NCBI GenBank assembly: GCA_023150375.1
Contig: JAKLLA010000013.1
Location: 1 to 64,000, forward strand
From: Burkholderiaceae bacterium
GTDB taxonomy: Bacteria > Pseudomonadota > Gammaproteobacteria > Burkholderiales > Burkholderiaceae_C
Reading direction: 5' to 3'
Length of the DNA stretch: 64,000 bases
Each line of letters begins with the position of its first letter. Position 1 is the stretch's first letter. Positions 1 to 64,000 of the stretch are shown piece by piece. The translations under genes and the position numbers were made by a program. The notes under the pieces are model-generated. The model worked only from the letters and a program-made list of their open reading frames with translations, was not told the DNA's origin and ran no database searches.

Positions 1-180
1 CGCACCATCAACAAGACCAGAGCCCGGGTCGAACACGTGTTTGCCGGGCTGGAGCAGCTGGGCGGCAAGGTGGTGCGGGCCATGACGCTGGCCCGAAACG
101 AACTGGCCATCACGCTCAAGTGCGTGGCCTACAACGCCAAACGGCTGGTGTGGCTGGTCGCGCAAGGAGCGCGCACGTGA
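1..180 (+). mobile_element. IS5-family transposase, 3' end only
   Basis: The reading frame is open from the first base of the window to the TGA at 178-180, giving 59 residues. It begins with an RTINKTRARVEHVF-like segment and continues with MTLARNELAITLKCVAYNAKRLVWL, which is the C-terminal end of IS5-type DDE transposases (the helix carrying the catalytic Glu region and the conserved YN-KRL motif). The rest of the element is outside the window, so whether it is intact cannot be judged. I could not identify a terminal inverted repeat with confidence in the 120 bases after the stop. The element marks the left edge of an accessory stretch that runs to about 4.5 kb. Confidence 0.8.
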
Positions 181-372
181 GGGCCAAGGCCCGCGAGCCA
201 GGCGCCCACATGGGCGTCTGGCAGGGCGATTTGAGCGAGGTCGACCGCTCAGCCACGCCCGCAAGCCCCCGGTCAAAGGCGCAACAGCGCCCAATCTCAT
301 GTCATGCCTCGCCATCTGTCGCTCGTGCGACGGCTGACGGGGTTACGCGAAGTGCCCAGGAGGAAGTGCGAC

Positions 373-813
373 ATGGCTGACAACGCGGCTCGTCGGTTGC
401 TTATCTACTCCAGCCTATTCATTTCTGGCGCGCTTTTCGTCTTCTTCATGATGGCGCCGCCCTTGGGCTTTCCATTGACCTACGAGCAGGCCATACGGGT
501 GCTTGAAATTGTCCTTCCAGTGTTCTTGGGCTACATAGGTAGCGCCAGCGCCTTCCTGTTCTCTACGGAGAAGGTGGTGGGCATCGTTCATGAGGAGAGG
601 CGTCAGTTCCTCGCGCCGTTGCTTATCGGACCGGTTGCCATATTCCTCATCGTAGTCGTGACCATTCTTGTGTCGTTCGGGTTGAGCAACCGATCGTCGG
701 CCCCGGCGGGAGAGGGAATGTCGGTCGATCTGCTGGCAGGCGCAATCTCGGCAGCGCTAGGCTTCCTCGCGGTATCGACCAACCTCATCGTCGGCCGGCT
801 CTTCGCCAAGTGA
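373..813 (+). CDS. small four-helix membrane protein, function unknown
   Basis: The predicted protein has 146 residues. The ATG at 373 is chosen because an AGGAGGA Shine-Dalgarno sequence lies about seven bases upstream; a longer open frame from 304 lacks such a site. Four hydrophobic segments are visible, at about residues 9-29, 40-64, 80-105 and 118-142, with a short basic/acidic loop (EKVVGIVHEERRQ) between the second and third. I recognise no family. Its stop overlaps the start of the next gene by four bases (GTGA), so the two are very probably co-translated. It lies directly downstream of the IS5 transposase end, in an accessory region. A role in an envelope function together with the secreted neighbour is an inference from the coupling only. 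Confidence 0.6.
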   Translation: MADNAARRLLIYSSLFISGALFVFFMMAPPLGFPLTYEQAIRVLEIVLPVFLGYIGSASAFLFSTEKVVGIVHEERRQFLAPLLIGPVAIFLIVVVTILVSFGLSNRSSAPAGEGMSVDLLAGAISAALGFLAVSTNLIVGRLFAK

Positions 814-1970
814 GGGCATGCGTGGTGCGCGCGAAGGCGATCGGAACCGTACTGATGTTCTCCAGTCTCTCCTGCTTGGCATCAACGCAAGTGCTGACGC
901 CTCACGGGTCGTTACAGATGCACGAACGTGAATGGAGCCTTGTGGACGACCCACTCCTGGAGTTTCGCGCCCATCAACACCACTTGCAAACGGCAAGGGC
1001 TCTTCCGGATTGTGCGACGCTGAAGCCGCCTTACGGCTGGGACCAGCGGTGCCAGGTTCCATCGCGTTGCGAGATTCCCGGCAGCGGTGTATCGATCGGT
1101 TGCCTGCAACTCTATGAGCCACGGCGTGGACCCGGCAGGGGTTTCCGAGCAAGCGCTGCGCTCGCGAGCTACTTCCAGATGCCCGATGCGCCACTGGTGC
1201 CGCCTGTGGTGTTGCCAGCACGGCTGGCTCCTAACGGCCAGCACCACCCCGACTACATCCTGGTGCCGATTGAGGCGGCGTTACAGGGTCCCGACCGCCT
1301 GATGGCCTGGAAAGAGGCGATCGACAGCGGTGAGCCCATCTGCCGGCTTGGTCAGTGCTGGGCGTTCCGGACGATGACCAGCAAAGATAGGCCACCCGAT
1401 GGTCGCGACGTGATTACGGCCTGCCCAGTAGTGCGCGTTGGTAGCATCGCAGTTCCCGTTGACAGGTGTACGGTTACTGCGGTGATTGGCGCGGACCAGA
1501 TTCTAGTGCGGGCCGTCGTAGGGTCTAGCCTGCTCTTCTACAGCGCCGGGCGACCTGACCTGCAGATCCGACTGCGGCAGGCGCCTTCAACTGCCGGCTT
1601 CGCCGAAGTCATCGGCGCGGCGTTGCGCTCCCCCCCGTTGGATCTCGCGGTTGAACATGCCGCCACTGCGGGCCGGAGCATCTCGGTGTACGGCGTGGCG
1701 AATTACAGGCCATCACCCTTCCTTAAGGGCTGGCGCGAGATTCTCACGGTGCACGTCCAAGGGCTGGGCGGCGCGCTTCCCGGCCAAGGAGAATTGGATT
1801 ACTCCGTCGTGGTCTCAATCACTGCCTACATCAGCAAGCAAGCGACGCGAAGGTCGCAGGACTACCGCCTCCCGGAGCCGGCACAGCAGGATGTATACAA
1901 CGCGAGAATCGGGTCCGCGCTGGCACGCCAACTTGGAAGCCTAGTGACCGCCATGGAGCCCGTGCGCTGA
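810..1970 (+). CDS. secreted or periplasmic protein of unknown function
   Basis: The protein has 386 residues and starts with GTG at 810, overlapping the stop of the upstream membrane-protein gene by four bases. The N-terminus (basic residues, then GTVLMFSSLSCLAS) looks like a signal peptide or lipoprotein-like leader, and the mature part carries several cysteines (about residues 68-100 and again near 175-220) that could form disulfides, consistent with export. No catalytic motif is obvious to me. The codon use and composition are less extreme than in the neighbouring housekeeping genes, which fits an acquired segment. An alternative GTG start lies four codons downstream. I do not assign a function; partner of the coupled membrane protein is the only contextual clue. 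Confidence 0.55.
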   Translation: MRACVVRAKAIGTVLMFSSLSCLASTQVLTPHGSLQMHEREWSLVDDPLLEFRAHQHHLQTARALPDCATLKPPYGWDQRCQVPSRCEIPGSGVSIGCLQLYEPRRGPGRGFRASAALASYFQMPDAPLVPPVVLPARLAPNGQHHPDYILVPIEAALQGPDRLMAWKEAIDSGEPICRLGQCWAFRTMTSKDRPPDGRDVITACPVVRVGSIAVPVDRCTVTAVIGADQILVRAVVGSSLLFYSAGRPDLQIRLRQAPSTAGFAEVIGAALRSPPLDLAVEHAATAGRSISVYGVANYRPSPFLKGWREILTVHVQGLGGALPGQGELDYSVVVSITAYISKQATRRSQDYRLPEPAQQDVYNARIGSALARQLGSLVTAMEPVR

Positions 1971-2405
1971 GGGAGGCGGACGTCAGCAACCATCTTCCAG
2001 GAGGCGACGGCGAAACGCAACATCTCACGCCCGCATCTCGGTCGGTGTTGACAACCGAGTGGACGCGGTACTGGGCTGGGTCCCGGCTGCTGCACCGCAT
2101 GCGTCTCTGGGGCCCCTGCAGGTCGGGGCGACAGCGCCGAAGCAACGCCAATGACAGTTCTGCGGTCGGGCGCACACTTGCAAAGTTGGCTGGTCTACTA
2201 GAAGACTCAAGCGCAAGTGGTCTTCGCGGTGACTTTGAACTCTGGCGTCATGAAAGCCCGTGAAGCGACCCTTCGTCAGTGACCGCAACTGGCCGACAGC
2301 GGTCAGGCTGGACGATAGGGTGGCACTGCCCGCTCCCGTTGCACAGGCGTCCTCGGGCCTCCGACGAACAGCCCCATGAGCCCCCCACCCACGGAGCCCA
2401 TGCCC
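1971..2405. other. intergenic stretch without a recognisable gene
   Basis: About 435 bases between the unknown secreted protein and the next small gene. Short open frames exist on both strands but none has a convincing start site or a protein-like sequence. It may hold decayed remnants of transferred DNA, but nothing could be identified. Confidence 0.4.
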
Positions 2406-2774
2406 ATGACTTCCCAAGACCTCACCGACAAGGCCCGCCCCCACGTCATCGAGCCGCACGACACCGAGGCGATCAACCAGTGGCTGGCGGCCGTGCGGCT
2501 GGATGCGGCGTTGACCCAGCCCACGGCCTTCCGCCTAGCGCAGGTGCTGGCCGCGCAGAAGTCACCCGCGATCTCGCTGACCGCGGAGATCCGCCGCCAG
2601 CTCGGGCGCGACCCCGCCGAGTGGGAAGAAGACCTGGCCGACCTCTACCGCCGCGGCCTGCTGGCCATGTGGCAGAGCCTGGGCTCGCCCTGGCTGGTCA
2701 TGCTCATGCGCGGCGGGCCCAGCAAGGCGCAGGTCCGTGCCACTGCCCACGGAGCCACCCACGCCCCGGCCTGA
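2406..2774 (+). CDS. hypothetical protein, small and soluble
   Basis: The ATG at 2406 is preceded at nine bases by GGAG (2393-2396), so I prefer it to in-frame ATGs at 2376 and 2400. The product has 122 residues, is predicted helical and soluble, with a central acidic/basic part (AEIRRQLGRDPAEWEEDL) and a hydrophobic patch near residues 90-100 (LGSPWLVMLM). I do not recognise a family. It is flanked on both sides by gene-free accessory DNA, and a strong hairpin follows about 170 bases downstream. It could be a real small gene or a fragment of a larger one; the codon bias resembles that of the surrounding genome. Confidence 0.45.
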   Translation: MTSQDLTDKARPHVIEPHDTEAINQWLAAVRLDAALTQPTAFRLAQVLAAQKSPAISLTAEIRRQLGRDPAEWEEDLADLYRRGLLAMWQSLGSPWLVMLMRGGPSKAQVRATAHGATHAPA

Positions 2775-3135
2775 TCGACCGCCTGGGCGCCACAGCCCGC
2801 CTCCTCAGCCGCATGTCATCACCCTGACCCAGCCTGGCCACGTCAGGAACAGGGCCTCCCCCGGCCGGGAGCACAAGAGTCTTTGGCTACGTTGTTGGGC
2901 TCGATAAATCGTCAGCGTCGCACCTTGCACCCTGTGCACCCTCCAGCCGCCGTGGCCCCGCCGGGCCCCGGCGGCTGCTCTTTTTCTTGCCGTCACAGCC
3001 CCCGGCATAAAGCGCATTTCATCCTCGTGGTCGCCGACCACCGTGTCATGCACCAGGATGGCCGCGGCCATCGGCCGGGAGGCGCTGCGTGGCTGAGGCG
3101 TTCTTCGGCACCTGCCTTCTGGTCGGTTGCGCAAA
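2775..3135. other. gene-poor stretch before the prlF-yhaV operon
   Basis: No convincing gene is visible here. The segment contains a terminator-like hairpin (2944-2985) and then the promoter region of the toxin-antitoxin operon. An open frame that runs through the second half continues into prlF but has no plausible start or protein-like sequence upstream of 3180. Confidence 0.4.
2944..2985 (+). terminator. terminator-like GC hairpin with T-run
   Basis: CAGCCGCCG (2944-2952) pairs with CGGCGGCTG (2969-2977) around a 16-base GC-rich loop, followed by CTCTTTTT. It could end transcription from the small hypothetical gene upstream and insulate the toxin-antitoxin operon. Confidence 0.55.
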
Positions 3136-3153
3136 GTAAGGAATCATCCTTAC
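3136..3153. promoter_or_regulatory. perfect palindrome, probable operator of prlF-yhaV
   Basis: GTAAGGA (3136-3142), a four-base spacer, and TCCTTAC (3147-3153) form a perfect inverted repeat ending 26 bases before the prlF start. AbrB-type antitoxins usually repress their own operon by binding such repeats, so this is the natural candidate for the autoregulatory site. The position and symmetry are seen; the binding is inferred. Confidence 0.6.
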
Positions 3154-3179
3154 CATCTGGGCATCCATCGGGAGTGCAC

Positions 3180-3500
3180 ATGCCCCACATTCATGAAGTC
3201 GCGACCCTGACCTCGAAGGGCCAGGTCACCTTGCCCAAGGCCGTCCGGCAGGCATTGGGGCTGGACACCGGGAGCAAGGTGGCCTTCGACCTGCTCGGCT
3301 CCCAGGTGGTCGTGAGCCGGGTGGAATCCGATGTCCACGAAGATCCGGCCATCGGCAGCTTTCTGGCCCTGCTGGCGCAGGACATCCAGCAAGGGCGCCA
3401 CATCAGCACCCTGCCGGCCGATCTGACCGAATCGATGCTGGCGCAGTTGCACGGCGGCGTCGATCTCGATGCCGACATCGACGGTGACGTGGCTCTGTGA
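3180..3500 (+). CDS. prlF: type II antitoxin PrlF (AbrB/SpoVT fold)
   Basis: The product (106 residues) begins with a swapped-hairpin AbrB-type DNA-binding domain: VATLTSKGQVTLPKAVRQALGL at about residues 7-28, followed by GSKVAFDLLGSQVVVSRV. The C-terminal half (about 50-106) is the acidic toxin-binding part. The ATG at 3180 has GGGAG six bases upstream. PrlF neutralises the ribosome-dependent RNase YhaV and represses the operon. The yhaV start overlaps the prlF stop, so both are made in a fixed order. The length is close to E. coli PrlF (111 residues). The palindrome at 3136-3153 is its likely operator. Assignment is strong because the downstream gene is a clear YhaV. Confidence 0.9.
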   Translation: MPHIHEVATLTSKGQVTLPKAVRQALGLDTGSKVAFDLLGSQVVVSRVESDVHEDPAIGSFLALLAQDIQQGRHISTLPADLTESMLAQLHGGVDLDADIDGDVAL

Positions 3501-3973
3501 TGCAGCGCCAGGGCTGGACGCTGCTGTTCCATGATTGCCTGATCGAGCAACTGCGCAAGCTGGAAGCCGCAGCGGCCCGGGCCCAGCGACAGGACCCCGG
3601 CGCGGCGGCAGGCAATGCCAACGTGAAGCTCTTCAGGGCGCTGTCGCACCTGATTCTCGAGGTCGTGCCGACCGATCCGAACCGGGAGGAGTACCGCCAG
3701 GGCAACACCATGGGGGCTGATTTCCGGCATTGGCGGCACGCCAAGATCGGGCGGCGCTTCAGGCTGTTCTTCCGCTTCGACTCCAGGTCCAAGGTCATCG
3801 TCTACGCCTGGGTCAATGACGAGACCACCCTGCGGTCCTCCGGCAGTGCCTCCGACCCTTACGCCATGTTCCAGAAGATGCTCGGACGCGGAAGACCGCC
3901 GGATGACTGGGCCACGCTCGTGGCGCAGGCCAGAGCCGGCTGGAACGAAGCCACCGGACCTGCCGCCACGTGA
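3500..3973 (+). CDS. yhaV: toxin YhaV, RelE-like ribosome-dependent RNase
   Basis: The product has 157 residues and matches the YhaV family over its full length: an N-terminal WTLLFHDCLIEQL segment, the central NPREEYRQGNTMG-like region (here DPNREEYRQGNTMGADFRHW), then RRFRLFFRFDS and IVYAWVNDETTLR near the C-terminus. YhaV cleaves mRNA in association with the ribosome and is held inactive by PrlF. The ATG at 3500 overlaps the prlF stop codon (TGATG); a GTG at 3497 is an alternative one codon earlier. The stop in turn overlaps the next antitoxin gene by four bases, so three genes are coupled. No truncation is apparent, so the toxin is probably active. Confidence 0.9.
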   Translation: MQRQGWTLLFHDCLIEQLRKLEAAAARAQRQDPGAAAGNANVKLFRALSHLILEVVPTDPNREEYRQGNTMGADFRHWRHAKIGRRFRLFFRFDSRSKVIVYAWVNDETTLRSSGSASDPYAMFQKMLGRGRPPDDWATLVAQARAGWNEATGPAAT

Positions 3974-4224
3974 ACCACACCCTCCTGGCCAGCACCACGG
4001 CCGACCTCCTCGAGTTCATGCGCGACCCGATGGCGACGATCGCGACGGGGGACGGGTTGCCTGTGGCCATCCTTCATCACAACGAGCCGATCTTCTATTG
4101 CGTGCCGGCTGCAGCCTGGGAGGCCTTGCTGGAGCGGGTGGACGATCTCGAATCGAACGCCCTCGCCGATGTCCGCCTGGCCGCCGGTGAGCGTCCTGTG
4201 AAGGTGTCGCTCGCTGACTTGTGA
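3970..4224 (+). CDS. StbD/Phd-YefM-like antitoxin without an adjacent toxin
   Basis: The protein (84 residues, GTG start overlapping the yhaV stop by four bases) resembles RelB/StbD antitoxins: STTADLLEFMRDPMATI, then GDGLPVAILHHNEPIFYCVPAAAWEALLERVDDLE, then VSLADL at the end. In the usual arrangement a StbE/RelE toxin gene follows, but here the next 300 bases carry no RelE-like frame. It therefore sits as a third, apparently orphan, antitoxin in the prlF-yhaV transcript. It may add control over the operon, protect against toxins of invading elements, or be the remnant of a second module whose toxin was lost. The family call is good; the role in this context is open. Confidence 0.8.
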   Translation: MNHTLLASTTADLLEFMRDPMATIATGDGLPVAILHHNEPIFYCVPAAAWEALLERVDDLESNALADVRLAAGERPVKVSLADL

Positions 4225-4546
4225 CGCACAAGCGCGGAGGGCCACCAGCGCTTCGACGTCCAGTGGATGGACACCTTCGAACCGCTCAGCCGCACCGACG
4301 CACGGTTCGTGCCGGCTGACTAGCCTCGGGCCTCAGGTGGCGGCGCTGAGCGAAGGCAGATGGTGCTCCGGTCTTTGGCCAGCACACCCGGGTGCGGGCG
4401 CATCGGATCGGCGGGCGGCGACCGAAGGGCTCCAGGAGGGACCCCACCACGGGCTGGCCCAGCCGCTGGCTTCGGGCGTGACGCCGTGCACGGTCCGCCG
4501 TTGCGGGACGCTACAGGTGGCATCTTCGCTGCCGACAAGGTCCTTC
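4225..4546. other. intergenic stretch after the toxin-antitoxin operon
   Basis: No complete gene is seen. A short frame just after the antitoxin (about 4235-4323, ending in TAG) reads like the tail of a protein but shows no toxin signature. The remainder serves as upstream region of the diguanylate cyclase gene; a longer open frame through it has no credible start. Confidence 0.4.
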
Positions 4547-5695
4547 ATGAACAAGGCCGTCGCCGCGCTGTCCAGGCTGCTGCTCGGCGACGACGCACGG
4601 CAGAAGGTGCGCGCGTCGCAAGCGCTGCTGGTTCTGACTGTCTACATCGTGTTCGCCATGGTGCAGCACGCGGAGGTGGTGCTCGGCATGATGGATGCGT
4701 CGCAGTCCTGGGCGCTCACGGCATGGAACCTCGCAGGCGGCTTCGGCTTCTACCTGGGTATCCGCTGCGGCCTCAACCTGCGGCTGAAGTCAGGTCGCTC
4801 CCTGGCGATTCCGCAGTCGGTCTGGGCGATGGTCGGAATCACCTGGTCCTACGCGATCACGGGCGCGGCACGCGGTGCGGTCCTCCTGATCATGATCCTC
4901 GTGGTCGTCTTCACGATGTTCGAACTGACGCCTCGCAGAGCGCGTGCAGTCGCCGGGGCGGCCTTCGCGATGCTTGCCTCGACCATGGTGTTCAAGGCTT
5001 GGACCGATCCCGTTCTCTACGACCCGCGCGTCGAGGCAATGCACGGACTCTTCTCTGGCATCGTGCTGACGGCCTCCTACATCCTGGCGGTGCGCATCGG
5101 AACGCTGCGAGCGCGTCTGGTCGAGCAACGCACGAGCCTCCAGCTGCAGCGCACGGAGCTGGGCGAGGCCCTCGAGCGCATCCGCACGCTCGCGACGCGC
5201 GACGAGTTGACAGGCTTGCTCAACCGCCGTGCCGCCATGGAGCACATGCAGCGCGAACTGGCTGTGCGAGCGCGCCCCGAACCCATGATGAGTGTCGCCC
5301 TGATCGACCTCGACCACTTCAAGCGAATCAACGACGAACATGGCCATGCCGGTGGCGACACCGTGCTGCGCCGCTTCGGAGAAAAAGCGCAATCCGTGAT
5401 CCGGGACGGCGACCTCCTGGCCCGCTGGGGGGGAGAAGAGTTCCTGCTCGTGATGCCGGCGACCCGCGTCGGACAGGCCTCGGCGACTTTGCAGCGCATT
5501 CGGCAAGCGATGTCGAACCTGTGTCTCGACGACGTCGCTCCGGGGATGAAAGTGACCTTCTCGGCCGGCGCTTCGGAATGTCTCGGCGCGCACGATCTGG
5601 AAGCCGCGATTGCCCGCGCAGATGCCGCCATGTACAGCGCCAAACGCGCCGGCCGCGACCGGTTCGTCGCCTTCGAAGAGCACGTGGCTTCGTAG
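4547..5695 (+). CDS. membrane diguanylate cyclase (GGDEF)
   Basis: The protein (382 residues from the ATG at 4547) has an N-terminal membrane part with about six hydrophobic segments (roughly residues 22-190), a short coiled-coil linker (RARLVEQRTSLQLQRTELGEALERI), and a C-terminal GGDEF domain from about 215. The catalytic signature is GGEEF at residues 295-299, and an intact RxxD inhibitory site (RDGD, 286-289) lies five residues before it. It should make cyclic di-GMP from two GTP at the inner membrane, with product feedback control. No EAL domain is present. The ligand of the membrane sensor part is unknown. The ATG at 4547 is the first that gives a normal N-terminus; upstream in-frame sequence is not protein-like. 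Confidence 0.88.
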   Translation: MNKAVAALSRLLLGDDARQKVRASQALLVLTVYIVFAMVQHAEVVLGMMDASQSWALTAWNLAGGFGFYLGIRCGLNLRLKSGRSLAIPQSVWAMVGITWSYAITGAARGAVLLIMILVVVFTMFELTPRRARAVAGAAFAMLASTMVFKAWTDPVLYDPRVEAMHGLFSGIVLTASYILAVRIGTLRARLVEQRTSLQLQRTELGEALERIRTLATRDELTGLLNRRAAMEHMQRELAVRARPEPMMSVALIDLDHFKRINDEHGHAGGDTVLRRFGEKAQSVIRDGDLLARWGGEEFLLVMPATRVGQASATLQRIRQAMSNLCLDDVAPGMKVTFSAGASECLGAHDLEAAIARADAAMYSAKRAGRDRFVAFEEHVAS

Positions 5696-5742
5696 GACAG
5701 GCTGCCGGTGCCCCGCTCCGGCGAGGGTTTCGCTCGCCGCCC

Positions 5743-6789
5743 TCAGGGCCGCGGCACCGAGGGCGCTGCCGCGGCCGGATCTGCCGGCGCGGCCTGCTGT
5801 GCCGCCAGCTCGCGGGGGATGGCCTCGGCCAGGAAGTCGAAGGCGTGCCGCACGAGGGCGCTGCCGCGGATCTCTCGGTGCACCGCCAGCCAGCAGGGCA
5901 GCGGCGGGATGGCCAGCAGCGGCAGCACCGGCACCACGCCCTCCAGCCAGCGCAGGTTGTAGGCCGCCAGGAAGCCGATGCCGCCGCCGGCGGCCACGAG
6001 GCGGCCGTAGGCGAGCTGGTCGTCGGTGCGCAGCGCGAAGTGCTCGCGCCCGATCGCAGCCCCCATGGCCGCGAAGCCGCGCAGCAGGGTGTCGTCGCGG
6101 TCGTAGCCGACCAGGCGGTGGTGCAGCAGGTCGTCGGGTCGTTTCGGGGTTCCGGCGCGTGCGAGGTAGCTTTCGTGCGCGCAGGCGGTGATCGGGATGT
6201 CGGCGAGCTTGCGGGCCACCAGCGAGGCCTGCGTCGGGCGCACCATGCGCACCGCGATGTCGGCCTCGCGGCGCAGCAGGTTCGTGAGCTGGTTGGAGGC
6301 AACCAGTTCCACCTCGATGCCGGGCTCGGCCGCCTGCAGCGCGGTGAGCACGGGCGGCAGCAGGTAGCTCGCCGCGACCTGGCTGGCGGTGATGCGCACG
6401 CAGCCGCTGGTGCCCGAGCGCTGGCGCGCCAGGCGCTGCTGCAGCTGCTCGGCGCCGAGCTGCATCGTGCGCGCGTCGTCGGCAATGGCCAGCGCCAGCG
6501 CAGTGGGCTGCACGCCGCGGCCGGTGCGCTCGAACAGCGGCGCGCCGAGCTGAGCCTCGAGCGCCGCCACCTGCCGCGACAGTGTCGGCTGCTGCGCGCC
6601 GAGCTGCCGGGCCGCACGGCTCAGGCTGCCGGCGTCGAGCACGGCCAGGAAGCTCTGCACCAGGGCCCAGTCGAAGCCCCGCTCGCCGGGAGCGCCCGGC
6701 CGCCCGAGCCCTGCGAGTCCGCCGGCCGCATCGGCGCCGGCGCCCTCGGCGGATTCGTGGCGGGTGCGACGGCGCGGGGTCTGAGCCAT
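5743..6789 (-). CDS. LysR-family transcriptional regulator
   Basis: The 348-residue product has a winged helix-turn-helix at about residues 40-99 (SFLAVLDAGSLSRAARQLG, then QPTLSRQVAALEAQLGAPLF) and a substrate-binding domain behind it (ASYLLPPVLTALQAAEPGIEVEL onward). An unusual 38-residue Ala/Gly/Arg-rich extension precedes the DNA-binding domain if the ATG at 6789 is used; a shorter start is possible but no other in-frame start has a better ribosome site. It resembles the group of LysR proteins with a short effector domain that lacks an obvious neighbour target. No divergently transcribed target gene lies next to it, so its regulon is not evident from the context. Confidence 0.85.
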   Translation of the reverse strand: MAQTPRRRTRHESAEGAGADAAGGLAGLGRPGAPGERGFDWALVQSFLAVLDAGSLSRAARQLGAQQPTLSRQVAALEAQLGAPLFERTGRGVQPTALALAIADDARTMQLGAEQLQQRLARQRSGTSGCVRITASQVAASYLLPPVLTALQAAEPGIEVELVASNQLTNLLRREADIAVRMVRPTQASLVARKLADIPITACAHESYLARAGTPKRPDDLLHHRLVGYDRDDTLLRGFAAMGAAIGREHFALRTDDQLAYGRLVAAGGGIGFLAAYNLRWLEGVVPVLPLLAIPPLPCWLAVHREIRGSALVRHAFDFLAEAIPRELAAQQAAPADPAAAAPSVPRP

Positions 6790-6976
6790 GCCGGAATGTA
6801 TAGCTCTCTTGCAGACCCCAGCCGTGGCCGCGCAACGCGTTGCGGTGCACAGTGAGTCCACCGATGTGGCCTTGGCCCCCTGCGAGGGGGCTGCCGCCCG
6901 CGAGGCCGGCCACGCATCAGGGTCGCAGCGTCGCCGTGCCCTGCACTGCACGACCTTCTCGATGCGTCTGGAACGC

Positions 6977-7873
6977 TCAGCGACGGGGCTGGCTGGCACT
7001 CCAGCCCCAGCGATCCATCAGGCGCTGGTCGCGGGCCATTTCCGCCTCGATGGAGTCCTTCGGCAACTGTTTCAGGCAGTCCTCCAGTGCCTCGGGGTCC
7101 GGCGTTTCGGCCGGCTCGGGCGGCGCCGGGTCGCGGGTCGATCCGCCGTCCCATGCATAGGGGTTGCGGAAGGCCGGCGGGTCCGGCAGGCAGTCGTTCC
7201 TGTAGAGCGGCGGCCCCTCCGACGCAAACGGCGAGAACGAGACCGTCTTCTCGAAGATCAGTGGCTTGCCCGTCGGTGTGGGGGGCCACTGGGGCATCTG
7301 GCCGATCGCCTCGCGGGCCAGCCGCTCGGCCAGGGCCGAGGTGGACCACAGCGTCTCGAGCCGGGTCAGCCGGCCGTCGGGCGCAATCTCCACCCGGAAC
7401 CGGACCATGCCCTGATCCGGGCCTTCGACGGCCGTGCCCATCATGCTGCGGACCTGCTGGCCCCAGGTGTAGCGGTAAGCCTTGCTGTTCTTGAGCGTGT
7501 AGGTCGAGGCGAAGGCCCATTCTTCGGCCGTCGGCGCGGGCGGCGCCGCCATCGTGGCAGGCTGCGGCGGCACGACGGGCTGCACCCGGTCGGGCAGCGG
7601 GATGGGCGGGGGCGGCAGTGCCGGCGCATCGGGCCGGGGCGGTGGGGGCGCCGGCTCGGGATCGGGATCGGGGGAGGACCTCTCGGGCTCGGGTGGCAGA
7701 AGGGTCAGCACCGTGACGGTGGGCTCGCGCGCAGGCGCCTCGGACGGCCCCCTCTGGCTGCCCAGGTGGGTGACGGCTCCGACGATCACCAGCGCATGCA
7801 GCGCCAGCGAGATGGCCAGGCCCACCACCGGTCGAGCACCGACAAAGGGATCAGCCCCTGGGCGTGCCACCAT
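6977..7873 (-). CDS. TonB-like energy transducer protein
   Basis: The protein (298 residues) has one N-terminal membrane anchor (about residues 15-35), a long Pro/Glu/Asp-rich segment (50-115) and a C-terminal TonB-like domain (about 135-215: MVRFRVEIAPDGRLTRLETLWSTS, then AREAIGQMPQWPPTP). A further 80-residue tail with two cysteines follows, longer than in classical TonB. No exbB or exbD gene is adjacent. It lies last in a minus-strand group after a periplasmic rhodanese and an ArsR-rhodanese regulator, 86 bases from the nearer one, so it could be co-transcribed with them. A TonB-type periplasmic linker function is likely, but the receptor it serves is unknown. Confidence 0.7.
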   Translation of the reverse strand: MVARPGADPFVGARPVVGLAISLALHALVIVGAVTHLGSQRGPSEAPAREPTVTVLTLLPPEPERSSPDPDPEPAPPPPRPDAPALPPPPIPLPDRVQPVVPPQPATMAAPPAPTAEEWAFASTYTLKNSKAYRYTWGQQVRSMMGTAVEGPDQGMVRFRVEIAPDGRLTRLETLWSTSALAERLAREAIGQMPQWPPTPTGKPLIFEKTVSFSPFASEGPPLYRNDCLPDPPAFRNPYAWDGGSTRDPAPPEPAETPDPEALEDCLKQLPKDSIEAEMARDQRLMDRWGWSASQPRR

Positions 7874-7959
7874 GCTCAGCACCGCTCCGGCAGCACGACA
7901 CCGCGAAGGCGCAGGCCCTCGGCCGGCCGCGGCAGCGCGTTCGCAACCCGGCACATCCG

Positions 7960-8442
7960 TCAGCGCTTCCCGCTGGCGCGCGCGTAGGCGTCCAGGCCGC
8001 CGCGCGCCTTCCACTCGTTGAAGCCGCCGTACATCAGCCGCACGTTCTCGAAGCCGTCCAGGCGCAGCGCCATCGCCACCTGGGCGGCGAAGGAACTGGT
8101 GTTGCAGTAAACGAGGAGGGTCTTGTCCCTGGGCAGCTTCGAGCGCTGCGCGAAGACCTGGCGCCATTCGATGTTCACCGCGCCCGGGATGTGCGCCTTG
8201 GCGAACTGGGCGGCATCGCGCACGTCGAGCACGTGGAACTTCGGATAGTCCTCGGCGGGAATCTGCTCCGGCAGGAGGGTGCCGGCGCTGGCATCGACGA
8301 AGTCGAAGTAGCCTTCCAGCGCGCCGATCGTGGCCTTGTCGGCCTGCGCATGGGCCGCGAGAGGGGCAAAGGCTGCCATGGCGAGGGCGAGGGTCAGGGC
8401 CCATGAGCCCGGGATCGGACGTGGGGTACGGCGTGGGATCAC
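7960..8442 (-). CDS. exported single-domain rhodanese
   Basis: The GTG at 8442 is chosen because GGAGA stands five bases upstream and because it places a clean signal peptide at the N-terminus (SWALTLALAMAAFAPLAAHA, cleavage near residue 32). The mature protein is one rhodanese domain: FHVLDVRDAAQFAKAHIPGAVNI, the active-site loop CNTSS with Cys113, then YGGFNEWKARGG. Such proteins carry or transfer sulfane sulfur in the periplasm; the second Asn/Ser-type loop suggests a non-classical substrate. It lies downstream of the ArsR-rhodanese fusion gene on the same strand, with a 122-base gap, which suggests a shared sulfur-related role and possibly shared control. Confidence 0.82.
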   Translation of the reverse strand: MIPRRTPRPIPGSWALTLALAMAAFAPLAAHAQADKATIGALEGYFDFVDASAGTLLPEQIPAEDYPKFHVLDVRDAAQFAKAHIPGAVNIEWRQVFAQRSKLPRDKTLLVYCNTSSFAAQVAMALRLDGFENVRLMYGGFNEWKARGGLDAYARASGKR

Positions 8443-8564
8443 GCAGGTCTCCGGTGGTTGAGTGGATTGAGGACGGTCAGGCCGCCGACAGGCTGCACCC
8501 GGGGCCGGCGGCCGCTCCCGCTTGCAGCCCGGGCCCTCGCCCAGTGCCGGCACGACCTTGCGCA

Positions 8565-9227
8565 TCAGCCGCGCGCAAGTGGCAGCCCTGCCGCCTGCCA
8601 CTCGCTGACGCCGTCGCAAGTCTTGCGGGCGCGGTAGCCCTGCTCGCGCAGCAGCTTCACGGCCTCGTCGGACATCAGACAGAACGGGCCGCGACAGTAG
8701 GCGACGATCTCCACGTCGCGCGGCAGTTCGGCCAGGCGCTGCGCCAGCTCCGACAGCGGCAGCGAGCGGGCGTAGGGCAGATGTGCGGCGTCGTACTCCT
8801 CAGGCGGTCGCACGTCCAGCACCACCACCTCGCCGCGCCGGGCCTGCGCCAGCAGTTCCGAGCGGCCCAGCTGCGCCAGCCGGTCGGGTTCGGACGCCAT
8901 CTGCTGCAGCGCCAATTGCAGCTCGACCAGGTGCTCCTCGGCCACCTGGCGCAGCATCACACCGAGCTGGGCGACGTCCGGCCCGCTGAGCCGGTAGATC
9001 ATGCGCTGGCCTTCGCGCTTGACCTGCACCAGCCGGGCTTCCTTCAGCGCCTTGAGGTGGGCGCTGGCCAGCTTGATGTCGATGCCCACGGCGGCGGCCA
9101 GCGCGTCGACGGCCTTGTCGCCCTGTGCCAGCATCTCCAGGATCTCCAGCCGTTTCGGGCTGGCCAGGGCCTTGCCGACGCGGGCCACCTGTTCGTACAG
9201 CAGATCCTTGAGGGTGCGGGGCTCCAT
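8565..9227 (-). CDS. ArsR-family regulator fused to a rhodanese domain
   Basis: The 220-residue product joins an ArsR-type winged helix (about residues 15-95; VGKALASPKRLEILEMLA, then SAHLKALKEARLV) to a rhodanese domain (about 122-215) with the active-site loop CRGPFC (Cys178 and Cys183). Fusions of this type are known as predicted sensors of reactive sulfur or redox state. The helix-turn-helix half has no cysteines and no obvious metal site, so signal input is likely through the rhodanese cysteines. Immediately upstream lies an AT-rich segment with symmetric repeats, a plausible autoregulatory site. The next genes on the same strand encode a periplasmic rhodanese and a TonB-like protein. 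Confidence 0.87.
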   Translation of the reverse strand: MEPRTLKDLLYEQVARVGKALASPKRLEILEMLAQGDKAVDALAAAVGIDIKLASAHLKALKEARLVQVKREGQRMIYRLSGPDVAQLGVMLRQVAEEHLVELQLALQQMASEPDRLAQLGRSELLAQARRGEVVVLDVRPPEEYDAAHLPYARSLPLSELAQRLAELPRDVEIVAYCRGPFCLMSDEAVKLLREQGYRARKTCDGVSEWQAAGLPLARG

Positions 9228-9230
9228 GCT

Positions 9231-9268
9231 CTTATTCTAATAATCGTTTGAATAAGCAAAAACTTATT
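9231..9268. promoter_or_regulatory. AT-rich repeated half-sites, probable operator/promoter of the ArsR-rhodanese gene
   Basis: CTTATTC (9231-9237) and GAATAAG (9250-9256) form a perfect inverted repeat with a 12-base spacer, and AATAAG (9251-9256) pairs again with CTTATT (9263-9268) across six bases. The three half-sites start four bases upstream of the regulator's ATG and stand out as the most AT-rich stretch of the region. ArsR proteins bind such repeats over their own promoters, so autoregulation is likely. Confidence 0.55.
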
Positions 9269-9270
9269 TT

Positions 9271-9595
9271 TAACCGGCACCGACCTGCTGAACGTCGAAG
9301 CGACCGCCCACCCTGACCGAACGGTGGCCGCGTCGCTGGGCTCGGCCTGCCACGGCGAGCAGCATGCCGTCGGTGGCGTGCTGGCCGCGATGGGCATCGT
9401 GGCGGCCCGCGCCAGCGAGGCGGTCCGGCAGTCGGCACGACACAGGCGGAAGAGGTCGATCGCGCGGAGGCTGCGCGGGTGGCGGCCTGCTCGAAGGTGG
9501 CGCGCAGCAAGGCAGGCGCCGTCGAAACACGGGCACGCGCAGTCCGTTTCGAGTACGATGGCTTCGCTGATATGCACAAGACCGTCCGCTCTTAG
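9271..9595 (+). pseudogene. C-terminal remnant of a cysteine desulfurase (class V aminotransferase)
   Basis: Translation in the frame of 9324 reads TVAASLGSACHGEQHAVGG and then VLAAMGIVAARASEAVRQSA. This matches the active-site Cys loop and following helix of NifS/CsdA-type cysteine desulfurases (typically ...ASTGSACH...VLLAMG...AVRLSLG). Around 9436 the match moves to the +2 frame, which continues TTQAEEVDRAEAARVAA, the usual C-terminal helix of these enzymes, and stops at 9593-9595. The N-terminal 300 residues, including the PLP lysine, are missing. It is therefore a degraded fragment with a frameshift, lying between the ArsR-rhodanese gene and cspA. Its loss beside rhodanese genes hints at former sulfur-transfer clustering. 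Confidence 0.55.
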
Positions 9596-9714
9596 GTCTT
9601 TCTTCCCGCTCCGGCGCTCTGCCGGCGGTCGAGTCGAATCCCCTTCTGAAGATCTTCTTGGCGTCTCTTCGCCGGGCGCGCTGTTGCGCTCTGCAACTTC
9701 GAAAGGAATTCGAT

Positions 9715-9927
9715 ATGACGACTGAAACCGGTACCGTGAAGTGGTTCAACGAAGGCAAGGGCTTCGGGTTCATCGCCCCCGACGGCGGTGGCAAGGATCT
9801 CTTTGCCCACTTCAAGGAAATTCAGGGCGGTGGGTTCAAGACGCTGACGGAGAACCAGCGTGTGCAATTCGAGGTCACCCAGGGTCAGAAAGGCCCGCAG
9901 GCGTCGAAGATCCGCACGCTGGGCTGA
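9715..9927 (+). CDS. cspA: cold-shock domain protein
   Basis: The 70-residue product is a single cold-shock domain with both RNA-binding motifs: [15 protein letters not shown] (RNP1 at residues 13-18) and DLFAHF (RNP2). It ends after one domain, as in CspA-type RNA chaperones of betaproteobacteria. The ATG at 9715 follows AAAGGAA at a normal distance. Which paralogue this is, and whether it is cold-induced, cannot be told from the sequence. The leader upstream overlaps the decayed cysteine desulfurase fragment, so the promoter must have formed in or next to that remnant. A strong intrinsic terminator follows. Confidence 0.92.
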
Positions 9928-9979
9928 TCCCGGCGGCAGCACTGCCGGATGTCGGGTACGACCTGGCATCCGCTGACGA

Positions 9980-10004
9980 AAGCGCGGCTTGGCCGCGCTT
10001 TTTT
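9980..10004 (+). terminator. rho-independent terminator after cspA
   Basis: AAGCGCGGC (9980-9988) pairs with GCCGCGCTT (9992-10000) across a three-base loop, followed directly by a T-run. It stands 52 bases after the cspA stop and just before the protease gene. Confidence 0.9.
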
Positions 10005-10027
10005 CTTTCCCGCTGAAGGATGTCCAC

Positions 10028-11038
10028 GTGAAGAACCTGCAAGAAGCCACCGAACGCATCTGCGAGCTCAAGGGCAGCCAGGTGGCGCTCGATGCGCTCG
10101 TGCCGGCGGTCATCGAGGCGCTGTCCGGATCGGCGCGCAGGCGGCTGATGGCGTCCTTCGATGCGCACGCAGAAGTCGCTCGCACGGCCATGCTGCACGC
10201 AGACATTTCCGATGTCGTCCTGTCCTCCTTCGAGCGCGACGTGGCGCGCAACCGGACGCTTCTCCAGGGCCGCATGGGGCCCCTTCGCTCCGGGCTGCCC
10301 GCCGGCGTGGATGGCCTGCTGCTGACGACCACGCGCATCACCACGTTCTCGGCGGACCAGGTCCTGACGAGCGCCAGCGGGTTCTTCTACCGCCGCGGCG
10401 ATCGGCTCTTCCTGGTGAGCAACCTCCACGTCTTTGCCGACGCCGACAGCGGGCACCTGCCCGACCGCATCGAACTCGGCGTCCATACCGACCTGCAGGA
10501 CCTGACGCGGCACGCCACGGTCTCGCTGCCGCTGTACCACCAGGGCATCCGGCAATGGCGCGAGGCCACGGACGCGGGCGGCACGGTCGACATTGCCGCC
10601 ATGGACATCCCGGCGACCGCTCTGCCGGCAGATGCCGTACTGCAGGCCTTCGACGAAACGCATCTGGAGCCGCGGGACGAGGAGATCTCGATCGGCGACG
10701 CGCTGACCATCGTCGGCTTCCCGCTCGGTTTCCACGACACGGTGCACCACCTGGCGGTGGCGCGCAGCGCGTCCGTGGCTTCGGCCTACGGCGTTCGCTT
10801 TCAGCGCCAGGGCTGCTTCCTGACCGATGCGCGCATGCACCGGGGCAGCAGCGGTTCTCCGGTCGTGCGACGGCGCGCCCACGACCGCTCGGCGGCCCCT
10901 GCATCGTCCTGGCAGCTGCTCGGCGTTCACTCCACCCGCATGGACATGCGCAGCCGCGACCGGACCCAGGATGAATCGCTGGGGCTGAACTGCGCCTGGT
11001 ATGCGCAGGTGCTGGCGATGCTCACCGGCGATGGCTGA
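10028..11038 (+). CDS. trypsin-like serine protease domain protein
   Basis: The product (336 residues) starts at GTG 10028, which has AAGGA eight bases upstream; an earlier in-frame TTG lies inside the cspA terminator and is rejected. An N-terminal helical part (about 1-105) precedes a trypsin-like fold with a complete-looking triad: His134 in FLVSNLHVF, Asp188 in TVDIAAMDI, and Ser275 in HRGSSGSPVV. No signal peptide is visible, so the enzyme appears cytoplasmic, which is uncommon for this fold. The domain resembles the S1-type proteases attached to stress or defence proteins, with the helical N-terminus as a possible adaptor. No partner gene is adjacent; cspA upstream is separated by a terminator. 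Confidence 0.72.
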   Translation: MKNLQEATERICELKGSQVALDALVPAVIEALSGSARRRLMASFDAHAEVARTAMLHADISDVVLSSFERDVARNRTLLQGRMGPLRSGLPAGVDGLLLTTTRITTFSADQVLTSASGFFYRRGDRLFLVSNLHVFADADSGHLPDRIELGVHTDLQDLTRHATVSLPLYHQGIRQWREATDAGGTVDIAAMDIPATALPADAVLQAFDETHLEPRDEEISIGDALTIVGFPLGFHDTVHHLAVARSASVASAYGVRFQRQGCFLTDARMHRGSSGSPVVRRRAHDRSAAPASSWQLLGVHSTRMDMRSRDRTQDESLGLNCAWYAQVLAMLTGDG

Positions 11039-11113
11039 GTACAGTCACGGCCGCCAAGACATCCCCATCGGGCAGCGCCCGGCCGAACGGCCGGCGCGGC
11101 CCACCTGCCTGCC

Positions 11114-12694
11114 ATGCGCTCTGCCCTCTTCGTCGACTTCGACAACGTCTTCACCGGCCTGCGGCGCCTCAGCCCGGCCTATGCGGAGGCCTTCGCGCGG
11201 CAGCCCTCGCGCTGGCTGGACTGGCTGATCACCACGCTGCAGCCGCCCGCCGGCGCAGGCGAGGGCGCAGTGCGGCGCGTGCTGGTGCGGCGCTGCTACC
11301 TCAACCCGGTGATGTACCAGGGCTGGCGCATCGGCTTCAGCCGGGCCGGCTTCGAGATCGTCGACTGCCCGCCGATGACCTCGGCCGGCAAGACCAGCAC
11401 CGACATCCACATGGTGCTGGACATCGTCGACGTGCTGCAGGCGCAGACGCACTACGACGAGTTCATCGTCTTCTCGGCCGACGCGGACTTCACCCCGGTG
11501 CTGCGCAAGTTGCGCCGCGAGGACCGGCGCACGACCATGTTCGCGGCCGGTGCCACCTCGGCCTCCTACGACGCCTGCGCCGACCTGATCATCGACCCCG
11601 AGGCCTTCATCCACGAGGCGCTGGGCTTCGACGAGGAGGAGGCCGCCCCGCCCGCCCCCAGCCTCGAAAGCCTGCTGGCGCAGGCCGAGGAACTGGTCTG
11701 GGCGATGGTGGACGAGGCCGCCCAGCCCGTGCCGCTGCCGGCCCTGACCAAGGCGCTGGCCACCCGCATCCCGGCGCTGCCGGCCACCGATTGGGCCGGC
11801 AAGGGCACCTTCATCGCGCTGCTGCGCAGCCTGCCGCTCGAGCCGCTGCGCATCGACCGCGAGCTCAATGCGATGCTCGACCCGCGCCGCCTGCCCGGCG
11901 CCGCGGTCGCGGCCCCGGCCGCAACCCCTGCGAGCCTCCCCGCCGGCGCGCTCACCGGCACGCCCCCTGCCCGCGCCCTGCCCGCCGCGAGCAGCCGGCC
12001 GGAGCCCAGGCCCGCCGCTGCGGCAACGCCGGAGCAGATCGCCCGCCTGCTCGGCGAGGAGGTGGCCGCCTCCGACCGGCCCGTGCCGGTGGCGCGGCTG
12101 GCCCAGGTGGTGCGCGCGCGCTTCCCGGGCATCGAGGCGAACTGGCTGGGCCATGGCAGCTGGAAGCGGCTGCTGGAGTCGCTGCGGCCGGACCGGGTGC
12201 GCATCGAGTGGCGCCAGCTGGCCGGCTGGGCGCTGGACCCGGACCGCCACGTGCTGGCCCTGGCCCCGGCGCCGGCCGCACCGTCTGCCGTCGAAGCGGC
12301 GAATCCGCAGGCCGCCTCGATCGCCCGCCTGCTCGATGCCGTCGACCTGCCGCTGCTCGAGCCGGCGAAGTACCGCGCCCAGCTCGAGGGGCTGGCGCTG
12401 GCGCTGGACTTCCAGCCCTACTCGCTGTCGGCAGTGACGAAGTTCATGCGCGACCACTGCCAGCGGCTCGAGCTCGCCGTCAGCCGCGAGCAGTGCCTGC
12501 GCCTGCTGCGCACGCTGGTGTTCAACGGCTTCGACCCCGAGGCCTCGCCGCACGGCTTCGAGGACCTGGTGGCGACGACCTGCGGCGTGATCGTCGCGGC
12601 CTGCCAGCGCGAGGGCGTGCCGATCGACGACGAGGATCGCCAGGCGCTGCTGGAGTGGATGACCGACGGGGGCGGGGCGGAGGGGCGCGCCTGA
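11114..12694 (+). CDS. NYN-domain RNase-like protein with OST-HTH/LOTUS repeats
   Basis: The 526-residue product starts with a NYN/PIN-like nuclease domain (about residues 1-160): LFVDFDNVF, DIHMVLDIVDVL and FSADADFTPVLRKL supply the acidic residues that bind metal in this family. Two OST-HTH/LOTUS-like segments follow, at about 195-255 (EELVWAMVDEAAQPVPLPAL onward) and 308-370 (IARLLGEEVAASDRPVPVAR onward), separated by an Ala/Pro-rich linker. A further helical C-terminal part (about 400-520) is unassigned. Proteins of this layout are thought to bind and cleave RNA, but bacterial members are little studied. It stands alone between a protease gene and the truncated DUF4395 gene, so the context gives no target. 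Confidence 0.8.
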   Translation: MRSALFVDFDNVFTGLRRLSPAYAEAFARQPSRWLDWLITTLQPPAGAGEGAVRRVLVRRCYLNPVMYQGWRIGFSRAGFEIVDCPPMTSAGKTSTDIHMVLDIVDVLQAQTHYDEFIVFSADADFTPVLRKLRREDRRTTMFAAGATSASYDACADLIIDPEAFIHEALGFDEEEAAPPAPSLESLLAQAEELVWAMVDEAAQPVPLPALTKALATRIPALPATDWAGKGTFIALLRSLPLEPLRIDRELNAMLDPRRLPGAAVAAPAATPASLPAGALTGTPPARALPAASSRPEPRPAAAATPEQIARLLGEEVAASDRPVPVARLAQVVRARFPGIEANWLGHGSWKRLLESLRPDRVRIEWRQLAGWALDPDRHVLALAPAPAAPSAVEAANPQAASIARLLDAVDLPLLEPAKYRAQLEGLALALDFQPYSLSAVTKFMRDHCQRLELAVSREQCLRLLRTLVFNGFDPEASPHGFEDLVATTCGVIVAACQREGVPIDDEDRQALLEWMTDGGGAEGRA

Positions 12695-12842
12695 GGGCTG
12701 CCGGCCGGGCACACCTTGGCCGTATCACGGTGGCGCATGGCTGGCCGCTGCCACATCGCGATGCCGACGGTCCACCTGCGGCCATCGGCATTGCGGGCCT
12801 CACATGTTTCAATCCCGCCATCGCCCCCCTGCCCTTGCACCC

Positions 12843-13121
12843 ATGCCCCAGATCTTCGCCTTCGGTGAACGGCGCCCCGAATTCCCGATTCCCGTGCTCG
12901 ATGAACGCGCGGTGCGCGCCGCCGCCGGCAGCGCGGTCGAGTTCGTGAGCTTCCCGGCAGGTCCAGGCACTCCGCCGGGTGTCAGGGGGCCTGGTCCGCC
13001 AGCGATGTCGAGGCCCCCTGAAACCGCGCCTGAAGTAAGCCGACGATGGCCAGCCTCGAGAACGCTCCGACACAGGGCCTTCGGCGCCCGCTGCCTGGAG
13101 CTGGAGCGGGAACGCGGGTGA
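12843..13121 (+). pseudogene. truncated DUF4395-family gene
   Basis: The first 30 codons (MPQIFAFGERRPEFPIPVL, then DERAVRAAAG) match the start of DUF4395 membrane proteins, which continue with hydrophobic helices. Here the similarity ends after about residue 30, and the frame runs on in Pro/Arg-rich sequence without any membrane segment to a stop at 13119-13121. The 5' end is thus preserved and the rest replaced or lost. An 11-bp inverted repeat (12982-13021) lies just after the break point, which may mark an insertion or deletion event. Confidence 0.5.
12982..13021. repeat. 11-bp perfect inverted repeat at a gene break point
   Basis: TCAGGGGGCCT (12982-12992) and AGGCCCCCTGA (13011-13021) are perfectly complementary with an 18-base spacer. 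There is no T-run, so a terminator is unlikely. Its place just after the broken DUF4395 gene suggests the trace of a mobile element, but no known terminal repeat could be assigned. Confidence 0.45.
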
Positions 13122-13322
13122 CCGTGATGAGCCCCTCCGACTGGAACCCGACAGGAGCCTCGTGATCGCAGAACGCCTCACGAAGACCGACAGGTCCCCG
13201 CACAGATCGGTCGCTGCGCCGATGCACCTGCCCCTACACTGACGCGGCGCGGCGGGGGCCGTGCCCGCCGGCCTCCCGCACCGACTCCGTCCCCCTCCCT
13301 CCCCTCCCCCTCGCGTCGCGCC
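13122..13322. other. gene-free stretch between the broken DUF4395 gene and paiB
   Basis: No gene is visible. It probably contains the paiB promoter; CTACACT near 13231 could be a -10 element, but no matching -35 is evident. Confidence 0.35.
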
Positions 13323-13973
13323 ATGTACCTGCCCACGCACTTTGCCGAACCCCGCGTCGAGGAACTGCACCGCATCGTCCAGGCGCATCCGCTGGGCATG
13401 CTGGTACGCAGCACGCCGGCCGGCCTGGAGGCCGACCACCTGCCCTTCCTGCTGCAGACCGACGCGGGCAACCCGGGCGGCGCAGGCAGGCTGAGCGCGC
13501 ATGTTGCCCGCGCCAATCCGCTCTGGCGCGAGGTACGCGACGGCGAGCAGGTGCTGGTGGTGTTTCGCGGTGCGCAGGGCTACGTCTCGCCCAACTGGTA
13601 CCCGGCCAAGCCGCAGACCCACCGCTTCGTGCCGACCTGGAACTACGAGGTGGTGCACGCGCACGGAACGATCCACATCCACGACGACGAAGCGTACGTG
13701 CGCGGCGTGGTGGCCCGGCTGACCCGACGGCACGAGGCCGACCAGCCGCAGCCCTGGCAGATGGGCGATGCGCCGGCCGACTACCTGAGCGAGCAGCTGG
13801 GCCGCATCGTCGGGCTGGAAATCCGCCTGAACCGGCTGGAGGGCAAGCGCAAGCTCCACCAGAACCACGAAACGCGCAACCGGGAAGGGGCCATCCAGGG
13901 GCTGGAAGCGCAGGGCCGACACGACCTGGCGCAGGCCATGCGGGCCAGCCTGAACCCCGCCGGCGGTCTTTGA
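13323..13973 (+). CDS. paiB: PaiB-family FMN-binding protein
   Basis: The 216-residue product follows the PaiB (FMN-binding negative transcriptional regulator) pattern closely: [19 protein letters not shown] at the start, DHLPFLL, a central SPNWYPAKP...[13 protein letters not shown] block and the C-terminal [15 protein letters not shown] region. The fold is a split barrel binding flavin. In Bacillus PaiB is linked to sporulation and protease repression; in proteobacteria its role is not established, and a flavin-dependent enzyme is as likely as a regulator. The small multidrug transporter gene sugE follows 19 bases after the stop, so the two probably form an operon. Confidence 0.88.
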
Positions 13974-13992
13974 GCCGGCCCAGGAGCTGCAC

Positions 13993-14310
13993 ATGGCGTG
14001 GCTGCTGCTGATCGTCGCCGGCCTGCTGGAGGTCGGCTGGGCCATCGGCCTGAAGTACACCGAGGGCTTCACCCGGCTGTGGCCGAGCGTCTTCACGCTG
14101 GCCGCGATGGTGCTGAGCGTCGTGCTGCTCGGCGTGGCGATGAAGTCGCTGCCGGTGGGCACCTCCTATGCGGTCTGGGTGGGCGTGGGCGCCGTCGGCA
14201 CCGCCCTGCTGGGCATGCTGCTGTTCGGCGAGCCCGCCAGCGCCGGCCGCCTGATCAGCCTGGGCCTGATCGTCGCCGGCATCGTCGGGCTGAAGCTGGC
14301 CAGCGGGTGA
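13993..14310 (+). CDS. sugE: SMR-family exporter SugE/Gdx (guanidinium exporter)
   Basis: The 105-residue protein has four membrane helices and the SMR signature with the key Glu ([20 protein letters not shown], Glu at about residue 13). The [14 protein letters not shown] segment places it with SugE/Gdx rather than EmrE. Gdx proteins exchange guanidinium for protons; many are under guanidine riboswitches, but the 19-base gap to paiB leaves no room for one directly in front of this gene. Co-expression with paiB is likely. The length is normal for the family. Confidence 0.88.
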
Positions 14311-14453
14311 GGGGGCGCGGCGGCCTTCCAGCAGGCCCGCCAGGCCGTTCCCCCGCTCGGGGCCCCGGCGGCGGCGGCCTGCCGATGACCAGCCCCTGCG
14401 CCTTGCAGGCTATGCTGCAGATCCGATCCGACCCGTCCTGCCCCCTCCCCGCC

Positions 14454-15125
14454 ATGCTCGTCAACGCCGACTTCTCCCGCCGCGCCGTGGTGACGGCCGC
14501 CGCGCAGCGCTGGGTCGCCTCGCCGCAGCCCGGCGTCGAACGGGTGATGCTCGACCGCCTGGGCGGCGAGCGGGCCCGCGCCACCAGCCTGGTGCGCTAC
14601 GCGCCGGGCTCGGTCTTCGCGGCCCACGCCCACCCCGGGGGCGAGGAGATCCTGGTGCTGTCGGGCACCTTCCGCGACGACAGCGGCGACTACGGGCCGG
14701 GCAGCTACCTGCGCAATCCGCCGGGGTCGGCGCACCGGCCGTCCAGCCCCGACGGCGCCCTGATCTTCGTGAAGCTCTGGCAGATGCCCGCCAGCGACTG
14801 CGCCACGGTGCGCATCGACACCCGCGCGGCAGACGCCTGGCAGCAGGACGGCGCCGTGGCGCGCTGTGCCCTGCACCGCCACGGCCCGGTGCAGGTCGGC
14901 CTGCTGCGCCTCGCACCCGGGGCGCCGCTGGGGGTCGACACGGGCGGCGGCGCCGAGTGGCTGCTGCTGGAGGGGCAGCTGAACGAGGGCGCCGAGCCCT
15001 TCGCGCCCTTCAGCTGGATGCGCCTGCCGCCGGGCGCCGCGGACCCGGCAGCGCACTTCACCGCCGGGGCCGAGGGCGCGACGCTCTACCTCGCCACCGG
15101 GCATCTGGCTGAGCGCAGCGGCTGA
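14454..15125 (+). CDS. ChrR-like cupin-domain protein
   Basis: The product (223 residues from the ATG at 14454; in-frame ATGs at 14385 and 14412 are alternatives) contains two cupin folds. The first carries the metal-binding pattern FAAHAHPGGEEILVLSGTF (His58, His60, Glu64/65 and a later His), the second is degenerate. This matches the ChrR cupin family, whose members act as anti-sigma factors for ECF sigma factors or as stand-alone enzymes. The zinc-binding N-terminal domain of true ChrR is absent and no sigma factor gene is adjacent, so an anti-sigma role is unlikely. A metal-dependent dioxygenase-like activity is possible but unproven. Confidence 0.68.
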   Translation: MLVNADFSRRAVVTAAAQRWVASPQPGVERVMLDRLGGERARATSLVRYAPGSVFAAHAHPGGEEILVLSGTFRDDSGDYGPGSYLRNPPGSAHRPSSPDGALIFVKLWQMPASDCATVRIDTRAADAWQQDGAVARCALHRHGPVQVGLLRLAPGAPLGVDTGGGAEWLLLEGQLNEGAEPFAPFSWMRLPPGAADPAAHFTAGAEGATLYLATGHLAERSG

Positions 15126-15317
15126 GGACAGGCCGGATCAGGGGCGCGCCAGCGTTCGGCACGACGACGTGTCCGCCAGCTGGGCCGCCGCCCCGGCCTG
15201 AGGCCGCCCGGCTTCAGCCCCACGCCGGCCTGCCGATATCGACGGTGGGGCGGGCATTGGCTTGCCTGCACTGGACCGGGTCCGGACCGGCTCCGGGTTC
15301 CGCCACAGGCAGGGTTC

Positions 15318-16424
15318 ATGTCAGGTCGTTTCACGCACGCGCTGTTCGGTCGGGTCGTCTTCGAGGAAGGCGAGGAGTACCTGTCGTTCCAGTACCGCTT
15401 CCTGATCGTGGTGCAGCTGGCCGCGGCCCTGGCCACGGGGCTGTTCCTGCTGGGCGAGTCGACCCAGCTCAACCGCATCGACACGCCGCATGTGCGATCG
15501 ATGGCGGTGTTCACCGCGCTGTCGCTGCTGTTGTGGCTGCTGCTGCGCGGGCAGCGGCATCGCCTGCGCCCCATCGCCTTCACCTACCTGGCCGCCTGCG
15601 AGCTGGAGTACCTGTCGGCCCTGCTGTACGTGCCGCAGGACGAGATGCGCGTGCTCTGGTTCCTGACCCACATTCCAGGCGTGTATCTGCTGCTGGGACG
15701 GCGCTGGGGGGCCGGCGTGACGCTGGGCAACCTGGTCGGGCTGCTGCTGCTGAACCCCCGGCTGTCCGCGCCCTACTCGGCCAACGCGATGGCCACGCTG
15801 GCGGTGGCGATGGGCTACCTGGCGCTGTTCTTCCACGTCTACGTGCACCGCTCGATCTCCTACGTCCGGCAGGTGCAGCAGCTCAACCGGCGGCTGCGCG
15901 AGATGGCCACGCACGACACGCTGACCGGCCTGCTCGAGCCACGCGCCTACTACGACGCCAGCGAACGCCAGCTCGCGGCGGCCGGGCGCAGCGGGCGGGC
16001 CTGCGCGGTGCTCTTCGTGGACCTGGATCACTTCAAGCGCATCAACGACACGCACGGGCACGCCGCCGGCGACGAAGTGCTGCGCCAGGTGGCCCGCCAG
16101 CTGCGCGAGACGGTGCGCCAGGGCGACCTGGTCGGGCGCATCGGCGGAGAGGAGTTCTCGCTGTTCCTGCCCGACACGGACGAGGAACAGGCCGCGACGC
16201 TGGCCGAGCGACTGCGCGCGCGCATCGAGCAGCTGCGCATCGAAGCGGGCGGCCGCCCGATCCCGGTGACGGCCAGCATCGGCGTGGCCGCCTGTGCGGG
16301 CGGCAGCCTGGCGATGGCCGAGATCCAGAAGCAGGCCGATGCAGCCATGTACGAGGCCAAGGCCCGCGGACGCAACCGGGTGTCGCGCCTGGGCAATCGC
16401 ATTCCCCCGGCCCGGCCGGCCTGA
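15318..16424 (+). CDS. membrane diguanylate cyclase (GGDEF)
   Basis: The 368-residue product has about six N-terminal hydrophobic helices (roughly residues 25-190) and a C-terminal GGDEF domain: DTLTGLLEPRAYYD, VDLDHFKRINDTHGHAAGD, then GGEEF at about residues 276-280 with an RQGD inhibitory site just before it. It should synthesise cyclic di-GMP. The gene is convergent with another diguanylate cyclase whose stop lies 32 bases away on the opposite strand. The two membrane domains are not alike, so they probably sense different cues rather than being a recent duplication. No phosphodiesterase is nearby. Confidence 0.88.
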   Translation: MSGRFTHALFGRVVFEEGEEYLSFQYRFLIVVQLAAALATGLFLLGESTQLNRIDTPHVRSMAVFTALSLLLWLLLRGQRHRLRPIAFTYLAACELEYLSALLYVPQDEMRVLWFLTHIPGVYLLLGRRWGAGVTLGNLVGLLLLNPRLSAPYSANAMATLAVAMGYLALFFHVYVHRSISYVRQVQQLNRRLREMATHDTLTGLLEPRAYYDASERQLAAAGRSGRACAVLFVDLDHFKRINDTHGHAAGDEVLRQVARQLRETVRQGDLVGRIGGEEFSLFLPDTDEEQAATLAERLRARIEQLRIEAGGRPIPVTASIGVAACAGGSLAMAEIQKQADAAMYEAKARGRNRVSRLGNRIPPARPA

Positions 16425-16456
16425 GCTGCGGCCGAGGGCGTCGCCCAGGCAGAGCC

Positions 16457-17662
16457 TCAGGAAGGACGCGCGTGCAGGGCCGCCGGCAGGCCGGCGGCAT
16501 GGGCGACGATGGTGTTGCGGCCGCGCCGCTTGGCCTCGTACATGGCTGCATCGGCACGGGCGACCAGCTCCGCGCCGGTCGCCTCGGAGGATCCGCTGCA
16601 GGTGGCGTGGCCGATGCTCACCGTCAGCGCCGCGCAGGGCGGCGGCACGGCGATGTCCGCCTGCGCGATCTCCCGCGCCAGGCGCTGCAGCGTTGCCGGC
16701 GCCTGGCTGGCATCGATGCCGTGCAGCAGCAGCACGAACTCCTCGCCGCCCCAGCGGCCGCAGCGATCGGTGCTGCGAAGCACACGCTGCAGCACAGCGC
16801 CCAGCGCCGCCAGCACCCGGTCGCCGGCCGCATGGCCGCCGGCATCGTTGATGCGCTTGAAGTGGTCGACGTCCAGAAAGGCCAGCGTCACCGGCTGCCG
16901 CAGCCGGCGCGCCAGCGCCAGGCCGTCGGCCAGCTCGGTCTCGAAGGGGCCGCGCCGCAGCAGGCCGGTCAGGCCGTCGATGCGGGCCAGCCGACCGGCC
17001 CGCAGCACCTGGCGCCCCACCGTCAGGCCGAGCCAGGCGATGTGGAAGAGGCCGGAGATCACGGCCAGCGGAATGAGCGAGGAAGCGCCCTGGTCCTCGC
17101 GGGCCGCGTAGCTGCGCACCACCGCCTGCGGCTGCAGCAGCAGATGCAGCAGGAAGGCCAGCACCGCCAGACTCATCACCGCGAAGGGCAGCAGGGCCAG
17201 CCAGCCCAGGCGGCCGAACTCCTGCCGGATCGGCGCCTGCAGCCCGACCACCGGCAGCAGCAGCATCAGCAGGAAGCTGCCCTGGTACAGGCCCATCTGC
17301 AGCGCCTGCGCGGCCGTGGAACTGGCCAGCGGCTGCATCAGCCAGGCCGCCGCCGCACCCAGCGCCAGCAGGCCCAGCCAGGCACGCGGGTGGCGGATCT
17401 GCCCGGCGACGAAGGCCTCGGCCCCGGCTCCGACCAGGGCGGCACTGCCCAGGCCCAGGGTCATCAGGCCGGCGGCCACCGGGCGCAGGCTGCCGACCTG
17501 GGTGACCTGCAGCCAGGCGGTGGCGGCGTCGCAGAGGCAGGCGGCCATGAACAGCAGCGCCGCCGGCCGCTGCGCCTTCATCAGCAGGGCCACCCCCAGC
17601 CAGCACAGGGCAAACAGCCCCAGCTGCACCAGGGCCAGCGTCAGCGCGAGCGGAGCCTGCAT
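16457..17662 (-). CDS. membrane diguanylate cyclase (GGDEF)
   Basis: The 401-residue product begins with seven or so hydrophobic segments (to about residue 215) and ends with a GGDEF domain from about 225: DGLTGLLRRGPFE, LDVDHFKRINDAGGHAAGD, GGEEF at residues 305-309 and an RSTD inhibitory site at 296-299. The signature is complete, so it is expected to be an active, feedback-inhibited cyclase. It points towards the convergent cyclase gene that ends at 16424. The sensor part is not recognised. Together with the protein encoded from 4547 this makes three cyclases within 13 kb. Confidence 0.88.
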   Translation of the reverse strand: MQAPLALTLALVQLGLFALCWLGVALLMKAQRPAALLFMAACLCDAATAWLQVTQVGSLRPVAAGLMTLGLGSAALVGAGAEAFVAGQIRHPRAWLGLLALGAAAAWLMQPLASSTAAQALQMGLYQGSFLLMLLLPVVGLQAPIRQEFGRLGWLALLPFAVMSLAVLAFLLHLLLQPQAVVRSYAAREDQGASSLIPLAVISGLFHIAWLGLTVGRQVLRAGRLARIDGLTGLLRRGPFETELADGLALARRLRQPVTLAFLDVDHFKRINDAGGHAAGDRVLAALGAVLQRVLRSTDRCGRWGGEEFVLLLHGIDASQAPATLQRLAREIAQADIAVPPPCAALTVSIGHATCSGSSEATGAELVARADAAMYEAKRRGRNTIVAHAAGLPAALHARPS

Positions 17663-17908
17663 GCGCAGCCAGGACGGCGCGACGGCCCCCCGGATCGTTC
17701 GGCGCCGGGCGCGTCGACGCGCGCCCGGCGCTGGCTCGAAGGATGCGTGGGACGGGAAAGGTGAAGAAGGGGGCCGTGCCGCATGGGCGCCGACTCTAGC
17801 GCGGCCGCTGCGCCGAGCCGGGCGGCGCAGGTGAGGGAGTCTTCACGCGGTGCGGACCTTTGTGCGTTCCGACGGTCCGGCGCAGGCCGGCGCGACCCGT
17901 CGGTGCGC

Positions 17909-18604
17909 TCACTCATGGGCGCGGCGTGGGTCCTGCGTGCCGCAGGCGGCCGCCGCGTCGGCGGCCTGCAGCGCTTCGAGCACCTCCGCGTCGCCGACCT
18001 GGTGGAAGTCGGCATAGTGCTCGCCGACGGCGTGAAAGGGGCAAGGCTCGGCCAGGCAGATCACCCGATCCGCCGTCGGACCGAGCGCGGCGATGGCCTC
18101 CTGCGAGGCCACCGGCACGGCCACCACTCGGCGCGCTGCGCCGCTGGTGCGCAAGGCCTGCAGCGCCGCACGCATCGTGAGGCCGGTGGCCATGCCGTCG
18201 TCGCAGACCAGCACCGTGGCGCCCTGCAGGGAAGGCCGCCGACGCCCGCGCAGCCAGGCGGCACGGCGGCGCTGGATCTCCAGCCAGGCCTCGGAGCGGC
18301 ACTGCCCGAGATAGGCCGCATCGGCCCCGGCGCGGCGCGCAAGATCGTCGTCGATCACCAGCAGCGGCTCGACGCCGTCGACCAGCGCGCCCACGGCCAG
18401 CTCGGGCTGCCAGGGCGCGCCGATCTTGCGCACCAGCAGCAGGTCCAGCGGCGCTGCCAGCCGCTGCGCCAGCACTGCGCCGATCGGCACGCCCCCGCGC
18501 GGCAGCGCCAGCACCACCAGCGGCGGCGGCAGCTGCGCCTCGGCCACCCGCTGCGCCAGGACCTCGGCAGCGTGACGGCGGTCATGGAACAGGGTTCGCG
18601 GCAT
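17909..18604 (-). CDS. phosphoribosyltransferase-domain protein
   Basis: The product (231 residues) has a type I phosphoribosyltransferase fold: PPLVVLALPRGGVPIGAVLA near the start, DLLLVRKIGAPWQPELAVGA, and the PRPP-binding loop VLVCDDGMATGLTM. Homologues are often found with stress genes (Hsp20, universal stress proteins, nitroreductases) in betaproteobacteria, as here, and are usually annotated as phosphoribosyltransferases of unknown substrate. It is downstream of the CRP/FNR-type regulator gene on the same strand with a 127-base gap, so shared expression is possible. No purine or pyrimidine pathway gene is adjacent, so a nucleotide salvage role is not supported. Confidence 0.78.
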   Translation of the reverse strand: MPRTLFHDRRHAAEVLAQRVAEAQLPPPLVVLALPRGGVPIGAVLAQRLAAPLDLLLVRKIGAPWQPELAVGALVDGVEPLLVIDDDLARRAGADAAYLGQCRSEAWLEIQRRRAAWLRGRRRPSLQGATVLVCDDGMATGLTMRAALQALRTSGAARRVVAVPVASQEAIAALGPTADRVICLAEPCPFHAVGEHYADFHQVGDAEVLEALQAADAAAACGTQDPRRAHE

Positions 18605-18731
18605 GAGGACTCCTTCCAGACGGGCCGACCTGCCGGGACAGCGGGCCGGCAGCAGCCCGCGGCGCACCGCCGCGCCCTTCGCCAGCCCGGCCCGTCGGGC
18701 GGCCCCTGCGACGGGCCGGGCACCCAACGGA

Positions 18732-19607
18732 TCAGGCGCTCCAGGCCGGGGCCGGCCGGCCGCGCGCGCTGCCCGCCCGGGCAGCGACGCGCCGGCGCAG
18801 GGCGGCGCCTTCGCTGCTGCGGCGGGTGCCGCGCGAGCAGGCCAGCAGGCCGGCAGCGTCGAGGACCTCGACCTCGCGGTTGTCCACCTGCAACACGCCG
18901 TCGCTGGCCAGCAGGGAGAAGCTGCGGCTCACCGTCTCGTGGGCCACGCCGAGCAGGCTGGCGATGTCGCGCCGCCCCATGCGCAGGTGCAGCCGCCGGG
19001 GCGATTCGCCGCGCTCCAGCGCGCGGTCCGAGCACCAGACCAGGAAGCGCGCCAGGCGTGTCTCGGAGGCGACCGCGGCCATCATGTCCGCGATACGCGC
19101 CGCGTCGACCAGCTCGCGGCTGATCGCGCCGTACAGCGCGCGGGCCAGCCCGGGCGATCGCGCCGGCAGCAGCTCCAGCTCGTGCGTGGCCAGCCCGTAG
19201 ACCGTCGAATCCTCCAGCGCCACCGCGGTGGTCTGGTGCACGCCCCGGCACAGGCCGTCGAAGCCCAGCACGTCGCCGCGCTCGGCAAAGCCCAGCACCT
19301 GCTCGTAACCGTCCTCCAGGATGCGCACGCACTTGAATGCCCCCGTGCGCACCACGTGGACCGAGCCGACCCGGCCGCCCTCCAGATGCACCGCCGAACC
19401 GGGCGCAGCCCGCAGCACCAGCGGGGGCACGACCAGCTCGAACGACTCCCCGCTTTCGGCGGCCCGCAGGCGCTGCAGCAGGGAGCCGGCCGGCTGCGCC
19501 CGCACGGCTGGGCAAACGCCCGAGGCAGGCGAGGCGCCCGACGGCAGCGACGGGCTCGATGGTCCGGGATGGAACTCGGCAACGGCAGGAGAGAGTTCGG
19601 TGAACAT
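18732..19607 (-). CDS. CRP/FNR-family transcriptional regulator
   Basis: The 291-residue product has a cyclic-nucleotide-binding-like beta roll (about 55-165), a dimer helix and an FNR-type winged helix (RMGRRDIASLLGVAHETVSRS at about 225-245). The recognition helix keeps Glu, Ser and Arg (E-T-V-S-R), which in FNR read TTGA half-sites. The N-terminal CxxCxxC cluster and the second-domain cysteine of FNR are absent (Tyr at the expected place), so an oxygen-labile iron-sulfur cluster is unlikely; haem, redox or other input is open. TTGA-type boxes lie in its own upstream region and before hsp20 in the same island, which suggests it controls these genes. GGAG stands at a normal distance before ATG 19607. 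Confidence 0.85.
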   Translation of the reverse strand: MFTELSPAVAEFHPGPSSPSLPSGASPASGVCPAVRAQPAGSLLQRLRAAESGESFELVVPPLVLRAAPGSAVHLEGGRVGSVHVVRTGAFKCVRILEDGYEQVLGFAERGDVLGFDGLCRGVHQTTAVALEDSTVYGLATHELELLPARSPGLARALYGAISRELVDAARIADMMAAVASETRLARFLVWCSDRALERGESPRRLHLRMGRRDIASLLGVAHETVSRSFSLLASDGVLQVDNREVEVLDAAGLLACSRGTRRSSEGAALRRRVAARAGSARGRPAPAWSA

Positions 19608-19911
19608 CGGCACTCCAGGGCAGATCGAGCGCTGCGGCGGCATGGTGCCAAGCATCGCCTGCCCGCTCGCGGTGCGGCAATCGGCACAGATCGCGACGTC
19701 GCGCCGGACTGTGCCGGCCCGTCGACGGTCAGGAATCCGCCGGCCGTTCGGACTTTTCCGAACGTCGGACGTCGCCGGACTTGAGGTGCATCAAGGGCCG
19801 CACGTGCCCCGCCTGCGGCGCCCATGCCGGATCTCACAGCGCACGGCGCCGCCCGCTACGATGTGGCCGAGCACTTCCCCGACCCCCGGACGGCGATAAA
19901 GGAGTACCGCC
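19608..19911. other. divergent promoter region of the FNR-type regulator and the NarL-type response regulator
   Basis: A 304-base region without genes. It holds the FNR-like box at 19781-19794 and, at 19677-19687, GCAATCGGCAC, an 11-mer that recurs at 24357-24367 in front of hsp20. Confidence 0.55.
19781..19794. promoter_or_regulatory. FNR/CRP-type binding site
   Basis: TTGAGGTGCATCAA matches the FNR consensus TTGAT-N4-ATCAA at nine of ten defined positions. It is about 124 bases upstream of the response-regulator start and 180 from the divergent regulator gene, so it could serve either or both. The neighbouring FNR-type protein is the obvious candidate ligand. Confidence 0.65.
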
Positions 19912-20634
19912 TTGGAAATCTGCTCGGGCGCCCCGCCCCAGTCCTGCCCGCGCCAGCGTGTGCTGGTGGTCGACGACCATGCCCTCGTGCGGGAGGGACT
20001 GCGTCGCATCCTGGAGTGCACGCCGCCGACCTTCGAGGTGGTGGAAGCCGACAACGCTGCACAGGCGCTCGAGTTGCTGCGCCGCCAGCCGGTGGACGTC
20101 GCCACGGTCGATCTGTCGATGCCCGGCATGGGCGGCCTGGAACTGGCGCAGCACATCAAGAGCGGCCATCCCCGCGTGGGCGTGCTGGTGCTGAGCATGC
20201 ATGCCGAGGAGCAGTACGCGATGCGCGCTTTCCAGGCCGGGGCCGACGGCTATCTGACCAAGAGCAGCGCCGGATCGGAACTGGTGGCGGCGATCCGCAA
20301 GATCGCCGCCGGCGGCGTCTACGTCACCCCCGGCCAGGCCGAGCGCGCGGTGCGCCGGCTGGCGCCCAGGCCCGCCGCGCGCGCCCGCGACGAGCTCACC
20401 GACCGTGAACTCGACGTGCTGCGCCGCCTCGTCGCCGGTGAGCGGCCCAAGGAGATCGCCCGGGCCCTGGCCCTGTCGATCAAGACGATCAGCGCGCACA
20501 AGGCGCGCATCCAGGACAAGCTGCAGCTGCCCTCGACGGCCGCGCTGATCCGCTACGGCCTCGAGCAGGGCCTGGCCGGCGAGCAGCTGCGCAGCAGCGC
20601 CCCGGCCTGGCCTGGCCAGGACGCCGCTTCCTGA
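19912..20634 (+). CDS. NarL/LuxR-family response regulator
   Basis: The 240-residue product has a receiver domain (about 15-135; phosphoacceptor Asp67 in VDVATVDLSMPG, conserved Lys in GYLTKSS) and a LuxR-type helix-turn-helix (about 155-215: LTDRELDVLRRLVAGERPKEIA, then LSIKTISAHKARIQDKL). TTG at 19912 is used as start because GGAG stands seven bases upstream and no ATG gives a full receiver domain. The convergent sensor kinase gene ends 20 bases beyond its stop, and is the likely cognate partner. The upstream FNR-like box suggests control by the adjacent CRP/FNR-type regulator. Confidence 0.9.
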   Translation: MEICSGAPPQSCPRQRVLVVDDHALVREGLRRILECTPPTFEVVEADNAAQALELLRRQPVDVATVDLSMPGMGGLELAQHIKSGHPRVGVLVLSMHAEEQYAMRAFQAGADGYLTKSSAGSELVAAIRKIAAGGVYVTPGQAERAVRRLAPRPAARARDELTDRELDVLRRLVAGERPKEIARALALSIKTISAHKARIQDKLQLPSTAALIRYGLEQGLAGEQLRSSAPAWPGQDAAS

Positions 20635-20654
20635 ACCTTCGGCGCTGCCGGCCG

Positions 20655-23105
20655 TCAGGACCGCGCGGGCAGCGGCAGGCAGACCTCCACCGTGGTGCCC
20701 TCGCCGGGCCGGCTGCGCAGCTGCAGCGTGCCACCGACCGCGCGCACCCGTTCGCGCATGCCGAGCAGGCCGAAGGCGTTGGGCGCCGGACGGCGCTCGG
20801 CGGGCAGGCCGATGCCGTCGTCGGCCACCGTCAGGCGCAGCGCCTGTGGTGCATCACAGGCCAGCCGGATGCGGACCTGGCGGGCCTGGGCGTGCTTGCC
20901 GACGTTGTTCAAGGCCTCCTGCGCGACGCGGTACAGGCAGGCCCAGGCGGGCGCCGCCTGGGCCTCCTCGGCCGGCCGCAGCGCCGCGGTGTCGACCTCG
21001 CAGGCGATGCCGCTGCGCTGGGTGAACTGGGCCGCCAGGTTCTCCAGTGCGGCGGCCAGGCCCAGGTCCTCGAGGATCTGCGGGCGCAGGTCGGAGACGA
21101 TGCGCCGTGTCGAGGCGATCAGCTGCTCGCCCAGCCGCCCGATGCTGGCCAGCGCACGCCGGGTCGGCGAATCGGCGCCGTCGCCCAGGCTCTGCCCGAG
21201 CACGGCAGCCTCCATCAGGATGGCCGCCAAGCCCTGCTGCAGGTCGTCGTGCAGCTCGCGCGCGATGCGCAGCCGCTCGGCCTCCTGCACCCGGTCCTGG
21301 GCGTCGATGAGCTGCTGCAGCTCGGCGTGCGAGGCCTGCAGTTCGGCGTGCAGGCGCTTGGTCTCGCTGATGTCGCGCGCGGTGACCACCGCGCCGACGA
21401 TGTGGCCGCGCTCGTCGCGGATCGGCGCAAAGCTGTAGCTGCCGGTCCAGAACTCGCCGGTGTCGCGGCGGCGCAGGCCGAACTCGACGTTGCGGCCGAT
21501 CTCGCCGCGCAGCGCCCGCGGCACCGCCCACTGCTCGAGCGGGGCGGGCGTGCCGTCGGCCGCACGGACTTCCAGCAGGGCGGGGTAGTCGGTCAGGCGG
21601 CACAGGCACTCGGCCTTGCCGGCAAAGCGATGGAAGGTCGCGAAGGCCGCATTGAACTCCAGGAAGATGCCCTGCGCGTCGGACAGGAAGACCGCGTCGG
21701 CGATGCTCTCGAGCGCCGCCTCGAGCTTGCTCTTGGTGGCGCGCACCTCGGCCTCGGCCCGGGCGCGTTCGATGTCGGCACGGATGCGCTCGGCCACGTC
21801 CTCGAACAGCGCCACCTCGTCGGCCCGCCAGGCCCGTGCGGTCGCCGCATGCACGAAGAACACCGCCTGCAGCTGGGTGCCCTTGCGCACCGGCACGTTC
21901 ACGGTCGCACCCAGCTGCAGGCGGGCGTGGGCGGCCTTCTCCGCAGGGCTCAGCGTGGCATCGCCGGCGATGTCCGGACGCACCACCGTGCGCCCCTCGC
22001 GAAAGGCGCGCAGCAGCTCCTCGCCGTAGTCGGCGTAGCGGTAGCGGCCCTCGATGCCCGGCACGCCGCGGTCGTAGCCGAGCCGCAGCGTGATGGTCTC
22101 GCCGTTGCCGTCGTCCTCGGCATAGCCCACCCGGGAGGCGTCGACGAACTCGCCGAGCAGCCGGCTCGCCTCGCGGGCGATCGCGCGCGGCTCGTCGAGC
22201 TTGCGCAACCGGTCGTTCAGTCGCACCAGAAAGCTCTGGCGTGCCTCGCGTTCACGCAGTGCGGTCTCGGCTGCGCGACGCGCGGTGATGTCCTGCAGCT
22301 GTCCCACCACGCGCAGAGGGCGGCCGTCCTCGTCGCGCACCACGCTGCCGCTGACCTCCACCCAGAGCACGCGGCCGTCCCGTCGCAGCAGGCGCCTTTG
22401 CGCCCGGTAGCCGGCGCGGCCCTGCAGCAGGGCGGCGCACTCGAGCGGATCGGCTCGGTCCCCGGGAGCGTTCAGTCGGTCGACGTCCATCTGCAGCAGC
22501 TCCTGCTGCGGGTAGCCGCACAGCGCGCAGAAGGCGTCGTTGACCGCGAGGAGGCGCCGCGTCACCGGATCGATGTGCACCATGGCCACGCTGCTGGCGC
22601 TGAAGGTGGCCGCCAGCAGCTGCTCGCTGCCGCGCAGCGCGCTGGCCACACGGCGCGCCTCGGTCAGGTCGCGCAGGATCACGGTGTACAGCCGCTGGCC
22701 GTCCACATGCACCTGCGAGATGCCGGCATCCAGCGGGAACTCCTCCCCGTCGCGGCGCAGGCCGACGGTCGCACGGCCGGCCATGCGGCGGGCCTTCGAT
22801 TCCGCGGCGCCGAAGGCGGCCACCTCGGCGACATGGCGCGCACGCAGCCGCTCGGGCAGCAGTCCGGACAGGGGGGCGCCGAGCAGGTCCTCGACCCGGC
22901 AGCGGAAGATCTCCGCGGCCGCGTGGTTGGCCATGACGATGGTCTGCGAGGCGTCGGCGGTGACGATGCCCTCGCTGGCGGTCTCGAGGATGCCGCGCAG
23001 CTGTCCGGAGCGCAGCATGAGGTTGTCGCGATCGACGCGCCGCTGCGCCACCCGCAGTCGGACGAAGCGCATCGGGAGCGCAGCAGGATGCGGGCGTCTT
23101 CTCAT
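20655..23105 (-). CDS. multi-PAS/GAF sensor histidine kinase (NarX/DegS type)
   Basis: The product has 816 residues from the ATG at 23105 (a TTG at 23141 would add 12). Domains in order: PAS (about 35-150), PAS with PAC (160-280), GAF (290-445), PAS (455-580), HisKA_3 dimerisation domain with the phosphorylated His619 in ARELHDDLQQ, and a HATPase domain (about 715-812) with DDGIGLP and GLLGMRERV. No membrane segment or signal peptide is present, so sensing is cytoplasmic. The HisKA_3 type fits NarL-family partners, and the convergent response regulator gene is the likely partner. No cysteine cluster or haem motif identifies the signal; redox, oxygen or small metabolites remain possible. Confidence 0.9.
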   Translation of the reverse strand: MRRRPHPAALPMRFVRLRVAQRRVDRDNLMLRSGQLRGILETASEGIVTADASQTIVMANHAAAEIFRCRVEDLLGAPLSGLLPERLRARHVAEVAAFGAAESKARRMAGRATVGLRRDGEEFPLDAGISQVHVDGQRLYTVILRDLTEARRVASALRGSEQLLAATFSASSVAMVHIDPVTRRLLAVNDAFCALCGYPQQELLQMDVDRLNAPGDRADPLECAALLQGRAGYRAQRRLLRRDGRVLWVEVSGSVVRDEDGRPLRVVGQLQDITARRAAETALREREARQSFLVRLNDRLRKLDEPRAIAREASRLLGEFVDASRVGYAEDDGNGETITLRLGYDRGVPGIEGRYRYADYGEELLRAFREGRTVVRPDIAGDATLSPAEKAAHARLQLGATVNVPVRKGTQLQAVFFVHAATARAWRADEVALFEDVAERIRADIERARAEAEVRATKSKLEAALESIADAVFLSDAQGIFLEFNAAFATFHRFAGKAECLCRLTDYPALLEVRAADGTPAPLEQWAVPRALRGEIGRNVEFGLRRRDTGEFWTGSYSFAPIRDERGHIVGAVVTARDISETKRLHAELQASHAELQQLIDAQDRVQEAERLRIARELHDDLQQGLAAILMEAAVLGQSLGDGADSPTRRALASIGRLGEQLIASTRRIVSDLRPQILEDLGLAAALENLAAQFTQRSGIACEVDTAALRPAEEAQAAPAWACLYRVAQEALNNVGKHAQARQVRIRLACDAPQALRLTVADDGIGLPAERRPAPNAFGLLGMRERVRAVGGTLQLRSRPGEGTTVEVCLPLPARS

Positions 23106-23305
23106 CGGCTTGCCTCTGCGGTTCGAGTCGGATCCCCGCAACCGGCCCCGGCTGCGACACGCCGGAATGCCTGGTGATGGCGGCGGGGCCCGGGCGGCGC
23201 TGCAGCCCGTCGACGCCGCCCGGCCCGCCGCGGGCAGTGCGGAACCCTCCGCCGGTCGGTCACCCCCCGCGGCGCACGACCCGGTGCAGCGTCACAGCCC
23301 GGTGA

Positions 23306-24172
23306 TCATGCGCTGCACCCGCTGTGGCGCGCTTGACCCACCGCAGGAAGCAGCGCGCCTGAACGCTCCGCCCCGGCCCCTTCGGCCTCTCCGCGCCCGG
23401 CGCCGGCCGGCAGCTCGGCGCCCGCCGCTGCCGGCCGATCCGGCAGATGACCGACGGTCTGGGCAAAGACGACGAACTGCCCCTCGCCGAGCTGCATCGC
23501 GCGGCCGAGCCGCGGTGCATCCAGGGCGGCGCGGAACACGCAACCCAGCCCCTGCGACGCACAGCAGAGGTAGACGTTCTGGCCGGCGAAGGCCGCATCC
23601 ACCGAGCCGTACAGGCGGCGCTCCTCGGGTGTCAGCTCCGCCATGCGCTCGCCGCGTACCACGTAGACCAGCTCGAGCGGCGCGGCGCCGACGAAGTCCT
23701 GGATCCCGGTGAGGGCGCGCAGGTCGGCTCCCAGGTGCCGACGCAGCGCATGCAGGCGGGGTTCGTAGAGCCACAGCCCGTCGGCCATTGCCGCGTAGAG
23801 GTCGACCCCGGCCGGGTGGCGCCAGTACGGCACGGTGCGCTCCTCGCCGGGCCGGTTGATGCCGCAGGCCGCCCAGAGCAGATCGGCCAGCTGCTGCTCG
23901 CTCAGCGCGGCAGGCGCGTACTGGCGGCTGGAGCGCCGCTCGGCCAGGGCGCGCATCAGTGGCAGGCCGGCATCGCGCGAGGGCTCCGGCAGGGTGCGCA
24001 GCAGGCCCGCTGCCGGCGCGTCCGACGGCAGGGCGGCCAGCACCTGCGCCGCCAGGGGGCGCTGCGACACGCTCTGCGGCGGGCTCGGTGGCGAGCACGG
24101 GTCGGCCCCACCCGGCCACAGCGGGCTGGCAGCCTGGGAATCGGCAGGGCACTCGGCGATGGGAGGGGTCAT
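23306..24172 (-). CDS. SagB-type nitroreductase-family protein
   Basis: The 288-residue product belongs to the nitroreductase fold of the SagB/ThcOx type: LMRALAERRSSRQYAPAALS, QQLADLLWAACGINR, a central VDAAFAGQNVYLCCASQGLGC and the C-terminal VVFAQTVGHLP. Such stand-alone proteins bind FMN and are found next to Hsp20 and two-component genes in oxygen-limitation regulons of betaproteobacteria; the substrate is unknown. No cyclodehydratase or precursor peptide gene is adjacent, so a peptide-modifying role is not supported. About 65 N-terminal residues are low-complexity and may be dispensable. The gene is divergent from hsp20, with FNR-like boxes between. Confidence 0.78.
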   Translation of the reverse strand: MTPPIAECPADSQAASPLWPGGADPCSPPSPPQSVSQRPLAAQVLAALPSDAPAAGLLRTLPEPSRDAGLPLMRALAERRSSRQYAPAALSEQQLADLLWAACGINRPGEERTVPYWRHPAGVDLYAAMADGLWLYEPRLHALRRHLGADLRALTGIQDFVGAAPLELVYVVRGERMAELTPEERRLYGSVDAAFAGQNVYLCCASQGLGCVFRAALDAPRLGRAMQLGEGQFVVFAQTVGHLPDRPAAAGAELPAGAGRGEAEGAGAERSGALLPAVGQARHSGCSA

Positions 24173-24295
24173 GCTTGTCTCCGACTTCTCCACGACTTCT
24201 CTGCGACGGGGCAGGCCCGCGCGCACCCTGGCGGCAGCGCAGCGCCCGGCCGGGCCGCCACGGCGCAAGACTGCAGCGGCCCCTTCACCGCCGCG

Positions 24296-24309
24296 TTGAG
24301 CAGGATCAG
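24296..24309. promoter_or_regulatory. FNR-like box between sagB-type gene and hsp20
   Basis: TTGAGCAGGATCAG matches eight of the ten defined FNR positions. It lies about 124 bases upstream of the nitroreductase start and 121 upstream of hsp20. Confidence 0.45.
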
Positions 24310-24346
24310 CGTGACCGCCCCGGGCCGGCACGGCGGCGTCCCGGCG

Positions 24347-24360
24347 TTGAGTGCGCGCAA
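24347..24360. promoter_or_regulatory. second FNR-like box upstream of hsp20
   Basis: TTGAGTGCGCGCAA keeps the outer TTGA/CAA symmetry of CRP/FNR boxes. It is 70 bases before the hsp20 ATG and runs directly into GCAATCGGCAC, an 11-mer also seen at 19677-19687. The match is weaker than that at 19781. Confidence 0.4.
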
Positions 24361-24429
24361 TCGGCACGCGACAGGCGCCCCTAGAGTCCCCGCAGGGCAC
24401 CGCGGCAGGTGCCACTTCAGGAGAGAACG

Positions 24430-24900
24430 ATGGCTGCACTCACCCGCTACGAACCACTGGACGAATGGCTGATGGAAACGCTGGGCGACCCGCTGCGCGA
24501 TCCCCTGCGCGGCATGCTGCAGCGCATGAAGCGCAGTCACTGGCCCGCCTTGCGCCTGCCCGACGAGATGCGCGTGGACGTCACCGAAACCGAGCAGGCC
24601 TACACGGTGCGCGCCGAGCTGCCCGGTGCCAGGCGCGAGGACATCGCGGTCAAGATCGAGGGCAACCGGGTCTCGATCGACGCCGAGATCAAGGAAGAGA
24701 AGAAGGAGGAGACGCAGGGCAAGAACGACGGCGAGCGCGTGCTGGTGCGCGAGCTCTATCGCGGCAGCATGTCGCGCGCCTTCACGCTCCCGCACGACAT
24801 CGACGATCAGCAGGCCGGCGCCAAGTTCGAGAACGGCATCCTGACGCTCACGATGCCCAAGCGCGCCGGCAGCCGGCCCACCACCCTGTCGATCGGCTGA
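24430..24900 (+). CDS. small heat-shock protein, Hsp20/alpha-crystallin family
   Basis: The 156-residue protein carries an alpha-crystallin domain (about 45-145): MRVDVTETEQAYTVRAELPG, EDIAVKIEGNRVSI and the C-terminal AKFENGILTLTMPKR. It acts as an ATP-independent holdase for unfolding proteins. The usual C-terminal I-x-I/V tail motif is not clear. GGAGAG precedes the ATG at 24430. Its company (FNR-type regulator, nitroreductase, phosphoribosyltransferase, response regulators) and the FNR-like boxes upstream suggest induction by oxygen limitation or energy stress rather than only by heat. No sigma-32 element is evident. Confidence 0.9.
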   Translation: MAALTRYEPLDEWLMETLGDPLRDPLRGMLQRMKRSHWPALRLPDEMRVDVTETEQAYTVRAELPGARREDIAVKIEGNRVSIDAEIKEEKKEETQGKNDGERVLVRELYRGSMSRAFTLPHDIDDQQAGAKFENGILTLTMPKRAGSRPTTLSIG

Positions 24901-24962
24901 GTGCCCGGGGCGGCGGCGACGGCCACCCGGCAGCCGCCCCTGCCCTTCGGTCGGGACCTGTC

Positions 24963-25379
24963 ATGCGAATCCTCATCGTCGACGACTCGCCGCTGGTGCA
25001 AAGCGCGCTGAGCCGGCTGCTGACCGCCCAGGACGACCTGGAGGTCGTGGGCTGCGCCACCGACCGGCTCGGCGCGCTGGCCCTGATCGAACGCCACGAG
25101 CCGGATCTGGTGGTGCTGGACGTGGCGCTGACGCCGCCCGATCGCGGCTACGACGTGCTGCGCAGCATCCGCGCCCTGCGGCCAGGGCTGCCGGTGATCA
25201 TGCTGTCGAACTTCGGCTGGACGGCCATGCGACGGGCCTTCCTCGACGCCGGGGCGCAGGCCTACTTCGACAAGGCGCTGGAGTTCGGGCGCGCCGTGCA
25301 GTGGATCCGCGCCCAGGCACAGCCCTCGGCCGAACGGTCGACCCTGGACGGCGACGGAGAGGCCGGCACGGCGCGATGA
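24963..25379 (+). CDS. single-domain response regulator (CheY-like)
   Basis: The 138-residue product is a lone receiver domain: [15 protein letters not shown] at the start (Asp7, Asp8), phosphoacceptor Asp53 in [10 protein letters not shown], Ser in VIMLSNFG and Lys in AYFDKALEF. There is no output domain, so it must act by protein contact or in a phosphorelay. It lies 62 bases after hsp20 and is probably co-transcribed with it. The multi-PAS kinase four genes away is one possible donor. The unusual TPPDRGYD insertion after the phosphoacceptor is typical of this subgroup of stress-linked receivers. Confidence 0.85.
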
Positions 25380-25407
25380 GGGCCCAGGCCCGCCACGTCG
25401 GGAACGT

Positions 25408-25716
25408 TCAGCCGCCGCCGCGCTGCATGAACAGGTCGAAATAGTGCAGGAAGCCGGCCTGCTGCTCGGCGCTCAGGCCGCTGAAGCGGTAGGCGACCTG
25501 CAGCCGGGGCATGCGCATCAGTGCGATGGCGCGTGCTGGCAGCACCTGCCAGCGCAGTTCGAGCCGGCCGGCCGCACCGATGGCGACCTCCGCGCGCCCC
25601 TCGCCCAGGGTCAGCGGGTGCGCCCCGACCGCGCCGCGCAGGGTGGCCAGCCAGTCGGACTCGGTGACCCCATGTTCACGCTCGAACTCGGCACCGAGCG
25701 GGGCGGACCAGGCCAT
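25408..25716 (-). CDS. small unknown protein at the end of the AOR operon
   Basis: The 102-residue product is soluble and lacks cysteines and known motifs; hydrophobic and charged residues alternate as in an alpha/beta fold (RLELRWQVLPARAIALMRMP, then LQVAYRFSGLSAEQQAGFLHYFDLFMQRG). It is 21 bases downstream of the MoaD-like gene and is surely part of the same transcript. A comparable small gene closes the AOR operon of Aromatoleum-type bacteria (from memory), so it may be an assembly or cofactor-insertion factor. The C-terminal QRGGG tail resembles the ubiquitin-like ending of MoaD proteins, though the rest does not. No function is assigned. Confidence 0.65.
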   Translation of the reverse strand: MAWSAPLGAEFEREHGVTESDWLATLRGAVGAHPLTLGEGRAEVAIGAAGRLELRWQVLPARAIALMRMPRLQVAYRFSGLSAEQQAGFLHYFDLFMQRGGG

Positions 25717-25737
25717 GGCAGCAGTCTTCGGCGCGGT

Positions 25738-25992
25738 TCAGCCGCCCGCGATGGGCGGCCAGATGGCCAGCACGTCGCCCTCGCGCAGGGCGCGCGTGGG
25801 CCGATCGTCCGGTGCGACGTAGCTGCCGTTGATCAGCACCAGATGCACCATCTTCATCGGCAGGTTGAAGGGCTCGATGACCTGCGCGATGGTGGCGCCT
25901 TCGGCCACCTCCAGCGTCACCTGGTTGCTGGTGCGGCGGTCGGCCGGCAGGAACTCGGTGAGGCTGGCGTAGAGCTTGAAGGTGATCTGCAT
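25738..25992 (-). CDS. aorD: MoaD-like sulfur-carrier protein of the AOR operon
   Basis: The 84-residue protein has the ubiquitin-like fold of MoaD/ThiS (ITFKLYASLTEFLP at the start, then VTLEVAEGATIAQVI) and ends in ...PPIAGG, with the terminal Gly-Gly that becomes a thiocarboxylate. MoaD delivers the sulfur of the pterin dithiolene in molybdenum and tungsten cofactors. A dedicated copy inside an AOR operon suggests a role in making the tungsto-bispterin cofactor for this enzyme. It lies between the oxidoreductase gene (62 bases) and the small unknown gene. The symbol follows the naming used for Aromatoleum and is tentative. Confidence 0.85.
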   Translation of the reverse strand: MQITFKLYASLTEFLPADRRTSNQVTLEVAEGATIAQVIEPFNLPMKMVHLVLINGSYVAPDDRPTRALREGDVLAIWPPIAGG

Positions 25993-26054
25993 GGTGAAGG
26001 AGTCTCCCACGCCGGGCCCGGCCCTGGCCGGACCCGGTGTTTCGGGATGGCCGT

Positions 26055-27455
26055 TCAGCCCGCCTTGACGAGCGCCGGCTCGCCCTGCGCCTGAGCGCTG
26101 GCCAGGTAGGCCTCCATCAGCAGCGTCGGGTCGGCCAGCAGCTTGTCGCGCCAGGGACCGAGCTTGACCTGGCCTTCGACCAGGCCGCGCATGACGCCGA
26201 TGTGCTGGGTCCAGCCGATCGAGTTGCAGCCCACCAGCTTCTCGTCGTCGAATTGCAGGCTCAGCAGCTTGCCGGCCGCCTCGTCGATGAACTCGACATG
26301 CTGCCCGCCCGGCACCCCCTCCCACTTGCCGAAGCTCGCGGAGATCATGCCCAGCGTGTCCAGCACGTTGATCTGCGTGACGCCCTTGAGCTCGGTGACC
26401 TGGCCGACCATGTTGAGCGCGGCCACCCGGGCCTGCTCGGCCGCGTTGGGCTGGATGGCGCTGACGATGGTCTTGCCGTAGACCTTGTCGAAGGCCTCGG
26501 CGCAGTCGCCTGCGGCGTAGATGCCCGGCACATTGGTCTGCAGGTGCTCGTCGGTCAGGACACCCAGCAGGCAGGTGATGCCCGAGTTCTCGAGGAAGCC
26601 GATGTTCGGCCGCACCCCGGTGGCGGAGATCACCAGGTCGGCCTCCAGGCGCTGCCCGGTGGACAGGCGCACCTGCATGGGCTTGCCGACCGGGTCGGGC
26701 TGGGCCACCGGCGCCGGCGTGTGGCCGCCGAGGCCCACCGCCACCGCGATCTTGCCGAGCAGGCCGGCCGGCTTGGCCGCTTCGGCGGCGCCGTGCAGCG
26801 GTGCCGGGTGGCCGCCCAGGTTGCGCTCGATGGCCTCCACCTTGGCGCCGGTGTAGACCTTGACGCCCTTCTTCTCGCACCACTCCTTGATCATGCGCCC
26901 GGCGGTGGGGCCCATCATGCGCGGCACCATGCGGTCGCCCATCTCGACCACCGTCAGGTCGACGCCGCGCATCGCCAGCGCTTCCATGATGATGCAGCCG
27001 ATGAAGCCGGCACCCAGTTGCAGCACCCGTGCACCCGGCTTGGCCAGCGCCATGATCGCGCGGGCGTCCTCCAGGGTCCAGCAGGTGTGCACGCCCGGTC
27101 CGCGGATGCCGGGGATCGGGGGCGAGATCGGCGACGAGCCGGTGGCGATCAGCAGCTTGTCGAAGGATTCACGGCGACCGTCCTCCAGCACGACCTGCCG
27201 GGCCTGCACGTCCACCGTCCTGGCGCGACCACGCTCGAGCCGGATGCCCAGCTTTGCGTAGTGATGCTCGCCGTGGCGCAGGTGGGTGCCGGACTCCGCG
27301 ACCTTGCCGATCAGCAGGTAGGGGATCGCCATGCGCGAGTAAGGCGCCTCGGGCTCGTCACCGATCAGCACCACCTCGTCGGCCGGCGCCTGCTTGCGGA
27401 TGGTCTCGGCGGCAATGACGCCGGAGGGCCCGGCGCCGAGGATCACGTGTTTCAT
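26055..27455 (-). CDS. aorC: FAD/NAD-dependent oxidoreductase subunit of AOR
   Basis: The 466-residue product belongs to the pyridine nucleotide-disulfide oxidoreductase family: FAD site ILGAGPSGVIAAE at the N-terminus, NAD site LQLGAGFIGCIIMEALAMRG at about 145-165, and the second FAD motif GIYAAGDCAE near 315. There is no CxxxxC redox pair, so it is a NADH:acceptor type enzyme. It would link the AOR and its ferredoxin subunit to NAD+/NADH, as in the three-subunit AorABC of Aromatoleum. A Pro/Ala-rich insertion of about 45 residues (roughly 220-265) sits between the NAD and central domains. It starts 132 bases after the AOR stop; the gap contains no terminator. Confidence 0.88.
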   Translation of the reverse strand: MKHVILGAGPSGVIAAETIRKQAPADEVVLIGDEPEAPYSRMAIPYLLIGKVAESGTHLRHGEHHYAKLGIRLERGRARTVDVQARQVVLEDGRRESFDKLLIATGSSPISPPIPGIRGPGVHTCWTLEDARAIMALAKPGARVLQLGAGFIGCIIMEALAMRGVDLTVVEMGDRMVPRMMGPTAGRMIKEWCEKKGVKVYTGAKVEAIERNLGGHPAPLHGAAEAAKPAGLLGKIAVAVGLGGHTPAPVAQPDPVGKPMQVRLSTGQRLEADLVISATGVRPNIGFLENSGITCLLGVLTDEHLQTNVPGIYAAGDCAEAFDKVYGKTIVSAIQPNAAEQARVAALNMVGQVTELKGVTQINVLDTLGMISASFGKWEGVPGGQHVEFIDEAAGKLLSLQFDDEKLVGCNSIGWTQHIGVMRGLVEGQVKLGPWRDKLLADPTLLMEAYLASAQAQGEPALVKAG

Positions 27456-27587
27456 CGAGTACGTCTCCAGAAATGCAAAAGGGTGCGGGGTCAGCCGCAC
27501 CCTCCCGAGCAGCCGCCGCGCCGCCGGCCGGGCCGCTGGCGGCGCTCCCGTTCGAGGAGCGCCGTCAGGCGCGACGGGAGATGGGCT

Positions 27588-29435
27588 TCACAACCCGAGG
27601 CGCTCGCGGGTCTCGTCCTTGAGCGTGCCGTCGGCATTCCAGCCGCGGATCTCGTAGTACTTCGGCAGCATCTCGGGCAGCTTGTTGACCAGGCCCTTGG
27701 CGGGGCCGGTCTTGGCCGGCTCGTTCAGCAGGCGCGGCGGCAGGGTGTCGTCCTTGGCGGTGAAGCCGGCGCGGTTGTTGAAGTCGCGCTCCATGTTCCA
27801 GATCCGCTCGCCGATCTTGGCCATGTTCTCCAGGGTGAACTCCTCGCCGCAGGCGGCCGCCACCTGCGGCGCCACGTCGGCCAGGCCCCAGGCGAAGCTG
27901 GTGAAGATGCAGATGCCGGCCGCGTCGAAGGCCGCGGTGGCGTCCTGGAAGGCCATCACCAGCTCGGGCTTGCCGTCGGCGGTCAGCGGGTCGGTCTTGA
28001 CCGGGATGCCCAGCACTTCCGAGGCCACGGTGTAGCTGCGCAGGTGGCAGGCGCCGCGGTTGGAGGTGGCGTAGGTCAGGCCCATGCCCTGGATGCCACG
28101 CGAGTCGTAGGCCGGGAATTCCTGGCCCTTGACGCTCATCGACAGCTCGGGATGGCCGTATTTCTCGCACAGGCGCTTGGAGCCCAGGCCGATTTCCTTG
28201 CCGAAGCCTTCGCCCTTGGCGGTCATCTCGGCGAACTGGCACAGCGCCTTGGCCGAGCCGAAGGGCGCCTCGACACCCAGCTGCTCCTTGGTCAGCACGC
28301 CCATGTCGTACAGCTCCATCACCGCACCGATGGTGGCGCCGAAGGAGATCGGGTCGAAGCCCTGCTCGTTGCAGATCAGGTTGGCGTACTGCAGCGCTTC
28401 CAGGTCGTTGACGCCGTTGGCAGCGCCCAGGGCCCAGGCCGCTTCGTACTCCAGGCCGCCGGAGGCGCCCCAGTACTGCGGCTTGTTCTCGACCGAGAAG
28501 TGGCCCTTGTCCATCTTGGAGATGCGACCGCAGGCGATGGTGCAGCCGAAGCAGGCCTGGTTGGTGACCAGGTGCTTCTTGCCGTCGCTGGCGCGCGGGG
28601 TGACCATGGCCTCGGCGGAGATGTCCTTGGCGCCCTCGAACTGCACGTCGCGGTGGTTGCGGGTGGGCAGCGCGCCGATCTCGTTGATCACGTTCATCAG
28701 CACCTGGGTGCCGTAGGTCGGCAGGCCCTGGCCGGTGACGCCGTTCTCGGCAAGGATCTTCTTCTTCTCGGCGGTGACCCGCATGAAGGCCTTGGGGTCG
28801 GCGATGTTGCCCACGCCCTTGGTGCCACGCACGGCCACGGCCTTGAGGTTCTTGGTGCCCATCACGGCGCCGACGCCGGAGCGGCCGGCAGCGCGGTGCA
28901 GGTCGTTCACCACGGCGGCGAACAGCACCTTGTTCTCGCCGGCCAGGCCGATCGAGGAGACACGCACCAGCGGATCCTGGTGGGTCTTGTGAATGATCTC
29001 CTCGGTCTCCCAGACCGACTTGCCCCACAGGTGGGCCGCGTCACGCAGCTCGGCCTTGTCGTCCTCGATGCTGAGGTAGACCGGCTTGGGCGAGGCGCCC
29101 TCGAAGATCACCATGTCCCAGCCGGCCATCTTCAGCTCGGCGCCCCAGTAGCCGCCGGAGTTGGAGCAGGCGATCGCGCCGGTGAGCGGACCCTTGGTGA
29201 CGACGGTGTAGCGCCCGCCGGTGGAGGCCATCGTGCCGGTCAGCGGCCCGGTCGCCCAGATGATCTTGTTGTCGGCCGACAGGGGATCGACCTTGGGGTC
29301 CATCTCCTCGACCAGGTACTTGGTGGCCAGGCCGCGCGAGCCCAGGTACAGCTTGGCCCAGTCCATGCGCAGCGGCTCGGACGTGACGGTGCCGGCGGTC
29401 AGGTCGACGCGGAGGATTTTTCCAGCCCAGGACAT
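27588..29435 (-). CDS. aorB: tungsten-dependent aldehyde:ferredoxin oxidoreductase, catalytic subunit
   Basis: The 615-residue product is a full-length AOR-family enzyme, cytoplasmic, oxidising aldehydes to acids at a tungsto-bispterin centre. It shows the N-terminal GKILRVDLTAG, the SRGLATKY and GGRYTVVTKGPLTG pterin-contact regions, and the [4Fe-4S] ligands C295, C298 and C302 (CFGCTIAC) plus C509 (AAGICIF). It matches the bacterial AOR/benzoyl-type group rather than the archaeal enzymes by its operon partners. The neighbours supply the electron path (four-cluster ferredoxin upstream, FAD/NAD subunit downstream), a MoaD-like protein and, close by, tungstate uptake and MoeA. Together these make tungsten rather than molybdenum the likely metal. 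The substrate is not determined; aliphatic or aromatic aldehydes are both possible. Confidence 0.93.
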   Translation of the reverse strand: MSWAGKILRVDLTAGTVTSEPLRMDWAKLYLGSRGLATKYLVEEMDPKVDPLSADNKIIWATGPLTGTMASTGGRYTVVTKGPLTGAIACSNSGGYWGAELKMAGWDMVIFEGASPKPVYLSIEDDKAELRDAAHLWGKSVWETEEIIHKTHQDPLVRVSSIGLAGENKVLFAAVVNDLHRAAGRSGVGAVMGTKNLKAVAVRGTKGVGNIADPKAFMRVTAEKKKILAENGVTGQGLPTYGTQVLMNVINEIGALPTRNHRDVQFEGAKDISAEAMVTPRASDGKKHLVTNQACFGCTIACGRISKMDKGHFSVENKPQYWGASGGLEYEAAWALGAANGVNDLEALQYANLICNEQGFDPISFGATIGAVMELYDMGVLTKEQLGVEAPFGSAKALCQFAEMTAKGEGFGKEIGLGSKRLCEKYGHPELSMSVKGQEFPAYDSRGIQGMGLTYATSNRGACHLRSYTVASEVLGIPVKTDPLTADGKPELVMAFQDATAAFDAAGICIFTSFAWGLADVAPQVAAACGEEFTLENMAKIGERIWNMERDFNNRAGFTAKDDTLPPRLLNEPAKTGPAKGLVNKLPEMLPKYYEIRGWNADGTLKDETRERLGL

Positions 29436-29451
29436 GTGATTCCTCCTTGGT

Positions 29452-29928
29452 TCAGGCTGCGGAAGGCTGGTTGCCCAGCTTGTCGGCCCAGGCCTGCATC
29501 TTGCCCAGGCCGGTCCAGTTGGCGTCGATGTAGGTGATCGCGCCGGTGGGGCAGGCGGTGGCGCAGGCGGGGTCGCCGCCGCAGAGGTCGCACTTCTGCA
29601 CCTTGCCGGTTTCCTGCATGTAGTTGATGGTGCCGAAGGGGCAGCTGATCGTGCAGACCTTGCAGCCCACGCAGGTGGACTCGGCCACCACCTTGGCGCC
29701 GGTCAGCTTGTCGATCGTGATGGCCTCGACCGGGCAGGCGTGCAGGCACCACGCCTCGTCGCACTGGGTACAGGTGTAGGGCACCTTGCGGCCGGTCTCG
29801 TGGAAGTTGAACACCTTGATGCGCGATTTGGCCGGCGCGAACACGCCGTAGTTCTCGTAGGAACAGGCCATCTCGCACTGCAGGCAACCCGTGCACTTGT
29901 CCGGGTTGATGTGGAGGCTCTTCTGCAT
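29452..29928 (-). CDS. aorA: four-cluster ferredoxin subunit of AOR
   Basis: The 158-residue product is of the polyferredoxin (DmsB/HycB-like) type with 16 cluster cysteines in four groups: CTGCLQCEMACS, CTQCDEAWCLHACP, CVGCKVCTISCP and CDLCGGDPACATACP. It should carry four [4Fe-4S] clusters that pass electrons from the AOR active site to the FAD subunit. It is the first gene of the operon and 16 bases before aorB. No signal peptide is present, so it is cytoplasmic. A symmetric repeat (30019-30036) lies 91 bases upstream of its start and may control the whole operon. Confidence 0.92.
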   Translation of the reverse strand: MQKSLHINPDKCTGCLQCEMACSYENYGVFAPAKSRIKVFNFHETGRKVPYTCTQCDEAWCLHACPVEAITIDKLTGAKVVAESTCVGCKVCTISCPFGTINYMQETGKVQKCDLCGGDPACATACPTGAITYIDANWTGLGKMQAWADKLGNQPSAA

Positions 29929-30018
29929 GTCGCTGGTTCTCCTCGATCGGTTCTGGACCGTTCCTTCGCTGCCGCCTGCCTGGCATCCGCAGGCGAGGGC
30001 GGCCCCGGCGAAGGGGCA

Positions 30019-30036
30019 TATGCAATCATCTGCATA
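30019..30036. promoter_or_regulatory. inverted repeat upstream of the AOR operon, likely metal-responsive operator
   Basis: TATGCA (30019-30024), a six-base spacer, and TGCATA (30031-30036) form a perfect repeat. The half-site/N6/half-site geometry is that of ModE boxes (TATATA-N6-TATATA core). A near copy, TATGTC-N6-TGCATA, lies at 32594-32611 between tupB and moeA. The shared site suggests one regulator for AOR production and tungstate uptake. Confidence 0.6.
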
Positions 30037-30174
30037 GCCCGTCCGGCCGGGAACCTGGGAGGAACCCTAGCAACGGATCGGCCGGGATACGGGTTGCTCC
30101 ACCGTGGAACGGCCGATGTGCTCCGTCCCCACGGCGGCGCGGGCGGGGCGGGGAAGGAACGTCGCGGCTGCAGC

Positions 30175-31038
30175 TCAGCGCCCGGCGTTGGGGAAGAACA
30201 GCTGCTCGCCGCCGATCTTGTAGGACGCGATGGCCGCCTGGCCGGCGCCGGACACGATCCAGTCGGAGAACTGCTGCGCCAGCGCGGTCTTGGTGTGGGG
30301 ATGCCGGGCCGGATTCACGACGATCACGCCGTACTGGTTGAACAGGGCCTTGTCGCCCTCGACCAGGATGCGCAGCTCGCCGCGGTTCCTGAACGACAGC
30401 CAGGTGCCCCGGTCGGTCAGCACGTAGGCGTTGGTCGAAGAGCCCATGTTCAGCGCCGGGCCCATGCCGCAGCCGCACTCGCGATAGCCGGCCGGCTTGC
30501 TCGCCACCACGTCCACGCCGGCACGCTTCCAGTAGCGCAGCTCGGCGGCGTGGGTGCCGCTCTTGTCGCCGCGCGAGACGAACACCGCATCGGAGGCGGC
30601 GAGCTTCTTCAGCGCCGCGACGATGTCCGCGCCCGCCACCCGGGCCGGGTCGGCGGCCGGCCCCACCAGCACGAAGTCGTTGTACATCACCGCCCGGCGT
30701 GCCAGGCCGTGGCCGTCGGCGACGAACTTCTCCTCGGCGGCCTGGTCGTGCACGAAGACGATGTCGGCATCGCCGCGCCGGCCCATGTCCAGCGCCTGGC
30801 CGGTGCCCAGCGCCACCACGCGCACGTCGATGCCGCTGGCCTGCCGGAACAGCGGCAGCAGGTGCCTGAACAGGCCGGACTGCTCGGTGGAGGTGGTCGA
30901 GGCCATCACGATGGCCTTGTCCTGCGCCGCCGCCGGCAGCGCCGCGCCCGGCCCCAGGGTGGCCAGCAGGCCCAGGGCGGCCAGCCAGCCGCGACGGCGG
31001 CGAAGGGCGCTCGGGAGGCCCAGGGGGTTCAGTGCCAT
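30175..31038 (-). CDS. tupA: tungstate ABC transporter, periplasmic binding protein
   Basis: The 287-residue product has a signal peptide (GWLAALGLLATLGPGAALPAAA, cleavage near residue 38) and the TupA tungstate-binding signature ASTTSTEQSGLF right after it, followed by GTGQALDMGRRGDADIVFVHD and the central YNDFVLVGP. TupA proteins bind tungstate far more tightly than molybdate, unlike ModA. It is the last gene of the minus-strand tupBCA operon; its start overlaps the end of tupC by ten bases. The AOR operon follows downstream after a 246-base gap, which explains the need for tungsten. Confidence 0.93.
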   Translation of the reverse strand: MALNPLGLPSALRRRRGWLAALGLLATLGPGAALPAAAQDKAIVMASTTSTEQSGLFRHLLPLFRQASGIDVRVVALGTGQALDMGRRGDADIVFVHDQAAEEKFVADGHGLARRAVMYNDFVLVGPAADPARVAGADIVAALKKLAASDAVFVSRGDKSGTHAAELRYWKRAGVDVVASKPAGYRECGCGMGPALNMGSSTNAYVLTDRGTWLSFRNRGELRILVEGDKALFNQYGVIVVNPARHPHTKTALAQQFSDWIVSGAGQAAIASYKIGGEQLFFPNAGR

Positions 31039-31757
31039 GGCAACTCGCCTCGGAGGAACTGCGCTGCCTCGGTGGGCAGCTCTGCGTGGAAGAAGCGGTC
31101 CACCGGCAGGTCCACGACCTGCCGACCCGCTTCCAGGTAGATCACCCGGGTGGCCAGGCGCTTGACCTGGCCCAGGTTGTGACTGCTCATCACCAGGGTG
31201 ACGCCATCGGCGGCGAAGGCGGCGATCAGCGCCTCCACCTCGCGCTTGGAGCCCGGGTCCAGGCTGGCGGTGGGTTCGTCGAGGAAGAGGATGTCCGGAC
31301 GCAGCATCCAGGCGCGCGCCAGCGCCAGGCGCTGCTGCTGGCCGCCCGACAGCGCGCGCGCGGGCCGCCCCTCCAGCCCCTGCAGGCCCACGCGCTGCAG
31401 CGCCTCGGCCAGCCGCTGCGGCCACTCGCGCCGCGGCACGCGCGCCAGCCACAGCGCCAGCTTCAGGTTCAGCGCCACCGACAGCTGCAGCAGGAAGGGC
31501 CGCTGGAACAGCATGGCCTGCACCGGCGCGCGCCCGTCGATGGGGTGCACGCGCCGCTCGCCGCTGCCCGGCAGCAGCCCGTGCAGCAGGCGCAGCAGCG
31601 TGGTCTTGCCGCAGCCGTTCGCGCCGATCAGCGCCAGCCGCTCGCCGCGCCGCAGGGTCAGGTCCAGCGGCTGCAGCGCCTGCACCTCGCCGAAGCGCAC
31701 GCCGGCGGCACGCAGCTCGATCACCGGGGGGCCCGGCAGGGGCGTCGGCGCCGTCAT
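31029..31757 (-). CDS. tupC: tungstate ABC transporter, ATP-binding protein
   Basis: The 242-residue protein has all ABC ATPase motifs: Walker A GANGCGKTT (from residue 45), signature LSGGQQQR, Walker B ILFLDEP with the catalytic Glu, and a His switch in SSHN. It powers the TupBCA importer. The ATG overlaps the tupB stop by four bases (ATGA) and its own end overlaps tupA, so the three genes are tightly coupled. The lack of the extra C-terminal regulatory domain seen in ModC fits the Tup type, in which tungstate control is by a separate regulator. Confidence 0.93.
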   Translation of the reverse strand: MTAPTPLPGPPVIELRAAGVRFGEVQALQPLDLTLRRGERLALIGANGCGKTTLLRLLHGLLPGSGERRVHPIDGRAPVQAMLFQRPFLLQLSVALNLKLALWLARVPRREWPQRLAEALQRVGLQGLEGRPARALSGGQQQRLALARAWMLRPDILFLDEPTASLDPGSKREVEALIAAFAADGVTLVMSSHNLGQVKRLATRVIYLEAGRQVVDLPVDRFFHAELPTEAAQFLRGELPWH

Positions 31758-32467
31758 ACCACCCGCTCGCTTTCCGCACCGCCGCGCCCGGGCAGCAGGG
31801 CGATGGCGCCGTTGATCAGGCCGACCACGCCGAGCAGCACCAGCCCCAGCGCCAGCGCCAGCGGCAGGTCGCCCTTGCTGGTCTCGAGGGCGATGGCGGT
31901 GGTCATGACGCGGGTCAGCCCGTCGATGTTGCCGCCCACCACCATCACGGCGCCCACTTCGGCGATGGCGCGGCAGAAGGCGGTCAGCAGCACCGTCAGC
32001 ACCGCGAAGCGCGCGTGCAGCAGCACCAGCAGCGCGGCGGTGAGCGCGCCCGCGCCCATCGAGCGCAGCTGGTCGCCGCCCTCGCGCAGGCCGTCGAGCA
32101 CGACGCGGCGGGTCAGCGCGGCGATCAGCGGCACCACCAGGATGCTCTGCGCCACCACCATCGCCCCAGGCGTGAAGAGGATGCCCCAGGACCCCAGCGG
32201 GCCCGAGCGCGACAGCATCAGGTAGACCAGCAGGCCCACCACCACCGAGGGCAGCGCCAGCAGCGTGTTCACGCCCCAGACCAGCAGCCGGTGGCCGGGG
32301 AAGCGCGCCACCGCCAGCCAGGCGCCCAGCCAGAGCCCCAGCACGGCGCCGACCGCGCAGGCCGACAGGCTGACCTGCAGCGACAGCCCGACGATCTGCC
32401 AGAGCGCGGCATCGGCCTGGGCGATCAGCTGCAGGGCCAGCAGGAAACTTTCGGAAATGGCGGACAT
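31754..32467 (-). CDS. tupB: tungstate ABC transporter, permease
   Basis: The 237-residue product has five to six membrane helices and the binding-protein-dependent permease motif near the middle (LREGGDQLRSMGAGALTAALLVL). It matches TupB/ModB-type permeases of the group that pairs with TupA: AVGAVLGLWLGAWLAVARFPG, VVGLLVYLMLSRSGPLG and VGAVMVVGGNIDGLTRVMTTAIALE. It is the first gene of the tupBCA operon, divergent from moeA, with a 203-base region between that contains a copy of the AOR-type operator. Confidence 0.92.
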   Translation of the reverse strand: MSAISESFLLALQLIAQADAALWQIVGLSLQVSLSACAVGAVLGLWLGAWLAVARFPGHRLLVWGVNTLLALPSVVVGLLVYLMLSRSGPLGSWGILFTPGAMVVAQSILVVPLIAALTRRVVLDGLREGGDQLRSMGAGALTAALLVLLHARFAVLTVLLTAFCRAIAEVGAVMVVGGNIDGLTRVMTTAIALETSKGDLPLALALGLVLLGVVGLINGAIALLPGRGGAESERVV

Positions 32468-32593
32468 CGCGCAGGCGGCATCGGCGACAGGAAGGCAAGG
32501 GAGCGGTCCGACCGGTGGGCGGCCGCAGAGGCACGGTCGAAGCGAAGGAACCGGGCGGGGCGCGATTCTGCGGGCCGGCTGCGCTTCGCGCGA

Positions 32594-32611
32594 TATGTCG
32601 GCGCTTGCATA
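32594..32611. promoter_or_regulatory. inverted repeat in the tupB-moeA divergent promoter
   Basis: TATGTC (32594-32599), six bases, and TGCATA (32606-32611) repeat the pattern found at 30019-30036 with the same spacing; ten of the twelve half-site bases agree. It is 127 bases from the tupB start and 60 from the moeA start, so it can serve both directions. Confidence 0.6.
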
Positions 32612-32670
32612 AGGCTCTCGGCAGGCGGGCTGGCCGTCGCGGCGGCACGCTGGCTATCATCCTGGCCACC

Positions 32671-33960
32671 ATGTCCGAACTCGGCCCCTCCCCCCTCACC
32701 GCCCACGAAGACAACCTGGCCGTCGACGCTGCGCGCGCCGCGATCGCCGCCGCGCTGCAGCCCATCGACGCTGTCGAACCGGTGGGCCTGGGCGAGGCGC
32801 TCGGACGTGTGCTGGCCGAGGACGTGATCTCGCCGATCGACGTGCCCGCGCACGACAACTCGGCGATGGACGGCTACGCCTTCGCCGCCGCCGACCTGGC
32901 CGTCGACGCACCCACCTTGCTGCAGACGGTGGGCACCGCCTTCGCCGGCACGCCCTGGAACGGCCCGGTCGGCCCTGGCCAGTGCCTGCGCATCATGACC
33001 GGTGCGGTGCTGCCGGCCGGGCTGGACACGGTGGTGCCGCAGGAGCTGGTGAGCGTCGTCGACGGCCGGGTGACGATTCCCCCCGGCGTCATCCGCGCCT
33101 TCGAGAACCGCCGCCTGCGGGGCGAGGACCTGGCACGCGGCCGCCCGGCGCTGACCGCCGGGCGCGTGCTGCGGCCGGCCGACCTGGGCCTGATCGCCTC
33201 GCTGGGCATCCCGGCCGTGCCGGTGCGCCGCCGCCTGCGCGTGGCGGTGTTCTCTACCGGCGACGAACTGCGCAGCGCGGGCGAGCCGCTCGAGCCCGGC
33301 TGCATCTACGACAGCAACCGCTTCACGCTGCTGGCGGCGGTGCGGCGCCTGGGCATGGAGGCGATCGACCTCGGCCTGGTGCGCGACGACCCGGCCGCCC
33401 TCGAGGCCACGCTCGAGCGCGCCGCCCGCGAGGCCGATGCGGTGCTGACCAGCGGCGGCGTCAGCGTGGGCGATGCCGACCACACCCGCGACCTGCTCGC
33501 CCGCATGGGCGAGGTGGCCTTCTGGAAGGTGGCCATGCGCCCGGGGCGACCCTTCGCCTTCGGGCCGATCCGCGCCAGCGGCGCCGCCGATCGGCGCGAT
33601 GCCCGGCCGGTCTGGCTGTTCGCGCTGCCGGGCAACCCCGTGGCCAGCCTGGTGACCTTCTACGTCTTCGCCCGCGAAGGCCTGCTGCGCCTGGCCGGCG
33701 CCCAGGCCGAGCCGCTGCCCGCGCTGCCGGTGCGCAGCGCCGCGGCGATCCGCAAGCGCCCCGGACGCAGCGAGTTCCAGCGCGGCCGGCTGCGCCGCGC
33801 CGCCGATGGGGCCTGGGAGGTGGCGATCACCGGCGCGCAGGGCGCGGGCATCCTGCGCAGCATGTGCGAGGCCGACTGCCTGGTGCTGCTGCGCCACGAC
33901 CAGGGCTCGGTCGCTGCGGGCGAGCCGGTCGAGGTCTGGCCCTTCGACGCGCTGGTCTGA
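32671..33960 (+). CDS. moeA: molybdopterin/tungstopterin insertion protein MoeA
   Basis: The 429-residue product is a complete Moe[20 protein letters not shown] near the N-terminus, [19 protein letters not shown], the MogA-like domain with VFSTGDEL and [17 protein letters not shown], and the C-terminal [18 protein letters not shown]. MoeA inserts molybdate or tungstate into adenylylated pterin. Its position, divergent from tupBCA and near the AOR operon, suggests that this copy serves the tungsten cofactor; whether the genome has a second moeA for molybdenum cannot be seen here. The ATG at 32671 is the first with a protein-like sequence; the frame upstream is open but not coding. Confidence 0.92.
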
Positions 33961-34150
33961 GAGGCCGGGGCAGCCGCCGGATCCCGGGGCGGCCGCGCCG
34001 CCGCTGCACGGCCTTTGCGCGACGCGGCACAGCCGGCCGTCACAGCGCCGGGGCACAGGTGTTAGAGCCTGGAGCAGTCTTCAGGGTGAACCCCGAAGCC
34101 CGACGCGCCGACGGGGTCGCACCTGCCCTCCGAAGAGCCCTCGGCGGCCC

Positions 34151-34166
34151 TGGCACGGTTGTCGCT
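34151..34166 (+). promoter_or_regulatory. sigma-54-type -24/-12 promoter before the PQQ dehydrogenase gene
   Basis: TGGCAC (34151-34156), five bases, then TCGCT (34162-34166) gives GG-N10-GC with one mismatch to TGGCAC-N5-TTGCT. It lies 66 bases before the ATG. PQQ alcohol dehydrogenases of related bacteria are known to be activated by sigma-54-dependent regulators; no such activator gene is in the window. Confidence 0.5.
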
Positions 34167-34231
34167 CAGGAAGAATTCCCGAGCAGCGCCTGGCGGCGTT
34201 GCCGTGTCACCCTTCCACGAGGAGACTGTTC

Positions 34232-35971
34232 ATGCAAAAGAAACTCTTGGGCCTGCTGATCGGCGCCGGCCTGGCGTCCTTCGCCGCCCACGCTGCGGTC
34301 ACGGACCAGATGATCGAGAACGACGCCAAGACCACCGGCGACGTGGTCAGCTGGGGCATCGGCCAGCAGGGCCAGCGCTACTCGCCGCTCAAGCAGATCA
34401 ACACCTCCACGGTGGGCAAGCTGGTGCCGGTGTGGTCCTTCTCCTTCGGCGGCGAGAAGCAGCGCGGCCAGGAGAGCCAGCCGCTGATCCACAACGGCAA
34501 GATGTTCGTCACCGGCTCCTACTCGCGCATCTTTGCGCTGGACGCCAAGACCGGCAAGAAGCTCTGGAAGTACGAGCACCGCCTGCCCGACGGCATCATG
34601 CCCTGCTGCGACGTGATCAACCGCGGCGCCGCGCTCTACGACAACCTGGTGATCTTCGCCACGCTGGACGCCCAGCTGGTCGCGCTGAACCAGGACACCG
34701 GCGAGGTGGTCTGGAAGGAGAAGATCGACAACTACGCCGACGGCTACTCCGCTTCGGCCGCCCCGCTGATCGCCCAGGGCCTGCTGCTGACCGGCGTGTC
34801 CGGCGGCGAGTTCGGCGTGGTCGGCCGCGTCGAGGCGCGCGACCCGAAGACCGGCAACCTGGTCTGGGTGCGCCCGGTGGTCGAAGGCCACATGGGCTAC
34901 AAGTTCGACAAGGACGGCAAGAAGATCGAGAACGGCATCTCCGGCACCCAGGGCAAGACCTGGCCGGGCGACCTGTGGAAGACCGGCGGCGCGGCCACCT
35001 GGCTGGGCGGCACCTACAACCCGAAGACCGGCCTGGCCTACTTCGGCACCGGCAACCCGGCGCCCTGGAACAGCCACCTGCGCAAGGGTGACAACCTCTT
35101 CAGCTGCTCGACCGTCGCGATCGACGTGAAGACCGGCCAGATCGTCTGGCACTACCAGAACACGCCGAACGACGGCTGGGACTTCGACGGCGTCAACGAG
35201 TTCGTCACCTACGACGAGGGCGGCAAGATCCTGGGCGGCAAGGCCGACCGCAACGGCTTCTTCTACGTCAACGACGCCAAGACCGGCCAGCTGGTCAACG
35301 CCTTCCCCTTCGTCAAGAAAGTGACCTGGGCCACCGGCATCGACCTGAAGACCGGCCGTCCCAACTTCGTGCCCGAGAACCGCCCCGGCGACCCGACCGC
35401 CGGCGCCGACGGCAAGAAGGGCAACACGGTGTTCTCGGCGCCCTCCTTCCTGGGCGGCAAGAACCAGATGCCGATGGCCTACTCGCCGGAGACCAAGCTG
35501 TTCTACGTGCCGGCCAACGAGTGGGGCATGGAGATCTGGAACGAGCCGATCACCTACAAGAAGGGTGCGGCCTACCTGGGCGCGGGCTTCACCATCAAGA
35601 CGCTGGGCGACGGCCCGATCGGGGCCCTGCGCGCCATCGACCCGAAGACCGGCAAGATCGTCTGGGAAGCCCCCAACAACGCGCCGCTGTGGGGCGGCGT
35701 GCTGACCACCGGCGGCAACCTGGTGTTCTGGGGCACGCCTGAAGGCTACCTGCAGGCCGCCGACGCCAAGACCGGCAAGATCGTCTGGAAGTTCCAGACC
35801 GGCTCGGGCGTCGTGGCGCCCCCGATCACCTGGGAAGACAAGGGCGAGCAGTACGTCGCCGTGGTCTCCGGCTGGGGTGGCGCGGTGCCGCTGTGGGGCG
35901 GCGACGTGGCCAAGAAGGTGAACTACCTCGAGCAGGGCGGCTCGGTCTGGGTGTTCAAGCTGATGAAGTGA
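34232..35971 (+). CDS. PQQ-dependent alcohol dehydrogenase, probably lanthanide type
   Basis: The 579-residue product is exported (signal peptide [21 protein letters not shown]) and consists of an eight-bladed propeller with tryptophan-docking repeats (for example [20 protein letters not shown] and [16 protein letters not shown]). The vicinal disulfide is present in IMPCCDV. The catalytic Asp317 is followed by Asp319 in GWDFDGVNE; this Asp-X-Asp pattern is characteristic of lanthanide-dependent enzymes (XoxF, PedH), whereas calcium enzymes have Ala or Ser there. No haem-binding CxxCH is present, so it is a quinoprotein, not a quinohaemoprotein, and needs an external cytochrome c that is not encoded nearby. 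It should oxidise a primary alcohol to aldehyde in the periplasm. Proximity to the tungsten AOR suggests a two-step alcohol oxidation. Confidence 0.9.
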
Positions 35972-36041
35972 GCCCGAGCGGGCCGGCCGGTGCCGGCCTG
36001 TACAGGCCCCGGGAGGGACGGCCCCCTCCCCGCGGCGCCTC

Positions 36042-36064
36042 GAACCCCGCCCCGTGCGGGGTTC
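36042..36064. terminator. hairpin between convergent PQQ dehydrogenase and pirin genes
   Basis: GAACCCCGC (36042-36050) pairs with GCGGGGTTC (36056-36064) over a five-base loop, followed by GTCGTTT on the plus strand. The position 70 bases after the dehydrogenase stop and seven before the pirin stop fits a shared terminator, although the T-run is weak. Confidence 0.6.
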
Positions 36065-36070
36065 GTCGTT

Positions 36071-36958
36071 TCAGCGGCTCGCTTCCATCTGCCCGAAGCG
36101 GCCGGCCTGGAAGTCCTCGAAGGCCTGCACGATCTCCTCGCGGCGGGTCATCACGAAGGGACCGTAGCCGACCACCGGCTGGCCCAGCGGCTCGCCGGAC
36201 AGCAGCAGCAGCCGCGCCTCGCCCTCGGACTCGAGTTCGACCTGCGTGCCCTCGGCCGAGAAGGACAGCAGTTGCGCGGCGCCCACGCCCCGGCCGTCGG
36301 CCAGGCGCAGCCGGCCCTCGCGCAGCAGCAGCTGCACCGGCCAGCCCTCGGGCTGCGCCAGCCGCAGCCGGGCCGCGCGCTGCAGGTGCAGATCCCAGAC
36401 GTTCATCGGCGAGAAGGTGCGCGCGGGCCCGCGCAGCTCGCCCTGGGCACCGGCGATCAGACGCATCGCGCCGACCTCGCGGCCGTCGACGTCGTGCAGC
36501 GGCGCCGTGACGATCCGTGCCGCGTCGATGGCCTGGTAGCCCGGCGGGCAGAGCTTGTGCCGCGCCGGCAGGTCCACCCAGAGCTGCACCATCTCGAAGG
36601 GTCCGCCCTGGCGGGCGTAGTCGGCCGAGTGGAACTCGTCGTGCAGGATGCCGGCGCCGGCGGTCATCCACTGCACGTCGCCGGGGCCGATCACCCCGCC
36701 CTGCCCGGTCGAATCGCGGTGCTCGACCTCGCCGGCATAGACCAGGGTCACCGTCTCGAAGCCGCGGTGCGGGTGCGCGCCCACACCGCGCCGCGTGGCC
36801 GTGGGCTCGAAGCGCGTCGGCGCGGCGTAGTCGAGCATCAGGAAGGGGCTGCGCGCGGTGGCGCCGGCGTCGTAGCCGAACATGCCGTGCACCGGAAAGC
36901 CGTCGCCCACCCAGTGGCGAGCGGGCGCGGGGCGGATCGAGGTCATCTGCTTGGTCAT
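36071..36958 (-). CDS. pirin-family protein
   Basis: The 295-residue product has the double cupin fold of pirins: the metal ligands fall in AHPHRGFETVTLVYAGEVEHRDSTG, followed by VQWMTAGAGILHDEF, and the C-terminal pirin domain contains LLLSGEPLGQPVVGYGPFVM. Bacterial pirins bind iron or nickel; some have quercetinase activity, others act on partner enzymes. The context (PQQ dehydrogenase on one side, acyl-CoA synthetase on the other) does not define a role. The ATG at 36958 follows CAGGAG at a normal distance. Confidence 0.88.
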   Translation of the reverse strand: MTKQMTSIRPAPARHWVGDGFPVHGMFGYDAGATARSPFLMLDYAAPTRFEPTATRRGVGAHPHRGFETVTLVYAGEVEHRDSTGQGGVIGPGDVQWMTAGAGILHDEFHSADYARQGGPFEMVQLWVDLPARHKLCPPGYQAIDAARIVTAPLHDVDGREVGAMRLIAGAQGELRGPARTFSPMNVWDLHLQRAARLRLAQPEGWPVQLLLREGRLRLADGRGVGAAQLLSFSAEGTQVELESEGEARLLLLSGEPLGQPVVGYGPFVMTRREEIVQAFEDFQAGRFGQMEASR

Positions 36959-37114
36959 CCAGGACTCCTGAGGCGGGCGCCTCCAGGCGCCCTGCACGAG
37001 CCCGATGATGCCCAGCGCAGGCCCGCCCGGCATCCTGTGGGGCTGAACACGACGTTCGAGGGCGGCGAACGCGGCCGCCAGCCCGACGCCGGCAAGCGCA
37101 CCGCCTGCCCGCCC

Positions 37115-38920
37115 TCAGCCTCGTGCCGCCCGCTCCAGCTCCTGCTGCCGCAGCAGCCGGCGCTGCACCTTGCCGGTGGTGGTCATGGGCAGGGCGTCGA
37201 TGAACTCGATCTCCTTGGGGTACTCGTAGGGCGCCAGCCGCCCGCGCACATGGGCCTGCAGCGCCTCGACCAGGTCGGGGCCGGGCGCGAAGCCCGGTGC
37301 CAGCACCACGTAGGCCTTGACCAGGGCGCCGCGCTCGGCGTCGGGCTTGGGCACCACCGCCGCGTTGGCCACCGCCGGGTGCTTGACCAGGCAGTTCTCC
37401 ACCTCGCCCGGGCCGATGCGGTAGCCGGCGGCCTTGAAGACATCGTCGGCCCGGCCCTGGTACCAGAGGTAGCCGTCCTCGTCCATCACCGCGGTGTCGC
37501 CGGTGCGGCACCAGCTGTCCTCGGGCGTGCCGGTGTACTTGGCGCGCGTGGCCGCCTCGTTGCGCCAGTAGCCCAGGAAGAACACCGGGTCGGGCGTGCC
37601 ATGCCGGTCGCGGCGGTGCACCGCCACCTCGCCGGGCGTGCCGCGCGGGCATTCCTGCCCGGCCTCGTCGATCACCGCGACGCGGTGGCCCGGATAGGCG
37701 CGGCCCATGCTGCCCGGCCGCGCCGGCCAGCCGGGCCGGCAGCGCCCGTCGGGGCCGGCCAGATGCGCGCAGTTGCCGACCACGTAGTTGATCTCGGTCT
37801 GGCCGAACATCTCGTTGACCGGCACCCCCAGCGCGTCGCGGCACCAGCCGAACAGCGCATCGCCCACCGCCTCGCCGGCGCTCATGAGCGCACGCAGGCG
37901 CAGGCGGTACTGGCGGGCCGGCTCGGGGCAGGCCTTCATCATCGCCTTCAGCGCGGTGGGGAAGAGAAAGGCATGCGTGACGCGATGGCGCTCGAGCAGC
38001 TCGAAGGCGCGCTGCGGCGTGAACCGCCCCGGGCTGCCGACCACGGTGGCGCCGAAGTACAGCGTGGGCAGCAGCACGTCCATCAGCCCGCCGGTCCAGG
38101 CCCAGTCGGCCGGGCTCCAGAACACCGGCGCATCGATCTCCCCGTCGGCCGCCGGCGCGACCTGCGGAAAGCCGTTCTGGCTGCAGACGAAGCCGCTCAG
38201 GTTGCCCAGCAGCGCGCGCTGCGGGATCAGCGCGCCCTTGGGCGGCCCGGTGGTGCCGCTGGTGTAGATCAGCACCGCCGCATCGTCGGCGAGGCTGTCC
38301 ACCGGCGCGAAGGCGGCATCGCCCGGGGCCTGCGGCGGCAGCCTCTGGACCTCGTCCCAGTCGAGCAGGCCCAGGCCGGCCGGCGTGGCGAGGCGGGCGC
38401 CGCGCGGGCCCACCACGATCAGAGTGGCCAGCGCCGGCGCCTGGGCCTGCGCCTGGACGACGGCCGACAGGGCGCCGGCATCGACGATGGCCAGCCGGGC
38501 GCCGCTGTCGTGCAGGCGCATCGCCAGCGCCTCGGGGCCGAACAGCAGCGACAGCGGCATGACCACCGCGCCGAGCTGGTACAGCGCGAAGTGCGCCACC
38601 GCGGTCTCGACGCACTGCGGCAGCACCACCGCGACGCGGTCGCCGCGGGCCACACCGAGCCGGCGCAGCGCGTGCGCCAGCCGGTCGACCCGGGTCTGCA
38701 GCTCACCATAGGTGCAGCGCTCGGGCGCGGCGCCCTCGCGGTCGATGCACAGCGCCAGCGCCTGCGGCGTGGCCTGCGCCCAGCGGGTGCAGCAGGCCTG
38801 CGCGATGTTCCAGCGCGCCGGCTGCGGCCAGCGGTGCGCCTGCAGCAGGGCTTCGTGCGCGTCGTCGCCGTCGCAGGTCACCACCGGCAGGGTGTACGGG
38901 GTCTCGGTCGGGGGGGACAT
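37115..38920 (-). CDS. AMP-forming acyl-CoA synthetase
   Basis: The 601-residue product carries the adenylate-forming enzyme motifs: YTSGTTGPPKGALIPQRAL (P-loop), GEAVGDALFGW, MFGQTEINYVVGN, the TGDTAVMDEDGYLWYQGRADD hinge block and the catalytic Lys in MTTTGKVQRRLL. It resembles the medium-chain or acetate/propionate-like CoA ligases. It would activate a carboxylic acid, and given the upstream alcohol and aldehyde oxidation genes, the acid they produce is a possible substrate (inference). It is a single gene between pirin and the HAD phosphatase; the gap to each is short but orientation agrees, so read-through is possible. Confidence 0.88.
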   Translation of the reverse strand: MSPPTETPYTLPVVTCDGDDAHEALLQAHRWPQPARWNIAQACCTRWAQATPQALALCIDREGAAPERCTYGELQTRVDRLAHALRRLGVARGDRVAVVLPQCVETAVAHFALYQLGAVVMPLSLLFGPEALAMRLHDSGARLAIVDAGALSAVVQAQAQAPALATLIVVGPRGARLATPAGLGLLDWDEVQRLPPQAPGDAAFAPVDSLADDAAVLIYTSGTTGPPKGALIPQRALLGNLSGFVCSQNGFPQVAPAADGEIDAPVFWSPADWAWTGGLMDVLLPTLYFGATVVGSPGRFTPQRAFELLERHRVTHAFLFPTALKAMMKACPEPARQYRLRLRALMSAGEAVGDALFGWCRDALGVPVNEMFGQTEINYVVGNCAHLAGPDGRCRPGWPARPGSMGRAYPGHRVAVIDEAGQECPRGTPGEVAVHRRDRHGTPDPVFFLGYWRNEAATRAKYTGTPEDSWCRTGDTAVMDEDGYLWYQGRADDVFKAAGYRIGPGEVENCLVKHPAVANAAVVPKPDAERGALVKAYVVLAPGFAPGPDLVEALQAHVRGRLAPYEYPKEIEFIDALPMTTTGKVQRRLLRQQELERAARG

Positions 38921-39046
38921 GGTGCGCAGACTAGCCCAGCGGCCGGCCGCCGGCCATCGCGATCGACCCGCAGCGCCGCCACCGGTCCGACCGGCCGGCG
39001 CGGTGCCCGGGTCCACGCCCTGCCGGCCGCCCCGTCAGCCGCCCTG

Positions 39047-39793
39047 TCAGCCCCCCTCCACCCACTCGACCAGCGCCAGCAGGTCCGGCAGTTCGAGGTG
39101 GTGGCCGCCGGTCGGCAGATCCGCCCCGTCGTCCTGCAGCGCCTGCGCCGGCCCCGGGGTATGCGCCAGGCCGGGACGGCGCAGCCAGGCGCTGTGCAGG
39201 CCGGCGCGGCGGGCGCCGACGATGTCCAGCCGCCAGTCGTCGCCGATGTGCATCACCTCCTGCGGTGCGCAGCCCAGGCGTGCGCAGGCCGCCGCGAAGA
39301 TGCGCGCATCGGGCTTGGCCACGCCGACGCCGCGCGCACTCACCCCGCCGACGAACCAGCGCGTCAGCCCGGTGGCCGCCAGGTCGGCGTTGCCGTTGGA
39401 CAGCGCCAGCAGCGGGCCGCGCGCGGCCAGCCGCTCGAGGGCCGGCGCCACGTCGTCGAACCAGGTGACCTGCTGGCGCGCGGCCAGGAAGACCTCGAAG
39501 GCCGGCTCGGCCAGCGCCACATCGTCGCCCGCCGCCTGCAGGGCCCGGCGGATCGTCAGCAGGCGCAGCGTGCTCAGGTCGTGGGCCAGCTCGGGGTGCT
39601 CGCGCCAGACCTGCGCGCGCAGGCGCAGCATGCCGGCCTCGCCGCACCAGGCCTGCGTGGCCGGCGCATGCCGGGCCAGCCAGTCGCGCAGCACGGCCTC
39701 GGCGCGCTGCAGCGTCGGCGCGATCGGCCAGAGGGTGTCGTCCAGGTCGAGGGTGAAGGCGCGCGGGCGCGCCGCACGGTGGGGCATCGTCAT
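39047..39793 (-). CDS. HAD-superfamily hydrolase
   Basis: The 248-residue product has the HAD signature FTLDLDDTLWPI near the N-terminus (nucleophile Asp16, general acid Asp18), the second motif LLALSNGNADL and the late GVAKPDARIFAAACARL and HIGDDWRLDIVGARRAGL blocks. The helical cap of class I is present. It is most similar to YjjG/phosphoglycolate-type phosphatases, but the substrate cannot be named. It is divergent from hemH with 56 bases between the starts. Confidence 0.88.
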   Translation of the reverse strand: MTMPHRAARPRAFTLDLDDTLWPIAPTLQRAEAVLRDWLARHAPATQAWCGEAGMLRLRAQVWREHPELAHDLSTLRLLTIRRALQAAGDDVALAEPAFEVFLAARQQVTWFDDVAPALERLAARGPLLALSNGNADLAATGLTRWFVGGVSARGVGVAKPDARIFAAACARLGCAPQEVMHIGDDWRLDIVGARRAGLHSAWLRRPGLAHTPGPAQALQDDGADLPTGGHHLELPDLLALVEWVEGG

Positions 39794-39849
39794 GGGCGCC
39801 AGTGTCGCCGCCGGCAGCGCTGCCCGGCGCGGGCGTGGACAATCGCGCC

Positions 39850-40959
39850 ATGGCCTTCTCTTCCCCCTTCGCTGCCGAACCCCCGCACCGCCACGGCCAG
39901 CCCGAACGCTGCGGCGTGCTGCTCGTCAACCTGGGCACGCCGGAGTCGCCCACGGCGCCGGCGGTGCGCCGCTACCTGGCGCAGTTCCTGTCCGACCCGC
40001 GCGTGGTCGAGCTGCCGCGCGCGCTGTGGCTGCCGATCCTGCACGGCATCATCCTGCGCACCCGGCCGGCCAAGTCGGCCGCCAAGTACGCCAGCATCTG
40101 GCTGCCCGAGGGCTCGCCGCTGGCGGTGTGGACCGCCAGGCAGGCCACGCTGCTGCAGGGCTACCTCGGCGAGCGCGGCACCCGGGTGGTGGTGCGCCAC
40201 GCGATGCGCTACGGCCAGCCGTCGATTGCCCGCGAACTCGACGAGCTCAAGCGCGCCGGCTGCACCCGCATCCTGGTGCTGCCGATGTACCCGCAGTACT
40301 CGGGCACCACCACTGCCAGCGTGATGGACGACGTGCACCGCTGGGGCCTGACCCAGCGCACCCTGCCCGAGCTGCGCTGGGTGCGCCAGCACCACGACGA
40401 GCCGGCCTACATCGAGGCCCTGGCGCAGCGCGTGCTCGAGACCTGGCAGCGCGAGGGCCGCGGCGACCACCTGCTGCTGAGCTTCCACGGCGTGCCCGAG
40501 CGCACCCTGCAGCTGGGCGACCCCTACCACTGCCAGTGCCTGAAGACCGCGCGGCTGCTGGCCGAACGCCTGACCCTGCCGGCCGACCGGTTCAGCGTGA
40601 GCTTCCAGAGCCGCTTCGGCCGCGCCAAGTGGCTCGAGCCCTCGACCGAGGCGACCCTCCACGCCCTGGCCAAGCGCGGCGTGAAGCATCTGCAGGTGTT
40701 CTGCCCGGGCTTCCCGGCCGACTGCCTGGAGACGCTGGAGGAGATCGCGCTGGAAGGCCGGCAGGAGTTCCTGTCGCGCGGCGGGCAGCGCTACGACCAC
40801 ATCCCCTGCCTGAACGACCACCCGGCCTGGATCCGCGCGCTGGTCGAGATCACCCAGCGCCACCTGCAGGGCTGGCCGGTCGGCGACGCGGACCAGCCCC
40901 GCCCTGCCGAGCTGGAGGCGCAGCGCCAGCGGGCGCTGGCAGCCGGGGCGAAGCAGTAG
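39850..40959 (+). CDS. hemH: ferrochelatase
   Basis: The 369-residue product is a complete HemH: GVLLVNLGTPESPTAPAVR, ILVLPMYPQYSGTTTAS, the iron-binding LLLSFHGVPERTL with the conserved His, FQSRFGRAKWLEP, and the late CLETLEEI with the conserved Glu. It inserts ferrous iron into protoporphyrin IX, the last step of haem synthesis. The start at ATG 39850 gives the usual N-terminus. It is encoded alone; the dnaK cluster, with which hemH is often loosely linked in betaproteobacteria, lies 9 kb away. Confidence 0.95.
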   Translation: MAFSSPFAAEPPHRHGQPERCGVLLVNLGTPESPTAPAVRRYLAQFLSDPRVVELPRALWLPILHGIILRTRPAKSAAKYASIWLPEGSPLAVWTARQATLLQGYLGERGTRVVVRHAMRYGQPSIARELDELKRAGCTRILVLPMYPQYSGTTTASVMDDVHRWGLTQRTLPELRWVRQHHDEPAYIEALAQRVLETWQREGRGDHLLLSFHGVPERTLQLGDPYHCQCLKTARLLAERLTLPADRFSVSFQSRFGRAKWLEPSTEATLHALAKRGVKHLQVFCPGFPADCLETLEEIALEGRQEFLSRGGQRYDHIPCLNDHPAWIRALVEITQRHLQGWPVGDADQPRPAELEAQRQRALAAGAKQ

Positions 40960-41037
40960 GCGAGGCAGCGCGACGCGCAGGCCGAGCGCCGCTCGGCCCT
41001 GCCCGAAAGGCGCCAGCGGCCGTCCCGGCGCTCGGCC

Positions 41038-41057
41038 GGCACCGGCAAGCCGGTGCC
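41038..41057. terminator. hairpin between convergent hemH and tctA
   Basis: GGCACCGG (41038-41045) pairs with CCGGTGCC (41050-41057) across CAAG. It stands between the two stops but lacks a T-run, so termination is plausible rather than clear. Confidence 0.4.
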
Positions 41058-41067
41058 TCCGACGGGC

Positions 41068-42552
41068 TCACCCGCCGCGGCGCAACCGCATCAGGCGCGG
41101 CAGCAGGACCACGGCCACGCAGACCACGAAGATCGCCGCCGACAGCGGACGCTCGAAGAACACCCGCACATGGCCCTCGCCGATGGACATGGCGTTGCGG
41201 AACTGCGCCTCGGCCAGCGGGCCGAGGATGAGGCCGACGATGACCGGTGCGGCCGGGAAGTCGTAGCGGCGGATCAGCACCCCGACCAGCCCGACCCCGA
41301 GCATCAGCAGCAGGTCGAAGGCGCTCTGGCGCATGCCGTACACGCCCACGGTGGCAAAGATCAGGATGCCGGCATACAGCGGTGCACGCGGGATCTTCAG
41401 CAGCTTCACCCACAGCCCCACCAGCGGCAGGTTGAGCACCAGCAGCATCACGTTGCCGATGTAGAGCGAGGCGATCAGCGCCCAGACCAGGCCGGAACTG
41501 GTCTGGAACAGCTGCGGGCCGGCCTGGATGCCGTAGTTCTGCAGCGCCGACAGCAGGATGGCCGCGGTCACCGAGGTCGGGATGCCCAGCGTCAGCAGCG
41601 GCACCAGCGTGGCGGTGACCGCCGAGTTGTTGGCCGCCTCGGGCCCGGCCACGCCTTCGATCGCGCCGCTGGTGCCGAACTCCTCCTTGTGGCGGCTGAG
41701 CTTGCGCTCCACGCCGTAGCTCAGGAAGGTCGGGATCTCGGTGCCGCCGGCCGGGATGGTGCCGAAGGGAAAGCCCAGCGCCGTGCCGCGCAACCAGGCC
41801 GGCCAGGAACGCCGCCATTCGCTGCGGGTCATGTGGGCGCGGCTCATGCGGTTCATCTCGCTGCTGCTGCGGCCCTCGTAGAGCGCGGTGTAGAGCGCCT
41901 CGCCCACCGCGAACAGGCCCACCGCGACCAGCACCACCTCCAGGCCGTCGAAGAACTCGGGGATGCCGCCGGTGTAGCGGCTCGCGCCGCTGATCTGGTC
42001 CATGCCGACCAGCCCGCCGGCGATGCCGACGAACAGCGCGGTCAGCCCGCGCAGCGCGCTGCGGCCCAGCACCGCGCTCACGGTGGTGAAGGCCAGCAGC
42101 ATCAGCATGAAGTACTCGGGCGGGCCCAGCGTGACCGCGAACTCGGCCACGTAGGGCGCGAACAGCGTCACCAGCACGGTGGCGATCGTTCCGGCGACGA
42201 AGCTGCCGATCGCGCTGGTGGCCAGGGCCGCGCCGGCCCGGCCGCTCTTGGCCATGCGAAAGCCCTCGAGGGCGGTGACCATCGTGCCGGTCTCGCCTGG
42301 CGTGTTCAGCAGGATCGAGGTGGTCGAGCCGCCGTACATCGCGCCGTAGTAGATGCCGCAGAAGAAGATCATCGACGCGGTGGGTTCCACCTGCGCGGTG
42401 ATCGGCAGCAGCATCGCCACCGTGACCGCCGGCCCGAGGCCGGGCAGCACGCCGATGGCGGTGCCCAGTGCACAGCCGACGAAGGCCCACATCAGGTTGA
42501 CCGGCGTGGCGGCGGTGGCGAAGCCGCCGAGCAGTTGCGTCCAGAGTTCCAT
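41068..42552 (-). CDS. tctA: tripartite tricarboxylate transporter, large permease TctA
   Basis: The 494-residue protein has 11-12 membrane helices and the TctA signature segments [27 protein letters not shown] and [23 protein letters not shown] in the first half, with their inverted-repeat counterpart [20 protein letters not shown] and [26 protein letters not shown] later (the second read from [10 protein letters not shown]). With TctB and the periplasmic TctC it forms a sodium- or proton-coupled carboxylate importer. It is the last gene of the tctCBA operon and ends facing hemH. Confidence 0.93.
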
Positions 42553-42573
42553 GTCCGACTCTCCGCGGGGGGC

Positions 42574-43104
42574 TCAGATCCAGCCGCTGCCGGTCAGGCC
42601 GGGCAGGTTGATGGCCAGGAACTTGGTGAACAGCCAGAAGGCCGGCGCCGCGATCGCCAGGCCCACCGCGGCGTCCTGCGCCAGCTGGCGCAGCCCGCCG
42701 TCGCGCCGGCCCTCGGCCCAGCGCAGCCCCCGCACCGCCAGCAGGTAGCACAGCGCGTTGGAGAGCACGAAGCCGGCGGTCTCGATCAGCGCGGCGTTGG
42801 CGACGATGCCGGCGGCCACCCAGGCCAGCGCCACCCAGTCGCCGCGCGCCGCGCCCGAGCCCTCGACCACCTCGCCGTGCGCCGCCCACCCCCCCGCCAG
42901 CGCCTGCCAGAGCAGCAGTGCGCCGCACAGGCCCAGCGCGGCGGCCATCGCCCAGGGCAGGAAGCTGGGGCCCACGCCGGCATAGCCGGCGTCGTCGGAA
43001 ATCGACCGCGCGCCCCAGGCCAGCGCCAGCGCCAGCAGCAGCACGCCGGCGCCCAGCGCGGCCTGCACGCCGCGGGAGTGGGTGGAGTGGAGCGGCGCGG
43101 TCAT
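42574..43104 (-). CDS. tctB: tripartite tricarboxylate transporter, small permease TctB
   Basis: The 176-residue product has four membrane helices (about 15-30, 45-65, 90-125 and 145-165) in the pattern of TctB. Its sequence is poorly conserved, as is usual for the family, so the call rests on position between tctC (four bases) and tctA (21 bases) and on the topology. The ATG at 43104 is taken because the next in-frame upstream start overlaps tctC. Confidence 0.88.
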   Translation of the reverse strand: MTAPLHSTHSRGVQAALGAGVLLLALALAWGARSISDDAGYAGVGPSFLPWAMAAALGLCGALLLWQALAGGWAAHGEVVEGSGAARGDWVALAWVAAGIVANAALIETAGFVLSNALCYLLAVRGLRWAEGRRDGGLRQLAQDAAVGLAIAAPAFWLFTKFLAINLPGLTGSGWI

Positions 43105-43108
43105 CGCG

Positions 43109-44068
43109 TCAGACCATCCCGGCCTTGACCATCGTGGCACGCAGCGCGGCGAAGTCGCGGTCCACGAAATCGGCGAACTCCTTGCCGGTCAGCAGCATCG
43201 GCGTCCAGCCGTTCTTCTCCAGCGCCTCGGCCCAGGACTTCGAGCGCGTGGCCTTGACCACCATGTCGGCCAGCGCCTTCTGCTGTGCCGGGGTGATGCC
43301 AGGGGCACCGTAGACACCGCGCCAGTTGCTGATCACCACCTCGATGCCCTGCTCCTTCAGCGTGGGCACGGCGATGCCCTTCAGGCGGGCCTCGGAGGTC
43401 ACGCCCACGGCCTTCATCTTGCCGGCCTCGATGTACTGGGCGAACTCGCTGTAGCCGCTGCCGCCGATCGTGACGTTGCCGCCCAGGATGGCCGCGGTGG
43501 CCTCGCCGCCCCCGCGGAAGGCGACGTAGTTGATCTTCGACGGGTCGACGCCGACAGCGCGCGCGATCATCGCCGCGGCGATGTGCTCGGTCGAGCCGCG
43601 CGAGCCGCCGCCCCACTTGACGCTGCCCGGGTCCTTCTTCATCTGCTCGATCACCTCGGCCATCGTCTTGAACGGCGAGTTGGCCGGCAGCACGAAGACG
43701 TTGTACTCGCCGGTCAGGCGGGCGATCGGGGTGCACTGGGTGATGCTGACCGGGGGCTTGTTGGAGATCAGGCCGCCGAGCATGACCGCGCCCATGACCA
43801 TCAGCGCGTTCGGGTCGCCCTTGCTGGCGTTGACGAACTGGGCCAGGCCCAGTGCGCCGGCCGCGCCGCCCTTGTTCTCGAAGGTCACGGAGGTGGCCAC
43901 GCCGGCATCCTGCAGCGCCTTGCCCAGGGCGCGGCCGGTGCTGTCCCAGCCGCCACCGGGGTTGGCCGGGATCATCATCTTGAGGTTCGCGTTCGCCCAG
44001 GACGTGCCGGGCAGCGCCGAGGCGGCGCCCAGGGCGAGCAGGGATTTCAGGAAGGCGTCACGGCGCAT
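43109..44068 (-). CDS. tctC: tripartite tricarboxylate transporter, periplasmic binding protein TctC
   Basis: The 319-residue product has a signal peptide (MRRDAFLKSLLALGAASALPGTSWA) and the Bug/TctC fold: MIPANPGGGWDSTGRALGKAL at the ligand-binding loop, ENKGGAAGALGLAQFV, and WGGGSRGSTEHIAAAMIARA. The Asp/Ser/Gly residues that grip carboxylates are in the expected places. As first gene of the tctCBA operon, divergent from tctDE, it is likely induced by the substrate through that two-component system. The exact ligand (citrate, tricarballylate, terephthalate or other) cannot be told. Confidence 0.93.
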   Translation of the reverse strand: MRRDAFLKSLLALGAASALPGTSWANANLKMMIPANPGGGWDSTGRALGKALQDAGVATSVTFENKGGAAGALGLAQFVNASKGDPNALMVMGAVMLGGLISNKPPVSITQCTPIARLTGEYNVFVLPANSPFKTMAEVIEQMKKDPGSVKWGGGSRGSTEHIAAAMIARAVGVDPSKINYVAFRGGGEATAAILGGNVTIGGSGYSEFAQYIEAGKMKAVGVTSEARLKGIAVPTLKEQGIEVVISNWRGVYGAPGITPAQQKALADMVVKATRSKSWAEALEKNGWTPMLLTGKEFADFVDRDFAALRATMVKAGMV

Positions 44069-44209
44069 GTCGGGTCTCCTCTCGAGGCGGGTTGGAACAC
44101 AGGGGAGATGCTCGGCCGCGAAGCTGTCGAAGTGCTGTCCAGGAACCTGGGGACATCCCGGGGGAGCGCACCCGCGGCGATCCCGGTGCTGCGCTTACGA
44201 TGCGCGCCC

Positions 44210-44884
44210 ATGAAACTGCTGCTCGTCGAAGACAACCCCGCGATGCTCGCCACGCTGCAGCGCAGCTTCGAGCGCTGCGGCTTCCAGGTGGTCACCTGCC
44301 CCGACGGCGCCAAGGCCCTGAACCGCTGGCAGGCCAGCCTGCCCGACGTGGTGCTGCTCGACCTCAGCCTGCCCGGGCGCGACGGACTGGAGGTGCTGGG
44401 CGACGCGCGACACGCCGGCCTGACCACGCCGGTGCTGCTGCTCACCGCCCGCGGCACGGTGGGCGACCGCATCCTCGGGCTCAACGCCGGCGCGGACGAC
44501 TACCTGCCCAAGCCCTTCGACCTGGACGAACTCGAGGCCCGGGTGCGCGCCCTGGCGCGCCGGGGCGGGGCCACGGCCGGCGAGGGCCCGCGACGCAGCA
44601 GCTGGCAGGGCCTGGCGGTGGACCCGGACAGCGGCGCGGTGTACCTGGACGACCGGCCCCTGGACCTGACCCCGCGCGAGTCGGCGCTGCTGCGCGCGCT
44701 GCTGCAGCGCCCCGGGCAGGCCGTCTCGCGCGAGCGCCTGCTCGAGCAGGTCTTCGCCGGCCAGCCCGACGTGCAGCCCGACGCGATCGAGGTGGTGGCC
44801 TACCGCCTGCGCAAGCGGCTGGCCGGCGCACCGGTCAAGCTGGTCACGCTGCGCGGCCTGGGCTATCTGCTCTCGCCGCAATGA
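44210..44884 (+). CDS. tctD: OmpR-family response regulator TctD
   Basis: The 224-residue product has a receiver domain (KLLLVEDNPAML; phosphoacceptor Asp51 in VVLLDLSLPG; Lys in YLPKPFD) and an OmpR-type winged helix (LTPRESALLRALLQRPGQAVSRERL, then AIEVVAYRLRKRL). The ATG at 44210 gives the standard N-terminus. It overlaps the kinase gene by four bases and is divergent from tctCBA, the arrangement of TctDE systems that switch on tricarboxylate uptake. The 141-base region to tctC should contain the target site, but no clear repeat was found. Confidence 0.92.
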   Translation: MKLLLVEDNPAMLATLQRSFERCGFQVVTCPDGAKALNRWQASLPDVVLLDLSLPGRDGLEVLGDARHAGLTTPVLLLTARGTVGDRILGLNAGADDYLPKPFDLDELEARVRALARRGGATAGEGPRRSSWQGLAVDPDSGAVYLDDRPLDLTPRESALLRALLQRPGQAVSRERLLEQVFAGQPDVQPDAIEVVAYRLRKRLAGAPVKLVTLRGLGYLLSPQ

Positions 44885-46356
44885 GCCCGGCCCCGCCGCA
44901 GCCCCGGCCGCGCGCCAGCCTGCGCGGCCGGCTGCTGCGCGGGATCCTGCCCCCGCTGCTCCTGCTGATCGGCCTGAACGCCGCGGTGCACTACCACCAG
45001 GCCCGCGAAGCGGCCGACCTGGCCTACGACCGCACCCTGCTGGCCTCGGCCAAGGCCATCGGCGAGACGCTGCAGGTCGACCTGTCCACCGAGCGGCCGC
45101 GCGCGGTGGCCCGCCTGCCCTACTCGGCGCTGGACACTTTCGAGGCCGACAGCCGCAGCCGCATGTACTACAAGGTGCTGGGCTTCGACGGCGAGCTGGT
45201 CTCCGGCTTCGACGACCTGCCCAGCCGCAGCGGTGCGCTGCCCGAGCAGAACGTCTACGCGGCGCTGGTGCACTTCTACGACGACGTCTACCGCGGCATG
45301 CCGGTGCGCATGGCTGTGCTGCTGCAGCCGGTGGCCACCGGCGGCGGGCACGGCATGGCGCGGGTGCAGGTGGCCGAGACGCTGGAACTGCGCGAGGCGG
45401 CGGCGCGCCGCGCGATGACCGAGGCGCTGTGGAGCCAGGCCCTGCTGCTGGCCGTGGTGGTGGGGGTGGTGGGGGTGGTCGTGCAGATGGCCACCCGACC
45501 GGTGCGAGCGCTCGGCGCGGCGATCGAGGCCCGGGCGGAGAACGACCTGTCGCCGCTGGACGACCGCGAGGCGCCCGCCGAACTGCTGCCGCTGCTGCAG
45601 GCCATCCACCACACGATGGACCGGCTGGGCCGGCTGCTGGCCCACCAGCAGCGCTTCGTGCGCGACGCGGCCCATCAGCTGCGCACCCCGCTGGCGGTGA
45701 TGAAGGTGCAGCTGCAGTCGGCCCGGCGCGGCGACATCGAGCCGCAGCGCGCGCTCGACGAGATCGCCCGGACGGTCGACGCGGCCACCCAGCTGGCCAA
45801 CCAGATGCTCGCGCTGGCGCGCGCCGAGCAGCTGCAGCAGCAGCCGCCGGCCGACGCGGTGGACATCGAGCCGCTGCTGCGCGGCATCGCCCTGGAGCTG
45901 GCGCCGCTGATCGCCCAGCGCGAGCTGGACTTCGAGCTGCGCAGCACCCCGGCCCGGGTGCGCACCCCGCCCTGGGCGCTGCGCGAACTGGCGCGCAACC
46001 TGATCGCCAACGCCATCACCCACAGCCCGAGCCAGGGCCGCCTGGTCGTGTCGCTGGACTGCCGCGCCTCGACCGCCTGCCTGGAGGTCTGCGACAGCGG
46101 CGGCGGCATCCCGGCCGACCAGCTGGCGGTGGTCTGGGAGCCCTTTGCCCGGGCCAGCACGGCCGGCCGTGCCACGCCCGACGCCCACCACGGCAGCGGG
46201 CTGGGCCTGGCGATCTGCCGGGAGATCGTGCACTCGCTGGGTGGACGCATCGAACTGCACAATCGCGGCAGCACGCCGGGACGCATCGACGGGCTGGATG
46301 CCCGGGTCTGGCTGCCGCTGGCCGCCGAGCCGCCCGGCCCGGCGCCGTCCTCCTGA
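44881..46356 (+). CDS. tctE: sensor histidine kinase TctE
   Basis: The 491-residue product has two membrane helices (about 21-37 and 183-205) around a periplasmic sensor domain, a HAMP-like linker, the HisKA domain with phosphorylated His265 in RDAAHQLRTPLAV, and a HATPase domain (NLIANAITHSPSQGRLV, CDSGGGIP and GLGLAICREIVHSLGG). It is the kinase for TctD and should sense extracellular carboxylate, possibly together with TctC. The start ATGA overlap with tctD ties translation of the two. Confidence 0.92.
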   Translation: MSPAPPQPRPRASLRGRLLRGILPPLLLLIGLNAAVHYHQAREAADLAYDRTLLASAKAIGETLQVDLSTERPRAVARLPYSALDTFEADSRSRMYYKVLGFDGELVSGFDDLPSRSGALPEQNVYAALVHFYDDVYRGMPVRMAVLLQPVATGGGHGMARVQVAETLELREAAARRAMTEALWSQALLLAVVVGVVGVVVQMATRPVRALGAAIEARAENDLSPLDDREAPAELLPLLQAIHHTMDRLGRLLAHQQRFVRDAAHQLRTPLAVMKVQLQSARRGDIEPQRALDEIARTVDAATQLANQMLALARAEQLQQQPPADAVDIEPLLRGIALELAPLIAQRELDFELRSTPARVRTPPWALRELARNLIANAITHSPSQGRLVVSLDCRASTACLEVCDSGGGIPADQLAVVWEPFARASTAGRATPDAHHGSGLGLAICREIVHSLGGRIELHNRGSTPGRIDGLDARVWLPLAAEPPGPAPSS

Positions 46357-46366
46357 GCCTTCTTCG

Positions 46367-46828
46367 ATGAGCCGACGTTCCCCTTCCCCGCCCGACCGGG
46401 CCACCGACCCGCAGGTCCCCCGCATGCGCCTGGACAAGTGGCTCTGGGCCGCCCGCTTCTTCAAGACCCGCAGCCTGGCGGCCGAGGCGCTCGAGCGCGG
46501 CCGCGTGCAGCTCGACGGCCAGGATGCCAAACCCTCGCGCGAGGTGCGCCCGGGCGACCGGCTGGCGATCCGCCAGGGCAGCAGCCCGGTGGCGCGCGAG
46601 GTGCTGGTGCTGGGCCTGTCGGCACTGCGCGGTCCGGCCCCGGCCGCGCAGGCCCTCTACCGCGAGACCGAGGCCAGCCTGGCCGCCCAGGCTGCCTGGG
46701 CGGCGCAGCGCCACCTGCATGCCGAGCCGGCCGCCAGCATCGAGCAGGGCCGCCCCACCAAGGCAGCACGCCGCCAGCTGGCCGAGTGGCAGCGCTGGAG
46801 CGCCACGCTCGACGACGACGAAGCCTGA
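46367..46828 (+). CDS. hslR: Hsp15-like S4-domain RNA-binding protein
   Basis: The 153-residue product carries an S4 domain (RLDKWLWAARFFKTRSLAAEALERGRVQLDG) and the C-terminal basic helix of Hsp15 (GRPTKAARRQLAEWQ). Hsp15 binds stalled 50S subunits carrying nascent chains and helps recycle them after heat shock. With ATG 46367 an extra 19-residue basic/Pro-rich leader precedes the S4 domain; ATG 46424 gives the usual N-terminus and is a real alternative. It starts ten bases after tctE but is not functionally related. Confidence 0.88.
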   Translation: MSRRSPSPPDRATDPQVPRMRLDKWLWAARFFKTRSLAAEALERGRVQLDGQDAKPSREVRPGDRLAIRQGSSPVAREVLVLGLSALRGPAPAAQALYRETEASLAAQAAWAAQRHLHAEPAASIEQGRPTKAARRQLAEWQRWSATLDDDEA

Positions 46829-46912
46829 CCGGCAGCGCTCGCCCGCAGAGGGGCCGCTGCGCGGCAGGTCCGCCGAAGCAGAGGCCCGGGGCCTCGCCCG
46901 GGCCGGGCGGGC

Positions 46913-48439
46913 TCAGCGCGATTCGCGCAGCCGGATCTTGCGGGCCAGCAGCACACCGTCCTGCCAGAGCCCCTCGACCTCGACGGACTGCTCCGGCAGC
47001 GCCTGCGGCTGCTGCGCCGACAGCGGTGCACGGAAATAGGTGCTGTCGTTCCAGCGCACCGTGTAGACCTCGTTGTCGCGGTGACGCAGCGTGAACCGGC
47101 GCGCCGCCGCATCGACCGTGCCGACCACGCCGTGGCGCTCGATCACCCGGTCGCGCACCGGCTCCTGGTCGTCGGCATCGGCACGGCAGACCACGCTGGC
47201 GGCCACCAGCACGCCTCGGCGCATCGCGCCGGCGACCTCGACGTACTGATCGTCGGCCAGCGCGGCGGCCGTGCAGGCGCCGAAGTCCACCGTCGCCTCG
47301 GGTTCCACATGCACCCAGGTGTCGCGCACCCGGAAGACATTGCCGTCGTCGTTCAGATCGACCACGGTGCCGCTGACCCGCGTCACGTCCTGCACGGAGT
47401 GCACGTGGATCTCCTCGGCCAGCAGCTCGCCGTCGGCGGACTGCACGCCTTCGGCGCGCAGGTACAGCCCCAGCCCCAGCTCGGCATCCGCCGGCTCGAG
47501 ACGGGTGGCAGCAAGCACACGCACCCAGACCCCGTCGACCTGCAGCCGGATGACGCCCGCTTCGCGCTGCAGCCGGGTGACCGGGCCGCCGACGCTGACC
47601 CGGTCCTCGGCACTCCATTCGCCGCTGCGCTCACCCACGCGCAGGCGCGCCGCGGTGAGGGTCTGCGTGGCCTCGTCCCAGGCGCCGGTCGCGGCGTGCA
47701 CGCGCAGCCACTGGCCCACCGCCGGCGCGCTGCCGACGGGCGACACCGGCGTGCCGGCGGGCACCCGCACCCGCAGGGCGCCGATGCGCAGACCGCCGTC
47801 TTCCACGGCGGTGACGCTGCCCGATACCTTCAGCCCGCTCGGCTGGCCGAGCTTCTCGATGCGGGTGGCCTGCAGCTGCTCGCCACCGTCGACGGCCAGG
47901 CGATAGGCATGCACCTCGACCAGGTCGCCCGAGCGCAAGGCCTCGAGATCCTCGCCCGGCGTCCCGGTGTCGACCACCGTGAGCGGTCCGCGCGCCGGGT
48001 CGGTGTTGACCCGCACCGTCTGGCCGAGCACGGTCAGGCCGTCGGCCTGCACCGCCGCCACCGGGCCGACCAGGCTGGGTTCGATGCGGATGCGGCGCAC
48101 CTGGGCGCGCTCGCCGCTGTCGGGATCGAAGGCCAGTTCGACCCGCTGCCCCACCCGGGCCTCGGCCAGCACGAGGGCGCCGTCGGTGCCCTCGATCTCG
48201 ACGCGCGCCTGGCTGTCGTCGTAGGCCACCCCGTCGACGTAGATGCTGCCGAAGCCGGTCACCGTGCCGGCGCTGCTGCCCTGCGGCGCCGCGCCGGTGC
48301 CGTTCGAGCCGACGCCGCTGCCGCCGCAGGCAACCAGCGCGGCCAGCCAGGCGGCCGCCAGGCCGGCGCGAAGCGCGCGGCATCCGCCCGATGCGGGCGG
48401 TCGGGACACTGCAAGCGGTCGAGTTTCCATCGCGGTCAT
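46913..48439 (-). CDS. lipoprotein with repeated DUF5666 domains
   Basis: The 508-residue product has a lipoprotein leader with lipobox LVAC (Cys38) and then a series of DUF5666-like beta-strand repeats (about four to five, for example near 55-120, 130-205, 205-280, 285-350 and 370-500; recurrent patterns VxGxVxxVxxxxxxVxGxxVxV such as VTGFGSIYVDGVAY and VSGSVTAVEDGGLRIG). The repeats resemble OB-like or beta-barrel modules of unknown ligand. The start overlaps the stop of the DUF6502 gene by four bases (ATGA), so the two form a coupled pair that I recall being conserved in this bacterial group. A surface or periplasmic role is likely; function is unknown. Confidence 0.82.
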   Translation of the reverse strand: MTAMETRPLAVSRPPASGGCRALRAGLAAAWLAALVACGGSGVGSNGTGAAPQGSSAGTVTGFGSIYVDGVAYDDSQARVEIEGTDGALVLAEARVGQRVELAFDPDSGERAQVRRIRIEPSLVGPVAAVQADGLTVLGQTVRVNTDPARGPLTVVDTGTPGEDLEALRSGDLVEVHAYRLAVDGGEQLQATRIEKLGQPSGLKVSGSVTAVEDGGLRIGALRVRVPAGTPVSPVGSAPAVGQWLRVHAATGAWDEATQTLTAARLRVGERSGEWSAEDRVSVGGPVTRLQREAGVIRLQVDGVWVRVLAATRLEPADAELGLGLYLRAEGVQSADGELLAEEIHVHSVQDVTRVSGTVVDLNDDGNVFRVRDTWVHVEPEATVDFGACTAAALADDQYVEVAGAMRRGVLVAASVVCRADADDQEPVRDRVIERHGVVGTVDAAARRFTLRHRDNEVYTVRWNDSTYFRAPLSAQQPQALPEQSVEVEGLWQDGVLLARKIRLRESR

Positions 48440-49359
48440 TTCCGTGTTCCGGAGCGGCGGGGGGGGCGGGCCGGCGCCTGGACCAGCTCGCTCGACTCCG
48501 ACTCCCGGTAGTAGTAGGCGCCGAAGCGCATGCGCTCACGCGGCAGCGCCACGGGCGAGGCCTCGCGGGCGGCATCGTCGCCCACCAGCCGGGCCGTGGC
48601 CGCCTGCGCCATCGCCTCGAAGGCGGCCGCCCAGAGGTCGCGGGCCAGTTCGCCGAGCGCCTCCGCCGAGGCCGGGCTGAGCCCGTAGGCGTACACGCTC
48701 TGCTCGAGCAGTCGAGCACCGTCGGGCGCCGCAAGGTTGTGCACCGCCGCGTTCAGGTGGTCGGCCACGTTGACCGCCAGGGTCTGGGCCGCCGCCTGCT
48801 CGTCGGCGCCGGCGAGGAACTGGTCGGCCAGCAGTTCGACCTCGTCGTCCTGCACGCGCAACAGGCCCAGGCGCTGCATCTCCTCGAGCAGGGTGCGCGG
48901 ATGCACGTCGCTGGAAACCTCGCGCGCCAGGGCCTCGAAGCTGGGCATCGGCCCGTGGCGCGGCAGCCGGCTGCGCAGCACGCCACCGGGGGTGCCCTCC
49001 ACCGAGGGCAGGCGCAGCCGCGGGTCGCTCACCCAGCGGGTGAACAGCATCGATGCCGGCGTGGGCACCAGACTGGCCTGCACCTCGGGCAGCGCGGCCA
49101 TGGCACGCACGTCCTTGCGGTGCACGCCGGAAAGCACGCTCAGCGCCGAATCGGTCACCTTGGCGTCGCGCGACAGCAGATCGCGCCGGGCCTCGCAGAC
49201 GAAGACCTGCTTGAGCCCCTGAGCCACCGCCCCATAGTGCACGCCGTTGCGCAGCAGCCAGCGCACCAGCGGCGCAAGCACCAGCATGGCAGCATCCAGG
49301 CTGTGCTGGGCACGGTCGTTCGGTATCGCTGCACCAGGGGAAGTCTCGGTCGGGTCCAT
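48436..49359 (-). CDS. DUF6502-family protein, putative DNA-binding
   Basis: The 307-residue soluble product matches DUF6502: LVRWLLRNGVHYGAVAQGLKQVFV near the N-terminus, followed by a helix-turn-helix-like part (KVTDSALSVLSGVHRKDVRAM) and helical C-terminal half with LLEEMQRLGLLRVQDDEVEL. The N-terminal segment looks like a winged helix, so a transcriptional regulator is plausible, but no experimental role is known to me. It is translationally coupled to the DUF5666 lipoprotein gene and divergent from grpE with a 287-base gap. Confidence 0.8.
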   Translation of the reverse strand: MDPTETSPGAAIPNDRAQHSLDAAMLVLAPLVRWLLRNGVHYGAVAQGLKQVFVCEARRDLLSRDAKVTDSALSVLSGVHRKDVRAMAALPEVQASLVPTPASMLFTRWVSDPRLRLPSVEGTPGGVLRSRLPRHGPMPSFEALAREVSSDVHPRTLLEEMQRLGLLRVQDDEVELLADQFLAGADEQAAAQTLAVNVADHLNAAVHNLAAPDGARLLEQSVYAYGLSPASAEALGELARDLWAAAFEAMAQAATARLVGDDAAREASPVALPRERMRFGAYYYRESESSELVQAPARPPRRSGTRK

Positions 49360-49579
49360 CGCTTGCGGCTGTGTGTGCTCTCCTCACGCCCGGCCCGAGG
49401 GCCGGCCCGCGCCCCGCGCGCCATGGGATCCCTGCTCGGGACATCTCGTGGGATGGTTTCCCAGCATTGTGCCGTCGAAATCGATCCGCGCGCGAGCCGT
49501 CCAGCCCGACTTGCCCCGACCGGGCCACCGGGTGGGCCGACCGACCTCCCGGAGCGTGAAAAAATGCCGACGATGCCCT

Positions 49580-49619
49580 CTTGAATTCAGGGCCTCGCGC
49601 ATCATTTCTGCGCGAGGCC
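49580..49619 (+). promoter_or_regulatory. sigma-32-like element and 10-bp perfect inverted repeat before grpE
   Basis: CTTGAA (49580-49585) is a sigma-32-type -35; thirteen bases on, GCATCATT could be the -10. This overlaps a perfect repeat, GGCCTCGCGC (49591-49600), nine bases, GCGCGAGGCC (49610-49619). The nine-base spacer is that of CIRCE operators, but the sequence is not CIRCE. It may be an operator or an RNA hairpin in the leader. Confidence 0.5.
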
Positions 49620-49646
49620 GCGTCGACGCGGCGAGGAACGCATCCC

Positions 49647-50198
49647 ATGAACGAACCACAATCCGCCCCCGCCACCGACCTCCCCGCCCAGGACGACACC
49701 ACCGCCGAGCCGGGCACCGATGCGCGCCAGGCCGAGCTCGAAGCCCGCCTGGCCGAACTGGAAGCCAAGAACGCCGAACTGGCCGATGCCTACCTGCGGG
49801 CCAAGGCCGAGGCCGACAACACCCGCCGCCGTGCCGACGAGGAGATCGCCAAGTCGCGCAAGTTCGCGGTGGAGTCCTTCGCCGAGGCGATGCTGCCGGT
49901 CAAGGACAGCCTGGAGCTGGCGATCGCCACCCATGCCAGCGGCCAGGGCACGCCCGAGCAGCTGATCGAGGGCGTTCACGCCACGCTGCGCCAGCTCGGC
50001 CAGGCGCTGGAGCGCAACAAGGTGCTGGAGGTGAACCCGCCGGCGGGCACCCGGTTCGACCCGCACCAGCACCAGGCCATCAGCGTGGTACCGGCCGAAC
50101 AGGAGGCCAACACCGTGGTCTCGGTGCTGCAGAAGGGCTATCTGATCGCCGAGCGGGTGCTGCGCCCCGCGCTGGTGACCGTCGCCGCGGCCAAGTGA
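49647..50198 (+). CDS. grpE: nucleotide exchange factor GrpE
   Basis: The 183-residue product has the long N-terminal coiled coil ([42 protein letters not shown], about 28-70) and the C-terminal beta domain ([28 protein letters not shown], then [17 protein letters not shown]). It releases ADP from DnaK and acts as a thermosensor. The ATG at 49647 follows GAGGAA. It heads the grpE-dnaK-dnaJ cluster; a sigma-32-like element and a perfect hairpin lie in front. Confidence 0.95.
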
Positions 50199-50237
50199 CC
50201 GCTCACCCGCACCGGGCCGACGGCCAGCCGCACAGGG

Positions 50238-50265
50238 CTTGAAAGTCGGGCACCGGACCACAACT
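50238..50265 (+). promoter_or_regulatory. sigma-32-type promoter before dnaK
   Basis: CTTGAAA (50238-50244), thirteen bases, then CCACAACT (50258-50265) resembles CTTGAAA-N11-16-CCCCATNT. It would let dnaK be transcribed from its own heat-shock promoter in addition to read-through from grpE. Confidence 0.6.
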
Positions 50266-50300
50266 CGAAGACAACCGTTTCAGCATCCAGGAGCACCCAC

Positions 50301-52238
<1,938 letters not shown>

Positions 52239-52376
52239 TCGGCTGCGTCGCCCGGGGCCCTGCGGCCTGCGGGTGACGCCCGGCTCCACGCCGCGTTCGG
52301 AGCGACAGGCCCTGCCTGCAGCCCGACGCGGCGCCTTCGTTTTCACGGATCAGCTTCCACGCATCAGAGACTGCTC

Positions 52377-53528
52377 ATGGCAAAGCGCGATTACTACGAA
52401 GTCCTCGGGGTGGCCAAGAACGCCGGCGAGGACGACATCAAGAAGGCCTACCGCAAGCTGGCCATGAAGTACCACCCCGACCGCAACCAGGGCGACGGGG
52501 CCAAGGCGGCCGAGGAGAAGTTCAAGGAGGCCAAGGAAGCCTACGAGATGCTCTCGGACGCGCAGAAGCGTGCGGCCTACGACCAGTTCGGTCACGCCGG
52601 CGTGGACCCGAATGCCGGCGGCGCGGGCTTCCGCCCGGGCGGTCCGGAGGGCTTCGGCGGCTTTGCCGAGGCCTTCGGCGACATCTTCGGCGACATCTTC
52701 GGCGGCCAGCAGGGCGGCGGCCGGCGCGGCGGCGGCCAGCAGGTCTACCGTGGCGCGGACCTGTCCTACGCCATGGAGATCACCCTCGAGGAGGCCGCGC
52801 ACGGCAAGGAAACGCAGATCCGCATCCCCACCTGGGAGGAATGCGACACCTGCCACGGCACCGGCGCCAAGCCCGGCACCAGCGCCAAGACCTGCGCGAC
52901 CTGCCACGGTTCGGGCACGGTACACCTGCGCCAGGGCTTCTTCAGCATCCAGCAGACCTGCCCGCACTGCCATGGCAGCGGCAAGGTGATCACCGACCCA
53001 TGCACGAGCTGCAACGGCGCCGGCAAGATCAAGAAGCAGAAGACGCTGGAGGTGAAGATTCCCGCCGGCATCAACGAGGGCCAGCGCATCGCGCTGCGCG
53101 GTCATGGCGAGCCGGGCATGCACGGCGGGCCGGCCGGCGACCTGTACGTCGAGATCCGCATCAAGCAGCACGACATCTTCGAGCGCGACGGCGACGACCT
53201 GCACTGCACCGTGCCGGTGAGCGTCATCACCGCGGCGCTGGGCGGCAGCGTGCAGATTCCGACGCTGGGCGGCGAGGCCGAGATCGAGCTGCCCGAGGGC
53301 ACCCAGCACGGCAAGACCTTCCGCCTGCGCGGCAAGGGCATCAAGGGCATCCGCTCGAACTACCCCGGCGATCTGTACTGCCACATCCAGGTGGAGATCC
53401 CGGTCAAGCTCACCGAGCACCAGCGCAAGCTGCTCAAGGAGCTCGACGACTCGCTGAAGAAGGGCGGCGACAAGCACTCGCCCAGCGGCAAGAGCTGGAC
53501 CGACCGCATGCGCGACTTCTTCAAGTAA
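52377..53528 (+). CDS. dnaJ: co-chaperone DnaJ (Hsp40)
   Basis: The 383-residue product has a J domain ([32 protein letters not shown] with the HPD motif), a Gly/Phe-rich linker, and the zinc domain with four CxxCxGxG motifs ([32 protein letters not shown]), then the C-terminal substrate-binding domain. It stimulates DnaK ATPase and delivers clients. The gap of 138 bases from dnaK has no clear terminator, so read-through is likely. A strong terminator follows. Confidence 0.97.
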
Positions 53529-53564
53529 GCCGCGCCGTCGGCACATCGCGGCGCCTGCGCACCC

Positions 53565-53586
53565 GGCCACTTCGGTGGCCTTTTTT
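53565..53586 (+). terminator. rho-independent terminator after dnaJ
   Basis: GGCCAC (53565-53570), loop TTCG, GTGGCC (53575-53580) and six T. The UUCG-type tetraloop and T-run make it a strong terminator for the dnaK-dnaJ transcript. Confidence 0.9.
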
Positions 53587-53689
53587 CATGCCGGGCGCCG
53601 CCCGATGGCGAGCGGAGCGGGCCGTGCCTTCAGCCGGGCAGGCCGCAGCCGATAAGCTCGACGGGCCCACCGCCAGCCACCTGCCTCGC

Positions 53690-55315
53690 ATGCAACTGCT
53701 CGATCCCGACATCGCCGACTGCCGTGCCCTCGTCATCGACGGCAACCCCACCTCACGCAGCGCGCTGGTGGGCATGCTGCGCGACTGGGGCGTGGGCACC
53801 GTCGCGCAGGCCAGCCGGCCGCTGGACGCACGCAAGATTCTCGAGGAGCGCGTCTTCGACATCGTGCTGTGCGAGCACCACTTCGACGGTTCGGTGATGG
53901 GCGGCCAGGACCTGCTGGACGACCTGCGCCGCTCCCAGCTGCTGCCCTTCTCGACGGTGTTCGTGATGGTCACCGGCGAGGCCTCCTACGCCAAGGTGGC
54001 CGAGGCCGCCGAGTCGGCGCTGGACAGCTACCTGCTCAAGCCGCACAACGCCACCAGCCTGGGCGAACGCCTGACCCAGGCACGCCGGCGCAAGCGCGTG
54101 CTGCGCGACATCTTCGAGGCCATCGAAGCGCGCCAGTACGAGCAGGCCGCGCTGCTGTGCGTCAAGCGCTTCTCCGAGCGCGGCGAGTACTGGCTCTATG
54201 CGGCCCGGGTGGGGGCCGAACTGCTGCTGCGCCTGGGCCGGCACGACGCGGCACGCCGCATGTTCGAGGCGGTGCGCGAGGCCCGCGCCCTGCCCTGGGC
54301 CAAGCTGGGCATCGCCCGCGCCGAAGTCGAGGGCGGCGCCACCGAGCAGGCCCGTCGCACGCTGGAGTCGCTGATCTCGGGCAACCCCTCCTATGCCGAC
54401 GCCTACGACGTGATGGGACGGGTGCAGGTCGAGCAGGGCGACCTCGAAGGCGCGCTGGAGACCTATCGCCGCGCCAGCGAACTCACCCCGGCCAGCGTCA
54501 TGCGGCTGCAGAAGCAGGGCATGCTGGCCTTTTACGCCGGCGAGTTCGCCGAAGCCGAGCGTGCCCTGGACCGCGCCGTGAGCACCGGCATCTCGAGCAA
54601 GATGTTCGACCTCGAGACGCTGGTGCTGCTGGCCCTGCTGAAGTTCGACAGCGGCGATCTGCGCGGCATGCTGCGCGCGCTCGACAACCTGGCCCACGCC
54701 GGCGAGCGCCACCCGGAGAGCAGCCGCATCCAGCGCTTCCTGCGCCTGGGCGAGATCCTGCGCAGCGTGGCCGATCGCCAGATCGCCCGGGCCGTGCAGC
54801 AGGTCAAGGCCGCTGCCGCGACCCTGCGCGAGGAGGAGTACGACTTCGAGGCGGCCTCGAACTTCATCGCCCTGCTGGCCCGGCTGGCGCGCACCGAGGT
54901 GCAGCTGCCCGACGCCGAGATCTGGGTCGGCCAGGTGGCGCTGCGCTTCTGCGTCTCCAAGGCCGGCACCGACCTGCTCTGCGCCGCCGCCTTCGGGCAC
55001 GATGTCTACCAGCAGGTGGTGCGCGACGCCCATGTGCGCATCGGCACGATGGCCGAGCAGGCCATGACCCACAGCGTGCGCGGCTCGCCGACCGTCGCGG
55101 TGCAGACCCTGCTGCGCCAGAGCGAGGAAACGCTCAACGCCAAGCTGCTCGAGCTGGCCGGACTGGTGCTGCAGCGCCACCGCGAGCGCATCGAGCTGTA
55201 CGAGCCGATGAGCCAGCGCGTCGAGGCGCTGCGCGAGCGCTACTGCAGCAAGGGCACGCGGGTCAGCCTCGCCGAGGTAGGCCGCCAGGCCGGCGCACTG
55301 GCGCTGCGCTGCTGA
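53690..55315 (+). CDS. pseudo-receiver protein with TPR repeats
   Basis: The 541-residue product begins with a receiver-like domain (about 11-128; CRALVIDGNPTSRSALVGML, then VFVMVTGE and YLLKPHN with the conserved Lys). The phosphoacceptor position is Glu62 (FDIVLCEHHF) instead of Asp, so it is probably not phosphorylated and may be locked in one state. Tetratricopeptide-like helices follow (about 130-320; for example AYDVMGRVQVEQGDLEGALETYRRASELTP), then an alpha-helical C-terminal part of unknown type. Proteins of this layout are conserved in betaproteobacteria and presumably act as scaffolds; no partner kinase or output domain is encoded here. The ATG at 53690 gives the full receiver. Confidence 0.82.
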   Translation: MQLLDPDIADCRALVIDGNPTSRSALVGMLRDWGVGTVAQASRPLDARKILEERVFDIVLCEHHFDGSVMGGQDLLDDLRRSQLLPFSTVFVMVTGEASYAKVAEAAESALDSYLLKPHNATSLGERLTQARRRKRVLRDIFEAIEARQYEQAALLCVKRFSERGEYWLYAARVGAELLLRLGRHDAARRMFEAVREARALPWAKLGIARAEVEGGATEQARRTLESLISGNPSYADAYDVMGRVQVEQGDLEGALETYRRASELTPASVMRLQKQGMLAFYAGEFAEAERALDRAVSTGISSKMFDLETLVLLALLKFDSGDLRGMLRALDNLAHAGERHPESSRIQRFLRLGEILRSVADRQIARAVQQVKAAAATLREEEYDFEAASNFIALLARLARTEVQLPDAEIWVGQVALRFCVSKAGTDLLCAAAFGHDVYQQVVRDAHVRIGTMAEQAMTHSVRGSPTVAVQTLLRQSEETLNAKLLELAGLVLQRHRERIELYEPMSQRVEALRERYCSKGTRVSLAEVGRQAGALALRC

Positions 55316-55355
55316 GCCCCGTCGCGCCCCGTCGCGCCCCGGCGTGGCGCGGGCG

Positions 55356-56561
55356 TCATGCGCCGGCGCCCAGCCAGTCGCGCAGCACCTCGTCGGTGTG
55401 CTGGCCCAGCAGCGGCGGCGCGCTGCGGTAGGCCACCGGCGAGTCGGACAGGCGGATCGGATTGGCCACCCCCGGCACGCTGCCCGCCAGCGGGTGCGGC
55501 AGTTCGACCCGCAGGCCGCGGGCGATCACCTGCGGGTCGGCGAAGACCTCGTCGAGCCGGTTGATCGGCCCGCAGGGCACGCCGGCGGCCTCCAGCCGCT
55601 CGATCCAGTCGCGCGTCGTGCGCATCACCGTGGCCTGGCGCAGCAGCGGGATGAGCACCGCCCGCTGCGCCACCCGGGCCGGGTTGGTCGCGAAGCGCGC
55701 GTCGGTGGCCCATTCGGGGTGCCCGAGCGCCTCGGCCAGTCGGGCGAACTGACCGTCGTTGCCCACCGCGACGATCATGTCGCCGTCGGCGGTCGGGAAG
55801 TCCTGATAGGGCACGATGTTCGGGTGCGCATTGCCCATGCGCCGGGGCACCCTGCCGCCGATCAGATAGTTCGACGCCTGGTTGGCCAGCGCGGCCACCT
55901 GCACGTCCAGCAGCGCCAGGTCGATGTGCTGGCCCACCCCGCTCACATGCCGGTGCTGCAGCGCCGCCAGCACGCCGATGGCCGCATGCAGCCCGGTCAT
56001 GATGTCCACCAGGGCGACGCCCACCTTCTGCGGCCCCTGTCCCTCGGGCGCCGGTGTGCCGGCTGCCTCGGCAGGGCCGGTGACACTCATCAGGCCGCCC
56101 ATGCCCTGGATCAGGAAGTCGTAGCCCGGCCGCTGCGCGTAGGGGCCCGCCTGGCCGAAGCCGGTGATCGAGCAGTAGATCAGCCGCGGGTTGAGCGCCT
56201 TCAGGCTGTCGTAGTCCAGCCCGTACTGGCGCAGGCCGCCGACCTTGAAGTTCTCCAGCAGCACATCGGCCTGCGCCGCCAGCGCACGCACCTGTGCCTG
56301 CCCCTCGGCCGTGGCGATGTCGATGGCCACCGAGCGCTTGTTGCGGTTGGCGCAGAAGAAGTAGGCCGCGTCACCGGTGTCGCGCCCCTGGGCGTCCTTC
56401 AGCCAGGGCGGGCCCCAGGCGCGGGTGTCGTCACCGGCGCCGGGGCGTTCCACCTTGACCACGTCGGCCCCCAGGTCGGCCAGCATCTGCCCGGCCCAGG
56501 GCCCGGCCAGCACACGCGAGAGGTCCAGGACCTTGAGGCCCTGCAGGGCTTGCGGCGTCAT
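55356..56561 (-). CDS. CaiB/BaiF-family CoA transferase
   Basis: The 401-residue product is a class III CoA transferase: LKVLDLSRVLAGPWAGQMLADLGADVVKVERP at the N-terminus, RNKRSVAIDI, and the catalytic Asp region GYDFLIQGMGGLMSVTG. Class III enzymes move CoA between carboxylic acids through an enzyme-bound anhydride. It is five bases downstream of the glutaryl-CoA dehydrogenase gene, an arrangement typical of glutarate catabolism, where the transferase makes glutaryl-CoA from glutarate and succinyl-CoA (as in SUGCT). That substrate is a contextual inference. Confidence 0.88.
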   Translation of the reverse strand: MTPQALQGLKVLDLSRVLAGPWAGQMLADLGADVVKVERPGAGDDTRAWGPPWLKDAQGRDTGDAAYFFCANRNKRSVAIDIATAEGQAQVRALAAQADVLLENFKVGGLRQYGLDYDSLKALNPRLIYCSITGFGQAGPYAQRPGYDFLIQGMGGLMSVTGPAEAAGTPAPEGQGPQKVGVALVDIMTGLHAAIGVLAALQHRHVSGVGQHIDLALLDVQVAALANQASNYLIGGRVPRRMGNAHPNIVPYQDFPTADGDMIVAVGNDGQFARLAEALGHPEWATDARFATNPARVAQRAVLIPLLRQATVMRTTRDWIERLEAAGVPCGPINRLDEVFADPQVIARGLRVELPHPLAGSVPGVANPIRLSDSPVAYRSAPPLLGQHTDEVLRDWLGAGA

Positions 56562-56566
56562 GGGGA

Positions 56567-57748
56567 TCAGAACGCAGGAATGCCCGTGATGGCACGGCCC
56601 AGGATCAGCGCATGCACGTCGTGGGTGCCCTCGTAGGTGTTGACCACCTCCAGGTTCACCAAGTGGCGCGCCACCCCGAACTCGTCGCTGATGCCGTTGC
56701 CGCCCAGCATGTCGCGCGCGCTGCGGGCGATGTCCAGCGCCTTGCCGCAGCTGTTGCGCTTCATGATGCTGGTGATCTCCACGGCCGCGCTGCCCTCGTC
56801 CTTCATGCGGCCCAGGCGCAGGCAGCCCTGCAGGCCCAGCGTGATCTCGGTGAGCATGTCGGCCAGCTTCTTCTGCACCAGCTGGTTGGCTGCCAGCGGC
56901 CGGCCGAACTGGCGGCGGTCCATCGTGTACTGGCGCGCGGTGTGGAAGCAGAACTCGGCCGCGCCCAGCGCACCCCAGGCGATGCCGTAGCGCGCGCTGT
57001 TCAGGCAGGTGAAGGGGCCCTTCAGGCCGCGCACCTCGGGGAAGGCGTTCTCCTCCGGGCAGAACACCTCGTCCATGACGATCTCGCCGGTGATCGAGGC
57101 GCGCAGGCCCACCTTGCCGTGGATGGCGGGCGCGGAAAGCCCCTTCCAGCCCTTCTCGAGCACGAAGCCGCGGATCTGCCCCTCGTCGTCCTTGGCCCAG
57201 ACCACGAACACGTCGGCGATCGGGCTGTTGGTGATCCACATCTTGCTGCCCGACAGGCTGTAGCCGCCCGGCACCTTCTTCGCACGGGTGACCATCGAGC
57301 CCGGGTCGGAGCCGTGGTTCGGTTCGGTCAGGCCGAAGCAGCCGATCCACTCGCCGCTGGCCAGCTTGGGCAGGTACTTCTGCTTCTGCGCCTCGCTGCC
57401 GAAGGTCTCGATGGGCACCATCACCAGCGAGGACTGCACGCTCATCATGCTGCGGTAGCCGGAATCGACGCGTTCCACCTCGCGGGCGATCAGGCCGTAG
57501 CAGACATAGTTCAGGCCGGCGCCGCCGTAGGCCTCGCCAATGGTCGGGCCGAGCAGGCCGAGCTCGCCCATCTCGCGGAAGATCGCCGCGTCGGTGCGCT
57601 CGTGGCGGAAGGCCTCCAGCACGCGCGGCATCAGGCGGTCCTGGCAATAGGCACGCGCGGCATCGCGCACCGCACGCTCGTCGTCGCTCAGCTGGCTGTC
57701 GAGCAGCAGGGCATCGTCCCAGTGAAAGGTGGCTTTGGCGCTGGACAT
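56567..57748 (-). CDS. gcdH: glutaryl-CoA dehydrogenase
   Basis: The 393-residue product is an acyl-CoA dehydrogenase of the GcdH subgroup: [57 protein letters not shown], and the active-site Glu in [20 protein letters not shown]. It oxidises and decarboxylates glutaryl-CoA to crotonyl-CoA, in degradation of lysine, tryptophan or benzoate-type compounds. The ATG at 57748 gives the usual length. With the following CoA transferase gene it forms a two-gene operon. No LysR-type regulator (GcdR) is next to it. Confidence 0.93.
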
Positions 57749-57936
57749 GGGGGCAATCCTGTGGGGGGTAGACGAAAGGGGGACCGCCGAAGCCTCGGGG
57801 CTGGGCCCGGCGATGGACGGTGCCCGGCATCCTAAGTGCATGATCCGCACGATTCAACCGAGGAATTCGCAAGCATCCGTGCGATCCCGGAACTCCGACG
57901 CAGCTCGGGCGGCCGGCGGCCGCCACGGCGCGAGGG

Positions 57937-59076
57937 TCAGAACAGCTGCCCCTGCAGCGGGGCTTCTTCCGGCACCGGCCCGCCGGGGTGCAGCGCCGGG
58001 GCGCGAAACCCGCTGCCGTCCAGCTCCGGCAGCGTGCGCTGCAGCCCGACCCGGGCCGCCCCCTTCTCGACACGCTGGCGGATCAACTGGGCCCAGGGTC
58101 CGTCGCCCTTCATGCGATGCCGGAAATCGGCGTCGTAGTCGCGCCCGCCGCGCATCTCCTGCACCCGCGCCATCACGCGGGCGGCGCGATCCGGGAAGTG
58201 CCGCGCCAGCCAGTCGCGAAACAGCGGCGCCACCTCCCAGGGCAGCCGCAGCACGGTCCAGTGCGCGCTGCGCGCGCCCGCCTCGGCCGCCGCGGCAAGG
58301 ATGGCCTCGATCTCCGGCTCGTTGACGAAGGGCACGATCGGCGCCACGTTCACCCCCACCCAGACCCCCGCCCGGGCGAGCGCGGCGATCGCGGCCAGCC
58401 GGCGCTGCGGCGCTGCCGCGCGCGGCTCGAGGATGCGGTGCAGCGCCGGGTCGAGCGTGGTGACGCTGACGAAGACGATCACCTGCCGGCGCGCCGCCAT
58501 GGCCGCCAGCAGGTCCAGATCGCGCACGATGCCGCCGGACTTGGTCACGATCGACAGCGGCTGCCCAGCCTCGTGCAGCACCTCGAGCACGCCGCGGGTG
58601 ATGCGCAGGCGTCGCTCGACGGGCTGGTAGGCGTCGGTGGCCGAGCCCAGGTTGATCGGCTCGGGCCGATGGCCGGGGCGACGCAGCGCCACGCGCAGCC
58701 GTTCGGGGGCGTTCACCTTGGCCACGATGCGCGTCTCGAAGTCGAGCCCGGGCGAGAGGTCCAGGTAGCCGTGGGTGGGCCGTGCGTAGCAGTAGATGCA
58801 GCCATGCTCGCAGCCCCGGTAGGGGTTGACCGACAACCGGAACGGCAGGTCGGGCGAGTCGTTGCGCGCCAGGATCTCGCCGCAGCGCTGTTCGATCACT
58901 TCGGTGGCCGGCGCGGCGAGCGCCTGCGGCAGCGCCGCATCGCCGGGCCCGCCCCAGCCGTCGTCCTCGACCTCCCGTGTGCAGGTCTCGAAGCGGTGCG
59001 GCACTTGCCAGGGTGTCCCGCGCCCACGCAGGACGGCGGGCGCCTCGGGTCGGTCGGGGAAAGGCGAGGGGGTCAT
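57937..59076 (-). CDS. PA0069-family radical SAM protein (spore photoproduct lyase-like)
   Basis: The 379-residue product has the radical SAM cluster motif CxxxCxxC in RGCEHGCIYCYARP (Cys89, Cys93 and Cys96) and the family-specific NPYRGCEHGCIYCYARPTHGYL and NLGSATDAYQPVERRL segments. The ATG at 59076 fits; longer frames upstream are not protein-like. Family members resemble SplB and are suspected of a role in DNA damage repair, though the reaction is unproven. A good LexA box 28 bases upstream (59104-59119) supports induction in the SOS response. From memory, the Pseudomonas aeruginosa member is also LexA-controlled. Confidence 0.88.
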   Translation of the reverse strand: MTPSPFPDRPEAPAVLRGRGTPWQVPHRFETCTREVEDDGWGGPGDAALPQALAAPATEVIEQRCGEILARNDSPDLPFRLSVNPYRGCEHGCIYCYARPTHGYLDLSPGLDFETRIVAKVNAPERLRVALRRPGHRPEPINLGSATDAYQPVERRLRITRGVLEVLHEAGQPLSIVTKSGGIVRDLDLLAAMAARRQVIVFVSVTTLDPALHRILEPRAAAPQRRLAAIAALARAGVWVGVNVAPIVPFVNEPEIEAILAAAAEAGARSAHWTVLRLPWEVAPLFRDWLARHFPDRAARVMARVQEMRGGRDYDADFRHRMKGDGPWAQLIRQRVEKGAARVGLQRTLPELDGSGFRAPALHPGGPVPEEAPLQGQLF

Positions 59077-59103
59077 CGTCGGTCGGCCCGGAGGAATGAA
59101 CAA

Positions 59104-59119
59104 CTGTTCATTTATACAG
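59104..59119 (-). promoter_or_regulatory. LexA (SOS) box upstream of the radical SAM gene
   Basis: CTGTTCATTTATACAG matches the CTGT-N8-ACAG core of LexA operators, with an AT-rich centre. It ends 28 bases before the start codon. The left half also takes part in a second repeat, ATGAAC-N4-GTTCAT (59096-59111). Confidence 0.75.
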
Positions 59120-59280
59120 TCTTTCGACGCCACCGGTGCGCCCCGGCGCTCCGGCGCCCAGGGTCGAGGCGGGCCGCCGGCCCGACCCCACCCCAGCCGC
59201 GGTCGGCCGAGACAGCCGCTTTGCCGGGCACCGGCAGGGCCGTCACGGAAATGACCGCCATCAAGGGCCAGAATATCGTT

Positions 59281-59338
59281 GTCAGTGTTTACCCCAATTC
59301 TCTCGAAAAGACGGGTCAGCTTTTGGTCAGTGTCAACC
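59281..59338 (+). promoter_or_regulatory. direct repeats in the DUF485-actP promoter region
   Basis: GTCAGTGTTTACC (59281-59293) and GTCAGTGTCAACC (59326-59338) are near-identical and 45 bases apart, about four turns of the helix. They are 93 bases or more before the DUF485 start and may be activator sites. The regulator is unknown. Confidence 0.5.
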
Positions 59339-59430
59339 TCTAGACTGAATCTCAGCATCCGTCGGTCCCTTCCAGGTCCGTCGGCATCGACACCCCGATC
59401 CCAGACTCACCGTTTCCGGAGGAGAGAGGC

Positions 59431-59739
59431 ATGAGCGACCCCGTCGTTGCACGAATTAGAAAGAATCCGAAGTACCAGGAACTCAAGCGCAAGCGCAGCA
59501 GTTTCGGCTGGATACTCACCATCCTGATGATGGTGGTGTATTACGGCTATATTTCCCTGATCGCCTTCAACAAGGAATTCCTCGCCCGTCCCCTGGGCGA
59601 CGGGGTGACCACGATCGGCGTGCCGATCGGCATGGGCGTGATCCTGTTCACGATCGTGATCACCGGCATCTACGTGCGCCGGGCGAACAACGAGTACGAC
59701 GCGCTGACCGCGCAGATCCTCGCCGAGGAAACCAAGTGA
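59431..59739 (+). CDS. yjcH: DUF485 membrane protein (YjcH-like)
   Basis: The 102-residue protein has two membrane helices (about 25-46 and 62-83) and the DUF485 pattern [35 protein letters not shown] and [20 protein letters not shown]485 proteins nearly always precede actP and may support the symporter, but the mechanism is unknown. GGAGGAGA stands upstream. The stop overlaps the actP start (TGATG), so the two are coupled. Confidence 0.92.
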
Positions 59740-61553
59740 TGAAGCGCATTTCCAGAATCCTTCTCGCGCTGACGGCGCTGCTCGGTGCGGGCGCGGCGCT
59801 GGCTGCCGGCGCCGACGTCGGCCAGGCCGCCAAGCAGTCCACCAACTGGACCGCGATCGCGATGTTCGGCATTTTCGTGGCCGGCACGCTGTGGATCACG
59901 AAGTGGGCCGCGGCAAAAACCCGCTCTGCGGCCGATTTCTACACCGCCGGCGGCGGCATCACCGGTTTCCAGAACGGTCTGGCCATTGCCGGTGACTATA
60001 TGTCGGCGGCCTCCTTCCTGGGTATTTCCGCGGCCGTGATGGCCAGCGGCTACGACGGCCTGATCTATTCCATCGGCTTCCTGGTCGGCTGGCCGGTCAT
60101 CACCTTCCTGATGGCCGAGCGGCTGCGCAACCTGGGCAAGTTCACCTTCGCCGACGTGGCGGGCTACCGCTTCAAGCAGACGCCGATCCGCGCCTTCGCG
60201 GCCAGCGGCACGCTGGTGGTCGTGGCCTTCTACCTGATCGCGCAGATGGTGGGGGCGGGCCAGCTGATCAAGCTGCTGTTCGGCCTGGAGTACTGGATGG
60301 CCGTGGTGATCGTCGGCGCGCTGATGATGGTCTACGTGCTGTTCGGCGGCATGACGGCCACCACCTGGGTGCAGATCATCAAGGCGGTGCTGCTGCTGTC
60401 GGGCGTGACCTTCATGGCCTTCATGGTGATGTCGCAGTTCGGCTTCTCGCCGGAAGCGCTGTTCGCCAAGGGCGTGGAAGTGAAGACCGCGATCGCCGCG
60501 AACGCCAAGGATGCCGCCATCGCGGCCGCTGCAGCGGCCAGCGCCGCAGCCATGTCTCCGGAAGCTGCCGCCAGCGCCGCGACGGCCCTGGCGAAGGCCG
60601 AGGCGATGAACCCGGAGAAGACCGGCCTGTCGCTGATGGGCCCGGGCGGCTTCATCAAGGACCCGATCTCGGCGATCAGCTTCGGCATGGCGCTGATGTT
60701 CGGTACCGCCGGCCTGCCGCACATCCTGATGCGCTTCTTCACGGTGCCCGACGCCAAGGAAGCCCGCAAGAGCGTGTTCTGGGCGACCACCTGGATCGGC
60801 TACTTCTACATCCTGATCTTCATCATCGGCTTCGGCGCGATCACCCTGGTGCTGACGAACCCCGAGTTCGCCGACACCGCCAAGGGCGTGATCCACGGCG
60901 GCGCCGGCACGGCCAACATGGCCGCGGTGCTGGTGGCCAAGTCGGTGGGCGGCAATGTGTTCTATGGCTTCATCTCGGCGGTGGCCTTCGCGACCATCCT
61001 GGCGGTGGTGGCCGGCCTGACCCTCTCGGGTGCCTCGGCCGTGTCGCACGACATCTACGCCACGGTGCTGAAGAAGGGCAAGGCCGACAGCGCCTCCGAG
61101 CTGAAGGTCTCGCGCATGACGACGCTGGCCCTGGGCCTGATCGCGGTGATCCTGGGCATCGCCTTCGAGAAGCAGAACATCGCCTTCATGGTGTCGCTGG
61201 CCTTCGCGATCGCCGCCTCGGCCAACTTCCCGGTGCTCTTCATGAGCGTGCTGTGGAAGGACTGCACCACCAAGGGTGCCGTGATCGGCGGCTTCCTGGG
61301 CCTGATCTCGTCGGTGGTGCTGACCGTGGTGTCGCCTTCGGTGTGGGAAGCCACGCTGGGCAACCCGAAGGGTTCGGCCTGGTTCCCCTACACCTCGCCG
61401 GCGCTGTTCTCGATGACCATCGGCTTCGTGGGCATCTGGCTGTTCTCGATCCTGGACCGCAGCGCCCAGGCCACCCAGGAGCGCGCCGACTTCGAGGCCC
61501 AGCAGGTCCGTTCCGAGACCGGCCTCGGTGCGGCAGGCGCCTCCGGCCACTGA
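59739..61553 (+). CDS. actP: cation/acetate symporter ActP
   Basis: The 604-residue product is a sodium:solute symporter of the ActP type with about 13 helices, beginning with a cleavable or uncleaved hydrophobic leader ([23 protein letters not shown]). Typical segments are [50 protein letters not shown] and [18 protein letters not shown]. It imports acetate and other short monocarboxylates. An Ala-rich stretch of about 45 residues (roughly 247-292, [20 protein letters not shown]) replaces the short loop found in E. coli ActP, making the protein longer than usual. No acetyl-CoA synthetase gene is adjacent. GTG at 59736 is an alternative start. Confidence 0.93.
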
Positions 61554-61598
61554 GTCAGGTCGCCTCGACCCGCGCGGGCAGGGACTGCCCGCGCACCG

Positions 61599-61625
61599 AA
61601 GCCCGGGCCCTGCCCGGGCTTTTTT
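61599..61625 (+). terminator. rho-independent terminator after actP
   Basis: AAGCCCGGGC (61599-61608), loop CCT, GCCCGGGCT (61612-61620) and a T-run to 61625. It stands 46 bases after the actP stop. Confidence 0.9.
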
Positions 61626-61737
61626 CATGGCGCGCCCCCCTCCCCGAGGACCGCGCCGTTCGATTCGGGATCGGCCGGGATCAGCCGGGATCGACCGATC
61701 CCGCTCGGTCCCGGCCGCCGTGGCGCATCGCAGCCGG

Positions 61738-62151
61738 CTAGCGGTCCTGCGCGGCCAGCGCCTGCAGGCGGGCGAGCATGGCAAAGCCGTCCGAACCCGG
61801 CGCGAAGCCCAGCCGCTGCAGATCCCCCTCCGCCATTTCTGCCAGGGTGCAGGTGGCCGCCAGCCCGAAATCCTCCAGGGTCTCGGCCAGCAGGTCGCAG
61901 CGCATCTTCGACAGGGCGCGCAACTCGGCCCATTCCCGCGCCTGCCGCCGTGCGGCCTCGCCCTCGGCGGTCCCCGTCGTGCCGAAGGACGCCCCCGACA
62001 GCAGGCGCTGCAGGTCGTCCTCGCTTTCCAGTCGGACGTCCAGCAGACGGCACAGCCGGGCGATGCGCGTGTTCAGTTCGACGAAGCGGGACTCGACCCG
62101 CCGCAGGCGCTCATGCAGGGCGTCGTCATGCTCGGGCAAAGAGGTCGACAT
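61738..62151 (-). CDS. hypothetical helical protein
   Basis: The 137-residue product (ATG 62151; an ATG at 62178 would add nine residues) is predicted almost entirely helical, with a heptad-like N-terminal half (HERLRRVESRFVELNTRIARLCRLLDVRLES) and a charged centre (EGEAARRQAREWAELRALSKMRCDLL). No family is recognised. It is divergent from the DUF2946 gene, and a symmetric promoter-like repeat (62188-62207) lies between the two, which may indicate joint control. Coding potential looks real because of consistent codon bias. Confidence 0.55.
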   Translation of the reverse strand: MSTSLPEHDDALHERLRRVESRFVELNTRIARLCRLLDVRLESEDDLQRLLSGASFGTTGTAEGEAARRQAREWAELRALSKMRCDLLAETLEDFGLAATCTLAEMAEGDLQRLGFAPGSDGFAMLARLQALAAQDR

Positions 62152-62187
62152 CCGGGTCTCGGGCAAGGGTGGGCACATGCCGGGATC

Positions 62188-62207
62188 TTATACCCCATGC
62201 CGTATAA
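62188..62207. promoter_or_regulatory. symmetric repeat between divergent genes, overlapping possible -10 boxes
   Basis: TTATAC (62188-62193) and GTATAA (62202-62207) form a perfect repeat with an eight-base spacer; each strand reads GTATAA, a passable -10 element. This suggests back-to-back promoters sharing one operator for the helical protein and the DUF2946/copper genes. No good -35 is seen. Confidence 0.4.
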
Positions 62208-62267
62208 AAGTCGACCTGTTGCAGCGGATCGACCGGCCGGCATCTGCCGCTGCCTACAATGCACGGC

Positions 62268-62687
62268 ATGAAACGCCTCACGCGCCGCAAGGGCTGGAGC
62301 TGGCTCGGCATCCTGCTGGTGCTGGCGCAGCTCTGGGCGCCGACGGTGTCGCATGCCCTGCGCGCGGCGGATGCGGCGGCGCTGCCGCTGAGCCTGGAAG
62401 ATCTCTGCTCGAGCCTGCACGGTGGCGCCGTGCCGGGGGCTGCGGCGTTCGACGCGGACGGCCGCGATGCGGCCCTGCCGGACCCGGTCTGCGGCTATTG
62501 CCTGCAGGCCGGCGCGACAGCGCCCCCATCCTGCCTGCCCTCGGCGGGCCTCCCGCCCCGGCCGACCGCAGCGCCCGCCCCCGACCGGGACGGGGGCTGG
62601 TGCGGCCGTCCTCCGCTGCGCCACGATGCCGCCCGAGCACCGCCGGCATCCGACGTCGGCACGCCGCGGCGCCAGGTCACGCACTGA
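62268..62687 (+). CDS. DUF2946-family protein
   Basis: The 139-residue product has an N-terminal membrane segment or signal peptide (WSWLGILLVLAQLWAPTVSHA), and the DUF2946 features LEDLCSSL and DPVCGYCLQAG with paired cysteines, followed by a Pro-rich tail. DUF2946 proteins are commonly found beside copper-handling genes (PCu(A)C chaperones, TonB receptors), as here, where a PCu(A)C gene follows. ATG 62268 is preferred; ATG 62259 would add three residues. The function is unknown, a role in periplasmic copper handling is likely by context. Confidence 0.75.
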   Translation: MKRLTRRKGWSWLGILLVLAQLWAPTVSHALRAADAAALPLSLEDLCSSLHGGAVPGAAAFDADGRDAALPDPVCGYCLQAGATAPPSCLPSAGLPPRPTAAPAPDRDGGWCGRPPLRHDAARAPPASDVGTPRRQVTH

Positions 62688-62889
62688 GCGTCTGCGCCCG
62701 GGCGGCGAGCCCTCCACGGACCGTCGACCGTCGGCGACAGGCACTGCGGGTGGCCCTGCCGCCTGCCCGATGCCTGCCAGGTCGATCCGCGGCCCCGCCC
62801 CTCTCCCGATCCTGTCGAATTCTGTCCATCCCGCTCGGCTGAAGCCGGCCACTGTCCGGCCCCGACGCTCCCTGACCGAAGAGGCTCTC

Positions 62890-63357
62890 ATGAAGATCCG
62901 TTCCCTGCTCATCGCCCTCACCGCCGGCCTCGCCGTGGCCGGCAGCGCCTTCGCCCAGGTCGCCGCCAAGGACGCCTGGGTGCGCGCCACCGTCACGCAG
63001 CAGAAGGCCACCGGCCTGTTCGTGCAGCTCACCTCGCCGGCCGACGCCCGACTCGTCGCCGCGGCCTCGCCGGTGGCCGGCGTGGTGGAAATCCACGAGA
63101 TGGTGATGGACGGCAACGTCATGCGCATGCGCGCCGTCCCCGGTCTGGACCTGCCTGCGGGCAAGACCGTCAAGCTCGAGCCGGGCGGCTACCACGTCAT
63201 GCTGATGGACCTGAAGCAGCCGATCAAGGAAGGCGATCTGGTCGACGTCTCGCTCACCGTCGAGGGCAAGGACGGCAAGCGCGAAACGCTGTCGCTGAAG
63301 GCCCCGGCGCGCCCGCTCACCGCCCGCGCGGGCGACATGTCCAGGCACAAGCACTGA
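62890..63357 (+). CDS. PCu(A)C-type periplasmic copper chaperone
   Basis: The 155-residue product has a signal peptide (MKIRSLLIALTAGLAVAGSAFA) and the PCu(A)C copper-binding pattern: His and Met in VEIHEMVMDGNVMRMRAV and a second pair in GGYHVMLM about 35 residues later, matching H(M)x10Mx21HxM. It binds Cu(I) and delivers it to the CuA centre of cytochrome oxidase, often with Sco. The 202-base gap from the DUF2946 gene has no visible terminator. The C-terminal His-rich end (MSRHKH) may add a copper site. Confidence 0.92.
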   Translation: MKIRSLLIALTAGLAVAGSAFAQVAAKDAWVRATVTQQKATGLFVQLTSPADARLVAAASPVAGVVEIHEMVMDGNVMRMRAVPGLDLPAGKTVKLEPGGYHVMLMDLKQPIKEGDLVDVSLTVEGKDGKRETLSLKAPARPLTARAGDMSRHKH

Positions 63358-63371
63358 GGCCGCCGCCCCAC

Positions 63372-63479
63372 GGCGCCGTGCGCCGTGAGCTGGTTCAGGG
63401 CGCCGTGCGCCGTGAGCTGGTTCAGGGCGCCGCGCGCCGTGGGCTGGCTCAGGGCGCGCAGCGCGGGTGCCGGCTCAGG
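63372..63479. repeat. 27-bp tandem repeat, about four copies
   Basis: Units at 63372-63398 and 63399-63425 are identical, 63426-63452 differs at three positions and 63453-63479 is more diverged. The last unit contains the stop codon of the convergent DUF1993 gene (63475-63477, complement). Since 27 is a multiple of three, each unit repeats that codon in frame, so the array looks like a duplication of the gene's 3' end. Confidence 0.85.
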
Positions 63480-63996
63480 GCGCTGCGTCGCCCTGCAGGA
63501 AGTCGGCCTTGCCGAGGTCCACGCCGGCCTGGCGCAGCAGCGCGTAGGTCGTCGTGACGTGGAAGAAGAGGTTCGGCAGCACCCAGTGCTTCAGGTAGGC
63601 CTCGCCGGCCATCACGCGCGGCTCGGCCGCCCGACCCACCGTGAAGCGGATCTCGCGCGCCTCGCTGCCGTCGATCGCCTCGGCGGGCACCGTCCCCAGC
63701 CAGTCCAGCGTGCGGGCGATGCGGGCCTTCAGCTGGTCCAGGGTGGTCTCGTCGTCCGCATCCCGCGGCGCCTGCAGGCCCCCCAGGCGCGCGGCGCCGT
63801 ACTTGGCCACGTCGCAGGCGATGCGCACCTGCGCGGCCAGGGGCAGCATGTCCGGCGCGAGCCGAAGACCCACGAAGACGTCGGGATCGAAGCCGCGCCG
63901 CCGGGCGTTGTCCGACGCCTTGACCAGGCAGTGATACAGGTTGGACAGCGCCGTGCGCAACACCGGCAGGCTGGCGCTGGACATCGTGATCGACAT
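63475..63996 (-). CDS. DUF1993-family protein
   Basis: The 173-residue product matches DUF1993: SNLYHCLVKASDNARRRGFDPDVFVGLRLAPDMLPLAAQVRIACD, then KARIARTLDWLGTV and LPNLFFHVTTTYALLRQAGVDLGKADFLQG. The fold is related to the DinB-like four-helix bundle; His residues could bind metal, but no activity is established. The ATG at 63996 is used; ATG 63984 is an alternative. Four bases of the window lie beyond its start, so upstream context is missing. Its stop sits in the last copy of a 27-bp tandem repeat. Confidence 0.88.
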   Translation of the reverse strand: MSITMSSASLPVLRTALSNLYHCLVKASDNARRRGFDPDVFVGLRLAPDMLPLAAQVRIACDVAKYGAARLGGLQAPRDADDETTLDQLKARIARTLDWLGTVPAEAIDGSEAREIRFTVGRAAEPRVMAGEAYLKHWVLPNLFFHVTTTYALLRQAGVDLGKADFLQGDAAP

Positions 63997-64000
63997 GGCA

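Follow-up and report, generated by a model that had tools for sequence, protein, structure and literature searches.

Two copies of an inverted repeat with the common core TATG-N10-CATA lie in front of the tungsten aldehyde oxidoreductase (aor) operon and between the divergent tungstate transporter (tup) and moeA genes of a Burkholderiaceae bacterium, and both are real and conserved. We consider it quite likely that both dyads are operators of one regulator that couples tupBCA, moeA and aor, and that this regulator is a 379-aa protein encoded on another contig (C8) of the same genome. Its predicted make-up is an N-terminal winged helix-turn-helix of the ModE type and, behind it, an oxyanion sensor that resembles periplasmic binding proteins (PF12727). 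A dimer is expected on TATG-N10-CATA, and cytoplasmic tungstate (or molybdate) in the sensor; by analogy with the known regulator TaoR, the metal-loaded protein would keep tup repressed and allow or activate aor. Uptake of tungstate, insertion of the metal into the cofactor (moeA) and the tungsten enzyme itself would then be under one regulator. Support for this reading comes from site conservation, domain make-up, gene linkage, co-occurrence and the dyads that precede regulator genes; that the protein physically binds the dyads, that its ligand is tungstate and in which direction it acts at each promoter are inferred. How tungsten import and the making of tungsten enzymes are decided is little described, in the literature that we surveyed, for proteobacteria outside the sulfate reducers, and the analysis gives a candidate regulator with a predicted operator and targets in many species. 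If the proposal is true, the bacterium ties tungsten uptake to production of a tungsten enzyme.

Dyads at the aor and tup promoters

The window (the whole stretch of DNA that was analysed, 64,000 nucleotides) encodes the enzyme and the transporter side by side (Table 1), and its tupA protein aligns with the solved tungstate-binding structure 3lr1 (1e-68) and also with 5my5. A sequence-only reading of the window had described two dyads with N6 spacing, and both were found with exactly that sequence and position: TATGCA-ATCATC-TGCATA in the tupA-aorA gap, 91 bp 5' of the aorA ATG, and TATGTC-GGCGCT-TGCATA between the starts of tupB and moeA.

Table 1. Features around the two dyads, in positions of the window.
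Feature	Position	Strand	Basis
aorC, FAD/NAD(P) subunit (start not fixed)	26055..27500	-	Pfam Pyr_redox_2
aorB, tungstopterin-binding large subunit	27588..29435	-	Pfam AFOR_N and AFOR_C
aorA, small 4Fe-4S subunit of tungsten aldehyde oxidoreductase	29452..29928	-	Pfam Fer4 families
Predicted operator of the aor operon, dyad TATGCA-N6-TGCATA	30019..30036	.	Sequence and conservation 5' of aorA
Second conserved element 5' of aor, CTAGGGTT (coding direction) then CCAGGTTCC	30050..30070	-	TAGGGTW conserved in relatives
tupA, tungstate-binding protein	30175..31038	-	Pfam PBP_like_2; NCBIfam tung_bind_TupA below cut-off
tupC, tungstate transporter ATPase	31029..31757	-	Pfam ABC_tran; position between tupA and tupB
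tupB, tungstate transporter permease	31754..32467	-	NCBIfam ABC_perm1 above cut-off, tung_perm_TupB below; no Pfam family
Predicted operator shared by tupB/moeA, dyad TATGTC-N6-TGCATA	32594..32611	.	Sequence and conservation 5' of tupB
moeA, molybdopterin molybdotransferase without PBP domain	32671..33960	+	Pfam MoeA_N, MoCF_biosynth, MoeA_C; NCBIfam NF007960 above cut-off

These two sites are the only zero-mismatch matches in the window. With two mismatches the window holds 6 matches against 7.45 expected; such loose matches are at chance level and meaningless, so the claim for the dyads rests on the exact sites and their conservation. The sequence-only reading had proposed a genome scan and a comparison of orthologous aor and tup promoters. 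In the scan the motif proved rare, and many chance copies were not seen: TATGY-N7-TGCATA and TATG-N10-CATA share the same three exact matches in the 4.63 Mb genome, namely the aor and tupB/moeA promoters and the inside of an ORF read as a glycosyltransferase, while the reversed control pattern occurs at two. Allowing one mismatch adds five places; among these, judged by eye, one is the anticodon arm of a tRNA-Cys, one falls in an integrase ORF and one lies upstream of a phbB-like gene. There was no clear genome-wide excess of TATG-N10-CATA in five relatives (31 sites against 25 for the control) and none by eye in 300 genomes, 286 of which have a match. Thirteen of the 31 sites lie at tup, aor, formate dehydrogenase (FDH), FdsR-like regulator or molybdenum hydroxylase genes; three of the other 18 (L203, L206 and L209) were inspected.

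The promoter comparison used the best 80 of at least 591 confirmed AorB loci (81-90% identical), whose titles, where they name a group, mostly name Burkholderiales or its families and genera. An aorA start was present in 78 loci and at least 120 bp of upstream sequence in 76 (L073, L075, L090 and L099 were dropped). When 4864 four-base dyads with spacers of 2 to 20 were ranked over up to 250 bp 5' of aorA in these 76 loci, TATG-N10-CATA came out on top, exact in 40 against 0.06 in dinucleotide shuffles. The next three dyads (18, 15 and 14 loci) read this site out of register, and the best count for an unrelated dyad was 13. Within one mismatch the dyad is present in 60 of the 76 (2.46 in shuffles), and it is exact in 26/30 tupB promoters (0.01 in shuffles). 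The consensus of 42 aor sites leans to CTATGCA-N6-TGCATAG, with flanking frequencies of 0.74 for C and 0.60 for G. The proposed comparison thus found the dyads conserved at orthologous promoters far above shuffles. This refutes the reading that two short palindromes are alike by chance, to which the chance-level loose matches would lend support and whose probability is now practically nil.

We also consider it very improbable that the dyads are RNA elements (such as a Moco/Tuco riboswitch) or promoter -10 elements. TATGCA is similar to a -10 hexamer and lies near genes (our own reading), but the half-sites are kept as a dyad with a fixed N10 and a variable centre. A riboswitch was rejected, as Rfam gave 0 matches at the gathering threshold in window positions 25000-37000. 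At several aor and tup promoters (L039, L087, L131, L135 and others) a weaker second dyad (TAGG..) overlaps the first at a 16-bp step, as if two dimers might bind side by side.

A candidate regulator and its homologues

The sequence-only reading had called for a dedicated regulator joining uptake to enzyme production and had seen no gene for one in the window. A candidate that is linked to tup and aor in relatives has now been found outside the window, at G000:C8:81585-82721, unlinked to either dyad site. It is the best ModE-domain match of the genome, although TIGR00637 scores 42 bits, below its curated cut-off of 98.5. Pfam assigns HTH_1 to its DNA-binding part and PF12727 (PBP_like; 4.3e-50) to its sensor, and no second PBP_like domain above the cut-off was found in the genome. 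A profile of its homologues matches 2ijl (1e-7) and 1b9m (0.0043), with LysR-type domains close behind; among solved folds, those nearest to the sensor belong to proteins that bind phosphate, molybdate or tungstate, and LysR effector domains follow at a small distance.

The resemblance to ModE is partial. The ModE consensus, ATCGNTATATA-N6-TATATANCGAT, has N6 spacing (PMC545781), which bears out the earlier remark that the dyads share the layout of ModE boxes with other half-sites: the spacing is equal, and the ModE box is TATATA-N6-TATATA with an outer CG, whereas the half-site here is mostly TATGCA. The winged-helix type is also common to ModE and the candidate, but ModE has a TOBE/molbindin sensor and Pfam found no TOBE domain in the candidate. 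The genome has two TOBE matches, one in an ORF read as ModC and a weak one on C29; a TOBE-type ModE was rejected as the regulator, since none was recognised in the genome.

Homologues of the candidate are present in 20 of the best 80 aor loci themselves. In one set the gene follows the aor operon (e.g., L046, L052 and L065); a second set stands divergent from tup, preceded by a dyad. Among distinct sequences whose locus includes the start and sufficient DNA before it, an exact dyad precedes 30/32 tup-divergent, 8/9 fdsG-divergent, 0/7 aor-operon and 3/19 other regulator genes. A midpoint-rooted tree, from which proteins shorter than 300 aa and identical copies were dropped, has two groups: a tup/aor group of 49 (30 tup-divergent, 7 aor-operon and 12 other copies) and a group of 16, which includes the fds-divergent, FdsR-like copies and has at its base the tup-linked L138 and two unassigned copies. 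The C8 regulator pairs with L157 (support 95/49) and next with Sphaerotilus (96/87). The Sphaerotilus mobilis copy lies at L046:14491-15636. The regulator family can be called FdsR-like because this sister group is divergent from fdsG and has the same dyad. Before six of the nine fds-divergent regulators (L144, L146, L148, L151, L152 and L153) there are two dyads within one mismatch, 75-80 bp apart; a Halomonas plasmid homologue likewise has two in front (L211:4907/4984), one exact and one with one mismatch.

The aor dyad and the regulator co-occur. The comparison covers 75 genomes (L063 was left out of the 76), scored as regulator-positive by match. L107 was set as present from a fragment at a contig edge and L083 as absent, since its sole match (191 bits) is FdsR-like; each carries an aor dyad with at most one mismatch, so the table is the same with both settings undone. 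Counting dyads within one mismatch, 51 genomes have both and 9 have neither, while the dyad alone is seen in 8 and the regulator alone in 7 (Fisher p=0.00095); for exact dyads the counts are 38, 15, 2 and 20 (p=0.00017). These p-values overstate the independent evidence because the genomes are related and many are drafts. A second sample of 300 genomes of the order, which overlaps the first aor set (e.g., G234 and L093 are the same regulator row), contains 27 with AorB at 1e-100, our own genome included. Of the 25 that could be judged, 11 have an exact aorA dyad, 2 have one with one mismatch and 12 have none. Three Tepidimonas genomes that keep aor and tup lack a regulator match, an exact tup dyad and any aor dyad with up to one mismatch.

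It is unlikely that another DNA-binding protein owns the dyads and that the regulator is merely a neighbour under the same control. The lack of linkage between the C8 gene and the sites at 30019 and 32594, and the genomes with a dyad in which no regulator was detected, would fit such an owner. Against it stand the dyads before regulators of both the tup-linked and the fds-linked groups and before the Halomonas homologue, the co-occurrence at aor, and the ModE-like geometry of the dyads, which suits the best ModE-domain protein of the genome.

Ligand and likeness to known regulators

The opposite effects that we propose at tup and aor lean on TaoR. In Desulfovibrio vulgaris, TaoR is said, from the work of Rajeev et al. 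2019, to activate aor and to repress tup when tungsten is replete. TaoR is a characterised regulator of tungsten aldehyde oxidoreductase that combines an HTH with a PBP-like domain (PMC11980592), and a tungstate-uptake regulator of D. vulgaris, tupR, is cited to the same 2019 paper (PMC10102598). A PBP-like sensor is common to TaoR and the C8 candidate (PF12727), and sites at both the aor and tup promoters, as for TaoR, are here predicted from sequence. The DNA-binding domains differ: TaoR-like proteins carry helix-turn-helix-17 (PMC11980592), whereas the candidate has HTH_1, a ModE-like HTH, and Pfam does not list HTH_17 in it up to E 0.1. TaoR is therefore the closest known logic, with a similar sensor and another DNA-binding domain. 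Since TaoR already shows this logic and FdsR this protein type, we regard the system as a variant of known ones. In the titles and opening lines of abstracts that our literature searches listed, we found no description of a C8-type regulator or a TATG-N10-CATA operator.

The fds-divergent homologues, identified as FdsR from gene position, are 36-40% identical over the HTH and PBP domains and have the same dyad. This suggests that one operator code is common to the regulators of tungsten uptake and formate dehydrogenase. FdsR is divergent from fdsG, an arrangement assigned to none of the 49 tup/aor-group copies; these form a separate branch and differ in the residue that follows a conserved SH in the first loop of the sensor. 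This residue is D in 30/31 tup-divergent and 7/7 aor-operon copies, G in 9/9 fds-divergent copies, and D in 15, Q in 1 and G in 2 of 18 unassigned copies. The difference suggests a different ligand or descent only. Because FdsR of C. necator is formate-inducible (PMC7057948), the position is a candidate for switching the ligand, though its close agreement with the tree may mean descent alone.

The targets beyond aor bear on the ligand. G204 and G294 belong to the same family and gave no AorB match at the threshold applied; in both, a regulator is divergent from tup, and another dyad lies about 240-280 bp 5' of a formate dehydrogenase alpha-like gene. In Diaphorobacter sp. HDW4B the regulator is found on an annotated plasmid together with genes for MoeA and MoeA-PBP, an FDH operon and a TupA-like gene; exact dyads stand 61 bp ahead of the operon and 83 bp ahead of the TupA-like gene. 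MoeA-PBP, an archaeal-type MoeA, is proposed to handle tungsten, and TupA co-occurs with it in 86% of cases (PMC11733289); it shares PF12727 with the candidate but is an enzyme, not a regulator. Tungstate uptake thus remains the target throughout, with either AOR or FDH as the enzyme, and this pattern speaks for a metal, not an aldehyde, as the ligand.

A lesser but real possibility is that the same regulator answers to a ligand other than tungstate, such as molybdate, a molybdopterin or cofactor species, or an enzyme substrate or product like formate, an aldehyde or a carboxylate. The formate response of the FdsR-like sister group, a dyad 5' of a molybdenum hydroxylase-type gene in G264 and the nearness in fold of LysR effector domains to the sensor are consistent with this; the tungstate transporter as common denominator of the tup-linked group argues against it, as does, if it is more than descent, the D in tup/aor copies. 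We give about an even chance to a Burkholderiales tungsten regulon run by a one-component tungstate switch that joins a ModE-type DNA-binding domain to a TupA/ModA-like oxyanion sensor. Such a switch would share its operator code with FdsR-like formate dehydrogenase regulators and parallel TaoR with a swapped DNA-binding domain, and the D/G position may set tungstate versus formate. The proposal suggests a possible function for proteins annotated merely as substrate-binding domain-containing.

Other elements and neighbouring genes

The mod genes were rejected as regulon members: genes read as modA, modB and modC (L119:7502-10269; G000:C7, about 69.5-72.3 kb) lie 5.5 kb outside the window, and the 20 kb of sequence around them has no dyad within one mismatch. 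An ORF read by eye as a Cas3-like CRISPR helicase is located at L119:13659-16550.

The second element upstream of aor (Table 1) hints at a possible separate activator site. TAGGGTW occurs 5' of aorA in 28/76 relatives as well as in the window; for 20 of the 28 pairs listed it begins 32-33 or 46-47 bp 5' of the dyad. The 7-mer CTAGGGT is found in 25 of the 76 aor promoters against 0.25 expected. The AGGTT repeat that follows the element occurs in only 7 of the 76. A sequence loosely like the element, AGGGTGAACC, is found at window position 34083, about 150 bp before a PQQ-dependent alcohol dehydrogenase gene (about 34232-35971).
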